From contig JAPLCP010000169.1 of assembly GCA_026392155.1 (NCBI GenBank), positions 1-54,793 on the forward strand: a stretch of DNA of 54,793 nt, written 5' to 3'. Below, in pieces: positions 1 through 54,793 of this stretch (the first letter of the stretch is position 1; each line of letters opens with the position of its first letter). The translations under genes and the position numbers were made by a program. Under the pieces are notes generated by a model that worked only from the letters and a program-made list of their open reading frames with translations, searched no databases and was not told the origin of the DNA. The stretch comes from Armatimonadota bacterium (GTDB lineage: Bacteria > Armatimonadota > Armatimonadia > Armatimonadales > Armatimonadaceae).

Positions 1-117
1 AATGGAGACAATCTTGCCAATATTTTCGTCGGTCTCTACCAGAGCACGCACAGTAGCTTCGTAGAGCTCTTCCCCAAGGCGCACAATCTCGTCGCCAGAA
101 AAACGCGGGTGTGGCAT
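1..117 (-). CDS. small conserved hypothetical protein, 5' part only
   Basis: Only the first 39 codons are in the window; the gene runs off the left edge. The product starts MPHPRFSGDEIVRLGEELYE and is acidic and helical. It resembles a family of short bacterial proteins with an RGxELYE-like start and a later 'ENIGKIVSID' segment, often found in toxin-antitoxin-like settings; this is from memory. The start at 117 is preferred over an in-frame ATG nine bases upstream because AAAGGA lies 8 nt before it. A -10-like TAGAAT is at 139-144, so the leader would be very short. Function unknown. Confidence 0.6.
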   Translation of the reverse strand, partial: MPHPRFSGDEIVRLGEELYEATVRALVETDENIGKIVSI

Positions 118-138
118 AGCAAACATCCTTTCACCTAG

Positions 139-144
139 ATTCTA
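139..144 (-). promoter_or_regulatory. -10 hexamer for the gene at 1-117
   Basis: TAGAAT on the minus strand, followed by a short leader that carries AAAGGA before the ATG at 117. This is a leadered example to contrast with the leaderless-type promoters elsewhere in the window. Confidence 0.4.
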
Positions 145-183
145 CCATTTCTCCTCAAGCCCAATCGGCATGATGCACCTCTC

Positions 184-237
184 CCCTCTTCCCAGGATTG
201 GCACCCAGAGGGTACCCGGGGGCTGGGGGAGGAGGGC
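184..237. repeat. C/G-rich palindromic repeat, family A, copy 1
   Basis: Runs of CCCCTCTTCCC and GGGGGAGGAGGG flank CACCCAGAGGGTACCCGG (202-219). That 18-mer recurs exactly at 46838-46855, and 'CCCAGGATTGG' recurs in the copy inside polA. Read on the minus strand, the repeat starts immediately after the TAG of the aldehyde-dehydrogenase-like gene (238-240). Confidence 0.75.
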
Positions 238-1659
238 CTACGCCCGCTGCAACGATCTTCGCTTGTAGAGGAACTCGAAGAGGTTGCCTTCGTGGGGCTG
301 GTCCCACGACGTCACCATCGTGGAGATGGGGCCGAGGTTGAGACGGTCGATCAGCGGGCAGTCGAAGAGCTGATCGATGAAGGCTTCATCTTCGGTGATC
401 GCCATCACCACTAGCGACGGGCCGATCTGGGCGAGCATCTCGCTCTGGGGCACCTCGACCACGCTGGCGTAGGGGAAGAGATACTCTTTGTTGGAGAGCG
501 GGTGCTGGAAGTTGTTGCAGTGGATGATGGTCGGGCGCAAGTAGGTGCTGCCATCCAGCTCCACCAGACGCTCACCGGTGCGGTGCTTGGCAGTGACATC
601 CTCGGCCCCCGACGTTTTCAGGCCGTCGGTGACCGCGCCGTCCATCCACTCGGCCATCTTGGGGTTGGCAAAGCCCGAGAGCACCGCATCAGGATCGGCG
701 GCGGGGCGCGGCTCGATAGCGGCGAGCTTCTTGGCCAGCGCATCGGCGATCTCGGCACCGTACTTGGGAACGACCACGGCGCTGGCGTTGATACAGCTCC
801 GGCCGCCGTTGTCGGCAATCGACGACGCGATCACATCGATAAACTCCGGCCAGCGCTCGATCATGTCACTGCCGATGAGGACTTTGCTCCAGCCGGGGCC
901 ATGAACACTCACGCCGGGATTGCCTGCGTAGCGCTCGACGGTCGCTTGGTCGCCGAAGATAATCGCACGCTTGCAGTGCTCCATCACGGCGGCGCTCCCC
1001 TCGTGGTCCGTGGGGTAGAAGCTAAACGCCTCAGGCGGCGCACCGGCGGCGATAAAGGCCTGAATGATACGAAACGGGGTCCACGGCTCCTCGCGACCCG
1101 GCTTGAGGACGATCGGAATCTTGAGGGCGATGCAGGGAATCCAGAGCGAGTTGACGCCCGGGGAGTTGCTGGGAAGCACCACGCCCAGCGCCTCGGTGGT
1201 GGCGTAGTAGCTCACGGGGACGCCGTTTTGCTCGCCGTAGCCGTTGTCTAGGACGTCGAGCGGCATTCCACGAGTGAGGCCCTTGAGGATAGTCGGCATC
1301 TGGGTGAAGACCTGGTTGATCTTGGCCATGTTGCGCCGGATCATCACGTGCGGCAGGCCACTGGTAGCCGCCAGCTGCGCGATGTAGTCGTCGGGGGTCT
1401 GCACTTGTCCATCGCCCAGCGGGAGCGCGGACTCCATGAAGTGCTTCCCGGCCTCGGCGCTGATCTCTAAAAGCCGTGCCACAGGGATATCCCGCAGGCA
1501 CTCGCGCGACGGCTTGCGCAGGTCGCGGCGGATGACACCGGCATTGACCTGCCCCACATGAGCGACAATCTCGCCGCTCTTGACACTCTTCAGCTCCGCC
1601 TTCTCCAGGCTCTCATAAACTTGGCCCCGACGCAGGGTCGGCAGATACGGCAATGACAT
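238..1659 (-). CDS. aldehyde dehydrogenase-fold acyl reductase (EhpG/LuxC-like)
   Basis: 473 residues with the aldehyde dehydrogenase fold. LPSNSPGVNSLW and LKPG (about 161-188) form the nucleotide-binding region, and NGGRSCINAS carries the catalytic cysteine (Cys289). The distance from the usual NAD-ALDH pattern suggests a reductase that takes an activated acid (acyl-adenylate, acyl-CoA or thioester) to the aldehyde, as LuxC and EhpG do. An AMP-forming ligase resembling EhpF lies 3 kb away (4739-5818); partnership is inferred. The start at 1659 has AAAGGAA with an 8-nt spacer, so this is a Shine-Dalgarno gene. The stop codon directly abuts a family A repeat. The substrate is unknown. Confidence 0.75.
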   Translation of the reverse strand: MSLPYLPTLRRGQVYESLEKAELKSVKSGEIVAHVGQVNAGVIRRDLRKPSRECLRDIPVARLLEISAEAGKHFMESALPLGDGQVQTPDDYIAQLAATSGLPHVMIRRNMAKINQVFTQMPTILKGLTRGMPLDVLDNGYGEQNGVPVSYYATTEALGVVLPSNSPGVNSLWIPCIALKIPIVLKPGREEPWTPFRIIQAFIAAGAPPEAFSFYPTDHEGSAAVMEHCKRAIIFGDQATVERYAGNPGVSVHGPGWSKVLIGSDMIERWPEFIDVIASSIADNGGRSCINASAVVVPKYGAEIADALAKKLAAIEPRPAADPDAVLSGFANPKMAEWMDGAVTDGLKTSGAEDVTAKHRTGERLVELDGSTYLRPTIIHCNNFQHPLSNKEYLFPYASVVEVPQSEMLAQIGPSLVVMAITEDEAFIDQLFDCPLIDRLNLGPISTMVTSWDQPHEGNLFEFLYKRRSLQRA

Positions 1660-1679
1660 GTTTTGGATTCCTTTAATGT

Positions 1680-1827
1680 TCCGGCCGATTGGAACGGCCA
1701 GACGGGAGAGCCTGTGGCTACAAAGGCCGTTCCGGCCATAAAAATAATTCAGTATGGGCCGGGTACCCTCGGGGTGGCCCTTGGTAGCGCGAAGCGCTCT
1801 CCAGTCCCCCCGCTCTAACCGGGGGGA
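1680..1827. repeat. multi-hairpin repeat, family B, copy 1
   Basis: This stretch between two minus-strand genes is almost all inverted repeats. GGAACGGCC pairs with GGCCGTTCC, a GGCCATA/TATGGGCC arm encloses an AT-rich loop, and the right end is the hairpin CCCCCCG-CTCTAAC-CGGGGGG preceded by GCTCTCCAG. On the minus strand the hairpin begins at the TAG of the PQQ gene. It also contains GAGGGTACCCGG (1759-1770, minus), a motif of the family A repeats. Confidence 0.8.
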
Positions 1828-3000
1828 CTACTTCCCGCCTACCGCCATGAGATGGTTTAGCGTGCGCAGATACAGCGTCTTCTCGCCAAAGGCAGGCGTG
1901 GCGTTGGTAATCTCGCCTAGATCGCGCCGGGCAAGAAGCTTGAAGGTCTTCTCAGCGGCGATCACGATCAGCTCGCCTTTATTGCTCATCGCCCAGAGCT
2001 TCCCCTCACAAAACACGGGCGAGCCGTAGAAGTTCCCGCCCACACGCTCCAGCCAGATTGTCTCTCCCGTCTCGGGCTTGACGCAGTGGACAATGCCTCC
2101 ATCGCCCCAGAGAAAGAGCAGGTCGTTGGCATAGAGTGGGCAGGGAACATAGGGCGTGTTGCGGGTCTGCTTCCAGGCGATCTCCGGCTTGCCGCCGTTC
2201 GCGCCCGGCTTTAGTGCCACAAAGAGCCGGCTACCATTTCCCACGCCCGTTCCCGCAAAGATCAGCCCGGCGGCAACGGTTGGGGAGCCGACACAGCGGT
2301 AGGTAAAGAGCCCTGGTGTCTCCCAGAGCACTTTTCCGGTCTTGGCTTCGACGCTGGTGATTCCCTGAAGTGTGCTCGCAAAGAGCAGCTGCATCGGCGC
2401 AGTTTTCTCGGGCTGGTAGAGCATGGGCACGGCGTAGGGCGCGTCTTTACTGGGCCGCTTGACCTCCCAGCGCGTCTGGCCAGTCTTGGCATCTAAAGCC
2501 AGCAGGCTCCCCGGCGCGTTCTCGGGCTCGCGGGAGAAGATCAGCATGCCATCATAGAGAATCGGGGCCGATGCGCCTCCATGCTGGGTGGGAAAGGCAC
2601 CAAACTCCCGCTGCCAGACCAGCTTTCCCACCAGTGAGTGCGCCGTCACCACAAAGTTCTCATCGCTGGGCCAGGTGGTGTAGACCCGCTCTTTATCCAC
2701 CGTGGGAGTCGCGCTGGCCGCCGTGTTGAGCTCGTGGGTGTGGTAGGCCTTGTAGTCAAAGCTCTGCCGCCAGCGCTCTTTTCCCGTCTTGGTGTCCAGA
2801 CAGACCAAGTGCCGCTTCCCCGCCTCGCGCTGGGCCGCCGTCACAAACACCGACTCGCCCATGAGCACCGGCGACGAGTGCCCCTCGCCGGGCAGTGTGG
2901 CTTTCCAGCGAATGTCTTTCTCCGTAAAGTCCGCCGCGACTCCCGTGGGCAACCCGATCCCCGTGCCATTGGGTCCTCGAAACCGTGTCCAGTCTTGCAT
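1828..3000 (-). CDS. PQQ-like beta-propeller protein
   Basis: 390 residues built from repeated blades with the motif LDAKTGKxRW (for example CLDTKTGKERWRQ, LALDAKTGQTRWE, VEAKTGKVLWE, VKPETGETIWL). This is the PQQ-like/BamB propeller family. The opening 'W.RFRGPNGTG' is typical of large Planctomycetes/Armatimonadetes-type homologues. No signal peptide is visible, although relatives are usually exported. Quinone-binding residues cannot be assigned, so enzymatic activity is unproven; the domain may be structural. TAAAAT lies exactly 6 nt before the ATG and no Shine-Dalgarno is seen. The final TAG is the first base of a family B repeat hairpin. Confidence 0.8.
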   Translation of the reverse strand: MQDWTRFRGPNGTGIGLPTGVAADFTEKDIRWKATLPGEGHSSPVLMGESVFVTAAQREAGKRHLVCLDTKTGKERWRQSFDYKAYHTHELNTAASATPTVDKERVYTTWPSDENFVVTAHSLVGKLVWQREFGAFPTQHGGASAPILYDGMLIFSREPENAPGSLLALDAKTGQTRWEVKRPSKDAPYAVPMLYQPEKTAPMQLLFASTLQGITSVEAKTGKVLWETPGLFTYRCVGSPTVAAGLIFAGTGVGNGSRLFVALKPGANGGKPEIAWKQTRNTPYVPCPLYANDLLFLWGDGGIVHCVKPETGETIWLERVGGNFYGSPVFCEGKLWAMSNKGELIVIAAEKTFKLLARRDLGEITNATPAFGEKTLYLRTLNHLMAVGGK

Positions 3001-3006
3001 GCGCTC

Positions 3007-3012
3007 ATTTTA
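3007..3012 (-). promoter_or_regulatory. leaderless-type -10, TAAAAT, 6 nt before ATG 3000
   Basis: TAAAAT on the minus strand with a 6-nt spacer (GAGCGC) to the start of the PQQ protein. Transcription would begin at or next to the ATG. Confidence 0.6.
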
Positions 3013-3028
3013 CCTGTCAAACTGAGCT

Positions 3029-3982
3029 GTGACGATTCGAATGGATGATTTACGCGGCCCGGAGATTGCGCAGCTCTTGGAGGAGCACCTCACGGACATG
3101 CGGGCGGTCTCGCCGCCGGAGAGTGTCCACGCGCTGGACTTAGACGGCCTACGCCAGCCCGAGCTCACGTTCTGGACGCTCTGGGACGGCGACACTCTGG
3201 CAGGCTGCGTCGCCCTTAAAGAGCTCACCCCCCAGCACGGCGAGCTCAAGTCCATGCGAACTGCGTCGGCGTCTCGGCGCCGAGGAGTCGCCGCCAAGCT
3301 TCTTCAGTACGTCCTTGACGAGGCCAGCGAGCGGGGCTACACGCGCCTCAGCCTGGAAACGGGCTCACAGCCGTTCTTTGCCCCCGCCCACCAGCTCTAT
3401 GCACGCTTTGGGTTTGTGGCCTGCGGCCCGTTTGCCTCCTACAAGGACGATCCCAACAGCACTTTTATGACCCGCACGCTCGCCGCGCGCAGCGATGGCA
3501 CGGTGCGCCTGACCCGCTTCGCCGCCACCGATGCCCCCGTGCTCTGCGCCGGCGACCACGACCCCGAGCACCGCCTGCGCTTCGACTTTCCCGCAGACTT
3601 TGTCCCCAGCCTCGCGCACGCCGAAGCCGTTATCGCACGCTGGGAGCAGGAACGCCTAAGTGGGGTACGCTTTCCCTTCGCGGTCCGCGACGCACACTCG
3701 TCCACGCTCCTCGGTGGCTGCGAGCTCCAGCCGCTTGAGAGCGACAGCCAGAGGCGCACGGCCAACCTCTCCTACTGGACCTACCCCGAGCACCGCGGCA
3801 AAGGGGTCGCCACCCGCGCAGTCGCATTGGCCTGCCAGCTCGCCTTCGAGACATACGGCTTCGAGCAGCTTGAGCTGCTCACCGCCCCCGACAACACCGC
3901 CTCCCGCCGGGTCGCACTCCGTAGTGGCTTCCAAGAGCTCGGCCTGCGCGACGGCGAGGTTCTCCACACGCGCCTCTCCTAA
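3029..3982 (+). CDS. tandem GNAT N-acetyltransferase
   Basis: 317 residues with two GNAT domains. The first (about 1-150) has the acetyl-CoA loop region ELKSMRTASASRRRGVAAKL and a YARFGF end motif. The second (about 155-317) is RimJ/RimL-like, with YWTYPEHRGKGVATRAV and a final NTASRRVALRSGF motif. GNAT enzymes move an acetyl group from acetyl-CoA to an amine; the substrates here cannot be told. The GTG start at 3029 is used; an in-frame ATG at 3041 is an alternative, and neither has a clear ribosome-binding site. It is transcribed away from the PQQ gene. A multi-hairpin cluster follows the stop. Confidence 0.8.
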   Translation: MTIRMDDLRGPEIAQLLEEHLTDMRAVSPPESVHALDLDGLRQPELTFWTLWDGDTLAGCVALKELTPQHGELKSMRTASASRRRGVAAKLLQYVLDEASERGYTRLSLETGSQPFFAPAHQLYARFGFVACGPFASYKDDPNSTFMTRTLAARSDGTVRLTRFAATDAPVLCAGDHDPEHRLRFDFPADFVPSLAHAEAVIARWEQERLSGVRFPFAVRDAHSSTLLGGCELQPLESDSQRRTANLSYWTYPEHRGKGVATRAVALACQLAFETYGFEQLELLTAPDNTASRRVALRSGFQELGLRDGEVLHTRLS

Positions 3983-3994
3983 TCTGGAGCCCGG

Positions 3995-4140
3995 ACAGAT
4001 TTGCCCGAAGAACGAGTCGCCGGGCTTAAAAGGGCGACGGCTGCCTTCGCAGCCAATAAGATCTATTGGGCACGCAGGTGCCCGTAGCCCTCTCAAGCCC
4101 AAGGACTTGTTCCTGGGGCCCACCCGTTGTCTGGGCTTTT
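3995..4140. repeat. multi-hairpin cluster, possible family B, copy 6
   Basis: A chain of small hairpins: GTCGCC/GGGCGAC, GGCTGCCTTCGCAGCC, CCAATA-AGATC-TATTGG and GGGCAC/GTGCCC. It occupies the gap between the GNAT and lipoprotein genes. The layout matches the other family B elements, but sequence identity to them is low, so membership is tentative. Confidence 0.5.
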
Positions 4141-4179
4141 GATGTCCGGGACTTTGTGGTCGCGGCATCCGTTTGGAAG

Positions 4180-4185
4180 TACAAT
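4180..4185 (+). promoter_or_regulatory. leaderless-type -10, TACAAT, 6 nt before ATG 4192
   Basis: TACAAT, then CCCCAC, then ATG. There is no Shine-Dalgarno in the spacer. Confidence 0.65.
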
Positions 4186-4191
4186 CCCCAC

Positions 4192-4647
4192 ATGCGCACC
4201 CTCACTACTTCGCTTACTCTACTGCTCGTCCTTGCCGGGTGTCATAAGAGTGCGCCGCCCACAGCGCTGACGTTCTACACGCTAAGCACCACGAAGGTGG
4301 AGGGAGGGCAGTTTCTCGATACCGAGCACTACCCCAAGCTAGGCTATATCGCCGCGACACCTGAGCTCTCCCTTACCCATCTGGAGAGTGTCGCCCCCCA
4401 AACGACCTTGCCGAAGGGATCGAAAGCGTCGGTGATCCAGGTACGGCTCACTCCTGAGGACACCAAGAAGCTCGCTGCCTTCACCCAAGGAGCGCTCCAT
4501 AAGACCATCGTCATCCGCTTGGGCGAGACGATCCTCATGGCCCCCAAGGTCAACGAAGCCCTCACCCGCCCCGACCTCGGGATCGCGCTACGTGAGGGAC
4601 CGAACACGCCGACCATCGAAGCGGGCCTTAAAAAACTCGCGGAGTAG
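4192..4647 (+). CDS. lipoprotein with SecD P1-head-like domain
   Basis: 151 residues. A short hydrophobic leader ends in LVLAGC, a lipobox with Cys17, so an envelope lipoprotein is likely. The mature part contains VRLTPEDTKKLAAFTQ and IVIRLGETILMAPKVNEAL, which match the pattern of the periplasmic P1 head of SecD ('TPEGAKKFAELT', 'LAIVLDGEVISAP'). SecD itself has six membrane helices and is much longer; here only the head-like part occurs, tethered by lipid. The role is unknown; it may bind peptides or Sec-exported chains. The start at 4192 rather than an upstream in-frame start is supported by TACAAT 6 nt before it and by the lipobox position. Confidence 0.7.
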   Translation: MRTLTTSLTLLLVLAGCHKSAPPTALTFYTLSTTKVEGGQFLDTEHYPKLGYIAATPELSLTHLESVAPQTTLPKGSKASVIQVRLTPEDTKKLAAFTQGALHKTIVIRLGETILMAPKVNEALTRPDLGIALREGPNTPTIEAGLKKLAE

Positions 4648-4662
4648 GCTCCCCAAACAAAA

Positions 4663-4704
4663 GCCCTCTTCCTGTGAGCTTGCGAACAAACCGGGGAAGA
4701 GGGC
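4663..4704 (-). terminator. rho-independent terminator for the AMP-ligase gene
   Basis: A perfect 10-bp stem (GCCCTCTTCC/GGAAGAGGGC) with a 22-nt loop. Read on the minus strand it is followed by TTTTGTTT, the U-rich tail. It lies 35 bp beyond the stop of the 4739-5818 gene and may also stop transcripts of the lipoprotein gene from the other side. Confidence 0.75.
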
Positions 4705-4738
4705 AACGAGCCTAAGCGAGTGGAGATGACAGAGAAGC

Positions 4739-5818
4739 CTAGTAAACGCCCTCGATGGCCTTGGTCTCTAGTGCGCCAAACGGGCGGACTTCGGCGACGC
4801 CGTCCCAGGGGAAGCGTCCCCAGGGGGTGCGGCGTAGGGCTTCGTCGCGCTCCAGGAAGCGCGGCATGAAGAATTCTTTGGTGAGCGTGGAGAGCTCGAC
4901 GCGGCCCCAGGTGTCGTAGTCCACGGTGGTCTTGGTGTCGTTGGGATCAACGACGCGCAGGATCGCACGGGGCTGTGGGGCGTGGTAGGTGATGGAGTAG
5001 TTGTCCTCGCGGGTCACCGGGCGGCTCTGGGCGAGGCCCATGAGCGTGTTGCCGTAGGTCGGGACAAACTGAGCGCGGTTGTCGAGGATCTCCTCGATCA
5101 GGAAGCGCACGGTCTGTGGGTTCATCGACGTGCCACCACAGAAGACGCCTTTAATGCCTGCATCAGGCACATTGACGTACTCATCCAGCGCCTCCAAAAG
5201 CAGCGGCGTGGTGAAGAGGCAGCTAATCTTCCGGTGCTTGAGCAGAGTCGCGCCTTGTTCCACGGCGTGCTTCTTGTATTTTTTCGCCGTCTCGAACTCT
5301 TTGTCGGCGATCAGGCGCTTCACCCAGCGCGGGTCCAGATCCGTGTGGTAGCACGAGCCGCCACGGAAGTTGGCCAGGTGCTCAATGGAGAGGCGTAGGC
5401 GGCGTGGGCCGGTGGGGCCGAGCATCAGCCAGTTGCCGCCCTTGGGGAAGAACTTGTCGTCGAGCCCCTCAGAGAACTCCTCGTAGTCGTGCTTGTGGTC
5501 GTCCCAGCCGATGCGCTGCTTGGGCATCCCGGTCGTTCCACCCGTCTCGAAGACAAAAAAAGGACGCCCCATGTATTGTTTCGGCACCCAGACTTCGTTG
5601 GGCAGATCGCGTAGCCACTCATCCTGGAAGTGTGGGAACTGGGCCAGGTCAGCGGCGCAAGTGACGGCTTTTATCGGGTCGAAGTCCGCGCTCTTGGCCC
5701 AGTCCAGCCAGAAGGGGCTGCCGGTCTCGGGAGAGAAGTGCCAGGAAATGATCTCGCGCACATGGGCATCGAGGGCATCTTGCGCGGCCTGGATCGCGTC
5801 GGGGGAAACAGTGCTCAT
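4739..5818 (-). CDS. AMP-forming acid ligase (EhpF/LuxE/PaaK-like)
   Basis: 359 residues of the ANL (adenylate-forming) superfamily. The ATP-binding P-loop motif is TGGTTGMPK (92-100); later come FCGGTSMNP and PTYGNTLMG, the usual region for adenylate contacts. Length and motifs fit the short phenylacetate-CoA ligase/LuxE/EhpF branch rather than 500-residue acyl-CoA synthetases. It would activate a carboxylic acid as acyl-AMP. With the reductase at 238-1659 it could form a two-part acid-to-aldehyde system, but the genes are not adjacent and this is inference. TATCCT sits 6 nt before the ATG, with no Shine-Dalgarno. A good terminator follows. Confidence 0.7.
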   Translation of the reverse strand: MSTVSPDAIQAAQDALDAHVREIISWHFSPETGSPFWLDWAKSADFDPIKAVTCAADLAQFPHFQDEWLRDLPNEVWVPKQYMGRPFFVFETGGTTGMPKQRIGWDDHKHDYEEFSEGLDDKFFPKGGNWLMLGPTGPRRLRLSIEHLANFRGGSCYHTDLDPRWVKRLIADKEFETAKKYKKHAVEQGATLLKHRKISCLFTTPLLLEALDEYVNVPDAGIKGVFCGGTSMNPQTVRFLIEEILDNRAQFVPTYGNTLMGLAQSRPVTREDNYSITYHAPQPRAILRVVDPNDTKTTVDYDTWGRVELSTLTKEFFMPRFLERDEALRRTPWGRFPWDGVAEVRPFGALETKAIEGVY

Positions 5819-5824
5819 AGTTTT

Positions 5825-5830
5825 AGGATA
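5825..5830 (-). promoter_or_regulatory. leaderless-type -10, TATCCT, 6 nt before ATG 5818
   Basis: TATCCT, spacer AAAACT, ATG on the minus strand. It is back to back with the plus-strand -10 at 5881-5886. Confidence 0.5.
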
Positions 5831-5880
5831 CCTGAAAGCTCTAACGAAATCTTCGTGGAAGAGTTCCGTGCAAAGTGTGG

Positions 5881-5886
5881 CATAAT
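5881..5886 (+). promoter_or_regulatory. leaderless-type -10, CATAAT, 6 nt before ATG 5893
   Basis: CATAAT, spacer TGCCCT, ATG. It drives the SGNH-acyltransferase-isomerase set. Confidence 0.6.
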
Positions 5887-5892
5887 TGCCCT

Positions 5893-6492
5893 ATGCAAGC
5901 AGACCCTAAAAAATGGGAGAAAGAGATCGCGGCCTTCGAGGCGGCGGATCGGAAACGCTTCCCCAGACCTGGCGGCATTGTTTTTGTCGGGAGTTCGACG
6001 ATTCGGATGTGGAAGAGCCTCGATAAGGACTTCCCTGGCTACGGCACGCTCAATCGGGGCTTTGGGGGCTCCCAGCTCCCCGACTCGACCCACTTTGCGC
6101 CGCGCATCTTGCGGCCCTACCAGCCGCGCCAGATTGTTTTATTCGCGGGCACCAACGATATCAATGCTAAGCGCACGCCTCCCCAAGTGGCCCAAGACTT
6201 CAGTGATTTTGTGCTGACGGTGCGCTCACTTCTGCCACGAACGCGGCTCTCGTTTATCGAGCTGACCTCCAGCCCCAGCCGCTGGGCACAGCGCGATGCG
6301 GTGGTGGAGACCAATCGTATTATCCAGCGCCTCTGCCAGCGCAACGGTGTGGACTTTATCCCGGTGCGCGAGAAGCTCTTTGGCCCGAGCCGTGAGCCGC
6401 GCCCAGAGCTGTTTATCACCGACAAACTGCACCTCAACGCCGACGGCTACAAGATCCTCGCCGAGGCCGTGCGCCCGTTTCTGAGCCGCTAA
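5893..6492 (+). CDS. SGNH/GDSL-family hydrolase
   Basis: 199 residues with all SGNH blocks: FVGSSTIRMW (block I, Ser34 nucleophile), RGFGGS (block II), FAGTNDI (block III, Asn88) and DKLHLNADGY (block V, Asp177/His180). Such enzymes hydrolyse or transfer acyl groups on sugars, lipids or peptidoglycan. No signal peptide is seen. The membrane acyltransferase gene starts 2 nt after the stop, so the two are probably made together. Bacterial surface-glycan acylation often uses a membrane acyltransferase plus an SGNH domain, sometimes fused. The start at 5893 is chosen for the CATAAT 6 nt upstream and the homology start. Confidence 0.85.
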   Translation: MQADPKKWEKEIAAFEAADRKRFPRPGGIVFVGSSTIRMWKSLDKDFPGYGTLNRGFGGSQLPDSTHFAPRILRPYQPRQIVLFAGTNDINAKRTPPQVAQDFSDFVLTVRSLLPRTRLSFIELTSSPSRWAQRDAVVETNRIIQRLCQRNGVDFIPVREKLFGPSREPRPELFITDKLHLNADGYKILAEAVRPFLSR

Positions 6493-6493
6493 G

Positions 6494-7663
6494 ATGAAAG
6501 AGCGCCTCGTCTCCCTGGATGCCTACCGTGGCTTTGTGATGCTCCTCATGCTCGCCGAGGTGCTCCACTGGGAGGATATCGCCAAGGCGGTTCCCGGCAA
6601 CGCCTTCCTCGCCTTCATGGGCCACCACCAGAGCCACGTCAGCTGGGAGGGCTGCTCCCTCCACGATCTGATCCAGCCCTCGTTTTCGTTCTTGGTAGGA
6701 GTCGCGCTCCCCTTCTCGCTGTCCAGCCGCCTCGCTCAAGGCCAGAGCAAGGCACAGCTTATCCGCCATGCTTTTGGGCGCGCACTCACCCTGATCCTCT
6801 TGGGGATTTTCTTGCGCTCTCTGAGCCATCCTCAGACCTACTTCACCTTTGAGGACACGCTCACCCAGATCGGACTGGGCTACGGTTTTCTCTTTCTTCT
6901 GGGCCTCGCACCACGCAAAGTCCAGTGGGCCGCGCTGGGCGTGATCTTAGTGGGGTACTGGGCGGCGTTTGCCCTCTCCCCGCTCCCTCCCCCTGGCTTT
7001 GACACCCTCACGGTTGGAGTGAAGCCGGAGTGGCCGCACCACCTCTCAGGGTTTGCGGCGCACTGGGAGAAGAACGCCAACGTTGCGATGCGCTTTGACC
7101 AGTGGTTCCTCAACCTCTTCCCCCGCGAGGAAACGTTTCGCTTTAATGGCGGCGGCTACGCGACCCTGAGCTTTATCCCAACCCTGGGGACGATGCTCCT
7201 CGGCTTGCTGGCGGGCGGTATCCTGCGCAACACGCAGTCGCCCCAACAGCGCCTTCGGGTCTTTCTGATGACTGCCGCCGTCTTGCTTCTGGTGGGCTCA
7301 CTGCTGGGGTGGCTGGGAGTCTGCCCGGTGGTCAAGCGCATCTGGACACCGTCGTGGGTTCTCTTCAGTGGCGGCTGGTGCTTTGTGTTTCTCGCGGCAT
7401 TTTATTATTTTGTTGATGTGCGAGGCCAGAAGCGCCCCGTCTTTGCGCTGGTGGTGATCGGGATGAACTCGATTGCGGCCTACTGCCTCTCCTGGCTGGT
7501 CATGGAGTTGGTAGAGAAAGCACTCTACCGACACCTCGGGCATACTCCATTTCTGATTTTTGGTACGGCCTACGAGCCACTGCTTCATGGAAGCGCCACT
7601 CTGGCACTTCTCTGGTGGATTCTCTTTTGGATGCACCGCCGTCAGCTATTTCTACGAATCTAA
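6494..7663 (+). CDS. DUF5009/HGSNAT-like membrane acyltransferase
   Basis: 389 residues with about nine or ten hydrophobic segments. The start 'RLVSLDAYRGFVMLLML' is the hallmark of the HGSNAT/NagX (DUF5009) branch of transmembrane acyltransferases, and 'SFSFLVGVALPFSL' follows. The human relative moves acetyl from acetyl-CoA across the lysosomal membrane onto glucosamine; bacterial members are thought to acetylate sugars, but few have been tested. Its tight spacing with the SGNH hydrolase (1 nt) and the sugar isomerase (12 nt) suggests a carbohydrate-modification operon. The substrate is unknown. Confidence 0.8.
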   Translation: MKERLVSLDAYRGFVMLLMLAEVLHWEDIAKAVPGNAFLAFMGHHQSHVSWEGCSLHDLIQPSFSFLVGVALPFSLSSRLAQGQSKAQLIRHAFGRALTLILLGIFLRSLSHPQTYFTFEDTLTQIGLGYGFLFLLGLAPRKVQWAALGVILVGYWAAFALSPLPPPGFDTLTVGVKPEWPHHLSGFAAHWEKNANVAMRFDQWFLNLFPREETFRFNGGGYATLSFIPTLGTMLLGLLAGGILRNTQSPQQRLRVFLMTAAVLLLVGSLLGWLGVCPVVKRIWTPSWVLFSGGWCFVFLAAFYYFVDVRGQKRPVFALVVIGMNSIAAYCLSWLVMELVEKALYRHLGHTPFLIFGTAYEPLLHGSATLALLWWILFWMHRRQLFLRI

Positions 7664-7675
7664 GGAAAAACAACA

Positions 7676-8527
7676 ATGAAGATTTCGATCGCGGGCTATA
7701 GTGTTCATGGCCTTCTCTCTGAGGGCAAGACTGATATTTTTGGCTACCTGGAGAGCTGCCGCTTTCGCTATGGCCTCGACACTGCCGATATCTGGAACGG
7801 GCTCTTGCCCTCGCTTGAGAGTGGCTTTATCCAGAAAGTGCGCCAGGGGCTCGAGGAGCGCGAGCTGACTCTGGTCAACTACCACGCCGACGGCTGCCAT
7901 GTCTGGGAAGACTCTGCCGAGGCGCGGGCCAAGAATCGGGAGCTGGCCTTTGAGCACTTGAGAGTGGCGGCGGCGCTGGGGGCCAAGACGGTGCGCATTG
8001 ATACGGGCGGCAAGCTGGAGCGCATGAGCGCCGAGCAGCTTGAGATTATCTCCAACCAGTTCCGTGAGTACTGTGAGTTTGGGCAAGAGCATGGCTTCTC
8101 CGTCGGCCCGGAGACCCACTGGGGCATCTCGCTGATCGCCGACAACATGGAAGACATCGCAAAGACCGTCGCGCACCCGGCCTATGGGATCCTGCTGCAC
8201 ATCGGGCACTGGGAGCTGGGCGACCCCGATGAGGGCGATAGGCGGCTCGCGCCGTATGCGATTCACACCCACGTGGACGCCAAGATCACTCATAGCTGCC
8301 TAGCCGAGAAGATGCAGCTCTTGCTGGATGCGGGCTACACCGGCTGCTGGGGAGTCGAGCACCACTCCAAGAAAAACGAGTACGCCGAGATTGCCGTGCA
8401 GCTCGCGATGGTGCGTCGTGTGCTCTCGCGCCTGCTCTGGGAAGAGCAGAGCCAGGCAAGCACCGTGCACCGAGGCAACCCGCTCCTCACCGACGAACAA
8501 GAGGGCCGCACGTCAAAGCCTGCGTGA
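7676..8527 (+). CDS. sugar phosphate isomerase/epimerase (xylose isomerase-like TIM barrel)
   Basis: 283 residues of the AP endonuclease 2/xylose isomerase-like TIM-barrel family. Recognisable parts are the N-terminal 'ISIAGYSVHGLL', metal-ligand-type segments VGPETHWG and HIGHWELG, and THVDAKI near the C-terminal third. The family interconverts keto and epimeric sugars with a divalent metal. A Shine-Dalgarno AAGGAAAAA precedes the ATG. It is third in the operon with the SGNH hydrolase and acyltransferase. The substrate cannot be assigned. The C-terminal tail beyond about residue 260 is polar and poorly conserved. Confidence 0.8.
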   Translation: MKISIAGYSVHGLLSEGKTDIFGYLESCRFRYGLDTADIWNGLLPSLESGFIQKVRQGLEERELTLVNYHADGCHVWEDSAEARAKNRELAFEHLRVAAALGAKTVRIDTGGKLERMSAEQLEIISNQFREYCEFGQEHGFSVGPETHWGISLIADNMEDIAKTVAHPAYGILLHIGHWELGDPDEGDRRLAPYAIHTHVDAKITHSCLAEKMQLLLDAGYTGCWGVEHHSKKNEYAEIAVQLAMVRRVLSRLLWEEQSQASTVHRGNPLLTDEQEGRTSKPA

Positions 8528-8559
8528 ACCGTCGGCAAGTTTGTTGCGTCTACGGTGGC

Positions 8560-9168
8560 ATGAAAAAGATACTCTTTCTTGCTACCGTCGCGCTGGCCAC
8601 GCTGAGCCTGCCCGCCGAGGCGCAGAAACCCGACAAGCAAACCCGTAAAGCGGAGCGCAGCACCATAGCACAGCCGCTCCGCAACCATAACTCCGTCACG
8701 GCGCTCGCGGAGGCACTTCAAGCACTCACGCTCACCGAGGCGCAAAATAAAAAGCTCGAAGGCGCGGCCTTTAAGCTAGAGGTCGAGATCCTGGGAATGC
8801 TCACGCCCGAGCAGCAGGCACAGTTTAAAGAAGCGCAAGAGCGCCTGAAGAAGCCCGCACGCGGGAATGGGAAAGAGAGCACGGCGGCCACGCCGCGCAG
8901 TCCTCTGACAGAGCTCCAGGAAAGCCTCAAGCTCACTGCGGGCCAGAAAGACCTTACCGACCCGATCTTCAACGCCAGCCAGAAGCAGCTCACGGAGCTG
9001 GAAGATAACGTGCAAAAAAGTGGCGGAGCAAAAGACCCACAAGTGCGTAAAGAGGCCACACGAAAATTTAAAGAACTTACGGAGAGCTTGAAGACCCGCC
9101 TGCGCTCTCTTCTTAACCCAACTCAGCAGACAACTCTGGATGCCTGGAAGCCTCGAATGCGAAAATAG
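8560..9168 (+). CDS. exported LTxxQ-like (Spy/CpxP-type) helical protein
   Basis: 202 residues. A signal peptide MKKILFLATVALATLSLPAEA is followed by a charged, alpha-helical mature part. LTEAQNKKL, LTPEQQAQF, LTAGQKDL and LNPTQQTTL repeat an LTxxQ pattern typical of the Spy/CpxP family of periplasmic chaperone or metal-stress proteins. The ATG at 8560 is chosen over an upstream in-frame start because it begins the signal peptide. It may be cotranscribed with the operon ending 32 bp upstream. The function is inferred only from the family. Confidence 0.65.
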   Translation: MKKILFLATVALATLSLPAEAQKPDKQTRKAERSTIAQPLRNHNSVTALAEALQALTLTEAQNKKLEGAAFKLEVEILGMLTPEQQAQFKEAQERLKKPARGNGKESTAATPRSPLTELQESLKLTAGQKDLTDPIFNASQKQLTELEDNVQKSGGAKDPQVRKEATRKFKELTESLKTRLRSLLNPTQQTTLDAWKPRMRK

Positions 9169-9228
9169 GGTCTTAGCACAGAAGCTGCAAAGCCTCTCTT
9201 TGTTTCTTCCCATGCTCAGGAGCCCATT

Positions 9229-9645
9229 TTGGGGGCTGGAATGGCAGGCCACACAAGCGCACGTCGTGTGGGCGTTCCCTCCTGGGAGCTGACTCACTTC
9301 CGCAGCGAGGGCAATGGCAACACTCTCTCCGCAACAGGAATCTCCTACATCGAGCGCGACCGTGCCCGCAACAACTCTCGAAACTTCTACGGCTTCGGGC
9401 TGGGAGTCTATGATCTGCGCCTCGATGTTGCTGGTAGCCCTACTAGTCCTATCTTCGCCAGCAGTCGCGCAAGAGCCACGAGCCTAGGAACACAAGACAA
9501 GAGTGGTATCCGTGTTGTCCCGACATTCTTACTGGGTTTCTCCTTAAGCACGAAGACTTTCCTCGAAGTGCGCTACACGGACCTCGGCTCGCTCTCTGGG
9601 GTTCGTGCCGACCAGTACAACGCCACCTTCGTCCTGCGGCTCTAG
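9229..9645 (+). CDS. outer-membrane beta-barrel-like fragment
   Basis: 138 codons from a TTG; no good start or ribosome-binding site is seen and no signal peptide is encoded. The C-terminal half has alternating hydrophobic strands (NFYGFGLGVYDLRL, RVVPTFLLGFSL, TFLEVRYTDLG) and ends in NATFVLRL, like the last strand of an OMP barrel. A complete small barrel would need 150-200 residues plus a leader, so this is probably the 3' part of a decayed gene. The frame stays open upstream to 9169 without an ATG. It could also be a real gene with an unusual start. Confidence 0.4.
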   Translation: MGAGMAGHTSARRVGVPSWELTHFRSEGNGNTLSATGISYIERDRARNNSRNFYGFGLGVYDLRLDVAGSPTSPIFASSRARATSLGTQDKSGIRVVPTFLLGFSLSTKTFLEVRYTDLGSLSGVRADQYNATFVLRL

Positions 9646-9668
9646 GTAGCGTTTAATCCTGCAAGGGG

Positions 9669-9674
9669 TACAAT
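9669..9674 (+). promoter_or_regulatory. leaderless-type -10, TACAAT, 6 nt before ATG 9681
   Basis: TACAAT, spacer CCTATC, ATG of the epimerase gene. Confidence 0.65.
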
Positions 9675-9680
9675 CCTATC

Positions 9681-10529
9681 ATGAAAGTTATTGTGACGGG
9701 TGGAAGTGGTAAGGCGGGCGCGTATGTTGTCCGTGAGCTCGCGATTGCAGGCTATCAGGTGACGAACCTGGATCAGCGACGGCTTGAGGGCCTGCCGGGG
9801 CAGTTTATCAAAGTGGATCTCTGCAACGCAGGGGAGGTCTACGATGCCCTTGCGCAAGTGAAGCCCGACTTTGTCTGCCATGTCGCGGCCAATCCCGCGC
9901 CGAGCGGCGATCCCCGTCAGACGGTCTTTGCCAACAACACGCTCTCGACCTATCACATGCTCCAGGCCGCTGGAGATTTTGGGGTCAAGCGCTTTGTCTA
10001 TGCCTCGTCCGAGATGGCCACGGGCTGGCTGACCACCGATCAGCTCCCGGCTAAGTTCCCCTTCGATGAAGAAGACCGCACCACCACTCCCAATGCCTAC
10101 GCGCTTTCCAAGTACTTAGGAGAGGTAATCGCCGACTCCCTCTCGGTGCGCTACCCTGAGATGCCGATTGTCTCCCTACGCATCAATAATGTGATTACGC
10201 CAGAGACCTACACCTGGCTGGCAGATCGGCGAGCAAGCTATCCCCACGGCGGAAGCGGCAACTTCTGGAGCTACATTGATGTGCGCGATGTCGCCACTGC
10301 GTTTCGTTGCGCGATTGAGGCCAGCACAATCAGCCACGAGGTCTTTCTCATCGCCGCCGCCGACACCTGCCTCGAGACCCCACTCCACAACGCGCTCCAA
10401 GACCACTACGGCAACGAAGCGCTCGCACTCTTGGCTGAGGGCCACGGCGAGTTCCAGTCCGTCTTTAATTGCAGCAAGGCCGAGCGCATCTTGGGCTGGA
10501 AAGCCGTACACTCCTGGCGCGACCAGTAA
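9681..10529 (+). CDS. NAD-dependent sugar epimerase/dehydratase (extended SDR)
   Basis: 282 residues. The Rossmann motif TGGSGKAG (6-13) binds NAD(P), and the catalytic pair is Tyr140/Lys144 (NAYALSKYLGE). SSE near 109-111 is the Ser/Thr position. It belongs to the extended short-chain dehydrogenases that act on nucleotide sugars; a dehydrogenase on free sugars is also possible. No Shine-Dalgarno; TACAAT 6 nt upstream fits leaderless expression. Its stop lies 11 bp from the stop of the convergent queG. Confidence 0.8.
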   Translation: MKVIVTGGSGKAGAYVVRELAIAGYQVTNLDQRRLEGLPGQFIKVDLCNAGEVYDALAQVKPDFVCHVAANPAPSGDPRQTVFANNTLSTYHMLQAAGDFGVKRFVYASSEMATGWLTTDQLPAKFPFDEEDRTTTPNAYALSKYLGEVIADSLSVRYPEMPIVSLRINNVITPETYTWLADRRASYPHGGSGNFWSYIDVRDVATAFRCAIEASTISHEVFLIAAADTCLETPLHNALQDHYGNEALALLAEGHGEFQSVFNCSKAERILGWKAVHSWRDQ

Positions 10530-10540
10530 CCCCCTCATTT

Positions 10541-11737
10541 TCAACGAGTGCTCAGTCGGTGAAGTGCCCAGCGTGCGTGCTCGCGCACCATCTCCGAGGG
10601 ATCGGTCTGGGCAACCAACGTCAGAGGCGCGAAAGCTTCTTGCCCTCCGACATTTCCCAGCGCCACACAGACATTGCGCCGTAGCCCCGTGCGGCCTGTG
10701 CGCAGGATCGGGCTTCCGGCAAAGCGCACCTCAAAGGCCTCGTCGGTGGCCAGAAGTACAAGTAGCTCTAGCAAGTCCACGCGCCCCTCGCCGCCGTAGA
10801 GTTTTTGCTCACGGGCCACCTGCGCCTTGTCGTTCCACGGGCACGCCGCGAGGCAGTCGTCGCAGCCGAAGATATGATCGCCCATGAGAGGCCGCAATTC
10901 TTCTGGGATGCTGCCGTGGAGCTCAATCGTGAGATACGAGATGCAGCGGCGTGCATCAAGTGTCATGGGGGCAACAATCGCGCCCGTCGGGCAGGCCGTA
11001 ATACAGCGTGTACATGTCCCGCAGTGGTGATGGGCAAACGGTGGGTCGGGCTCCAGCTTCAGCGATGTCAGAAGTGCGCCCAAAAAGAAAAAATTCCCGA
11101 GCTTGAGGGAAATTAAATTTGTGTGCTTGCCCTGCCACCCCAGCCCCGCCCGCGCCGCCAGCTCCCGCTCCCGGATCGGCCCCGAGTCCGTGTAGCCCCG
11201 GCTGACCGTCCCCGGAAACTCCTCCGCCAACCAATCACGCAGCGTGTTGAGCTTGTCCCACATGACCCTATGGTAGTCCGCGCCCCGTGCATAGCGTGCG
11301 ATGAGCCCTCCTCCCCTTGTCCCTCCTCCCCCTGCCCCTCCTCCCAACCCTGCGGAGGCAGGGAGGGAGAGGGGAGAATTCCCGTCTCTGACTCCCCTCC
11401 TCCCGGGATCGGGAGGAGGGGCAGGGGGAGGAGGGTACGGAAAATCGTAGCTTTGGGCGACGACGATCACGCTTCGGGCTTTTCCCAGCAACTTCTGTGA
11501 GTTGAGCGGGCCACCGCGCAGGCGCTTGCGGGTCTTGAGGTAGCTCATCTCGCCGTGGTAGCCTGCCTCCAGCCATGCATCCACAAATGCCGCGTGGCCG
11601 GGTGCGGCAGGCGTGGTAAAGCCCACATCATCAAAGAGCGTCAGCGCATACTCACGGACGATCTCGTGGATTCCCCCGGTGAGAGCGGGGGAACTGGAGA
11701 GCGTCGCAGGCTCCGCGGCAAAGGGCGTGCCGCCCAT
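10541..11737 (-). CDS. queG: epoxyqueuosine reductase with in-frame repeat insertion
   Basis: The last step of queuosine synthesis: reduction of epoxyqueuosine in tRNA, using cobalamin and two 4Fe-4S clusters. The clusters are bound by CGTCTRCITACP and CDDCLAACPW; RGYTDSGPIRERELAARAG and GWQGKHTNLIS are family motifs, and the C-terminus has HEAT-like repeats. 398 codons are counted from ATG 11737. That start lies inside a family B repeat, and no other ATG/GTG lies before the conserved region (about 23 onward), so the first 20 residues are repeat-derived. Residues about 102-144 are a Pro/Gly-rich insert encoded by a family A repeat, placed between SYDFP and LIARYARG, which are nearly contiguous in relatives. 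The reading frame is intact. Confidence 0.85.
   Translation of the reverse strand: MGGTPFAAEPATLSSSPALTGGIHEIVREYALTLFDDVGFTTPAAPGHAAFVDAWLEAGYHGEMSYLKTRKRLRGGPLNSQKLLGKARSVIVVAQSYDFPYPPPPAPPPDPGRRGVRDGNSPLSLPASAGLGGGAGGGGTRGGGLIARYARGADYHRVMWDKLNTLRDWLAEEFPGTVSRGYTDSGPIRERELAARAGLGWQGKHTNLISLKLGNFFFLGALLTSLKLEPDPPFAHHHCGTCTRCITACPTGAIVAPMTLDARRCISYLTIELHGSIPEELRPLMGDHIFGCDDCLAACPWNDKAQVAREQKLYGGEGRVDLLELLVLLATDEAFEVRFAGSPILRTGRTGLRRNVCVALGNVGGQEAFAPLTLVAQTDPSEMVREHARWALHRLSTR
11306..11435. repeat. C/G-rich palindromic repeat, family A, copy 2, inside queG
   Basis: The arms 11321-11345 and 11411-11435 are a perfect 25-bp inverted repeat (start CCCTCCTCCCCCTGCCCC). A second palindrome, CCCCTCCTCCC/GGGAGGAGGGG, lies within. 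The element is in frame with queG and encodes about 43 residues without a stop. Confidence 0.85.
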
Positions 11738-11807
11738 AAAATTCGGTATGGGCGGCACGCCCTTCGTAGCCGAAGGCTCTCCAGCCCCGCCGTTCTCATC
11801 GGCGGGG
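11677..11807. repeat. multi-hairpin repeat, family B, copy 2
   Basis: The central perfect 16-bp stem GGGCGTGCCGCCCATA (11723-11738) pairs with 11747-11762 around the loop AAATTCGG. Outer hairpins CCCCCG-GTGAGAG-CGGGGG and CCCCGCCG-TTCTCAT-CGGCGGGG are each joined by CTGGAGAGC. It fills the gap between the phosphatase stop and queG and supplies the queG start codon. Confidence 0.85.
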
Positions 11808-12248
11808 TTATCGGTTTGCTTCAATAAACTCTGCCCAGACACCATCGGGGTGCCAGATATCGTGTAGATCGTCGAGCGCCTCAGTCTCATCATAGCCGTT
11901 ACGCAAGCGCCAGAGGTAGAGAAAGGCCGATGCCCGCATGTTCGCCGCGCAGTGGACAAAGAGCTTTTGACCCTGGCGTGCGTCCATCGCGGTGCAGAAT
12001 GCGTCGAGATTCTCACGCGTCGGGTTGCGCCAGATCACGGGGATGCGCACGAACTCCATACCCAGTGCCATAACTTTCTCAGGCTCCTCGGGGAACCAAG
12101 CATCAGACTCATCGGGCAGGAGGTTGAGGACGCACACAAAGCCCTCTGCGGCGATGATCTCGAGCTGCTCGGGCCGCACCAGCCCCGAGGTTCCGAGGCT
12201 GTCGTCCAGCCAGAGAAAGTCGCGAATTTGGTGTAGGCTCTGGCTCAT
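11808..12248 (-). CDS. protein tyrosine phosphatase-like protein
   Basis: 146 residues with a dual-specificity/DUF442-like phosphatase fold. The P-loop is VHCAANMRASAF (Cys100, Arg105). Only four residues separate Cys and Arg, instead of five in standard CX5R phosphatases. I recall a bacterial subfamily with 'VHCxxNxRVSAF', so this may be native, but activity should not be assumed. The ATG overlaps the stop of the PhyH gene (ATGA), indicating cotranscription and probably coupled translation. The TAA stop is directly joined to a family B repeat. Confidence 0.75.
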   Translation of the reverse strand: MSQSLHQIRDFLWLDDSLGTSGLVRPEQLEIIAAEGFVCVLNLLPDESDAWFPEEPEKVMALGMEFVRIPVIWRNPTRENLDAFCTAMDARQGQKLFVHCAANMRASAFLYLWRLRNGYDETEALDDLHDIWHPDGVWAEFIEANR

Positions 12249-13048
12249 GTGCCCCAGACCCGCGGCGAGTGCGCCTCATCCTCGACCACTTGATTGTGCC
12301 GAAAAATGTGCTTTGCGTCCTCGCTCCACGACTCCCAGGTGGTCTTGGGGACAGTGATGACGGGCGTGCGCAGAAAGCCACGCTCGTAGACAATGGCGTA
12401 CATCGTGCGCGGGTAGTCGGCATCGTTGGGCATGCCACGGTGCCACATCCTCATATCACGCAAGATAAAGCTCCCGGCCGGCACTTCCGTCCGCGCCGAG
12501 GGGAATGCGGCGGCGCGGGCATCGTCTACGGGGCCCTGTGTCAGATGCGTTCCCGGCCACACCTCCGTGGCGCCGTTGGCAATTGTAAAGTCGCAGAGGG
12601 GTATATTGAGAACTAAAGTCGCGACGGGATGTGGGACGCCCATTAGGTTCGCCGTGTCGCGGTGTACGGGCTGAATCCCTGATCCAGGCAACGCACTGTT
12701 GGTATGAAAGAACGCGCACTGTAAATCATCCCCCAGAAGCGCTTTCATGATCTGCACCGCAATCGGCTGCGCGGCGAGCTGCGTGTCGGCAATCGGCAGG
12801 TTCAGCGGTGGGAAGAATCCAATGTGGTTCTTGCCAAAGGTCTTGCCCTCCAGCGCTTCCAGTCCGCCTTTGCTGGCGATAAAGCGCTCCAGCTCAGCCT
12901 CGTAGGCCACGCGCACCGTCTCCAGAAACGCCAGATCATAGGCATCCTCGATCACCACATAGCCCACATCGTTAAAAGTCTGCACTGCCTCGTGCAGGCG
13001 CTCGGAGGAGAGCAAACCTGCCACTTTTTCGTCCTCAGATAGTTTCAT
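12245..13048 (-). CDS. phytanoyl-CoA dioxygenase (PhyH) family protein
   Basis: 267 residues with the PhyH fold of Fe(II)/2-oxoglutarate oxygenases. The facial triad is visible: PVHRD gives His129 and Asp131, and MWHRGMPN gives His203. The PhyH family hydroxylates diverse small molecules; the substrate cannot be told here. It is followed with a 4-nt overlap by the phosphatase-like gene. TAGAAT sits exactly 6 nt before the ATG and no Shine-Dalgarno is present. It is divergent from the CPT-like gene, with back-to-back promoters. Confidence 0.85.
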   Translation of the reverse strand: MKLSEDEKVAGLLSSERLHEAVQTFNDVGYVVIEDAYDLAFLETVRVAYEAELERFIASKGGLEALEGKTFGKNHIGFFPPLNLPIADTQLAAQPIAVQIMKALLGDDLQCAFFHTNSALPGSGIQPVHRDTANLMGVPHPVATLVLNIPLCDFTIANGATEVWPGTHLTQGPVDDARAAAFPSARTEVPAGSFILRDMRMWHRGMPNDADYPRTMYAIVYERGFLRTPVITVPKTTWESWSEDAKHIFRHNQVVEDEAHSPRVWGT

Positions 13049-13054
13049 GGAGAT

Positions 13055-13060
13055 ATTCTA
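13055..13060 (-). promoter_or_regulatory. leaderless-type -10, TAGAAT, 6 nt before ATG 13048
   Basis: TAGAAT, spacer ATCTCC, ATG on the minus strand. Confidence 0.6.
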
Positions 13061-13100
13061 CCTGCCCTCGCCGTCTTGCCACGCCGACGCTCTCGTGAGA

Positions 13101-13106
13101 TACAAT
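13101..13106 (+). promoter_or_regulatory. leaderless-type -10, TACAAT, 6 nt before ATG 13113
   Basis: TACAAT, spacer CGGGCT, ATG. A TTGCCA about 19 bp upstream could be a weak -35. Confidence 0.65.
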
Positions 13107-13112
13107 CGGGCT

Positions 13113-13658
13113 ATGGGTGAGATTCAAGTGATTCTTCTAAATGGAGCGTCGAGCTCCGGGAAAACGACTCTGGCAAAGGCGCTGCAAAACCAGCTCACGA
13201 CTCCCCATGTCTACTTTGGCGAAGATGACTTCTGGTCCAAGCTCCCGGAGCGCGGCAATCCACGGGATCACTCTTTTGAGTTTCGCTACAAACTTTACTA
13301 CGGCTTTCTTCACTGCATCGCCGCGCTGGCAGACTGTGGAAACTGCGTTATTGTAGATACAGTTGCCGATGACAACGAGGCACTGGTGGCCTGTGCGCGG
13401 CTGCTGAGCAAGGCCAATGTGCTCTTTGTCGGGGTGCATTGTGACCTTGCGGTACTGGAAGCACGTGAGCAGGCACGGGGAGATCGGAGCCTTGGCACGG
13501 CGCGACGGCAGCATGAGCGTGTCCACACTCACAGCCACTACGATATCGAAGTAGACACGTCTAAGTCGACCACGGCGGAGTGCGTCGAGGCCATTCTAAA
13601 CGTGCATAGCGCTCCTCCCGCTCAGAGTGCTTTTGAGAGACTTCTCATCACTGCCTGA
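13113..13658 (+). CDS. chloramphenicol phosphotransferase-like kinase
   Basis: 181 residues of the P-loop CPT-like family. The Walker A is GASSSGKTT (11-19), EDDFW follows the second strand, REQARGDRSLGTARRQ is the lid region, and HYDIEVDTS is the conserved C-terminal motif. The founding member phosphorylates chloramphenicol in its Streptomyces producer, but most homologues have unknown substrates, so resistance should not be inferred. The start at 13113 is supported by the TACAAT 6 nt upstream and the immediate P-loop strand. The last 37 bp overlap the 3' end of the convergent esterase fusion. Confidence 0.75.
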   Translation: MGEIQVILLNGASSSGKTTLAKALQNQLTTPHVYFGEDDFWSKLPERGNPRDHSFEFRYKLYYGFLHCIAALADCGNCVIVDTVADDNEALVACARLLSKANVLFVGVHCDLAVLEAREQARGDRSLGTARRQHERVHTHSHYDIEVDTSKSTTAECVEAILNVHSAPPAQSAFERLLITA

Positions 13659-15034
13659 GCCAGTGCTTCGTAGCCCGCAGGGGTGAAGTGGACATTGCGT
13701 GGCTGCTGATCAGCCACCACAGTATGCAAGTCGTTCATGGGAACCTGGAGCTCCGTCATGACTTTCTTGACGATCTCGTTATAGGCACGCTCGCTACCTG
13801 CGATCCGGCCTGTGGTGCCCTCGGGAACCGCCGTTGTTGTGGCCCAGATGAGCTTAGCTTTTGTGGCCTTAAGCCGCGTCACTAGCGCTCGCAAATTCGC
13901 TTCATACTCAGTAAGCGATAAGAGCTGCTTACCTTTCTCCACGGCGACCATGGTGCCTTTCTCATCCACAAACTTCAGGTCATGGAGGCCAAAGTTCACA
14001 TGGATGACATCCCAGGGTTTTTCGCCCAGCCACTTGTCCAGCTCGCGCACACCAAAGCCGCTGTTGGAGCAGTTGACCGGGGGATGGATCACATTGGCCT
14101 TGCCATCGAGTAGCTTGCGCACCGGGAGCGTGTAGCCCATGGAGATTGAGTCGCCGATAAGCAGCACACGTGGCAGGCCGGGCACTTCGGCGATGGGACG
14201 AAGCGCCGGATCCAGCTTGGGTTGCTTTTTCAACCAGCCAATGCCCTCTAGAAAACCCTCCATCTGGGCAATTGTCTTGCCCAGATACGGCTCCTTGTTG
14301 AAGAAGCCATGCGCCTGATCGGGGTAGACCACCAGCTCCGACTTCACTCCTACCGCACGCTGGGCATCGCGAAACGCCTCCGCCGTCTTGATGGGAACGA
14401 GCTTATCTCTATCGCCAAAGAAGACGAGAGTAGGAGGGCTCTCTTTTCCAATGTTATGGAAAGGTGAAAACTCTTTAAAGCGCTCCCCGACCCGCTCGTT
14501 GCCGTAGCCACCAGGGCCGTTGTCGTAGACTGGATTAAAGAGCACCAGTGCATCAGGCCGACACGAGATAGCTTTGTCGTCTTTTGGGTCGTCGAGCGCT
14601 TGAATCATCCCACAGTGCGACGCCAGGTGCCCTCCTGCCGAGCCGCCGCCCGCCCCGAGGTGCGTCGGGTCTATTCCCAGCTCGGTGGCATGGCTTCGCA
14701 CCCATCGCACCGCGCTTCGGGCATCCTTAACACTCGTCTCGGGCGCTTTACCTTTCTCAGCCAGTCGGTATTGGGCGCTGATCGCTACCATGCCGCGTGC
14801 CGCCAGCGCCTTTGCTTGCGGGTAGAGTGCCGTGGGCGTGCCGCCCGTCCAGCCGCCGCCATGGAAAAAGATAAACCCAGGCCGCTTATCGCCCACCTTC
14901 CAGCCCGTTGGCTTGAAGACCTGCAAGACCAGCGACTTGCCGTCGGCTTCTTTGTAGGGAGTCGCCTCCTGGGCCTGTGCACCGCTAGACGTGAGCATCG
15001 CAAGGGCAAGCGCTGCAAGAAGAATACGTTTCAT
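13622..15034 (-). CDS. exported alpha/beta-hydrolase-SGNH hydrolase fusion
   Basis: 470 residues. A signal peptide ends about residue 21 (SSGAQAQ). Residues 25-270 form a BD-FAE/acetyl-esterase-type alpha/beta hydrolase: HGGGW (58-62, oxyanion hole), GGSAGG with Ser132, GDRDKLVP with Asp208 or Asp210, and His242. Residues 285-470 form an SGNH domain: LLIGDSISMGY (294-296), NFGLHDL and NVHFTPAGY. Two esterases in one chain suggest deacylation of a decorated polysaccharide. The ATG overlaps the sulfatase stop (ATGA), so the two are one operon that may strip ester substituents from a sulfated, acylated glycan. Confidence 0.8.
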   Translation of the reverse strand: MKRILLAALALAMLTSSGAQAQEATPYKEADGKSLVLQVFKPTGWKVGDKRPGFIFFHGGGWTGGTPTALYPQAKALAARGMVAISAQYRLAEKGKAPETSVKDARSAVRWVRSHATELGIDPTHLGAGGGSAGGHLASHCGMIQALDDPKDDKAISCRPDALVLFNPVYDNGPGGYGNERVGERFKEFSPFHNIGKESPPTLVFFGDRDKLVPIKTAEAFRDAQRAVGVKSELVVYPDQAHGFFNKEPYLGKTIAQMEGFLEGIGWLKKQPKLDPALRPIAEVPGLPRVLLIGDSISMGYTLPVRKLLDGKANVIHPPVNCSNSGFGVRELDKWLGEKPWDVIHVNFGLHDLKFVDEKGTMVAVEKGKQLLSLTEYEANLRALVTRLKATKAKLIWATTTAVPEGTTGRIAGSERAYNEIVKKVMTELQVPMNDLHTVVADQQPRNVHFTPAGYEALAQAVMRSLSKAL

Positions 15035-16389
15035 TTGGGTAAGCCTCCGAACTGTTTTTCGTAGCGCGTCTTAAACGGATTGACTTTCGGCGCGGTTTTA
15101 TACGCGTCCTCGTTCTCCAGACAGGGCAAGATACTCGCCCACCAAGAATCGTAGGCCTTATCCAGTTTCTGCACCAGCGCGGGGTTCTGCGCCGAGATAT
15201 CGGTTGCCTCGCCGGGGTCAGACTCTAGGTCGAAGAGCTGCCAGCGGGCGCTTGCGTTTTGGGTCGCCACGGCGTTGTAGTGAGAGAAGCGCACGCCCGC
15301 ACTGCTATACTTATTGGGGGGCTGTCCTGGCTCCCAGCGCCCCGTATGCATAAAGAGCATACGCTCACCCCACTTGACACTTGGGTTCTTGAGCAGCGGC
15401 AGGAGGCTACGGCCATCGAGCCCACGCGGCGCCTTGGCTCCCGTAATGTCGGCTAGAGTCGGCAGAATATCAAGGTGCGCTGTCAGCCGGTCACAGTCGG
15501 CGGGCATGAGGGTGCCCGGCCAGCGCCAGAACGACGCCGCGCGGGTGCCGCCCTGGTAGACTGTGTTCTTCGATGCCCGCATGCCTGCGTTGAATACTTT
15601 CACGCCCGCCGTGCCGCCGTTATCGTTCATGAAGATCACCAGCGTCTCCCGCTCAATATCTAACGCCTTGAGCTTCTCTAACAGCTTCCCGACATTGTCG
15701 TCTATATTGGCGATCATGCCAAAGAACTTCGCCGCCTGCTTATCGGCTACTTTTCCTGTATAGCGTGCCTCGTCCTCGGGGCGCACTTGCAGCGGGCCAT
15801 GCGGGGCGTTGGGGGTGATATAGGCAAAAAACGGCGCTCTCGTGCCACGTTTTTCTTCGATCCAGCGCGTGGCTTGGGCGAAAAACACATCGGTGCAGTA
15901 GCCCTTGGTCTTCTCAAAGTGCCCGTTGTGCCAGATCGCCGGGTCGAAGTAGGTGTTTCCCGGAGCGTCGCCGCAGGTTCCCGGATAGCTCTGCCCAATC
16001 CCACCCGCGCCATGGATGAAGACCTCATCAAAGCCGCGCTTATCAGGCTGGTAGGCATCTTCATCGCCTAGGTGCCACTTGCCAAAAATCCCCGTGGCGT
16101 AGCCTGCGCTCTTTAATACTTGGGCTAGTGTGGTGGCTTTAAGGCTCAGGCGCTCGCGCTCGTAGATCGTGTGGCTGATCCCCGAGCGCATCTCGTGCTT
16201 GCCCGTGAGCAGTGCCGCACGCGTGGGTGAGCAGGTCGGGCTGACGTGAAAGTGCGTGAACCGAACGCCTTCGTCGTGGAGGCGGTCTAGGTTGGGCGTC
16301 TTAAGAACCGGGTTGCCGTGGCAGGAGAGATCGCCAAAGCCCTGGTCATCGGTGAGGATAATAATAATGTTGGGCCGCGCTGCAAACAT
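15031..16389 (-). CDS. type I sulfatase (formylglycine-dependent)
   Basis: 452 residues of the arylsulfatase family. The metal-binding start is ILTDDQGFGD. The signature CSPTRAALLTG carries Cys53, which a formylglycine-generating enzyme would convert; GKWHLGD and the FMNDNGGT segment complete the active site. It hydrolyses sulfate esters, probably on a polysaccharide given the downstream esterase fusion. The start at 16389 begins the fold almost at once, so no signal peptide is evident, unusual for this family. A longer in-frame start would overlap gltB and adds no leader-like sequence. It lies 46 bp after gltB. Confidence 0.85.
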   Translation of the reverse strand: MFAARPNIIIILTDDQGFGDLSCHGNPVLKTPNLDRLHDEGVRFTHFHVSPTCSPTRAALLTGKHEMRSGISHTIYERERLSLKATTLAQVLKSAGYATGIFGKWHLGDEDAYQPDKRGFDEVFIHGAGGIGQSYPGTCGDAPGNTYFDPAIWHNGHFEKTKGYCTDVFFAQATRWIEEKRGTRAPFFAYITPNAPHGPLQVRPEDEARYTGKVADKQAAKFFGMIANIDDNVGKLLEKLKALDIERETLVIFMNDNGGTAGVKVFNAGMRASKNTVYQGGTRAASFWRWPGTLMPADCDRLTAHLDILPTLADITGAKAPRGLDGRSLLPLLKNPSVKWGERMLFMHTGRWEPGQPPNKYSSAGVRFSHYNAVATQNASARWQLFDLESDPGEATDISAQNPALVQKLDKAYDSWWASILPCLENEDAYKTAPKVNPFKTRYEKQFGGLPK

Positions 16390-16435
16390 GAGAGTCTGTT
16401 CGGCGCGACCCGCAGGATTTCCTTTACCCTGCCCT

Positions 16436-21067
<4,632 letters not shown>

Positions 21068-21135
21068 TTTTACTTACCAAACGACGAACGCGGCGACAGA
21101 GCACGCAACCTCTCCAGCACTGGTCGGGAACCAAA

Positions 21136-21141
21136 ATTATA
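21136..21141 (-). promoter_or_regulatory. -10 hexamer TATAAT for gltB
   Basis: A consensus TATAAT on the minus strand about 69 bp before the gltB ATG, giving a true 5' leader. The -35 is not clear. Confidence 0.5.
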
Positions 21142-21150
21142 TCATAAGTG

Positions 21151-21915
21151 TTATTTTGGAATTTGTTCGAGGAGCTTATTGGCGTTTTCCTGAATCCCTC
21201 GCGGACAGCCCGGTACTTTGATCGCAGCGTTTAGCTCGGCTCGCGCGCCCTTGGCATTGCGCTCTCCGATAAAGCAAAATGCCAGCCCGAAATGCGCATA
21301 GGCTTTATCGCGTGGCTCCGTGGCCGCTGCGAGAGCTTTCTGGAACCAAGTGCGTGCGGTGGCGGACTTCTCCTTCTTGAGATAGAGGCCTCCCAGAGCT
21401 GCGTAGGCCGAGGCATACTTGCTCGTCTTTGGTCCTTTCGCCATCAGCCTGGCTGCCCAGAGTGCTTTAGCCTCGTTGTCCTGACGTGCAAAACGCTCAG
21501 TCAGATCCGCTGCTAGTGTCGTGTTATTAGGGCTCTGCTTGAGCTTGGCCTCAAGTACTGGTTGCTCCTTAAAGGCTTTGAGCGCTCCACTGCCCAGCTC
21601 AATAAAGCCTGAAGCAGGCATGAACCCCGGCATGCGCCCCCACTCATTGCCCTCGGCATCCAGATAGAGCACCGTGGGAAACCCGCTGACGCCGTATTTT
21701 TGCGCCAGAGCCTTGCCCTCACGCTCCGCATTGAGCTTGACGGTGACCACCTGGCCACAGAACTGCACAATTTTTGGATCAGGGAATACCTCGGCATCGA
21801 GCTTCTTGCAGTAGCCGCACCAGTCGGTGTAGAAGTCAATCAGCAAGAGCTTCTTGCTGGCGCGGGCACTCTTGACCGCCGCCTCGTAGGACTTGATCCA
21901 AGCAATCTTTGGCAT
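21151..21915 (-). CDS. thioredoxin-fold protein with TPR tail
   Basis: 254 residues. Residues 1-115 are a thioredoxin-like domain with the redox pair Cys33-Gly-Tyr-Cys36 (DWCGYCKK) and a cis-Pro region GFPTVLYLD. Residues 150-250 are TPR-like helices (SAYAALGGLYLKKEKSATAR, AHFGLAFCFIGERNAKGA). No leader is visible, so it may be cytoplasmic. It probably reduces disulfides in protein partners bound by the TPRs; that is inference. TAAAAT lies exactly 6 nt before the ATG. It is divergent from the multicopper oxidase gene. Confidence 0.8.
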   Translation of the reverse strand: MPKIAWIKSYEAAVKSARASKKLLLIDFYTDWCGYCKKLDAEVFPDPKIVQFCGQVVTVKLNAEREGKALAQKYGVSGFPTVLYLDAEGNEWGRMPGFMPASGFIELGSGALKAFKEQPVLEAKLKQSPNNTTLAADLTERFARQDNEAKALWAARLMAKGPKTSKYASAYAALGGLYLKKEKSATARTWFQKALAAATEPRDKAYAHFGLAFCFIGERNAKGARAELNAAIKVPGCPRGIQENANKLLEQIPK

Positions 21916-21921
21916 GTGATC

Positions 21922-21927
21922 ATTTTA
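21922..21927 (-). promoter_or_regulatory. leaderless-type -10, TAAAAT, 6 nt before ATG 21915
   Basis: TAAAAT, spacer GATCAC, ATG on the minus strand. Confidence 0.6.
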
Positions 21928-21991
21928 TCGTATGCGCCGCTGCAATGGCTTCAGGACTTCTTCATCTCTGCTGGCCATACTAGAGGGCACG

Positions 21992-23893
21992 ATGAAACGA
22001 CAAGATCGGCCTTTTCAAAAACTCTGGGTTCCCGAGCGCCTCTCAGGCAAGACGTTTAACCTAATGCTGAGCAAGACGAAAAAATCGTTCTGGGAGGGGG
22101 CGACCACCACGACCTACGGCTACAATGGCGCGCCGTTCTGGGGACCGACACTGGTCTTTCAGCAAGGCGAGCGCGTGACGCTCAATGTGACCAATGCGCT
22201 CGACGAGCCAACAACCTGTCACTGGCATGGGTTGCACTTGCCCGCGGCCATGGATGGTGGGCCACACCAGCTTATCGCGCCGGGTAAGACCTGGCAGGCG
22301 AGCTTTGAGGTGAAAAACCACGCGGCGACCTACTGGTACCATCCTCACGCCCACGAGTCCACCCAGAAGCAGCTTACCTACGGCGCAGGTGGCTTGATTA
22401 TCATCAAGGACCCGCTTGAGGCTGCCCTTGCACTTCCCCGAACCTACGGCGTGGACGACATTCCCCTCGTCTTCACCAGCCGCCGCTTCTATGAAAATAA
22501 CCAGTTCAGCTTTGAGGGCGACCGCGATAAGTACGGCGACTTTCTCTTTGCCAATGGCGTGCTCGATGCGGAGATCCGTCTGCCGGCACAGCTGGTGCGC
22601 CTGAGGATTCTAAATGCGGAGATTGAGCGTGGCTACGATCTGGGGCTCTCCGACAACCGGATTTTTCATCTCATCGCCACCGATGGCGGGCTGGTTGAGA
22701 AGCCAGTGCCACTCAAGCGCCTCAAGCTCATGCCCGGAGAGCGCGTCGAGCTACTTGTTGATCTGAGCCGCGATGCGTATGGCTCGTCGCTGGATCTGAT
22801 GTCTTTTAACGCGGGCCAGGCATTTGGCTTTCCGGGTGCGGAGTCGCAGCAACCTCGGCGACCCAACGGCGGCCTCCTCAATGCGATTGACTTTCGCCTG
22901 CTCCGCATTACGGTTGGGCTGACGACGCCGGTGGCCGTGACCCAGCTCCCTAGCACCCTTGTGAAGAACCCGAACTTTACTCCCGCCGACGTTCAGAGTC
23001 GGCGCACCGTGCGCATCAATGGCCAGCCCGGCGGAAACCCGGAGTTCTACTTCGACCAGGGAGCCTACGACATGCACCAGACTAACCATGTGGTGAAGCT
23101 GGGGGCTGTGGAGGCGTGGACGGTCGTCAATAACCGCGTCTTTGGGCACTCATTTCATATCCACGATGTCCAGTTTCGGATTGTCGAGCGCAGCAACGGC
23201 CCGATTCCCGCCCACGAAAACGGCTGGAAAGACACGTTCTATATCCCGCGCAACGAGTCGGTGACCTTTGTGGCCAAGTTCGAGGACTTCGCCAGCCCCA
23301 CCGACCCCTACATGTACCACTGCCACATGTCAAACCACGAAGACGGCGGTCTGATGGGGCAGTTCGTGGTGGTAAAAGACCCCACTGCGTTCCAGCAGAC
23401 ACAAGAGAAAGCCGTCACGCCAGAGATGCTGCTCGCCGCCGAGAAACAGACCGGGAAGCGTGTCACGCTGGAGACGCACAACAAGCCGCTGGTGCTGCAC
23501 TTTATCGAGCAAAGCTGCCCCTGCTCCCGCGACTCCGCCCCGTTTTTAGATCGCCTCGCCGCTCAGCTCGGCGACTCGTGCCAGATTATCGGGGTGATCA
23601 ACGCTACTTCCCCGCAAGCGAAAGCCTGGGCAAAGCAAACAGGCATAAAGCTCCCGCTGCTGGCCGACCCTGATCGAAAGCTCATCACCGCCTACGGAGC
23701 CGAGCGCAGTGTCTACACCACCCTGGTCGCCCCCGATGGGCGCATCGTCAAGACCTACCCCGGCTACAGCCAGGCCATGCTTTTAGAGCTCGCCCAAAAA
23801 CTCAGCCAGCTCACCGGCAAGCGCCTCGCGCCTCTCTCCGTCAGCGCCGCCCCAAAAGTACTGACATCGGGGTGCACGTTTCCAAAGGCGTAG
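21992..23893 (+). CDS. multicopper oxidase fused to a peroxiredoxin-like domain
   Basis: 633 residues. Residues 20-480 form a three-domain multicopper oxidase of the CotA/CueO type, with ligands in HWHG (77-80), HPHAH (117-121), HSFHIH (about 386) and YHCHMSNHEDGGLM (about 442). These supply the type 1 copper and the trinuclear centre that reduces oxygen to water. Residues 500-633 look like an AhpC/TSA thioredoxin-fold domain with QSCPCSRDSAP (a CPC pair) and LLADPDRKLITAYG. This fusion is unusual. No signal peptide is evident from 21992; an upstream in-frame ATG (21932) adds 20 residues without a clear leader. AGAGGGC just upstream may be the ribosome-binding site. Confidence 0.8.
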   Translation: MKRQDRPFQKLWVPERLSGKTFNLMLSKTKKSFWEGATTTTYGYNGAPFWGPTLVFQQGERVTLNVTNALDEPTTCHWHGLHLPAAMDGGPHQLIAPGKTWQASFEVKNHAATYWYHPHAHESTQKQLTYGAGGLIIIKDPLEAALALPRTYGVDDIPLVFTSRRFYENNQFSFEGDRDKYGDFLFANGVLDAEIRLPAQLVRLRILNAEIERGYDLGLSDNRIFHLIATDGGLVEKPVPLKRLKLMPGERVELLVDLSRDAYGSSLDLMSFNAGQAFGFPGAESQQPRRPNGGLLNAIDFRLLRITVGLTTPVAVTQLPSTLVKNPNFTPADVQSRRTVRINGQPGGNPEFYFDQGAYDMHQTNHVVKLGAVEAWTVVNNRVFGHSFHIHDVQFRIVERSNGPIPAHENGWKDTFYIPRNESVTFVAKFEDFASPTDPYMYHCHMSNHEDGGLMGQFVVVKDPTAFQQTQEKAVTPEMLLAAEKQTGKRVTLETHNKPLVLHFIEQSCPCSRDSAPFLDRLAAQLGDSCQIIGVINATSPQAKAWAKQTGIKLPLLADPDRKLITAYGAERSVYTTLVAPDGRIVKTYPGYSQAMLLELAQKLSQLTGKRLAPLSVSAAPKVLTSGCTFPKA

Positions 23894-23907
23894 ATCATGA
23901 CAGATGG

Positions 23908-23973
23908 GGCCTGAAAGTCCCCGCCTGCTTTGTAGCATTAGGCTCTCCAGCCCCGCCGCTCTAACCGGCGGGG
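23908..23973. repeat. multi-hairpin repeat, family B, copy 3
   Basis: GGCTCTCCAG is followed by the hairpin CCCCGCCG-CTCTAAC-CGGCGGGG and CTAC, nearly identical to the right end of copy 1. On the minus strand it begins with the TAG stop codon of the isocitrate dehydrogenase gene. The left part is shorter than in copies 1 and 2. Confidence 0.8.
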
Positions 23974-24984
23974 CTACATCGCTCCGATGACAGCTTTGAC
24001 GAACTCTGCGGTGCCTGCTTGGCCGCCTAAATCCCGCGTGACGTGCTTGCCTTCTTCAAAGACGGCAAAGAGCGCGCTCTCGATCCGATCCGCCGCCGCA
24101 CTTTCCCCGAGCTGGCGGAGCATGAGAACCGAGGACATGACGACAGCGGTCGGGTTGGCGAGGCCCTTACCGGCGATATCGGGCGCGGTGCCGTGGACGG
24201 CTTCGTAGACGATGGCATCGGTGCCGATATTGGCGGAGCCCGTGACGCCCAGGCCGCCCACCAAGCCCGAGACTAAGTCGCTGATGATGTCGCCGTAGAG
24301 GTTCTCCATCACCATCACGTCAAACTGCTGCGGGCGTGTCACCAGCTGCATGCAGCAGTTATCCACGATCACCTCCTGGTACTCAATCTCCGAGTACTCT
24401 CTGGCCACGCGGCGGCAGCAGTCTAAAAACAGTCCATCAGAGAGCTTCATGATATTGGCCTTATGAACCGCGCTCACTTTCTTACGATTATGGTTGCGGG
24501 CGTACTCAAAAGCGAACTTGGCGATGCGCGTGCTGGCTACCTCGGTGATAATTTTCAGGCTCTCGACCACGCCGGGCACCACCACGTGCTCAATTCCGGC
24601 ATAGAGATCCTCGCTGTTCTCACGCACCACGACAATATCAATGCCCGCAAACGGTGTCTTGACGCCGGGAATGGTCTTGGCGGGGCGGACATTGGCATAG
24701 AGCCCGAGGCGCTTACGCAGTGCCACATTCACCGACGGAAAACCCTCGCCCACGGGCGTACCAATCGGGCCTTTGAGCGCGATGTGGTTCTTGACAATCG
24801 AGTTCACGACGCTATCGGGCAGGGGCGTTCCAAAGCGCGGAATAATATCGGCACCCGCCTCTTGTCGGTCCCAGGAAAACGAAATGCCTGCCGCCGCAAG
24901 AATCTCCAAGGCAGCATCGGTCACCTCCGGCCCAATCCCATCGCCGGGTATCAGGGTCGCGGAGTAGGTTTTTGTCTTGCTCAT
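23974..24984 (-). CDS. icd: NAD-dependent isocitrate dehydrogenase
   Basis: 336 residues of the isocitrate/isopropylmalate dehydrogenase family. LIPGDGIGPEV is the start motif, NVRPAKTIPG and VVRENSEDLYAGIEH bind substrate, and NLYGDIISDL with GTAPDIAGKG forms the metal and NAD region. RENSEDLYAG and the length fit the NAD-isocitrate dehydrogenase group rather than 3-isopropylmalate dehydrogenase; homoisocitrate or tartrate dehydrogenase is less likely. It oxidises isocitrate to 2-oxoglutarate in the TCA cycle. The start at 24984 is preferred over an upstream ATG (25044) because CATAAT lies exactly 6 nt before it and the longer form would overlap trpF. Confidence 0.8.
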   Translation of the reverse strand: MSKTKTYSATLIPGDGIGPEVTDAALEILAAAGISFSWDRQEAGADIIPRFGTPLPDSVVNSIVKNHIALKGPIGTPVGEGFPSVNVALRKRLGLYANVRPAKTIPGVKTPFAGIDIVVVRENSEDLYAGIEHVVVPGVVESLKIITEVASTRIAKFAFEYARNHNRKKVSAVHKANIMKLSDGLFLDCCRRVAREYSEIEYQEVIVDNCCMQLVTRPQQFDVMVMENLYGDIISDLVSGLVGGLGVTGSANIGTDAIVYEAVHGTAPDIAGKGLANPTAVVMSSVLMLRQLGESAAADRIESALFAVFEEGKHVTRDLGGQAGTAEFVKAVIGAM

Positions 24985-24990
24985 GCCTAG

Positions 24991-24996
24991 ATTATG
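24991..24996 (-). promoter_or_regulatory. leaderless-type -10, CATAAT, 6 nt before ATG 24984
   Basis: CATAAT, spacer CTAGGC, ATG on the minus strand. Only 6 bp separate it from the opposing trpF -10. Confidence 0.6.
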
Positions 24997-25002
24997 GCAC
25001 AG

Positions 25003-25008
25003 TACAAT
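25003..25008 (+). promoter_or_regulatory. leaderless-type -10, TACAAT, 7 nt before ATG 25016
   Basis: TACAAT, spacer GCTGGGC, ATG of trpF. It faces the icd -10 across 6 bp, so the two polymerases cannot bind together. Confidence 0.6.
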
Positions 25009-25015
25009 GCTGGGC

Positions 25016-25690
25016 ATGAGAATTCGTTTAAAAGTCTGCTGCATTGCCAGCGTGGACGAAGCGCGGCTGGCGATTTCCTACGGCGCGGATGCGCTGGGGC
25101 TGGTGGGGCCGATGCCGTCGGGGCCGGGGCCGATTCCGCTGGAGACCATCGCCCAGATTGCGGCGGCGACTCCCCCGCCCATCGCGACTTTCTTGCTGAC
25201 CTCCGAGACCCAGCCCACGGCGATTGTGGCGCAGTGGCAACAGTGCTGCACCACGACCATTCAGCTCACGGATCGGGTGGAGCCAGAGCACTACGCGGCG
25301 CTTCGGGCGGCGCTGCCGGGTATCAAGCTGGTGCAGGTAATCCACGTAATCGGGCCGGAGTCTCTAACGGAGGCAAAAGAGTTTGGCAAAGTGGCAGATG
25401 CCCTCCTCCTCGACTCAGGAAATCCTGCTCTCGCCGTCAAAGAGCTCGGCGGCACCGGGCGCGTCCATGACTGGGAGGTCAGCGCGGCGATCTGCGCCGC
25501 CGTGGCCTGCCCGGTGTTTCTGGCAGGCGGCCTACGCCCCGACAATATCACTGAGGCGGTGCGGACCGTACGGCCATTTGGGGTCGATCTGTGCTCCGGG
25601 GTGCGCACCGATGGCAAGCTAGCCCCAGAGAAGCTGGCTGCCTTTGTGCAGGCGCTAGCGGGAGGTCGCGAGGAGCGAGCGCGTGGTTAG
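25016..25690 (+). CDS. trpF: phosphoribosylanthranilate isomerase
   Basis: 224 residues with the TrpF (beta/alpha)8 pattern. The start RIRLKVCCIAS replaces the usual VKICGIT but keeps the catalytic cysteine. LLLDS gives the aspartate, GGTGRVHDW the phosphate-binding loop, LAGGLRPDNI and GVDLCSGVRT the C-terminal phosphate site. It catalyses the Amadori rearrangement in tryptophan synthesis. It is not in a trp operon; trpA lies 28 kb away. The divergence at the N-terminus makes a related role possible. The last 36 bp overlap the 3' end of the convergent small gene. Confidence 0.8.
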   Translation: MRIRLKVCCIASVDEARLAISYGADALGLVGPMPSGPGPIPLETIAQIAAATPPPIATFLLTSETQPTAIVAQWQQCCTTTIQLTDRVEPEHYAALRAALPGIKLVQVIHVIGPESLTEAKEFGKVADALLLDSGNPALAVKELGGTGRVHDWEVSAAICAAVACPVFLAGGLRPDNITEAVRTVRPFGVDLCSGVRTDGKLAPEKLAAFVQALAGGREERARG

Positions 25691-25927
25691 CTCACCGTCG
25701 AGGTAGTAGTGGTCGAAGGGGACACTGCCCAGGCGCATGGGGCTGATGTCCACGAACTCAATTAGGTGAAGCTCCGCGCGAAAGCGCAGTGCGGAGTCGT
25801 CATCGGAGAAGGCGGCGAGGTACTCGTCGTCACTCTGGCGCAGACAGACAAACTCACCGGTTTCGATATGCCGCAGGGTGTAGACTGTCCTCTGGAAATC
25901 TCCCTGGTTGTGCTCAAAGGGTCGCAT
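25655..25927 (-). CDS. conserved-looking 90-residue protein, unknown
   Basis: A short soluble protein (MRPFEHNQGDFQRTVYTLRH...) with acidic and aromatic residues. It has a plausible alternation of strands and helices (TGEFVCLRQSDDEYLAAFSDD) and no membrane segment. I do not recognise the family. Normal codon use and a stop tail to tail with trpF support a real gene. The start at 25927 has no strong Shine-Dalgarno. The C-terminal 12 codons overlap trpF on the other strand. Confidence 0.5.
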   Translation of the reverse strand: MRPFEHNQGDFQRTVYTLRHIETGEFVCLRQSDDEYLAAFSDDDSALRFRAELHLIEFVDISPMRLGSVPFDHYYLDGELTTRSLLATSR

Positions 25928-25979
25928 ACCCTAGTATCGGCAGGTTTTTGAGATGACGTTAGAGAAAAGAGAGGGCATT

Positions 25980-27173
25980 ATGCACCGACAAGCCCAAGAT
26001 CCTCTTTTTTTGCTCACCCTTCCTCGTGGCTGGTTTCGGAGTAGCACCCAGAGCCGCCTCCCGGAGCGGGTTTCGACAACGGTGCAGCTGATGCGAGGGA
26101 CCGTTGTCTTGCGCTTGCTGGGAATTCGGGAGCAGACTGCCGCGACATTGCCTACGCTCGACTTTACGGGACGGCTCCAGACCAACGGGACGATAGATCA
26201 GGGGCAAGGGCGACTGCGCTGGCCGGAGGGATCGCAGGAGAGTGTGGAGGTCAGTCAGGCGCTAGATGGCTCCTACCAGCTCCAGCGCAGTGGGCTGCGA
26301 GGCGCACTCACCCCCACAAAAAACAGCCTCGGGGTGGTGCATGAGGCGCTGCTCTGGTTTGGTCTCGGGCGGCTCCTGAGACGTGGCTCCCGCACCGAGC
26401 AAACTGTCACCTTGGTGCGTGAAGAGAGCACACCGGGCCTACTCTCGGGGACACTTGCGCTGACCGAAGAGCGTGAGGAGCTTCTAAAGCTGCGCGATGA
26501 GGTCGTGATGGCGCGGCGGCTACGCTACCAAGCGAGTGGGCTGGGCTATCCCAAGGAGCGCGAGCGGGGCACTCTCTGGCTGGGGCCACAGGGAGAAGTT
26601 CTCAAGGGGGATCTCATCCCCTCGTTTGTGGCGACGGCAGCAATGGCCCCAGAAAAAAACGACCCCGCCTTTGCTCTCAAGACCCTGGAAAGTGGCCAGT
26701 GGCGTGCGGAGCAGGGTAGCAACGGCTGGACCGTCACGCACTCGGAAGGCAAGCTGGAGGCGGAGCTGGACTTTGAGCGCCGCCTGCGCCGTCTGACGAG
26801 CCGCCTGACGGGCACATCCCTCGTTGCCGAGTGGGACGGCACGGCGCTGCGCTATGCCTATCCCTCACTCCTGCCCAAGTTTGCCGCAGTGCCCGAGGGT
26901 GGTGTGGCGCTCTTTCTTGCCTCACTTCTCCTGCCTGAGCCCATTGCAGGGCAGGCGATTGGCCAGAAGCGCTCGGTGCTGCTCCTCCCGCTGATCACGG
27001 GCGATGAGCTGGCGCTGAGCGGAGAGCTCACTCGCCTGCCAGACTCCCCGAAAAAGACACGCCGCTACCGACTCACTCTCGATGGAGGCACTATCGCCGA
27101 GCTGGAGGCTGATGCACTTGGCCTGGTGCGCCTGACCAGCAATGGGGCACTGGCTGCCACCCGGAAGCCGTAA
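25980..27173 (+). CDS. unknown 397-residue protein, beta-rich repeats
   Basis: Not recognised. The protein is soluble-looking, with many short strands of the type GTVVLRLLG, GTLALTEER, GELTRLPDS and LTLDGGTIAELEADALGLVRL. No signal peptide is seen, though LEADALGLVRL-like endings are common in exported or lipid-binding DUFs. The start at 25980 is preferred over an ATG at 25953 because GAGAGGG lies 5 nt upstream. It ends 20 bp from the stop of the convergent coiled-coil gene. Codon use is like its neighbours. Confidence 0.6.
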   Translation: MHRQAQDPLFLLTLPRGWFRSSTQSRLPERVSTTVQLMRGTVVLRLLGIREQTAATLPTLDFTGRLQTNGTIDQGQGRLRWPEGSQESVEVSQALDGSYQLQRSGLRGALTPTKNSLGVVHEALLWFGLGRLLRRGSRTEQTVTLVREESTPGLLSGTLALTEEREELLKLRDEVVMARRLRYQASGLGYPKERERGTLWLGPQGEVLKGDLIPSFVATAAMAPEKNDPAFALKTLESGQWRAEQGSNGWTVTHSEGKLEAELDFERRLRRLTSRLTGTSLVAEWDGTALRYAYPSLLPKFAAVPEGGVALFLASLLLPEPIAGQAIGQKRSVLLLPLITGDELALSGELTRLPDSPKKTRRYRLTLDGGTIAELEADALGLVRLTSNGALAATRKP

Positions 27174-27192
27174 AGGCCGTAAAGAATAAAAC

Positions 27193-27846
27193 TTAGGCGG
27201 CTACTTTAAACTCACTGGGCTCGTCTTCGGTATCGGATTCTTTATCGTCAAGAATCAGGGAAACATCAGGAGTCACGGTGAGAGTGAGCTCGGTGCCAAA
27301 GAAGCTCAGAACACTCTCTAAGCGATCCGACTCCGTGTCGCAGAGGGTGCGGATACGCTCTTGCTTCTCTTTAGCCGTGGCGATCTGCTCTTCTTTTTGA
27401 GTGATCTGGCGCTGCAAGTCCGCAATCTGGGACTCGGTCTCGGAGATATAGTCGGTGGTTTTCTTGCCCTGCGTCTCTGCAAACTGCTGGAGTGTGTCGC
27501 GCTTCTGCGCGGCATCGCCCACAATGCTCTGACGGTTGACCCCGATGGCTGTCCCCAGCGCTCCGAGGGTCACTTGCACCGTCTGGCGCTTCATCTCCAG
27601 TGGCATCTCTTTAGGGAGCTGCTCCAGCATGTCCAAGGTCTGCTCCGCCGTGAAGCTGGTAGTGCTCACTTTGGCAAACTGGTAGATCGCCGGAAAATCC
27701 AGCGTCCCCTCAGAGGAAAGAGCGGGCTGCTCTGCCGCTGTGACGACAGGGGTAGCAGACAGGGGAGCAGGCGCACTGCTCAGACGAATGGGTGGTGCGG
27801 CTGGCTCAGACGCACTCTCTTTCTTATCTCGCATAAAAAATGACAT
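27193..27846 (-). CDS. unknown protein with proline-rich head and coiled coil
   Basis: 217 residues. Residues 1-45 are Pro/Ala/Ser-rich and probably disordered. 'LDFPAIYQFAKV..TSFTAEQTLDMLEQLPKEMPLEMKRQTVQVTL' (about 49-95) looks like a conserved core, residues 110-170 are a coiled coil (SQIADLQRQITQKEEQIATAKE), and the tail is acidic. I recall similar proteins in Armatimonadota and cyanobacteria-like genomes but know no function. AAAGGAT 9 nt upstream of the ATG gives a Shine-Dalgarno start. Confidence 0.65.
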   Translation of the reverse strand: MSFFMRDKKESASEPAAPPIRLSSAPAPLSATPVVTAAEQPALSSEGTLDFPAIYQFAKVSTTSFTAEQTLDMLEQLPKEMPLEMKRQTVQVTLGALGTAIGVNRQSIVGDAAQKRDTLQQFAETQGKKTTDYISETESQIADLQRQITQKEEQIATAKEKQERIRTLCDTESDRLESVLSFFGTELTLTVTPDVSLILDDKESDTEDEPSEFKVAA

Positions 27847-27935
27847 AGCTTTTCGATCCTTTAGGTGACGTACTGTCTGTATTGTCGGCAGAGCCTGAAA
27901 AAATTACCAGGGTATTCAGAGAAAATATTGCATGG

Positions 27936-27941
27936 TAAAAT
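27936..27941 (+). promoter_or_regulatory. -10-like TAAAAT before def
   Basis: TAAAAT ends 10 nt before the ATG at 27952; the spacer GGGGGGCGCT is G-rich. The leader would be only a few bases. Confidence 0.45.
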
Positions 27942-27951
27942 GGGGGGCGCT

Positions 27952-28515
27952 ATGGCATCTGATAAGCTCCCGGATCTGGCAGAGAAATACAAAGATATCC
28001 CCTTCGACGACAGTCGTGTACTGAAGTACAAAGAGAGCGCGGGCTGGGAAGTACTCCTCAAGACCGCCGCTGAGGTCAAGCTGGTGGACAGTGAGATCCG
28101 TGCTCTGATTCTGGAGATGGCCGATATCATGTACGCCGCGCACGGGGTGGGGCTGGCCGCGCCTCAAGTGGGCCACAGTCTTCGCCTTCTGGTCTATGAT
28201 GCGGGGGCGGGGCTTCAGGCGCTGATCAATCCCCATGTCTCCAAAGAAAAAGGCGAGCAGTACGAGCCCGAAGAAGGCTGTCTTTCGATTCCCGGTCTGC
28301 GTGGCGTGGTGCGCCGCCCCACCCAGATCTATGTCCAGGCACTCAATGCCAACGGTCACCCAGTGCGCTTCAAGGCCCGCGACTTCGAGGCGCGGATTAT
28401 CTGCCATGAGGTAGATCACCTCAACGGGATTCTCTTCACCGAGCGCGCCGATCCCAAGACCCTCCACATGCTCACGCCTGAAGAGCAAGCCTCGGAGCGC
28501 GAGCCTGCCGAGTAG
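27952..28515 (+). CDS. def: peptide deformylase
   Basis: 187 residues. It removes the formyl group from new N-terminal methionines. All three motifs are present: GVGLAAPQVG (65-74), EGCLS with metal ligand Cys110, and HEVDH (152-156) with the other two ligands and the catalytic Glu153. The head of about 20 residues before the core is longer than in E. coli. The start at 27952 is chosen over 27940 because of its distance from the -10 TAAAAT. fmt begins 1 nt after the stop, the classic def-fmt pairing. Confidence 0.92.
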   Translation: MASDKLPDLAEKYKDIPFDDSRVLKYKESAGWEVLLKTAAEVKLVDSEIRALILEMADIMYAAHGVGLAAPQVGHSLRLLVYDAGAGLQALINPHVSKEKGEQYEPEEGCLSIPGLRGVVRRPTQIYVQALNANGHPVRFKARDFEARIICHEVDHLNGILFTERADPKTLHMLTPEEQASEREPAE

Positions 28516-28516
28516 C

Positions 28517-29461
28517 ATGCGCGTTGTTTTCTTCGGGACCTCTCCGTTTGCCGTACCGACACTCCAGGCGCTTCATGACAGCGCTCATGAGGTGCTCGCT
28601 ATCGTGACACAGCCGGATCGGCCTGCGGGGCGTGGGATGCAGCTTGCTGAGTCGGCGGTGAAGAAAGCCGCGCGTGCCCTAGGCTATGAGAGTATCCTTC
28701 AGCCGGAGAAAGTGCGCCGCAAGCCCTTCCCGGAGGAGCTAGCTGCGCTTGCCCCGGATGTGCTGGTGGTGATCTCGTTTGGGCAGATCATCCCCCAGCG
28801 CGTTTTAGACATTCCAAAGTACGGCGGCATCAATGTCCACGCCTCGCTCCTCCCCCGCTGGCGCGGCGCGGCCCCTATCCACCGAGCGATTATGGCAGGT
28901 GACTCCGAGACCGGCGTGGCGACCATGCAGATGGAGGCCTCGCTTGACACAGGTCCTGTGTTTTTGGAGGCTCGCACTCCGATCTTGCCCACCGATACGA
29001 CGCTCTCGCTGGAGCCGCGTCTGGCGGATGCGGGCGCGGCACTCCTCATCCAGACCCTGGATCGCTTAGCGCATGAGCCGCAGTGGCAACCCACGCCGCA
29101 GGGTGAAGATGGCATGACCTACGCCGCGATGCTCACCCGTGAGGATGGCTTTCTCAATCCCACTGCCGAAAGTGCCACGCCGCTTGCCAACCGAGTGCGT
29201 GCGCTCACGCCGCGCCCGGCGGGTGTGATCCTGCTGGCAGGAAAAGAAGTGAAGGTTCTGGAGGCGATTGCCCTCCCCGCTACTGAGCCGGATGTGCCCG
29301 GCAAGATTGTGGCGGTGACAAAAGAGGGCATCGAGCTGGCGACAGTCGAGGGCATCTTGCGTCTTGTGACGGTACAGCCGCCGGGCAAGCCCGCGATGGC
29401 GGCGACGGCCTACGCCAATGGAGCACGCCTCAAGCCAGGTGATCTTGCGGCCTCTCCATAA
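28517..29461 (+). CDS. fmt: methionyl-tRNA formyltransferase
   Basis: 314 residues, the usual length. It formylates initiator Met-tRNA using 10-formyl-tetrahydrofolate. RVVFFGTSPFAVPTL begins the fold, HASLLPRWRGAAPI is the catalytic signature, and VNRVRALTPRPAG-like sequence (about 222-236) leads into the C-terminal tRNA-binding domain. It is directly downstream of def, so initiator formylation and deformylation are coregulated. The fmt-def pair fits a bacterium with much leaderless initiation, where the initiator tRNA has a strong role; that link is inference. Confidence 0.95.
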   Translation: MRVVFFGTSPFAVPTLQALHDSAHEVLAIVTQPDRPAGRGMQLAESAVKKAARALGYESILQPEKVRRKPFPEELAALAPDVLVVISFGQIIPQRVLDIPKYGGINVHASLLPRWRGAAPIHRAIMAGDSETGVATMQMEASLDTGPVFLEARTPILPTDTTLSLEPRLADAGAALLIQTLDRLAHEPQWQPTPQGEDGMTYAAMLTREDGFLNPTAESATPLANRVRALTPRPAGVILLAGKEVKVLEAIALPATEPDVPGKIVAVTKEGIELATVEGILRLVTVQPPGKPAMAATAYANGARLKPGDLAASP

Positions 29462-29500
29462 GATTTTTCCGTCAAAGAAGGATTCGTCGCACCGACGTTG

Positions 29501-29506
29501 TATAAT
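29501..29506 (+). promoter_or_regulatory. -10 hexamer TATAAT for the secreted PKD-like gene
   Basis: A consensus TATAAT about 60 bp upstream of the start, so this gene has a real leader with a Shine-Dalgarno. Confidence 0.5.
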
Positions 29507-29564
29507 AGGCTGGCATCCTTGTCAGTAGTGTCTATTGGATCAGTTGTGCCGAAAGGAATCGAGT

Positions 29565-30500
29565 TTGAAGATGCGTGTCCTTAACCGCCGCCTCGTGCGC
29601 TTTGTCTCTGCTGCCATTGTTGGTGGCATGGCGCTTGCCGCCTTAGCTCAGGAGAATGGTGCCCCAATAACGTTCTCACTTTTTAAAGGTGAGACGGACT
29701 CCGTTACGCTGGGTGGCTGGGGAAGTGGCCGCGCTGATGCTAGCCGCGGCGATAGTGGCCGTGTTAAAGTGGGGGACTACTCTATTAAAGTCACCACCCA
29801 CGGTACCCACCAAGGGGGACGCATTGACTTCGCAAAGCCCGTTGACCTGAGTGCTGCCCTTGCGAATCCACGCTGCTACCTGCGCTTCCAGACCAGCTTT
29901 AATGCCACCCAGGATGTCCAAGATATCACAGGCTTTGCACAGAAGAAGGCAGCCGGAGCTTTCGAGCGGATGCGCTATGTCTTTATCATGGCCGATGGCT
30001 CTCAGTACGAGCTGATCCGCCCCCTAGATGTCCCGCCCTCTGAAGACCCAGACTCCTACGTCCCGCAGAACATTCCACTCGCCGCACTGAAGAAAATCGC
30101 CAAGAAGCCTCTTGCAGGCAACGGAGCAAAGCTTGCGTCGGTGGTAGTGGCGGGCGATAAATATGACACGTTCTATATCGGGGAGATTGATGTTCTCACG
30201 GATGAGACCGAGGTCAGTGTTGCGGATCTTGAGGATCAGATTGCCTTCGCCGATAACGAGATGACCTTTGTGGGGGATGCGGAGGCGGGGGCCAGCACCC
30301 TGAAGTTTTCTTGGGACTGGGATGCCAGCGATGGAATTCAGGAAGATGACACGGGCCGCACGGTCAAGCATGTCTTTCCTGCCAAGCTCTTCCGTGGCGA
30401 TGAGCAGATTCATAAAGCAGTGGTCACCCTGACCGTCACCGATGTTGATGGGCTCAAGGCTCCTCAGCGCAAGACTCTTGCACTTGAGATTAGCCGCTAA
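29565..30500 (+). CDS. secreted protein with PKD-like C-terminus, unknown function
   Basis: About 311 residues. The signal peptide (RLVRFVSAAIVGGMALAALAQ) is clear. The middle (about 30-200) has a galactose-binding/jelly-roll look: 'GGRIDFAKPVDLSAALANPRCYLRFQ' and 'ERMRYVFIMADGSQYELIRPL'. The end (about 235-310) is PKD-like: FSWDWDASDGIQ and AVVTLTVTDVDGLK. It probably acts outside the cell on carbohydrate or as a structural part. AAGGA at 29553-29557 gives ideal spacing to the TTG at 29565; the ATG at 29571 is an alternative. UbiA begins 10 bp downstream. Confidence 0.6.
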   Translation: MKMRVLNRRLVRFVSAAIVGGMALAALAQENGAPITFSLFKGETDSVTLGGWGSGRADASRGDSGRVKVGDYSIKVTTHGTHQGGRIDFAKPVDLSAALANPRCYLRFQTSFNATQDVQDITGFAQKKAAGAFERMRYVFIMADGSQYELIRPLDVPPSEDPDSYVPQNIPLAALKKIAKKPLAGNGAKLASVVVAGDKYDTFYIGEIDVLTDETEVSVADLEDQIAFADNEMTFVGDAEAGASTLKFSWDWDASDGIQEDDTGRTVKHVFPAKLFRGDEQIHKAVVTLTVTDVDGLKAPQRKTLALEISR

Positions 30501-30509
30501 CCGTTTCCT

Positions 30510-31448
30510 ATGACCGATCCCCGTGCAGCGCCCCAGCCAAGCCGACTCCCGGCGTGGCTGGAGGCCATGCGCCCCAAGCAGTGGGCCAAGAACGTACTGC
30601 TTTTTGTGGGGCTGATCTTCACGCAAGACCAAGGGCATCAGCTCTCTCACTGGCTCAAGACCTTTGCGGGTTTTCTCCTTTTCTGCTTGCTCTCCGGGCT
30701 TACCTACTACATCAATGATCTGATGGACCTAGATGCGGATCGGCAGCACCCTAAAAAGCGCTTTCGTCCCATCCCCTCAGGGCGCCTACCCGCCAAAACG
30801 GCATGGGTGCTGGCCGGGCTGGGCATTCCGACTCTCTTAGTAGCGGCGCGCTTAATGGAGTACGATCTGAGTGGGTGGCCCGCGTGGAAGTTCTTTACGA
30901 CAGCAGCGCTCTATCTGACGGTGACACTTTTCTACTCTCTCGTACTCAAGTATGTGGTGATCGTGGATGTGCTGACCCTGGCCTCGCTGTTTGTGGTGCG
31001 GGCAGTGGCGGGGGCATTTGTGATTAATGTGCCGATCTCGGAGTGGCTACTGCTGTGTACGCTGCTACTAGCGCTCTTTTTGGGGCTCTCAAAGCGGCGC
31101 GGGGAGCTGGTGGCGCTGGGTGAGGGAACCCCGACTCGGGCGATTCTCAAGGAGTATAGCCTGCCGATGCTGGAGCAGATGATCACGGTGGTTGCCTCGG
31201 CGTGCTTGATGTCCTACACACTCTACACGTTCTTCTCAAAGTCGCAGACGGGGCACAGCCGCCCCTATCTCATGGCGACAATTCCCTTTGTGATCTACGG
31301 ACTCTTCCGCTATCTCTACTTAACCCACAAAAAGGGGATGGGTGAGGCTCCCGAGGCGGTGCTGGTGGAAGACAAGCCGCTGATGATCAATGTTCTTCTC
31401 TGGGCACTGGTGGCCGTGATTGTCCTGCAGATGGGGGGGCGCTCCTAG
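30510..31448 (+). CDS. UbiA-family prenyltransferase, decaprenyl-phosphate phosphoribosyltransferase-like
   Basis: 312 residues with about eight membrane helices. NDLMDLDADRQHP is the Asp-rich motif that binds Mg and prenyl phosphate, followed by KKRFRPIPSGR. 'RPKQWAKNVLLF' and this second motif fit the branch that makes decaprenyl-phosphoryl-5-phosphoribose (DPPR synthase), the first step toward decaprenyl-phospho-arabinose, rather than quinone synthesis. Here it could serve glycan building. Its TAG stop shares the tetramer CTAG with the stop of the convergent SDR gene. Confidence 0.75.
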   Translation: MTDPRAAPQPSRLPAWLEAMRPKQWAKNVLLFVGLIFTQDQGHQLSHWLKTFAGFLLFCLLSGLTYYINDLMDLDADRQHPKKRFRPIPSGRLPAKTAWVLAGLGIPTLLVAARLMEYDLSGWPAWKFFTTAALYLTVTLFYSLVLKYVVIVDVLTLASLFVVRAVAGAFVINVPISEWLLLCTLLLALFLGLSKRRGELVALGEGTPTRAILKEYSLPMLEQMITVVASACLMSYTLYTFFSKSQTGHSRPYLMATIPFVIYGLFRYLYLTHKKGMGEAPEAVLVEDKPLMINVLLWALVAVIVLQMGGRS

Positions 31449-32239
31449 CTCGCCCCGCCGGGGTTGCCGGGCCAGTGCACGCCTGCGGCACGAAACGCTC
31501 CGGTCTCGGGGCAGAGGATACTCATTCCACCATCCACAGGCACAGTTGCGCCGGTGATAAAGCTGGCGGCATCGGAGGCGAGAAAGAGGGCGACCGCGGC
31601 GATTTCCTCAGGGTGCCCGACGCGATCTAAGGGGTAGTGGGTGTAAAAGACCTGCTGCTCATCTTCCGAGAAGCGCTCTTTCCAGGCCTGCTCGCCCATG
31701 GTCATGATATGGCCGGGGGCAATGCAGTTCACCCGAATGCCATAGCGCCCCAGATCCGTGGCAAGCGCTCGTGTGAGCCCGGCGAGGGCGGCTTTGGACG
31801 TTGAGTAGGCGACTCGCTCGGGGATGGGCTGGTTGCCGACGAGAGAACCAAGGTTAATGATGCTGCCCTTGGTCTGTTTTAGCGCATCGAGTCCCGCTTG
31901 GGCGAAGAGATAGGGAGCGCGGACATTGACCGCCTGCACGGTGTCAAAGAGCGCGACAGGGGTGTCTTCTAGCGTGGTGCCCCGCTGGTCGGCAGCGTTG
32001 TTGACAATGCAGTCGAGCCGTCCAAATCGCTCTAATGTGGCAGCAACGACTCGGGCTGGGAACGCCATGTCGGTGACATCGCCCTCCAGACAGAGCGCAT
32101 TATTCTCTCCCAGAAGCGCGGCAGTCTCTTCGATGCGCCGTAGATCAGTCGCGCAGACTTTCCAGCCTGCGTTGTGAAAGGCAAGCGCAATCGCTTGTCC
32201 AATGCCCTGCCCTGCGCCGGTAATAATGACGGTTTTCAT
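31445..32239 (-). CDS. short-chain dehydrogenase/reductase
   Basis: 264 residues, a classical SDR. TGAGQGIGQA (about 7-16) binds NAD(P), NNAADQRG is the fourth-strand motif, and LGSLVGNQ with YSTSKAA gives the Ser-Tyr-Lys triad; VPVDGGM closes the fold. The substrate is unknown (an alcohol, sugar or ketone). GGAG lies 7 nt before the ATG, inside the end of polA, so it is probably read from the polA transcript (4-bp gap). The pairing with polA has no obvious meaning. Confidence 0.85.
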   Translation of the reverse strand: MKTVIITGAGQGIGQAIALAFHNAGWKVCATDLRRIEETAALLGENNALCLEGDVTDMAFPARVVAATLERFGRLDCIVNNAADQRGTTLEDTPVALFDTVQAVNVRAPYLFAQAGLDALKQTKGSIINLGSLVGNQPIPERVAYSTSKAALAGLTRALATDLGRYGIRVNCIAPGHIMTMGEQAWKERFSEDEQQVFYTHYPLDRVGHPEEIAAVALFLASDAASFITGATVPVDGGMSILCPETGAFRAAGVHWPGNPGGAS

Positions 32240-32243
32240 ACTT

Positions 32244-35111
32244 CTACTCCACCACGGTTGTGTCGCCCCAAGAGAGGCCCGTTTTTACCTCGACATCCAA
32301 GCTCACGGAGAGTTCGTAGGCGTTTTCCATGCACGCCTTTACTTTTGTGCCCAGCTCAAGGGCCGCGTCTTGGTCTACCTCAAAGAGCAGCTCATCGTGC
32401 ACTTGCAAGAGCAGTAGTGCCGGAAGCTCCGTGGCCTTCAGCATCGCTGCGACCGAGAGCATGGCTTTTTTCATAATATCCGCACTCAGCCCCTGGATCG
32501 GCATGTTCGCCGCTGCCCGCTCCGCCGCCTGACGGAAGTTAAACACGCGATTGTTGATATCAGGAATCCAGCGCCGACGGCCAAAGAGCGTCTGGACATA
32601 GCCGTTTTTCTGGGCAAACTCAATCGTCGCGTCTAAGTAGACCTTCACGCCTGGAAAGCGCGCAAAGTACGACTCTTTCAGCGCCTTCGCCTCACCCTGT
32701 GGGATTTTCAACTGCCGCGCCAAGGCAAAGTCCGAGATGCCATAGAGCACCGCGAAGTTCACCGTCTTGGCCGCGCGCCGCATCTCACTCGTCACATCAT
32801 CCGGCGAAACCCCATATACCTTGCTTGCTGTGTACTTGTGAATGTCCTCGCCCGACGTAAACGCGGCCCGCATATCGGCATCGTTGGCCACGTGGGCAAA
32901 GATGCGCAGCTCGATCTGCGAGTAGTCCGCCGAGAGCAGTATGCGTCCCGGCGGCGCGACAAATGCCTTACGAATCTCCCGCCCCATAGCCGTGCGTATC
33001 GGAATGTTCTGAAGATTGGGGGACGATGACGAAAGCCGCCCCGTCGCCGCCACGGTCTGGTTCAGCGACGTGTGCACCCGCCCATCGCTTCTCACCAGCG
33101 CCGGCAGCGCGTCGGCGTAGGTGCTCTTGAGCTTCGCCAGCTCACGGTACTGCAACACATCCGCGACAATCTTATGCTCCAGCGCCAGCGGCTCTAGCAC
33201 GTCCGCATCGGTCGAGTAGCCGGTCTTGGTCTTCTTCCCCGACGGCAGCTTCAGCGTCTCAAAGAGCACTTCCGCCAGCTGCTTCGGCGAGTTCACCGCA
33301 AACACCACTCCCGCCTCCGCATGGATCGCCTTCTCTAGCGTCGCCACTTGGCTCCCCATCTCCGCCGCAATCTTGCCGAGCAATACCGTGTCTAAAAGTA
33401 GCCCCGTGCGCTCCATCTCCGCAAGCACTGGCACCAGCGGCAGCTCTAAATCGCGCAAAAGCTCCGCCAGCTTGTCCTTTTCGAGCCTTGGTGTGAGCTC
33501 TTTCTCAAGCACAAAGATCGCCTCTGCCTCCGCACAGACCCGTGCCTTATCTTGCTCAAACACCGCTGTGGGATTGAGGCTTGCACGCTCCTTCTTCTCC
33601 AGCGCAGGCGGCAGCTCACGTCCCGCATGGTTCTGCGCAATGTCCCGCAAGGGGTAGGTCGCCCGCTGACCAGCAAAGAGCAAATACGCCGCCAGCTCCG
33701 CATCAAAGGCAAGCGACGAAACCGCAAAATCATGCCGCTGCAAGACTGTGATGTCCGTGCGTCCATCGTAGGTCAGCTTACCGATGGTGGGGTCTGCGAG
33801 AAGTATAGCGGCGGCTTTGGGGCCATTTGTTCCCACAACTTCCCCCCCATCCCCCGCCCGGCGGGGGGGATTAGAGGAAGGGGCATCAAATAGGCCGCCA
33901 AGCTCGGCTCCCCCGCTTGCGGGGGCGAGGGGGGCGATGGGACAGTAAAACACGCGCCCGCCTCCGGTGGCGATGGCAATTCCATAGAGCCGCGCATCCA
34001 GCGCCGAGGCTTCGTCGGTGTGCAGCCGGATGGCAAACTTGCCCACCGCCTTCGCAGCAGCAAGCAGTTCTGCAACATCTGCCGCTGTCTGCACCTCCGT
34101 AACAGTGAGCAAGACCGCCTTGGCCTCTGCCACAACCTCCCCTCCTCCCAAACCTGCCTCCCAGGATTGGGAGGAGGGGCCGGGGGAGGAGGGATTCACG
34201 GAGGAGGGATTCACGGAGGAGGGTTGCGTCGCCTTCGCCTCCACCCGCCGTGCGAGGGTGCGGAACTCCAGCTCATCGAAGAAGACCTTAATCGCGGCGT
34301 AGTCCGGAGCGTACTCAGGGCAGGCTTCGGGAGTCGGGAGCACCGCTGCCTCGGGGAGGGGAATGTCCTTGCGGATCACCGCCAGCTCTTTGGAGAGGCG
34401 CATCTTATCTAAGTGCTCCCGAATCTTCTCCTGAATACGGGCAGGCGTCACTTCACCCAGCCGCGCCTCGATCTCCTCCACCGTCGGGAAGGCTTGCAAG
34501 AGCGTTGTCGCGGTTTTCTCGCCAATGCCGGGGACGCCGGGGATATTGTCGCTAGAGTCGCCTTTTAGGGCGCGATAGTCTGTGAGCTGACTCGGCTTCA
34601 GCCCGTAGCGCGTCTCAACCGCAGCCTCATCGTAGAGCACGGTGTCCGTGATGCCCTTAATGGTGGTGAGAACTTGAATGCCCGGCTGGACAAGCTGGAG
34701 CATGTCCGAGTCGCCGCTGACAATCAGCACGTCGTAGCCCGCTGCCTTGCCTTGCGTGGCGAGCGTCCCGATAATATCGTCGGCTTCGTAGCCCGGCGCT
34801 TCCAGCGAGATCGCCCGAAAGACATCGGCGAGGCGCCGCGCATACGGTCCCTGCTGAATGAGATCATCGGGCGTGTCTTGGCGCGTCCCCTTGTACTCCG
34901 TGAACAGCTCGTGGCGAAACGTCGGCTCGTGCGTGTCCCAGGCGCAGAACATCAGATCGGGCGCATGTTTCTCGGTCACGCCTAGCAGCATCTGCGTGAA
35001 GCCAAAGAGCGCGTTGGTGGGCAGGCCCTTGGAGTTGGTGAGCGAGCGCACCGCAAAAAAGCCCCGGAAAAGCAGCGAGTTGCCGTCGAGGAGAACGAGT
35101 GTTTTAGCCAT
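32244..35111 (-). CDS. polA: DNA polymerase I with two in-frame repeat insertions
   Basis: 955 residues. Residues 1-290 are the 5'-3' flap nuclease (VLLDGNSLLFRGFFA, YEADDIIGTLA, SGDSDMLQL). Residues 325-520 are a 3'-5' exonuclease-like fold that lacks the DxE motif (FAIRLHTDEA), so proofreading is probably absent, as in Taq. The polymerase domain has motif A LSADYSQIELR, motif B KTVNFAVLYG and motif C QVHDELLFEV. Residues about 296-324 and 389-424 are Ser/Pro/Gly-rich inserts encoded by family A repeats, the first in the linker between nuclease and exonuclease-like domains. The start at 35111 is set by homology and by TACAAT 8 nt upstream; the frame runs further upstream but there it is noncoding. 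Confidence 0.95.
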   Translation of the reverse strand: MAKTLVLLDGNSLLFRGFFAVRSLTNSKGLPTNALFGFTQMLLGVTEKHAPDLMFCAWDTHEPTFRHELFTEYKGTRQDTPDDLIQQGPYARRLADVFRAISLEAPGYEADDIIGTLATQGKAAGYDVLIVSGDSDMLQLVQPGIQVLTTIKGITDTVLYDEAAVETRYGLKPSQLTDYRALKGDSSDNIPGVPGIGEKTATTLLQAFPTVEEIEARLGEVTPARIQEKIREHLDKMRLSKELAVIRKDIPLPEAAVLPTPEACPEYAPDYAAIKVFFDELEFRTLARRVEAKATQPSSVNPSSVNPSSPGPSSQSWEAGLGGGEVVAEAKAVLLTVTEVQTAADVAELLAAAKAVGKFAIRLHTDEASALDARLYGIAIATGGGRVFYCPIAPLAPASGGAELGGLFDAPSSNPPRRAGDGGEVVGTNGPKAAAILLADPTIGKLTYDGRTDITVLQRHDFAVSSLAFDAELAAYLLFAGQRATYPLRDIAQNHAGRELPPALEKKERASLNPTAVFEQDKARVCAEAEAIFVLEKELTPRLEKDKLAELLRDLELPLVPVLAEMERTGLLLDTVLLGKIAAEMGSQVATLEKAIHAEAGVVFAVNSPKQLAEVLFETLKLPSGKKTKTGYSTDADVLEPLALEHKIVADVLQYRELAKLKSTYADALPALVRSDGRVHTSLNQTVAATGRLSSSSPNLQNIPIRTAMGREIRKAFVAPPGRILLSADYSQIELRIFAHVANDADMRAAFTSGEDIHKYTASKVYGVSPDDVTSEMRRAAKTVNFAVLYGISDFALARQLKIPQGEAKALKESYFARFPGVKVYLDATIEFAQKNGYVQTLFGRRRWIPDINNRVFNFRQAAERAAANMPIQGLSADIMKKAMLSVAAMLKATELPALLLLQVHDELLFEVDQDAALELGTKVKACMENAYELSVSLDVEVKTGLSWGDTTVVE
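33839..33945. repeat. C/G-rich palindromic repeat, family A, copy 4, inside polA
   Basis: Two adjacent GC palindromes: CCCCCGCCCGGCGGGGG near 33850, and CCCCCGCTTGCGGGGG near 33910. They encode APASGGAELGG and PSSNPPRRAGDGGEV in the polA frame, a segment absent from typical PolI proteins. Confidence 0.7.
34136..34225. repeat. C/G-rich palindromic repeat, family A, copy 3, inside polA
   Basis: A 13-bp perfect inverted repeat (CCCCTCCTCCCAA at 34139-34151, partner at 34167-34179) followed by two tandem copies of a 15-bp unit GAGGAGGGATTCACG (34186-34215). The array encodes PSSVNPSSVNPSS in frame with polA. Confidence 0.85.
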
Positions 35112-35119
35112 TTGCGGGT

Positions 35120-35125
35120 ATTGTA
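35120..35125 (-). promoter_or_regulatory. -10 hexamer TACAAT, 8 nt before polA ATG
   Basis: TACAAT on the minus strand with spacer ACCCGCAA to ATG 35111. The leader would be 0-2 nt. Confidence 0.55.
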
Positions 35126-35147
35126 CCCGCCGCTCGCACCACTCCGG

Positions 35148-35153
35148 TATACT
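35148..35153 (+). promoter_or_regulatory. leaderless-type -10, TATACT, 6 nt before ATG 35160
   Basis: TATACT, spacer GGCTCC, ATG. It is back to back with the polA -10. Confidence 0.6.
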
Positions 35154-35159
35154 GGCTCC

Positions 35160-36081
35160 ATGACGATGAAACGACTCATGATCGGAACCAGCTCTGTCAG
35201 CGCTTCCGAGATTTCTTTGGGCTGTATGCGAATCGCGGGCATGGCTCCCGACGCGGTGGACACGCTCCTGCGCACCTCCTGGGAGGCTGGGATCAACTTC
35301 TACGACCATGCCGATATCTACGGCGGCGGCAAGAGCGAGGAGGTCTTTACGGCGTCGATCAAGCGCCTCGGCCTGAAGCGCAGCGAGCTGCTTTTGCAGA
35401 GTAAGTGCGGCATCCGTAGCGGCTTCTTCGACTTCTCCAAGGAGCATATTCTCACCTCCGTAGACAAGATTCTCACACGCCTCGACACGGACTACTTGGA
35501 TATTCTGCTCCTCCACCGCCCCGATGCGCTGGTTGAACCCGAGGAAGTGGCGGAGGCTTTTGAAACGCTCAAGCAGAGCGGCAAAGTGCTCCACTTTGGA
35601 GTCAGCAACCACAACCCCAGCCAGATCGAGCTGCTCCAGGCCAGCCTCCCGATGAAGCTCGAAGCTAACCAGCTCCAGTTCTCTATCACCAACACGGGCA
35701 TGATTGACCATGGCCTCAATGTGAATATGGAGATTGATCGCTCGATTGATCGCGATGGTGGAATTTTGGACTACTGCCGCCTCAAGAAGATCACCGTTCA
35801 GGCGTGGTCGCCGTTCCAGTACGGCTTCTTCGAGGGGACGTTTTTAGGCAACCCTAAGTTCCCCAAGCTCAACGAGGTTCTGGAAGCGATGGCCAGCGAG
35901 TTTGGCGTCACTCCCACAACCATGGCCATTGCTTGGATTCTGCGCCACCCCGCCAAGATTCAGCCCGTTGTCGGCACCACCAGCCCGGAGTGTGCAGCAA
36001 GTCGCGCTTGCCTCAGGCGTGGCGCTGACCCGGCCTCAGTGGTACGAGATCTACCGAGCGGCGGGCAATACACTTCCCTAA
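35160..36081 (+). pseudogene. aldo/keto reductase (YdhF-like) with a late frameshift
   Basis: The first 277 codons are a normal aldo/keto reductase (NFYDHADIYGGG, LLLHRPDALVEPEEV, HFGVSNHNPSQ, QPVVGTTSPE). After GAG at 35988-35990 the frame must shift by one base. The +1 frame then reads VQQVALASGVALTRPQWYEI and ends ...YRAAGNTLP at TAA 36079-36081, the canonical family C-terminus. Unshifted, the protein ends in unrelated sequence at 36101. This is either a recent mutation or a sequencing error, since everything else is intact. No slippery heptamer is seen at the site. The start at 35160 has TATACT 6 nt upstream. Confidence 0.75.
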
Positions 36082-36111
36082 TCGCGCGTTGTGTGTTATG
36101 ATGACACTATT

Positions 36112-36951
36112 ATGAGCGATGCCAAGACAAGCCCGCGCCTACTTCTCTCGATTGCGGTCGGAGATGCCTACGGTGCGGGCTTTGAGTTTGAGACCCCCGA
36201 GGTAGTCGAGCGTGAAAACGACGGCAAGCACTACCGCAAGCGGGCTGGGTTCACGCCGGGGCACTACACCGACGATACACAGATGACGCTGGCGATCTGG
36301 GAGGCCGTGCGCCTCGGGGAGCCGTTTACGCCGCGCTACCTCGCCGATAGGTTTGTCGCTGTCTACCACCGCGACCCGCGCCCTGGCTATGCCCGCGGCT
36401 TTGAGGGGGTCTTGAAGTCGTGCAAGAACGGCACGGAGCTGCTGGAGAAGCTCAAGCCAGAAAGCGACCGCAACGGCGCGGCGATGCGCTCCGTGCCGCT
36501 GGGCCTCTTGCCAAGCATCACCAAAGTCAAAGCCTACGCGAAGATTCAGGCGGCTATTACGCACAACACATCGGGCGGGATTGCCTCGTCGCAGGCCGTG
36601 GGACTGATGGCGCACTTTGGCCTGAGGCGGCTCGGCAAGCTGAGCGAGCTGGCGGCGTTCTTAGAACAACACGTCCCCGGAACGCCTTGGAGCCAGCCCT
36701 GGCACGGCGAGGTTCCGCTCCATGGAATCGCCACCGTCCGCGCCGCTCTTACCGCGCTCCTCGCCTGCCGCAAGCAGTCCGACTTGCTCCGCGCCGCCAT
36801 TGCCTTCACGGGAGACACCGACTCCGTCGCCGCGATTGCGCTAGGCTGCTCCGCGTGCTTTACCGAGTACAAGCGAGACCTGCCAAGCGTGCTGATTCGT
36901 GAGCTAGAGAACGGCCCCTACGGCCGGGATTATCTGACTGTGATTGGATAG
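36112..36951 (+). CDS. ADP-ribosylglycohydrolase family protein
   Basis: 279 residues of the DraG/ADP-ribosylglycohydrolase fold. Metal ligands are in GDAYGAGFE (17-25), TDDTQMT (53-59) and GDTDSVAAI (234-242). Members remove ADP-ribose from arginine or from small molecules using two magnesium ions. No DraT or ART gene is nearby. The start at 36112 follows TATGAT by 9 nt; an upstream in-frame start (36091) would overlap that box. After correction of the frameshift, the aldo/keto reductase ends 30 bp upstream. Confidence 0.8.
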   Translation: MSDAKTSPRLLLSIAVGDAYGAGFEFETPEVVERENDGKHYRKRAGFTPGHYTDDTQMTLAIWEAVRLGEPFTPRYLADRFVAVYHRDPRPGYARGFEGVLKSCKNGTELLEKLKPESDRNGAAMRSVPLGLLPSITKVKAYAKIQAAITHNTSGGIASSQAVGLMAHFGLRRLGKLSELAAFLEQHVPGTPWSQPWHGEVPLHGIATVRAALTALLACRKQSDLLRAAIAFTGDTDSVAAIALGCSACFTEYKRDLPSVLIRELENGPYGRDYLTVIG

Positions 36952-36953
36952 CC

Positions 36954-36959
36954 TATAAT
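36954..36959 (+). promoter_or_regulatory. leaderless-type -10, TATAAT, 6 nt before ATG 36966
   Basis: A consensus TATAAT, spacer TTGAAT, ATG. It overlaps the end of the preceding gene. Confidence 0.65.
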
Positions 36960-36965
36960 TTGAAT

Positions 36966-37574
36966 ATGCACTTCTTCCAACAATCTATGAGTCCAGAGGA
37001 CTACACCGACGAGAACATCTGTCAGGTGATGGGGCTTCCTGGGTTCGAGCTTGCGGAAGAGAGCACCGGGATTCGCATGCTCTGCAAGCCGTCGTTTCAC
37101 CCCGAGGTCTGTCTCACAGCCAGTCCCAGTGAGCTTCAGGTTGTTGCGCTACAGAGCCAGTTTTGGCGCGAGGGGCGCTTCTGTCGCCTATCCAGAACAA
37201 TGGAGACGGTGTCACTTGCATCAGAGGAATTTAAAGCTCTCGTTGGCCAGTTTCAGCAAGCCTACACCAAGAAGCCAGAAAGAATTGGCATGCTGGATGG
37301 AATGCCCATTTCTATTCTCTACCAAGAAGGGCCACAAAGGTTCTCTATTGGTGGCCATCCAATGACTGATGTAACCGACAGCTTCACGGCTCAGCTTCTT
37401 GAGCTAGCACACTCACGGGTGACGAATCGGGTGGTGCGCAACGCTCTCGCTGAGTGTGGCCGGTATGTCAATCTATTTCTGGCCTACGAACCAGAGCCTC
37501 AACAGCCCCTGACTCATCTTCTGATTCTGGGAACGCCTGAGGAGCGGGAGGAGCTTCTTAAGGCGCTGCCTTGA
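36966..37574 (+). CDS. unknown 202-residue protein
   Basis: Not recognised. A soluble alpha/beta-looking protein (MHFFQQSMSPEDYTDENICQ...) with no leader, no membrane segment and several cysteines spread through it. The middle has IGMLDGMPISILYQEGPQRFSIG, which looks like paired strands; the end is helical. ATG 36966 is preferred over a TTG at 36960 because of the TATAAT 6 nt upstream. The last 17 bp overlap the 3' end of the convergent LarA-like gene. Confidence 0.6.
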   Translation: MHFFQQSMSPEDYTDENICQVMGLPGFELAEESTGIRMLCKPSFHPEVCLTASPSELQVVALQSQFWREGRFCRLSRTMETVSLASEEFKALVGQFQQAYTKKPERIGMLDGMPISILYQEGPQRFSIGGHPMTDVTDSFTAQLLELAHSRVTNRVVRNALAECGRYVNLFLAYEPEPQQPLTHLLILGTPEEREELLKALP

Positions 37575-38823
37575 CCCGGTAGAGCATCTCGCCGGCTTTG
37601 GGGACGTAGAGAATTCCTTCGTCCTCGCGGTCTTTGTAGTCGTCGACATTGATCGTGCGCCAGTCGCGGTAGCCGAGGTTGATCTTCTTACAGACATCTT
37701 CGGGGATGCCGGTGGCCAGCGTCACAGTTACCCGCGGGGTTTCGACGCCGTTTTCGTAGGTGCCGACGCCTTTCACATGGACGCAGTGGGCCATCGTGCC
37801 CCACGGCTCGTCTTTGAATTTGTCCCAGTGGGCAAGAAAATAGTCTCTCACGTGGTAGCCGAGGCGCTCGATATGCTCGCCGTGGGTGACGGAGATCTCG
37901 TGGATATGGGGGGCGTAGATGATCAGCTCGCCCCCATCGGCGACCACGGGCTCTAGCTTGTACATGCACTTTCCCCCCACCCAGAGCTCGTCGTACATGG
38001 GCGGGGCGCAGGAAAGAACCGTGTGAAACGCGCGGGGCATGTAGGTGATATGGAGCTGGTCGCTCAGGTCGGAAGCCGCGTCCCAGGCCGCTTCCGGCGA
38101 GCCCGCGTAGAGCCCGGCCAGCATTCCCTTCTCGACCACCATACAGAACGCCGTGCGGGGAGTCGGCACCATCGCGGCAGCCCGATCCACGACTTTGCGC
38201 ACCGGAGTCCACTTGTGCCCAATAATCAGCGGGTTGCTAATCACCGCCCCGAGCCAGTGGAAAAAGTTCAGCACCTCCGGGCCGGAGATGCCCGGAAAGA
38301 GATACTTATTGCCCCCCGAGAAGCCCACGACCTCGTGCGGAAAGACCGGCCCGAGGATCATCAGCCGGTCGTAGTCGTAGATGATCTTGTTGATGCGCAC
38401 CGGCACGTCCATCGCAAAGAGGCCATTCGAGAGTGTGGCGATCTCCTCGCTGGGGATCGTTCCTAGAGACGCCAGTGCGTCTGGATCGTCCCAGGCGTGG
38501 TTCAAAAATGCCACTGAGCTGTAGGTTTCGCGGCGCTGCTCTAGCGTGATCTCCAGCCGCTGGCAGATCTCGTCTTCCGTCATCGCGCGGTGCGTTCCCA
38601 GCGCAATCATGATGTCGAGGTGCGCTCCGGCGGCATGCGTCTGGGCGTAGATCTCCCGAAAGAGCCAGCCGACCGGCGCGGTGCGCGTGGCATCGGGGAT
38701 GATCAGCAAGAGGCGCTTGCCTTTAAGCTCCAGCGGAGCCAGTGCCTGCGCCACAATCTGCGCCACCTCCGGCTCGGTGAGCGTGCGGTCGGTGAAGCCC
38801 AGACCAAATGCGTTCTCTGTCAT
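37558..38823 (-). CDS. LarA-type nickel-pincer racemase family protein
   Basis: 421 residues of the lactate racemase LarA (DUF2088) family. Motifs are LLIIPDATRTAPVGW, ALGTHRAMTEDEI and GFSGGNKYLFPGISG; the last holds the lysine region that binds the nickel-pincer nucleotide in LarA. Family members racemise or epimerise several 2-hydroxyacids, so lactate is not assured. No larB, larC or larE is in the window, so the cofactor must come from elsewhere. TAGAAT is 9 nt upstream of the ATG. Confidence 0.8.
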   Translation of the reverse strand: MTENAFGLGFTDRTLTEPEVAQIVAQALAPLELKGKRLLLIIPDATRTAPVGWLFREIYAQTHAAGAHLDIMIALGTHRAMTEDEICQRLEITLEQRRETYSSVAFLNHAWDDPDALASLGTIPSEEIATLSNGLFAMDVPVRINKIIYDYDRLMILGPVFPHEVVGFSGGNKYLFPGISGPEVLNFFHWLGAVISNPLIIGHKWTPVRKVVDRAAAMVPTPRTAFCMVVEKGMLAGLYAGSPEAAWDAASDLSDQLHITYMPRAFHTVLSCAPPMYDELWVGGKCMYKLEPVVADGGELIIYAPHIHEISVTHGEHIERLGYHVRDYFLAHWDKFKDEPWGTMAHCVHVKGVGTYENGVETPRVTVTLATGIPEDVCKKINLGYRDWRTINVDDYKDREDEGILYVPKAGEMLYRVKAAP

Positions 38824-38832
38824 AGTAGCTCT

Positions 38833-38838
38833 ATTCTA
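38833..38838 (-). promoter_or_regulatory. -10-like TAGAAT, 9 nt before ATG 38823
   Basis: TAGAAT on the minus strand; the predicted leader is about 2-3 nt. Confidence 0.4.
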
Positions 38839-39212
38839 CTCGACGGGGAAGAGTTGCGTTAGGGAGAGTGTAAAGCCTGGCAAGGTCGTGCCGCCGTCGA
38901 AGACGGCCTCGCGTGTCAGTAGCTCCGGGTCGGCATCGGGTCGGTAGACCATCAAAACTTGCTTGGCAGGGTTTAGCTCCAGCACGATTTGTACGCCCAC
39001 CTCCAGCCACTCCCGCACTTTCTCCGAGATCTCACGGGTACGGTCGTTGGGAGAGCGGGTTTCGAGCACCAACTTGCACCAGCGGGCATATTTAAGCTCC
39101 TGAGCTTCCCCTGGACAAGCTCGTAGTGCCAGTCGCTGGGAAACGCAAAAAGCTCCTCCGCCGTTCGCCTCAAGGAGCGCTGTTCCGTCAGAAAGCCCTC
39201 GCCCGTTGACAT
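38836..39212 (-). pseudogene. Uma2-family endonuclease remnant
   Basis: The N-terminal part (MSTGEGFLTEQRSLRRTAEE... from ATG 39212) and the C-terminal part (VLETRSPNDRTREISEKV... to the stop at 38836) are in different frames and join near 39080. In intact Uma2/DUF820 proteins about 80 residues lie between these parts, including some active-site residues. So the gene has an internal deletion and a frameshift. GGGGG lies close to the ATG. Uma2 genes are often numerous and mobile in multicellular or stress-prone bacteria. Confidence 0.7.
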
Positions 39213-39350
39213 TTGCCCCCTTCTTGCTCCAAAAGCCGTGTTACTGCCGCTCTGTCGTCTTTCTTGATGGCGTTGATGAGCTGCTTTGTGGTGGGCGTTT
39301 GCATACGGTTGTTGCACGGCTTTATTGTCACCGTGTATGGCCGCGCTAGC

Positions 39351-39379
39351 TTGACAGATAAATCCCTCTCCTGTAGGAT
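39351..39379 (+). promoter_or_regulatory. sigma70-type promoter TTGACA-17-TAGGAT before ATG 39389
   Basis: A consensus -35 TTGACA (39351-39356), a 17-bp spacer and -10 TAGGAT (39374-39379), 9 nt before the ATG. The start site would leave a leader of 2-3 nt. This is the clearest two-box promoter in the window. Confidence 0.75.
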
Positions 39380-39388
39380 GCACGCACC

Positions 39389-40531
39389 ATGTTACGACTT
39401 CGGGTAAGCTTTCTCCTGGTACTTGTAGGTTGCTCTGTTGCACCGCCTGCCACGAAGCCCTCTTCTCCCTCACCCGCTCCCCGAATGGCAACAGAGCTGC
39501 TGTACACGGGGGACATGCCTGCGGAGCTCACTCCAAAGATTCAGGAGCTTCAGGCGGCTTTTCAGGCAGGACAGACCCTCAAGGCGCAGGGGCTTGCCAA
39601 GGCACTTGAACCTAAGGCCCTAAGCTCCTCGGACTTGAGCGATCTGTTAGCGGGCTTCTACTACCGGCTTGGAGTGCTCGAGGGGGCACTTCGACTCTCT
39701 CGGCAGGCGGTGACCCTGAACCCAAAGTCCGCCACCGCACTGCTACATCTGGGCCAGCTTGAACAAGACTTGGGCTACTCACAGCCTGCCGGAGAGCATC
39801 TTCGTGCTGCACGTGACCTTGCCCCCAATGCGGTGCAGGTGCATCTCGCTCTGGCACGGTTTTTAGAGCGTGAGCTACACCAGCGTGAGGGCGAGGCGGA
39901 GCGTCGTGAGGCACTCTCACTTGAGCCACAGAACCCTGGGATTATGGGAGAGCTCGCCAGCAATCTTATCCGCCAGCAACGCTACGGCGAAGCCCGAGCA
40001 CTTCTGGTCGAGGCAGATCGCTTCGCCCCCAATGCTCCACCGGGCTTGCTCCAGAGAGCCCAGATCGCCTGGGAGGAGGCACGGCGGGGGATTGGCAACA
40101 CCCAGGAGCGCTACTCTGAGATGGAGACGTGGCTCACGAAGTGCCTGCAAGCCTCGCCCGATGACCCAGGTGCGCTCTTTCTACTAGGAAACTTACGGGT
40201 GGCACGCGGCGATGATGCGGGGGCAGAGCAGGCTCTTAGCACCGCGCTGGCACGTGCCCCCGAGCTAGAGGGCCTGCGGGTTCAGCTGGGGCAAGTGCTG
40301 GTGCGGCGTGGGCAAAAAGAGCGTGGCGAGGCCATGATTAACGTACATCGTAAGCTCCAGGAACACCGCGAGATGCGGGATCGTCTGGTGAGCCGGGTAG
40401 CGATGCAGCCAGAGAATACCGCCCGGCGCCAAGAGCTGATCCGCTGGTGCTTGGCCAATGGTGAGCTGGCACGGGCGACGCTGGAGCAGGCCGAGCTAAA
40501 ACGTCAGCTCGGCTCACGCACGGGCAAGTAG
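39389..40531 (+). CDS. TPR-repeat lipoprotein
   Basis: 380 residues. A leader ends in LVLVGC (Cys15 lipobox), then a Pro/Ser-rich linker, then about seven TPR helix pairs: 'ALRLSRQAVTLNPKSATALLHLGQL', 'EHLRAARDLAPNAVQVHLALA', 'ALFLLGNLRVARGDDAGAEQALSTALARAP'. It is an envelope scaffold for protein contacts. It ends tail to tail with the CRTAC1 lipoprotein gene, overlapping 28 bp; TPR and CRTAC1 (ASPIC/UnbV) proteins often occur together, so a shared role is possible. Confidence 0.8.
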   Translation: MLRLRVSFLLVLVGCSVAPPATKPSSPSPAPRMATELLYTGDMPAELTPKIQELQAAFQAGQTLKAQGLAKALEPKALSSSDLSDLLAGFYYRLGVLEGALRLSRQAVTLNPKSATALLHLGQLEQDLGYSQPAGEHLRAARDLAPNAVQVHLALARFLERELHQREGEAERREALSLEPQNPGIMGELASNLIRQQRYGEARALLVEADRFAPNAPPGLLQRAQIAWEEARRGIGNTQERYSEMETWLTKCLQASPDDPGALFLLGNLRVARGDDAGAEQALSTALARAPELEGLRVQLGQVLVRRGQKERGEAMINVHRKLQEHREMRDRLVSRVAMQPENTARRQELIRWCLANGELARATLEQAELKRQLGSRTGK

Positions 40532-42135
40532 CGATCCACAAGGGGCCGAGCAACCGTCTGCACAGTACCTGAGGGCCAGCGGATCACCAGCTTCTCCACC
40601 GCCGAGGCGCTCCCAAGCCCAAAATGCACCCGAGGGTCCGAGCTGGAGAGGTAGGAGCCATCGGCGTGACAGTGGCGCACTATGGTCTTCCCACCGGGGA
40701 GAGTTACTGTCACGACCGCACCGTAGCCAGCTGTATTGCTCTTGGTTCCTTCGAGAGCCAGCCCGAGCCAGTGTCCTCGCTTTGGTGCCTCATTATGGAG
40801 CAGGAGTGGGGTTGCCTGTGAGTCGACGAGAAGCAAATCGATGGCTCCATCATTGTCATAGTCACCTGTGGCGAGACCACGTCCCAGGATGGGCTTGGTA
40901 AAGGCAGGGCCAGCCCTCTGGCTAATTTCTGAGAAGCGGCCGCTCTGATTGTGAAAGAGCTGGCTAGGCTGTTGGTAGGTCGTGTTCGCATCAAGCTTTT
41001 GGACATTGTCCTGGATATGGCCGTTGGTGAAGGCCAGATCTAGCCAGCCATCGTTGTCAAAATCGAAGAACCGACAGCCAAATGCCACATAAGGCTCCGT
41101 GCTCGCCCCTAGCCCCGCGATGTAGCTCAGATCCTTAAAAAACTTACCTTGCTCGCTTTGGTAGAGCGAGTTGGGCTCATTGCGGAACGTAGTGACTACC
41201 AGATCTAGCCAGCCATCGTTATTATAATCGCCCCAGTCTAGGCCCATCCCGGCATGAAGTCGTGCATTGGAGTCGTAAGCAAGCCCGAGAGCATCGGCTT
41301 GGTTGACAAAGCTGCTTCCCGTGGAAACCAGTAGATCGCCAGGAGACTCATCGTTGGCAAAAGCAATCGCTTGCTTACCTGAGCCACTGAAATCTGCCGC
41401 TGCCACTCCTAGCCCTCGCCCCCGTGTCTGAGACTTTACCTGATGGCTCACGGAAGAGTCGGTAAAGCGTCCCCTTCCCTGGTTCTGGAAAAACGCGGCG
41501 GGGAGAGGGGGGTACTCACGTGGGCCACAAGCGGCCAGTACGATCTTTCCCTGCCCATCCCGGGTATCGCAGAGCAGGCGCGCACCACGCTCTGGGGAGA
41601 AATCAACATAGTTTGCCACGAAGAGATCCAGCCGCCCCGAGCCGGGAGCCGTCTCCACCCAGGTTGCCGCTGTCCCCCAAGGCTGAGGCGTCACCCCTGA
41701 GCGGGCGCTGACATTCGTAAACCCCGTACCATTCTCGTTGTGGAGCAAGGCACCTCCCGCAAAAGCCGTGAGGTAGAGATCGGGATACCCGTCGTGGTCG
41801 TAGTCGCCCACGGCAGCTCCGGAGAGCTCCCCCGTATGCGTCGGGAAGTCGGCTGGCGTAAACTTGCCCTTCCCATCACCACGAAAGAGCTTGCAAGGGT
41901 TACCCACCAGAAGGATATCCAAGTTTCCATCACGGTCCATGTCGAAAAATGCTGCCCCATTGCCTAGGGTCTCACGCAAGTTCAGAGGCGATTTTTGGGG
42001 GGGAGTCCAGCGGTAGTCAAGCCCGGATAGGGCAGTCACATCCCGGAAGTAGAGAGGCGGCCCCGATAACGTATTGGATCTGGTACAGCCTGCCAGTAGA
42101 GCAAGGAGTAATATTCTGGGTAGTCCTGGTTTCAT
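40504..42135 (-). CDS. CRTAC1-family lipoprotein (VCBS/FG-GAP repeats, ASPIC/UnbV domain)
   Basis: 543 residues. The lipobox is LALLAGC (Cys17). Repeats with Asp-rich calcium sites follow: FFDMDRDGNLDILLVG, VGDYDHDGYPDLYLTA, WGDYNNDGWLDLVVT, FFDFDNDGWLDLAF and TGDYDNDGAIDLLLV, forming an integrin-like propeller. The C-terminus (about 450-543: LPGGKTIVRHCHADGSYLSSSDPRVHFGLG, RWPSGTVQ) is the ASPIC/UnbV domain. It is surface-exposed and probably binds carbohydrate or protein; no enzyme activity is known. TAAAAT is exactly 6 nt before the ATG. Confidence 0.88.
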   Translation of the reverse strand: MKPGLPRILLLALLAGCTRSNTLSGPPLYFRDVTALSGLDYRWTPPQKSPLNLRETLGNGAAFFDMDRDGNLDILLVGNPCKLFRGDGKGKFTPADFPTHTGELSGAAVGDYDHDGYPDLYLTAFAGGALLHNENGTGFTNVSARSGVTPQPWGTAATWVETAPGSGRLDLFVANYVDFSPERGARLLCDTRDGQGKIVLAACGPREYPPLPAAFFQNQGRGRFTDSSVSHQVKSQTRGRGLGVAAADFSGSGKQAIAFANDESPGDLLVSTGSSFVNQADALGLAYDSNARLHAGMGLDWGDYNNDGWLDLVVTTFRNEPNSLYQSEQGKFFKDLSYIAGLGASTEPYVAFGCRFFDFDNDGWLDLAFTNGHIQDNVQKLDANTTYQQPSQLFHNQSGRFSEISQRAGPAFTKPILGRGLATGDYDNDGAIDLLLVDSQATPLLLHNEAPKRGHWLGLALEGTKSNTAGYGAVVTVTLPGGKTIVRHCHADGSYLSSSDPRVHFGLGSASAVEKLVIRWPSGTVQTVARPLVDRYLPVREPS

Positions 42136-42141
42136 TTGAGC

Positions 42142-42147
42142 ATTTTA
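42142..42147 (-). promoter_or_regulatory. leaderless-type -10, TAAAAT, 6 nt before ATG 42135
   Basis: TAAAAT, spacer GCTCAA, ATG on the minus strand. It lies beyond the stop of the upstream GH30 pseudogene. Confidence 0.6.
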
Positions 42148-42157
42148 CCTACGTTTT

Positions 42158-42676
42158 CTAGCGCAGGGTGGGATACTTGTCGCTCTCGTGGCGCAGCTCG
42201 TTCTGGGGTGTGAGGTAGGCGATAGAGATCCCCTCGGCTGCCATGGCCTTAAGGTACTTGACGAGATACTGTGCGTAGGTGCTGGTTTTCATCCACGCGG
42301 GGGCGCTTCACGGCGAGGCGATCAGGGTTAATTTGGGCTGGATTTTCTTGATCTCCTTGAGCAGGGGAATCAGAAAGCGCAGCTCCCGCTCTATGGAGAA
42401 CGCCGCCAGAGTCGGGTCGGGCGTGTCGCAGGAGGTGTAGCTGCCGTCGTGGTTGAAGTCCGAAGCCCCGATGCAGAGGCGCAGCACCGCAAAGCCATTG
42501 CCCGTCTTGCTGTTAAAGAGCGCCTTGAGCGCGGCTCCTACCCCGAGAAACGGCTGGAGCTTGTGCTCGCTCTCCACCAAGATCTCAGGCAACCCCACCC
42601 CGCCGCCCTCCCAGCGCAAGGGCGGCAGCTTCGTCAGCAAGTTCTTCTTATCCGGCGTCGTCAAAAAAGCATCCAT
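42158..42676 (-). pseudogene. GH30 glycosidase remnant with nonsense codon
   Basis: In one frame: HKLQPFLGVGAALKALF, LRLCIGASDFNHDGSYTSCD, PTLAAFSIERELRFLIPLL and LIASP, then TGA (42308-42310), then SAPAWMKTSTYAQYLVKYLK and GISIAYLTPQNE, ending at 42158. In GH30 glucosidases the TGA position is Trp (ASPWSxPAWMK), so this is a TGG-to-TGA change. The loops before and after are shortened, and everything after the TPQNE acid/base glutamate is lost. This is a decayed gene, not a coding region with recoding. TACAAT sits 5 nt before ATG 42676. Confidence 0.8.
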
Positions 42677-42681
42677 GCTCT

Positions 42682-42687
42682 ATTGTA
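42682..42687 (-). promoter_or_regulatory. leaderless-type -10, TACAAT, 5 nt before the GH30 remnant
   Basis: TACAAT on the minus strand, spacer AGAGC, ATG 42676. The promoter is retained although the gene is broken. Confidence 0.5.
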
Positions 42688-42700
42688 ACCGCTTATGTAT

Positions 42701-42820
42701 CCGCCGGTTGAAATCGGCGTCTGAGGGCCTTCGGCCACAAAGTCGCTCCGCGACTAAATTCGGTAGCCCGGGCCGGGCTTTTTGGCGCTTGCGCCTCTAG
42801 ACGCCGATTTCAACCGGCGG
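42701..42820. repeat. multi-hairpin repeat, family B, copy 4, with 22-bp terminal inverted repeats
   Basis: Perfect 22-bp inverted ends (42701-42722 and 42799-42820; start CCGCCGGTTGAAATCGG) enclose four small hairpins: GGCCTTCGGCC, GTCGCTCCGCGAC, GCCCGGGCCGGGC and GGCGCTTGCGCC. A TAAATTCGGTAGCC stretch lies between. It carries no coding sequence. Confidence 0.9.
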
Positions 42821-42825
42821 GTTTA

Positions 42826-43019
42826 TTACGTGTCTTGCTTGAGAATGACAAATTTGTAGAAGGCCATCTCGGCAATCGCGATCCACTAGGAGCTGATCAG
42901 AAGCGCCCCGAGGATCATTCCCATCGCTTGCGCAGGAGCTTGCTTGAAGCGCCGAAATGCCGCCACAAAAAGTCCCGCTCCTACTAGAAGCGTAATAAGG
43001 GCGATCAGACTTATCTCAT
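42826..43019 (-). pseudogene. small two-helix membrane protein, broken
   Basis: Reading toward 42826 gives ISLIALITLLVGAGLFVAAF, FKQAPAQAMGMILGALLISS, an in-frame TAG (42886-42888), then WIAIAEMAFYKFVILKQDT and TAA. An ATG at 43017-43019 overlaps the stop of the upstream small gene (ATGA) but is out of frame by one base. A single-base loss near the start plus the amber codon would explain this. I do not recognise the family. Confidence 0.4.
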
Positions 43020-43213
43020 TTGTCCTTGCGTTCGCGCCACCGGGCACCTGTTTTTAAACTGTCCATTACCAAAAATGCCAGCCACCAGACATTGAGCAGC
43101 ACCCCAACCAAGATCAAGAGCACACCCTGCTGTTGCGATGTCTTGAAGCGCCGCATCCCCAACCACAACAGCACACCACCGACGATCAAGCACAGCACAA
43201 AAAGCCGGGCCAT
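43016..43213 (-). CDS. small two-helix membrane protein downstream of lepA
   Basis: 65 residues: MARLFVLCLIVGGVLLWLG, a short basic loop RRFKTSQQQ, then GVLLILVGVLLNVWWLAFLVM and a basic tail. Both segments are long and hydrophobic enough to cross the membrane. It begins 21 bp after the lepA stop on the same strand, so it is probably cotranscribed. No family is recognised. Function unknown. Confidence 0.55.
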   Translation of the reverse strand: MARLFVLCLIVGGVLLWLGMRRFKTSQQQGVLLILVGVLLNVWWLAFLVMDSLKTGARWRERKDK

Positions 43214-43234
43214 CTTAGTGGCCCACTATCACGA

Positions 43235-45046
<1,812 letters not shown>

Positions 45047-45054
45047 AGACCTCT

Positions 45055-45060
45055 ATTGTA
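45055..45060 (-). promoter_or_regulatory. -10 hexamer TACAAT, 8 nt before lepA ATG
   Basis: TACAAT on the minus strand, spacer AGAGGTCT, ATG 45046. The spacer contains AGAGG, which is too close to act as a usual Shine-Dalgarno. Confidence 0.5.
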
Positions 45061-45091
45061 TCGCGTGTCGCCTCGCCTCTGAGCCGCCCCA

Positions 45092-45221
45092 TAAAATCAG
45101 GCGTCTCCAGTGGCTTCGTTCCTCAGCCGCAAAGCCCGTGCCGGGCTATTAGATTCGGTAGCCTGGCACGGGCTTTCCAGTGTGAAACGCTACGACACGC
45201 CCCGTTCACGGGGCGGGAGCG
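45092..45221. repeat. multi-hairpin repeat, family B, copy 5
   Basis: The central stem GCCCGTGCC...GGCACGGGC encloses GGCTATTAGATTCGGTAGCC; the right hairpin is CGCCCCGTTCACGGGGCG. On the minus strand it starts directly at the yceI stop and contains CTGGAAAGCC, a variant of the CTGGAGAGCC in copies 1-3. Confidence 0.8.
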
Positions 45222-45764
45222 CTACTTCTTGACGCCTTCGAGATCGAGGCTGATCTCAACCTGCTCGCCGACCACTTGCGTGCCCTCGACCAGTGCGTTC
45301 CAGCTAAGGCCAAAGTCCTTGCGGTTGATCGCAAAGCGTGCCTCGACCCCCGCGCGGGTCTCTTTCTGCATGCCCTTGACGGGCTTGGAGACGGTGAAGG
45401 GGAAGCTGATGACCTTGGTGACGCCGTGGATGGTGAGCTTGCCGGTGGCCTTGTAGTCCGCGCCTGCCTTCTCGACCTTGGTGCTGACAAAGCTCAGGGT
45501 GGGGAACTTCTCGACATCAAAGAAATCCCCGCTGCGCAGGTGCTTGTCACGGGCCTCGTTGGCGGTGTCCACACTCTTAGCCTGCACCGTAAAGCTCACC
45601 GACGACTTGGCGAGGTTCTTGGGATCGGCGATGACAGTTCCCGTGAAGTCCGTGAACTTTCCACGGGTCTTGCCCGCGCCCAGGTGGCGCACGGCGAACC
45701 CAATCTCGCTGTGTGCGGCATCCACGGTCCAAGTGCCCGTGGGGTCTAGCTGAAAAAATGGCAT
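45222..45764 (-). CDS. YceI-family lipocalin-like protein
   Basis: 180 residues. The family binds isoprenoid lipids in a lipocalin-like barrel. TGTWTVDAAHSEIGFAVRHLG is the signature start, GKFTDFTGTV and KHLRSGDFFDVEKFPTLSF are the next motifs, and GKLTIHGVTKVISFPF the last. No leader is seen, so this copy may be cytoplasmic. The start at 45764 is chosen over 45794 because GGAGG lies 11 nt upstream and it matches family starts. The stop codon is directly joined to a family B repeat. Confidence 0.9.
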   Translation of the reverse strand: MPFFQLDPTGTWTVDAAHSEIGFAVRHLGAGKTRGKFTDFTGTVIADPKNLAKSSVSFTVQAKSVDTANEARDKHLRSGDFFDVEKFPTLSFVSTKVEKAGADYKATGKLTIHGVTKVISFPFTVSKPVKGMQKETRAGVEARFAINRKDFGLSWNALVEGTQVVGEQVEISLDLEGVKK

Positions 45765-45839
45765 TGTAAAATCTACCTCCGCACAAGAATACAAGTATCG
45801 AATCAGAATAGTTCCAGTTGTTACTATTATTTTTTATGG

Positions 45840-45845
45840 TAAAGT
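45840..45845 (+). promoter_or_regulatory. leaderless-type -10, TAAAGT, 6 nt before ATG 45852
   Basis: TAAAGT, spacer TTTCCC, ATG. The hexamer is imperfect but the spacing is the same as in the other genes. Confidence 0.45.
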
Positions 45846-45851
45846 TTTCCC

Positions 45852-46865
45852 ATGTCTCTTAAGATTGCCATTGTGGGCACGGGCAAGGTCGCCCGCAATA
45901 ACTATCTTCCGTATTTGAGCAAGCAGCCCGATGTGACGCTCAGCTACTTCTCGCGCACGCTTGAGAAAGCCGAAGCCTGCGCCCGCGACTTTGGTGGCCA
46001 AGCTTTTGCCTCTATCGAAGCCTTACTCGCCGACGAGCCTGATGCCGTGTTGGTGCTCACCCACGAGACACAGCGTGCTGAGGCGATTGAGGCGCTCTTG
46101 GCAGGCAAGCCCAAGCGCCTCTTTTTTGAGAAGCCACTGGTTGCCAAAAACGGCCAAGCCAATGTCAGCGAGGACGACTTTCTGCTCGCACGCTCGCTGC
46201 TACAACGCGCCGAAGCGCAGGGCCATGCGACCGCGATGGTCTTTAACTACCGCTTCTTTGAGCAGACACAGCGGGCGCAGAAGATCCTGGCAGAGCGCGA
46301 TTTTGGCAGGCTGACCCAGGCCACGCTTCTCGTGAACTACGCCTGCTGGAGCCACTGTATTGACCTGCTCAATCTCTTCGGCGGGCGGGCTATCGAAATC
46401 ACGGCGCTTGCCGGGACAGCGGAGTACCAGGGCGCAGTGGATGTCAGTGGAGCGTTTCGGCTGGAGAGCGGCGCAAGTGGCACGATCTTGGGCACCAGTG
46501 GCACCAAGTTTGACCACTCGCTCTACGAGCTGCACTTTAGCTTCGAGCGTGGGAGCCTGCACTTCTCCGACCTCGATGGCCCACTGGAGATCTACGACCA
46601 CGCGACGCGCTACAAAGAGACTTACGGGCTGATGGGGAACCACTCGCGCTGGGACCAGTACCGGGTGTCGTTTGAGAAGTCACTGGCGGCCTATCTGGAT
46701 TCAATTCGCCAGGCAACCCCACCGCCCATTTCGGGCCTTGCCGGGCTAGAGGAGCTCCAGTTCGAGGCCGCCCTGCGCCGCTCCATCGCGCAGCGGCGGC
46801 CCGTGAACGTCCAGGAAGAGCTACCAGTGATTCCCCCCACCCAGAGGGTACCCGGCGGGGGCTAG
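45852..46865 (+). CDS. Gfo/Idh/MocA-family oxidoreductase
   Basis: 337 residues. IAIVGTGKVARNNYLP is the NAD(P)-binding start; 'KRLFFEKPL' contains the conserved EKP motif. The C-terminal substrate domain is typical of the family, which oxidises or reduces sugars and related compounds. The last 10 codons (IPPTQRVPGGG and the TAG) are supplied by a family A repeat, so the natural end was probably replaced. The downstream pyrE is convergent, 9 bp away. Confidence 0.8.
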   Translation: MSLKIAIVGTGKVARNNYLPYLSKQPDVTLSYFSRTLEKAEACARDFGGQAFASIEALLADEPDAVLVLTHETQRAEAIEALLAGKPKRLFFEKPLVAKNGQANVSEDDFLLARSLLQRAEAQGHATAMVFNYRFFEQTQRAQKILAERDFGRLTQATLLVNYACWSHCIDLLNLFGGRAIEITALAGTAEYQGAVDVSGAFRLESGASGTILGTSGTKFDHSLYELHFSFERGSLHFSDLDGPLEIYDHATRYKETYGLMGNHSRWDQYRVSFEKSLAAYLDSIRQATPPPISGLAGLEELQFEAALRRSIAQRRPVNVQEELPVIPPTQRVPGGG

Positions 46866-46873
46866 GGGGGCGG
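46833..46873. repeat. C/G-rich palindromic repeat, family A, copy 5
   Basis: CCCCCC, then CACCCAGAGGGTACCCGG (46838-46855, identical to copy 1), then GGGGGCTAGGGGGG. It supplies the stop of the plus-strand Gfo/Idh gene and abuts the TAA of pyrE on the minus strand. Confidence 0.8.
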
Positions 46874-46874
46874 C

Positions 46875-47453
46875 TTACTTCTTGCCGGTTGAGCCGGGAC
46901 GCGTAATGGGAACGGCAGCGAGCTCCGCGGGTAGCTCGTCTTCGGCGTAGCTGACGGCATTGATGGAGAGAGTCGCGGCCAGCGGTGCGCCAAAGTCTAG
47001 CTTGCCACCGCTGCGATCCACGACCACGCCTACGCCACAGAGAGTCGCCCCCACGCTCTCTACCAGCTCCATACACTCTCGGATCGAGCCGCCGGTGGTG
47101 AGTACATCATCCACCACTAACACGCGCTGGCCTGCCACTAAATGCTCCGGGCGGCGGAGCATGCGCTTGCCACCCTCGCCCTTCTCACCATAAGCCGCGG
47201 TCACCCCCAGCTGCTTGGCCACTTCATAGGCGAGTAAGATTCCCAGCGTGGTAGGGCCAAGCACCACATCGGGCTTGGTTGCGGCGCAGCGCTCCGCGAG
47301 CACTTGACACAGCGTTTCCACATGCTGCGGGTAGCGCAGGACATGGAACTTCTCAAAGTACGTGTCGGAGTGGCGGCCACTGGTAAGCACAAAGTGCCCG
47401 GTGAGCAGTGCACCGCTCTCACGGAAAATCTGAAGAACATCACTATCGGTCAT
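46875..47453 (-). CDS. pyrE: orotate phosphoribosyltransferase
   Basis: 192 residues. It joins orotate to PRPP in pyrimidine synthesis. The PRPP motif VLVVDDVLTTGGS and the substrate loop region GHFVLTSGRHSDTY are clear; YGEKGEGGKRM resembles the flexible catalytic loop. The start at 47453 is preferred over 47492 because the extra residues have no family match and TATACT lies 9 nt before 47453. The stop is followed at once by a family A repeat. Confidence 0.92.
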   Translation of the reverse strand: MTDSDVLQIFRESGALLTGHFVLTSGRHSDTYFEKFHVLRYPQHVETLCQVLAERCAATKPDVVLGPTTLGILLAYEVAKQLGVTAAYGEKGEGGKRMLRRPEHLVAGQRVLVVDDVLTTGGSIRECMELVESVGATLCGVGVVVDRSGGKLDFGAPLAATLSINAVSYAEDELPAELAAVPITRPGSTGKK

Positions 47454-47462
47454 ATCGCCCTG

Positions 47463-47468
47463 AGTATA
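47463..47468 (-). promoter_or_regulatory. -10-like TATACT, 9 nt before pyrE ATG
   Basis: TATACT on the minus strand; the predicted leader is 2-3 nt. Confidence 0.45.
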
Positions 47469-47535
47469 CCCATCTGTTGTTGCCTCTACCACACCCTGGT
47501 TAGTTCGATGGTAATGCGCATGGCAATACTTTACG

Positions 47536-47930
47536 CCATCGGGTGGCGGTGCGCCGTTGTCAGCGGGCGGCTAAAGCGGCCCGCTGTTGCGGCAAGCAGG
47601 CTAAAGCCCGCTCAGGCCCATTCGCCGTAAATATGCTGGCTACAAGTGTCGTGTTCAAACATTCGACGTCCGAGAAATACAGACTTCCGGTTTGTGCAAA
47701 ATCCGAAGTCACTGTCGATTTGGTCGTACATCTGGCATCCGCCGCACTGCTCATCATGATGATGATTGTTATTATCTTCTACGATTTTCTGGCAACGATC
47801 ACACCAAAAAAACTATCGCTAACCCACGATCTGACTTTGCCATTTCATAAAACTCCCCAGGCCCATTCATGGGTCTTGCCGCAACAGCGGGCCCATTTAT
47901 GCGCCCGTTCTCATCCCATCGGGTGGCGGT
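47536..47930. repeat. inverted-repeat element flanked by 15-bp direct repeats
   Basis: CCATCGGGTGGCGGT occurs at 47536-47550 and 47916-47930. Inside these, GGCCCGCTGTTGCGGCAAG (47578-47596) has an exact inverted copy at 47875-47893. The 278 bp between the arms are visibly lower in GC than the flanks. The interior has one open frame of 100 codons (47633-47935, plus) with a hydrophobic stretch, but no good start signal. The right direct repeat encodes the last residues of deoC. No transposase is present. It could be a non-autonomous mobile element or a duplicated segment. Confidence 0.65.
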
Positions 47931-48855
47931 TGTAGGCGGCGTAGCGGCCGGTAATATGGTGTTCCAATTGGCGTTCGATGTCGGAGAGGAGCGAGGAGGC
48001 GCCGATTCGGTAGCGGTTGGGTTTGGTCCACTCCACGCCGAGCTCTTCTTTCATGAGGATCAGGCCATCAAGAGACTGTTTGGCGGTGCGGATTCCTCCG
48101 GCGGGCTTGAAGCCGACAACATGGCCGGTGCGCTCGTGGAAGTCTCGGATCTGGCGGGCCATGATGAGGCTGTTGCCCAGGGTCGCGTTGGTGGGCTCTT
48201 TGCCGGTGCTGGTCTTGATGAAGTCCGCGCCCGCCATCATGCAGACCAGGCTCGCCCTCGCGACATTGGTGAGCGTCCCAAGCTCGCCCGTGGCAAGAAT
48301 GGTCTTGAGGTGGGCGTCGCCGCAGGCTTCGCGGAAGGCTTGTACTTCTTCGTAGACGCCTTGCCAGTCGCCGAGCAGGACTTTGCGGCGCGAGAGGACG
48401 ATGTCTATCTCTTGCGCTCCCGCTTTCACGGACTCTTTGATCTCGGCGAGGCGCAGGTGAAACGGGGAGAGCCCGGCGGGGAAGCCGGTGGAGACGGCGG
48501 CGACGGGGATACCGGAGCCCGCGAGCGCGTCCACGGCGGGAGCGATCATGTCGTGGTAGACACAGACGGCACCGACGGTGAGCTTGGGCATCTCCAGCGC
48601 ATCGAGAATATCCTGCCGCACGGGCTGGCGGGCCTTGGCGCAAAGTCGTCGCACATTGCCGGGCGTGTCGTCGCCGGAGAGTGTGGTGAGGTCCATGCAG
48701 GTGATCGCCCGCAGGAGCCAGGCGGCCTGCCAGTCTTTTTTAACGCTACGACGGCCCGGAAGGCTGGCCACACGCCGCTCGACGGCGGGGCGGTTCACTT
48801 GCGTGGCGGCGACCCACTCCAGGTCGAGAGGCACGCCGGGGTTTCTCTTTTCCAT
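47911..48855 (-). CDS. deoC: deoxyribose-phosphate aldolase
   Basis: 314 residues, the longer DERA type. It splits 2-deoxyribose 5-phosphate into glyceraldehyde 3-phosphate and acetaldehyde. The Schiff-base lysine is Lys214 (DFIKTSTGK), the second lysine is Lys250 (GFKPAGGI), and an aspartate (ITCMDLTTL, Asp55) completes the site. It is read after the DeoC-like paralogue with a 6-bp gap. Its last codons form part of a 15-bp direct repeat at the end of an inverted-repeat element. Confidence 0.92.
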   Translation of the reverse strand: MEKRNPGVPLDLEWVAATQVNRPAVERRVASLPGRRSVKKDWQAAWLLRAITCMDLTTLSGDDTPGNVRRLCAKARQPVRQDILDALEMPKLTVGAVCVYHDMIAPAVDALAGSGIPVAAVSTGFPAGLSPFHLRLAEIKESVKAGAQEIDIVLSRRKVLLGDWQGVYEEVQAFREACGDAHLKTILATGELGTLTNVARASLVCMMAGADFIKTSTGKEPTNATLGNSLIMARQIRDFHERTGHVVGFKPAGGIRTAKQSLDGLILMKEELGVEWTKPNRYRIGASSLLSDIERQLEHHITGRYAAYNRHPMG

Positions 48856-48861
48856 CCGCGC

Positions 48862-49434
48862 TTATTCTTCGCTCCACAGACGATGGGCATAGGCCGCGCT
48901 CGCCGCGCTTGCCTCGCAGGCAATGATCATCCCGATCTCGTCGGGGAGGAACTCGCGCAGGGCCTTGGCCGATTCTTCGTCATCCACAGGCAGCACAAGC
49001 GCACTCGCGCCGCACTCTACGGCGAGGCGGGCCAGCGACTGGCGCTCCAGTGGCTTTAGTTGCGCCCAGGGGAGCCAGAGCGTCACCTCGGAGTCCGTGG
49101 GCGCGGCGGCATCCACCACGGTCTGCACGGCATCGGCCACTAACAGCTCCGCGCCCGACTTTAGCGCCGAGAGATTCGGAAAGAAGATCAGCTCCGTCGC
49201 GCCGTCCGCCGTCGCCATCGCGGCCTCAACACCGAGCGCCTGGGAGTTGGCAGCCCCGTGCGGCCACCCGATCACGGTCGCGACTTCGAGGCCGCTCTCT
49301 AAAACATCCGCGACCCACGTCGGCAAGACGCACACGGAGTCTGCCGTCGGGGCGAACTTCTCACAAAGAGCGATGGCCTCACGGCGCGTCGAGTCCGGGC
49401 GCAGAAGGGCCACGGTAAGGGGTTTTGTACTCAC
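48862..49434 (-). CDS. DeoC-like paralogue lacking the Schiff-base lysine
   Basis: 190 residues with the DERA pattern: 'CEKFAPTADSVCVLPTWVADV', 'VATVIGWPHGAANSQALGVEA' and 'GATELIFFPNLSALKSG' match the first half of the barrel. The second half has ALVLPVDDEESAKAL where DERA has the KTSTGF and KxxGG motifs, and is shorter. So it probably lacks aldolase activity. It precedes deoC by 6 bp, in one operon. A regulatory subunit, a scaffold or a decaying copy are all possible. GTG start, with TACAAT exactly 6 nt upstream. Confidence 0.65.
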   Translation of the reverse strand: MSTKPLTVALLRPDSTRREAIALCEKFAPTADSVCVLPTWVADVLESGLEVATVIGWPHGAANSQALGVEAAMATADGATELIFFPNLSALKSGAELLVADAVQTVVDAAAPTDSEVTLWLPWAQLKPLERQSLARLAVECGASALVLPVDDEESAKALREFLPDEIGMIIACEASAASAAYAHRLWSEE

Positions 49435-49440
49435 GTGAGT

Positions 49441-49446
49441 ATTGTA
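49441..49446 (-). promoter_or_regulatory. leaderless-type -10, TACAAT, 6 nt before GTG 49434
   Basis: TACAAT, spacer ACTCAC, GTG on the minus strand. It shows that the layout also serves a GTG start. Confidence 0.6.
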
Positions 49447-49450
49447 CCGT

Positions 49451-49489
49451 TTCCCCCCTAACCACCGCCGGGCAGGGGGTAGGGGGCAT
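49451..49489. repeat. C/G-rich palindromic repeat, family A, copy 6
   Basis: CCCCCCTAACCACCGCC and GGGCAGGGGGTAGGGGG fill the 50 bp between two divergent -10 boxes. It is short and imperfect compared with copies 2 and 3. Confidence 0.5.
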
Positions 49490-49496
49490 GGTGCGG

Positions 49497-49502
49497 TAAA
49501 AT
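49497..49502 (+). promoter_or_regulatory. leaderless-type -10, TAAAAT, 6 nt before ATG 49509
   Basis: TAAAAT, spacer ACTCTC, ATG. Confidence 0.6.
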
Positions 49503-49508
49503 ACTCTC

Positions 49509-51299
49509 ATGCGCTCTCTTGCCGCTTTCTTGCCAGTGCTGGCTCTTGCATCAGTTGCTCTAAGTCCGACCGTACCGACTGATGTGCTGGGAGGGCTTTC
49601 TGGGGGGGACACTCTCACGACACAGCGGTCTGTGGAGGCGTTTGCGTGGCAGGAGTTTGTGGCGCTGGGCTGGCCTGCCCAAAAAGGGAAGCGGGGCGAG
49701 GCAGACGCCAGCAAGCCGCTGGGGGATGAGGGGCTGAAGGTCTGGGAGACGTGGAAGACGCCTGAGGAGATCTATCTCCCCGGAGGAGCCGAGCCGCCTA
49801 GGTGGGAGTCGCCTCTACCACGGGAGCGCTTGCTAAGCGACAACCTCCAGGCAGTGCAGAGCGATGGGACGCTCCCGGCCACGCTGACGGACCGCTATGG
49901 GCATATCGTGCGCTACGAGATTCGCTTCAATAAAGTCCTCTTTGACTATCTCCGCAGCCACAAGCTCTACGACAGCCGCCAGCAGCAGCGCACGGAGAGC
50001 GTCGCGTTTCCAGACGGGGCGATGATGGTCAAGGCAAGCTGGCGTGAGCTAGAGCCAGGTGAGGCACCCTACTACCTAACCCGTGAGTGCCTCGTCTTTG
50101 ACATGAAAAACGGCAAGCCGGGGCGTAAGCGAAAGCGCACGATGGGGCTGGTTGGGCTGCATATTGTCCAGAAAACCCCGTCGGCTCCCCAGTGGATCTG
50201 GGCGACCTTTGAGCACACGGGCAACGTTGAGGGCACGGATCCGTCGTTTACCCCCGCGCTGACTCCTGGTACCAAGACCAACCAGCAGACGCAGACGGGC
50301 ATCCCAAACTCTATTGTCCGACATACCCCGCTCCCTGCCCGTTTGCGCCAGCTCAACCACACCCAGCAGCAGGTGCTCCACACGGCAGGCAGTGTCCTGC
50401 AGAACTACGAGCTGGTCGGGGCGCAGTGGCCGGTTCCCGGCTCAGGAGCAGGGGGGCGTGTGGAGCCTGCCTTTGTCTCCAATACCACGATGGAGAGCTT
50501 TGTCCAGGAGAGCTCCTGCCTCGGCTGCCACGCCTCAGCCCGAACACTCAAGCAAGATAAATTTGTCGCCTCGGACTTTGTCTACTCCCTGCGCCGTGCT
50601 CAGCCAAGTGTTGCTGAGAAGCCCCTGATTGTGGCACCGACAAAGCCCCGAACCGAGTGGGACAAGCAGAACTGGAAAGCCATCCAGCGTGGCCATGCCC
50701 TCTCAGAGCGCACCTATGAGCTACTCCCCAAGGTTGTGGGCAACAAGCTCCACTGCTCTAGCTGTCATCTCGATGCCGGGCGGAGTCTGTCGTCGTCGCC
50801 GTGGATTGGCATGTTCGCGGAAGGAAAGTACGACACGGCCCAGAAGTTCTACGACCGCATCAACCAGTGCCTCCAGCGCAGCATGAACGGCAAGCCCATC
50901 CCCACCGACGGCCCGGAGATGGCGGCGTTCAACGCGTATCTCCGCTGGCTCGACGAGCAGTGGGGCGCGCAGCCACTCCCGGTGTCGGGAATGCCCAAAG
51001 TCGAGAAGCTCGTCGGTGATCCCGAGCGAGGAAGAGCCCTCTTTGCCCAGAAGTGCGCCGCTTGCCACAGCACCAACGGCGAGGGACGCTACGAGAGCAA
51101 CACTTACTTTCGCCCCGCGCTCTGGGGGCCGCAGTCGTTCAACAACCTCGCGGGGCTAGGAGCCAAGCCCGAAAAAATGGCGGGCTTTCTCAAGCACAAC
51201 ATGCCCTTCGGCTCTGGTGGCTCACTGACCCTTCAGGAGTCCTGGGATCTCACGGCGTTTATTGTCGCCCAGCCACGCCCCATCAAGACGGCTCCTTGA
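49509..51299 (+). CDS. exported triheme c-type cytochrome, TsdA-like C-terminal half
   Basis: 596 residues. An N-terminal hydrophobic leader (MRSLAAFLPVLALASVALS) is followed by a 300-residue region, then three CxxCH haem sites: CLGCH (337-341), CSSCH (416-420) and CAACH (516-520). KVVGNKLHCSSCHLDAGRS and RGRALFAQKCAACHSTNGEG resemble the two haem domains of TsdA, which joins two thiosulfates into tetrathionate; the first haem and the N-terminal region are extra. The substrate is therefore uncertain. It acts in the periplasm. The last 17 bp overlap the convergent BNR gene. Confidence 0.8.
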   Translation: MRSLAAFLPVLALASVALSPTVPTDVLGGLSGGDTLTTQRSVEAFAWQEFVALGWPAQKGKRGEADASKPLGDEGLKVWETWKTPEEIYLPGGAEPPRWESPLPRERLLSDNLQAVQSDGTLPATLTDRYGHIVRYEIRFNKVLFDYLRSHKLYDSRQQQRTESVAFPDGAMMVKASWRELEPGEAPYYLTRECLVFDMKNGKPGRKRKRTMGLVGLHIVQKTPSAPQWIWATFEHTGNVEGTDPSFTPALTPGTKTNQQTQTGIPNSIVRHTPLPARLRQLNHTQQQVLHTAGSVLQNYELVGAQWPVPGSGAGGRVEPAFVSNTTMESFVQESSCLGCHASARTLKQDKFVASDFVYSLRRAQPSVAEKPLIVAPTKPRTEWDKQNWKAIQRGHALSERTYELLPKVVGNKLHCSSCHLDAGRSLSSSPWIGMFAEGKYDTAQKFYDRINQCLQRSMNGKPIPTDGPEMAAFNAYLRWLDEQWGAQPLPVSGMPKVEKLVGDPERGRALFAQKCAACHSTNGEGRYESNTYFRPALWGPQSFNNLAGLGAKPEKMAGFLKHNMPFGSGGSLTLQESWDLTAFIVAQPRPIKTAP

Positions 51300-52557
51300 G
51301 CTTATAGAGCCACAATTCGGAAGCGGGGGGCAGTGGTTCGGTGCGTGGCTTGTCACGGTTGGGACCGAGGGTTTCCCAGCGCAGAGCATAGCGGGTGCCC
51401 GCCGCCGCAGGCTTGCCCAAGTCGCTCGCCCACTTGACTTGCAGCTCGGGGAACTTTAGGCGCACAGGGCGCAGGCTCTTGGGATAGCCCTCGGGCGGCG
51501 GGAGTGTCTTGATCACTTTGAGCGTCTTCTCGTCGAGCACCAGCACTCCGCTTCCGTGGTTTTTTGTCCTGAAGGCAAGCTTTAGGTGCCCCGGCCCTGC
51601 GCTCTCCACCGCTCCGACATTGACCTCAAATGCGATCGTGCCACCGCCACCAAACTCCCAGCGCCAGTCCCAGCTGCTCACTTGGTAGATCTTCCAGCCG
51701 GACTTCTCACGGCGGCTACAGTAGAGCTGGCTCTTGCCGTTTTTATCGTACTTGGTATAGGAGACTATGGGGCGCTTCTGCGAGTCGAAGCCCAGCTTCA
51801 CCTGGCCATTGATCGCGCCGCCGTGCTCGGGGATGGGATCGATCACCTCACCCGTCTTGAGTGTAATGGGGAGTGTTAGCGGCTTTCCCGCGCTATCTTC
51901 CCAGTGCACTAAGTCGCGGCTCCGAGCATACGACGGATGGTGGTTCGTGGCGGCATCCGGGGTCTCGCGCCAGATCCAGATCAGATGGAAGTAGCCGTCG
52001 GGGCCGAGCTGTGGCAGGGCAAGATAGGCATTGCGCTCCCCCTCGCCATCTGTCAGTACTTTGTCTAAAAGTCGCCGCCAGGCCTTAGTCTTGAGATTGT
52101 AGGTGTTGTAGAGCTGGTCGCCGTTGCCACTGCCCCCATCGCGGTAGGTAAAGATCAGCTCTTGCTTTGCGCCCCGAAAGAACAGCGGGTACGTGACACG
52201 AGTCTCTCGCTGGCCCGTCATTGCCTTGACGGGCACCAGGCTACTTGCATCGAGGGGCTTGGTGGAGCGGAAGTAGACCAGTGGCACCACATGCATGTTT
52301 CCCGACAGATGCAAAAAGCCCTCACCGTCTACCGCCAGCGTGACATAGTTATGCGAGTCCCAGCCCACCTGCGACGGCAGCTTGGTCAGTGTCCAAGTCT
52401 TGCTTCCCAAGCTCCGCTGCGCAACTGTCATGTGCCGCTTGGCATCATAGAACGCCACAAACTGCCGGTTGCCGTGGGTCAGCAGCGCAAACCCCACCGG
52501 ATGCCCGGCCCAGACATCGGCAACTTTCAGCGACTCGGTGATTTTCTCCTCAGGCAT
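51283..52557 (-). CDS. BNR-4 repeat protein, probable polysaccharide-active
   Basis: 424 residues, a beta-propeller of the BNR_4 type (VAFYDAKRHMTVAQRSLG, LHLSGNMHVVPLVYFRST, FFRGAKQELIFTYRDGGSGNG, DGYFHLIWIWRETPDA). Some members act on ulvan or related glycans; others have no known activity. No leader is seen. It follows the Gfo/Idh gene with a 4-bp gap, so sugar release and sugar oxidation may be linked. I am sure of the fold, not of the substrate. Confidence 0.75.
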   Translation of the reverse strand: MPEEKITESLKVADVWAGHPVGFALLTHGNRQFVAFYDAKRHMTVAQRSLGSKTWTLTKLPSQVGWDSHNYVTLAVDGEGFLHLSGNMHVVPLVYFRSTKPLDASSLVPVKAMTGQRETRVTYPLFFRGAKQELIFTYRDGGSGNGDQLYNTYNLKTKAWRRLLDKVLTDGEGERNAYLALPQLGPDGYFHLIWIWRETPDAATNHHPSYARSRDLVHWEDSAGKPLTLPITLKTGEVIDPIPEHGGAINGQVKLGFDSQKRPIVSYTKYDKNGKSQLYCSRREKSGWKIYQVSSWDWRWEFGGGGTIAFEVNVGAVESAGPGHLKLAFRTKNHGSGVLVLDEKTLKVIKTLPPPEGYPKSLRPVRLKFPELQVKWASDLGKPAAAGTRYALRWETLGPNRDKPRTEPLPPASELWLYKLKEPS

Positions 52558-52561
52558 GAGA

Positions 52562-53839
52562 TCACACTTTCGGCAGTTTCCACTGGGGGCGGCGCTCGCG
52601 GTCGAGCCACTTGTTGGCTTCTTTATCGCCGATAAACTCCCACTTTACGGGATCCCACTTCAGGGGGCGGCGGTGCCAGTAGGCGAGATTGGCCAGCTGC
52701 ACCAGCGCCACGGAGCGGCAGCCGATCTCCACATCACACAGCGGCTTCTCACGGCTCTTGATGCAGTTGATCCAGTTGCGGTGGTGCCCCGGCGAGACAA
52801 AGAGACGCGTGGTCTCTTTCTCGCCCAGTGGCGTCTTGGCCAGCTCTGGTGGGTCGCTTTTCAGCACGCCACGGTCTAAGTGCAGGGTTCCATTGGTGCC
52901 GGTGAAGAAGCAGCCACTCGGGCCACCGTGAGTCACCTCGATCCCATCGGCGTAGATCAGCTTCGCACCCTCCATCGCCATAGGATCAGACGGTGGGATG
53001 ATCTCGACCGGGTCGGTGTCGTCCTTGCCCAGCGCCCACTGCGCGATGTCGTAGTGGTGGGCGCCCATGTCGGCATGACCGCCGCCCGAGTACTCGCGGT
53101 AGTTGCGCCAGGCGGGGAAGTGGTTGTGCGCACCGCGCGGGGAGAGCACGGAGCTGTAGGGGCGCATCGGGGCGGGGCCAAGCCACAGGTTCCAGTCAAG
53201 ACCCGGCTCTGGCGTCTCTTCCTTCAGATCGCACCAGATGCTCGGTGCGGCAACTCCGACCGTCACGGACTTGATCTTTCCCAGCCGCCCATTTCGGATA
53301 AACTCACAGCCCTGGCGGAAGCTCCCAAAGACATTGGAGCGCTGCTGGCTGCCGGTCTGGAGCACGCGCTTGTACTTGCGCACCGCCTCGATGCAGCGCT
53401 TGGACTCCGCGAGCGTCAGCGTGAGCGGCTTCTCGCAGTAGACATCTTTTCCGGCTTTACACGCCTCGATAATCGGGATCGCGTGCCAGTGCTCGGGGGT
53501 GACAATCACCACGGCGTCGATATCTTTGCGGGCGATAATCTCACGAAAGTCGTTGTAGGCCGCGCAGGTGCGGGTGGCGCGCTCCTCGCCGGTGTAGTGC
53601 GTCTCGACACGCTTCTTGGCCCGCTCGCGCCGGGTCGTGTCCACATCACAGACCGCGAGAATCTGCACGTCGTCGAAGTCCAGAAGCGTCGGGATATGGA
53701 AGTCATTGGCCATCTTCCCACAGCCGATAATGCCCACGGTAATGCGATCCGCAGGCGCGGTGTGGCCCGCACGCCCCAGCACAGAGCTAGGCAAAAAGAG
53801 AGGCGCGGCCGCGGCCCCAAGAAACTGTCGTCGATTCAT
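52562..53839 (-). CDS. Gfo/Idh/MocA oxidoreductase with twin-arginine leader
   Basis: 425 residues. MNRRQFLGAAAAPLFLPSSVLG is a Tat-type leader, so it is exported folded with its cofactor. ITVGIIGCGKMANDFH binds NAD(P); DVYCEKPLTL holds the EKP motif; GGGHADMGAHHYDIAQWALG is the catalytic-histidine region typical of exported members. It is followed by the BNR-4 gene. The ATG overlaps the trpA stop (ATGA), yet TACAAT lies 6 nt upstream within the trpA end, so it may have its own promoter. Confidence 0.85.
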   Translation of the reverse strand: MNRRQFLGAAAAPLFLPSSVLGRAGHTAPADRITVGIIGCGKMANDFHIPTLLDFDDVQILAVCDVDTTRRERAKKRVETHYTGEERATRTCAAYNDFREIIARKDIDAVVIVTPEHWHAIPIIEACKAGKDVYCEKPLTLTLAESKRCIEAVRKYKRVLQTGSQQRSNVFGSFRQGCEFIRNGRLGKIKSVTVGVAAPSIWCDLKEETPEPGLDWNLWLGPAPMRPYSSVLSPRGAHNHFPAWRNYREYSGGGHADMGAHHYDIAQWALGKDDTDPVEIIPPSDPMAMEGAKLIYADGIEVTHGGPSGCFFTGTNGTLHLDRGVLKSDPPELAKTPLGEKETTRLFVSPGHHRNWINCIKSREKPLCDVEIGCRSVALVQLANLAYWHRRPLKWDPVKWEFIGDKEANKWLDRERRPQWKLPKV

Positions 53840-54642
53840 GGGACTATTGTAGCAGTTTTTAGCGACGCAACATACTCTTTCACGAAGCTAAGCACATCAG
53901 GGTCTTCGCGGTTTTCGTGGAGCAGGGTGACCAGCGAGCTTCCGACCACGGCACCATCGGCAAAGACGCAGATGGCCTTGACTTGCTCGGGGGTCTTGAC
54001 ACCAAAGCCCACACAGACCGGCGTCTCACGGGCGTGCTCTCGAATCGCGGAGACTAAGCCGGGTAGCTCACTGGGGACGACTTCTTTGGTTCCGGTGATG
54101 CCTGTCATCGAGACGCAGTAGATAAAGCCCGCCGCGAGCTTGCCGACGGCTTCCATGCGCTCCATCGTGGAGGTTGGGGCGAGCAAGAAGATTGTCGCGA
54201 GGCCCGCCGCATCGGCAATCGGCTTCCAGGTATCGGCCTCTTCCGGAATCACATCGGTGACAATCGCGCCATCGGCCCCGGCGGCCACGGCGTCTTGTGC
54301 GAATTTCTCTGGCCCATACTGGAGCACTGGGTTGTAGGCTCCCATCAGCACCATTGGCACCGTCACACCACGTGCGCGGGCCTCGCGCACCGCGTCCAGC
54401 ACTTTCGGCGGCGTCATTCCGCCCTGCAGCGCCCGGAAGCTCGCCGCTTGGATCGTCGGGCCATCGGCCAGCGGGTCGGAGAAGGGAACTCCCAGCTCGA
54501 TCACATCGGCTCCGGCCTCCGCCAAGGCACAGATCACATCGGCGGTATGACTCGGAAACGGATCGCCTGCTGTAATAAAAGCGACAAGGGCTCCCTCGCC
54601 ACGTGACTTCAGCTCCGCAAAACGTGCATCTAGACGGTTCAT
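53836..54642 (-). CDS. trpA: tryptophan synthase alpha chain
   Basis: 268 residues. It cleaves indole-3-glycerol phosphate to indole, which passes to TrpB. Catalytic Glu49 and Asp60 are seen in VIELGVPFSDPLADGP; VGFGVKTPEQ and DGAVVGSS bind phosphate. trpB is not in the window on the downstream side; the upstream side is the start of an unrelated plus-strand gene. Its final codons contain TACAAT, the -10 of the next gene. Confidence 0.95.
   Translation of the reverse strand: MNRLDARFAELKSRGEGALVAFITAGDPFPSHTADVICALAEAGADVIELGVPFSDPLADGPTIQAASFRALQGGMTPPKVLDAVREARARGVTVPMVLMGAYNPVLQYGPEKFAQDAVAAGADGAIVTDVIPEEADTWKPIADAAGLATIFLLAPTSTMERMEAVGKLAAGFIYCVSMTGITGTKEVVPSELPGLVSAIREHARETPVCVGFGVKTPEQVKAICVFADGAVVGSSLVTLLHENREDPDVLSFVKEYVASLKTATIVP
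53846..53851 (-). promoter_or_regulatory. leaderless-type -10, TACAAT, inside trpA, 6 nt before ATG 53839
   Basis: TACAAT, spacer AGTCCC, ATG. The box is made by the Ala-Thr-Ile codons at the end of trpA, so one stretch is both coding and promoter. Confidence 0.55.
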
Positions 54643-54685
54643 AACTGAGCCTCAGGATACCATAGGTTTAAGTGTCCGAAACAGG

Positions 54686-54691
54686 TAAAAT
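54686..54691 (+). promoter_or_regulatory. -10 hexamer TAAAAT for the last gene
   Basis: TAAAAT 20 bp before the ATG at 54712, leaving a short leader with CAGGAG as Shine-Dalgarno. Confidence 0.5.
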
Positions 54692-54711
54692 GTCTCTCAG
54701 GAGTCTACTAT

Positions 54712-54793
54712 ATGAATCGTCGTCATTTTCTTCATTTCTCTACAGCAAGTATATTGATGGGAAGTACTTGTAAAAACAAACGTAATTACTATG
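54712..54793 (+). CDS. RR-leader exported protein, 5' part only
   Basis: The first 27 codons are visible: MNRRHFLHFSTASILMGSTC and then a basic stretch KNKRNYY. An RR motif plus a short hydrophobic core ending in a Cys looks like a Tat leader with a lipobox-like site, though GSTC is a weak lipobox. The sequence is more AT-rich than the rest of the window. CAGGAG lies 8 nt before the ATG. The rest is outside the window, so no function can be given. Confidence 0.6.
   Translation, partial: MNRRHFLHFSTASILMGSTCKNKRNYY

Follow-up and report, generated by a model that had tools for sequence, protein, structure and literature searches.

A DNA polymerase I gene that carries two G/C-rich palindromic segments within its reading frame raises the question of where these segments come from and how the enzyme accommodates them. 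The gene, polA (32244..35111, minus strand), encodes 955 residues and lies in the window, i.e. the whole stretch of 54,793 nucleotides analysed here, from an Armatimonadota bacterium (genome G000). The 5'-3' exonuclease and DNA_pol_A domains of PolA are each complete, and the 3'-5' exonuclease-like domain gave a weak match under its Pfam cut-off. When the inserts were left out, comparison with the homologue of the same genus (G001) gave a dN of 0.087 and a dS of 0.757. This ratio ruled out a pseudogene: polA is intact, and purifying selection acts on it outside the inserts. Distant named polA genes provided alignment depth and a control set. The protein structure was predicted with AlphaFold2 from a 32-row alignment. 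A pLDDT below 50 was found only at residues 297-329 and 397-426, which are the stretches encoded by the REPs, and both are therefore predicted to be disordered.

Site 1 (34125..34226, minus strand) codes for residues ~297-329 and consists of one family-B REP with extra 15-bp head units. These residues form the linker that joins the 5' nuclease and the exonuclease-like domain. A C-rich head with the 15-bp tandem units at 34170-34223 is followed by an imperfect hairpin at 34139-34179, an 18-nt inverted repeat that is 94% complementary with 5 nt between the arms. Site 1 is a single REP unit and not a pair. Site 2 (33836-33936, minus strand) codes for residues ~390-424 and contains two G/C palindromes in opposite orientation. 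Unit A2 (33836..33882, minus strand) is a family-A REP that has a different form in G001, where another repeat is found, and unit A1 (33908..33935, minus strand) is a palindrome common by descent to G001. Between both family-A units the codons for GGLFD (33885..33899, minus strand; residues 405-409) are kept as an older loop motif, and site 2 looks like two insertions around this motif rather than one inserted pair. The reading frame is kept through both inserts. The original prediction of in-frame palindromic repeats in polA, the first of them in the interdomain linker, was therefore borne out, and the repeats belong to dispersed families. An LF or LW motif is present in this PolA loop in 50 of 85 homologues of the phylum; six of these read QxSLF/QxSLL-like, e.g. 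QSSLFDEP, which recalls the sliding-clamp binding motif, with REPs on either side.

The genome was searched with the polA segment, and at least 65 matches were obtained for family B, nearly all of them to site 1, with the consensus CCCTCCTCCCCCnGCCCCTCCTCCCAAyCCTGGGAGGA...GGGGAG. Many of the copies form inverted pairs that are tens of bases apart. For family A, represented by site 2, at least 48 matches were found at a loose cut-off and ~30 with E <0.01. These copy numbers are lower bounds, and 42 family-B and ~28 family-A sites were studied. Outside coding-like frames lay ~35 of the 42 B sites and 18 of the ~28 A sites, and the others (~7 and 10, respectively) were in frame within coding-like sequence. 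Both families thus show what generally characterises REPs and REPINs: many dispersed copies, a mainly extragenic location and frequent pairs in opposite orientation. That related repeats occur between genes, as had been claimed, is correct for most copies elsewhere in the genome; within the window, the only other family-B copy that we found (11306-11435) is in frame in queG. A REP copy leaves on average 4.3 of the 6 frames open, compared to 3.3 for dinucleotide shuffles and 3.0 for random segments, which helps the copies to survive.

Mobility was judged from the presence or absence of the repeats between relatives. In G001, whose PolA is 85% identical, site 1 is a shorter linker of other sequence, and at site 2 one palindrome is shared by descent and the second is replaced by another repeat; both segments have dispersed relatives within G001. 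In G011, polA carries three elements over the two sites, all of them dispersed in that genome (at least 66 matches). Palindromic polA inserts were also found in G008 and G118, and no palindromic insert was seen at the two sites in the polA of G005, G007 and G009. The inserts were thus absent or different in close relatives, and their absence in the latter three genomes ruled them out as a conserved feature of PolA.

Ordinary low-complexity expansion of G/C-rich linkers, with no mobile repeat involved, might produce such segments, since the loop length varies across the phylum and runs of C and G can grow by slippage. We regard this as highly improbable. Dozens of other places harbour near-identical copies in which head and hairpin are the same, and the same picture emerges in independent genomes, each with dispersed repeats of its own. 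In addition, strong hairpins are concentrated in the two polA sites: the 85 polA genes examined from the phylum yielded 7 strong hairpins, 5 of them within sites 1 and 2, which make up ~10% of the gene, and all 5 come from the order of the window. When polA was shuffled with synonymous codons, only 1 of 9 strong hairpins fell into the two sites, which ruled out chance or codon bias as their origin.

A search of the genome for other in-frame copies, as the original prediction had called for, identified about a dozen further genes with family-A or family-B copies. The second host in the window is queG (10541..12016, minus strand), which codes for epoxyqueuosine reductase with the Pfam domains QueG_DUF1730 and Fer4_16 and carries an inverted, REPIN-like family-B pair in frame (11306..11435, minus strand). 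In G001 this loop is occupied by a family-A-like pair, in G011 by a third family. When compared to the REPs next to a G001 DUF559 gene, the queG insert of G001 scored 25.5 (random maximum 14); the insert of G011 scored 33.0 (random maximum 13), and in G007 no REP was detected in the loop (10.5, random maximum 12.5). The further hosts include two 2-oxoacid dehydrogenase acyltransferases, a PutA-type proline dehydrogenase, LpxC, hydantoinase B, a double amidohydrolase, a WD40 protein, a MetE-like protein and an AAA protein; of the in-frame hosts, L262 is doubtful as a gene, and L016 and L030 are based on short matches. In most hosts the insert is located in a loop or between domains, and it is often absent from the G001 homologue, most cleanly in the MetE-like gene. 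REP-like peptides in putA, GH20-like and AAA genes of G001 or G011 were at most weakly above background by the DNA score, and the queG case is clear. An apparent in-frame insert at L279 was rejected, as the frame spans the DUF559 gene and a gap towards an argininosuccinate-synthase-like start. The queG loop and the polA loops are permissive sites that are re-used by different REP families.

Di Nocera et al. (2013, PMC3733652) described in-frame REPs from several phyla and listed DNA polymerase I as one of the host proteins. The claim of a new, independent case is therefore only partly right, because the phenomenon, including DNA polymerase I as a host, was already published. The same work noted that REPs are numerous in genes for replication and repair and suggested a selected function for those in repair genes. 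Together with the presence of REPs in the same two PolA loops in several lineages, this might mean that the inserts were selected in PolA for a changed activity or fidelity. We consider this improbable, as the host genes are diverse (acyltransferases, LpxC, PutA, amidohydrolase, queG), the sequences at the sites differ among relatives or are absent (G005, G007, G009), and the PolA segments are predicted to be disordered. Both PolA inserts are recurrent and tolerated, and most likely they have no useful role for PolA.

The new observation is that families A and B each flank, in inverted orientation, a gene for a DUF559 (Vsr-like) nuclease. One inverted family-A pair brackets the DUF559 gene L279/L286 and one inverted family-B pair brackets L284. 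Inverted repeats border each of the four DUF559 genes of the genome on both sides and come from four different families; the weakest flanks were those of L283 (15.5), which is without the promoter-like motif described below. Site 1 of polA scored 41.5 against the REPs that flank L284 (random maximum 11.5), and the family of unit A2 scored 21.5 against those that flank L286 (random maximum 15). Correspondingly, the polA inserts at sites 1 and 2 of G000, site 2 of G001, site 2 of G011 and site 1 of G118 match REPs that flank a DUF559 gene of the same genome. No clear match to DUF559-flanking REPs was obtained for site 1 of G001, site 2 of G008 and site 1 of G011.

In this genome and ten relatives, inverted flanks exceeded the 99% control level at 22 of 34 DUF559 loci, the highest score being 98.5, and all 22 belong to the 27 strong domain matches (>~60 bits). 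The control comprised 1000 random segments with a 99% level of 13 and a maximum of 14. Since random segments lie mostly inside genes, the flanks of 137 ordinary genes of this genome were used as a second control and scored at most 15.5. In a set of 49 genomes from other phyla, 13 of 21 DUF559 loci with >85 bits scored above the 99% level of the controls (14.5; control maximum 19), including loci of Geomonas, other Deltaproteobacteria, Bacteroidota and a Rhodospirillaceae; the 9 weakest loci all failed to do so. About a fifth of the strong DUF559 loci near the lineage of the window, and a third elsewhere, are without inverted flanks. By sequence, the only structure match was 3hrl, an endonuclease-like protein, and the bracketed genes share their domain family with the DUF559/Vsr-like endonucleases (PF04480; PDB 3hrl; Caulobacter VsrA, PMC12907096). 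No link between DUF559 and REPs was found in the literature searched, which excluded preprints and most subscription papers. The bracketing of DUF559 genes by two in-frame REP families points to a kind of bacterial mobile element that has so far gone unrecognised.

In the literature, REPs are partnered by RAYTs (PMC3116915, PMC8266576), and the genome contains three RAYT-like loci that are flanked by inverted repeats (scores 48-67) and have the same promoter-like motif. The RAYT (Y1_Tnp) transposases might therefore move the REPs, with DUF559 serving another role, e.g. in Vsr-like mismatch repair. This is unlikely in our view, but it is the strongest of the alternatives: the repeats at the RAYT genes belong to other families, e.g. 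AAAGCCCGTGCCGGGCTA, no copy of family A or B was found within 1.5 kb of the three loci, and A and B each bracket a DUF559 gene, a link that recurs in other phyla. It could also be that DUF559 is a passenger that merely tolerates REP-rich surroundings. By analogy with the RAYTs, which are thought to move their own REPs, we propose that DUF559 would mobilise the REPs that bracket it. Altogether, the polA inserts are probably copies of families A and B that were mobilised by DUF559 and survived in frame in permissive loops re-used across lineages.

A promoter-like motif may indicate when the nuclease would act. The sequence TTATCAGA-N15-CCGTT occurs in 14 exact copies in G000 and 11 in G001, with ~0.1-0.2 expected per genome by base counting, and the pattern read backward matched 0-3 times per genome even when one mismatch was allowed. 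In G000, the motif was found upstream of three of the four DUF559 genes and all three RAYT-like loci, and in G001 upstream of DUF559 and RAYT genes. It also precedes recA, recQ, a comEA-like gene, comM, radC and rpsF in G000, G001 or both. The loci with TT(A/G)TCAGA-N15-CCGTT are L378, L382, L386, L392, L394, L396, L398, L400, L402, L404, L407, L408 and L410 in G000, and L377, L381, L385, L388, L391, L395, L399, L412, L416 and L417 in G001. From the sequence we read these genes as a candidate regulon for repair and recombination or DNA uptake that would include the REP-associated nuclease genes.

In the mechanism that we propose, the DUF559 nuclease would recognise and nick the hairpin of the REP at times of recA, comEA and comM activity, probably while the DNA is single-stranded. 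The REP or REP pair would then be copied to a new site. In-frame copies in a flexible linker or loop would survive, since these repeats are short, contain relatively few stop codons and code for disordered peptide rich in Pro, Gly and Ser, and other insertions into genes would be purged. Such selection would explain why different families re-use the permissive loops in different lineages.

The families A and B resemble the intragenic GTAG and CGTC REPs (PMC3733652) as short high-copy palindromes, often in inverted pairs, with some copies in frame in genes that include repair genes. Unlike these, neither a GTAG nor a CGTC tag was found in the copies of A and B, as judged by inspection and not by a statistical test. 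They also bracket DUF559 genes instead of RAYTs, and different families re-use the same loops in related genera. With the REPIN-RAYT system (PMC3116915, PMC8266576) they share the inverted REP pairs as non-autonomous units and a single-copy nuclease-like gene bracketed by its own family, but the bracketed gene is the Vsr-like DUF559 and not an HUH tyrosine transposase, and the RAYTs here have other REPs. The in-frame insertion into unrelated protein genes is similar to the Rickettsia palindromic elements, a likeness of behaviour and not of membership; A and B are without the CGTC tag, and no dedicated nuclease is known for the Rickettsia elements (PMC3733652).

REPs rank among the most common repeats of bacteria, and the CGTC REPs, a whole superfamily, are said to be without a transposase (PMC3733652). 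DUF559, whose label still marks it as a domain of unknown function, may be the missing partner of such families, and the link of one gene per family makes it a concrete candidate. A wider proposal, which we put forward tentatively and could almost as readily accept as doubt, is that DUF559 proteins serve as the nucleases dedicated to a second large REP class in several phyla, parallel to the RAYTs. Here they would be expressed with RecA, ComEA and ComM, the REPs would spread via single-stranded DNA during repair or uptake, and they would recurrently supply housekeeping proteins with new disordered peptide. The motif common to recA, recQ, comEA, comM and radC offers a time of action that can be tested. 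In polA and queG, REPs have repeatedly added disordered peptide to housekeeping enzymes and left the enzymes unbroken.

Palindromes of a third family (AAAGCCCGTGCCGGGCTA-like) are present at 11721-11764 and 45131-45176 of the window and resemble the repeats that flank the RAYT genes L069 and L070; the former falls within the N-terminal portion of the queG open frame, whose genuine start is uncertain. The motif was also found at L389 (G000 C87:49142), followed by an apparently decayed gene whose start is like that of the G001 RAYT L401 and which is not open, and at L403 (G001 C7:108267), followed by a truncated, apparently decayed DUF559 gene. Finally, the similar secreted proteins L406 (G000) and L397 (G001) carry the motif, with a borderline PEP-CTERM match in G001.
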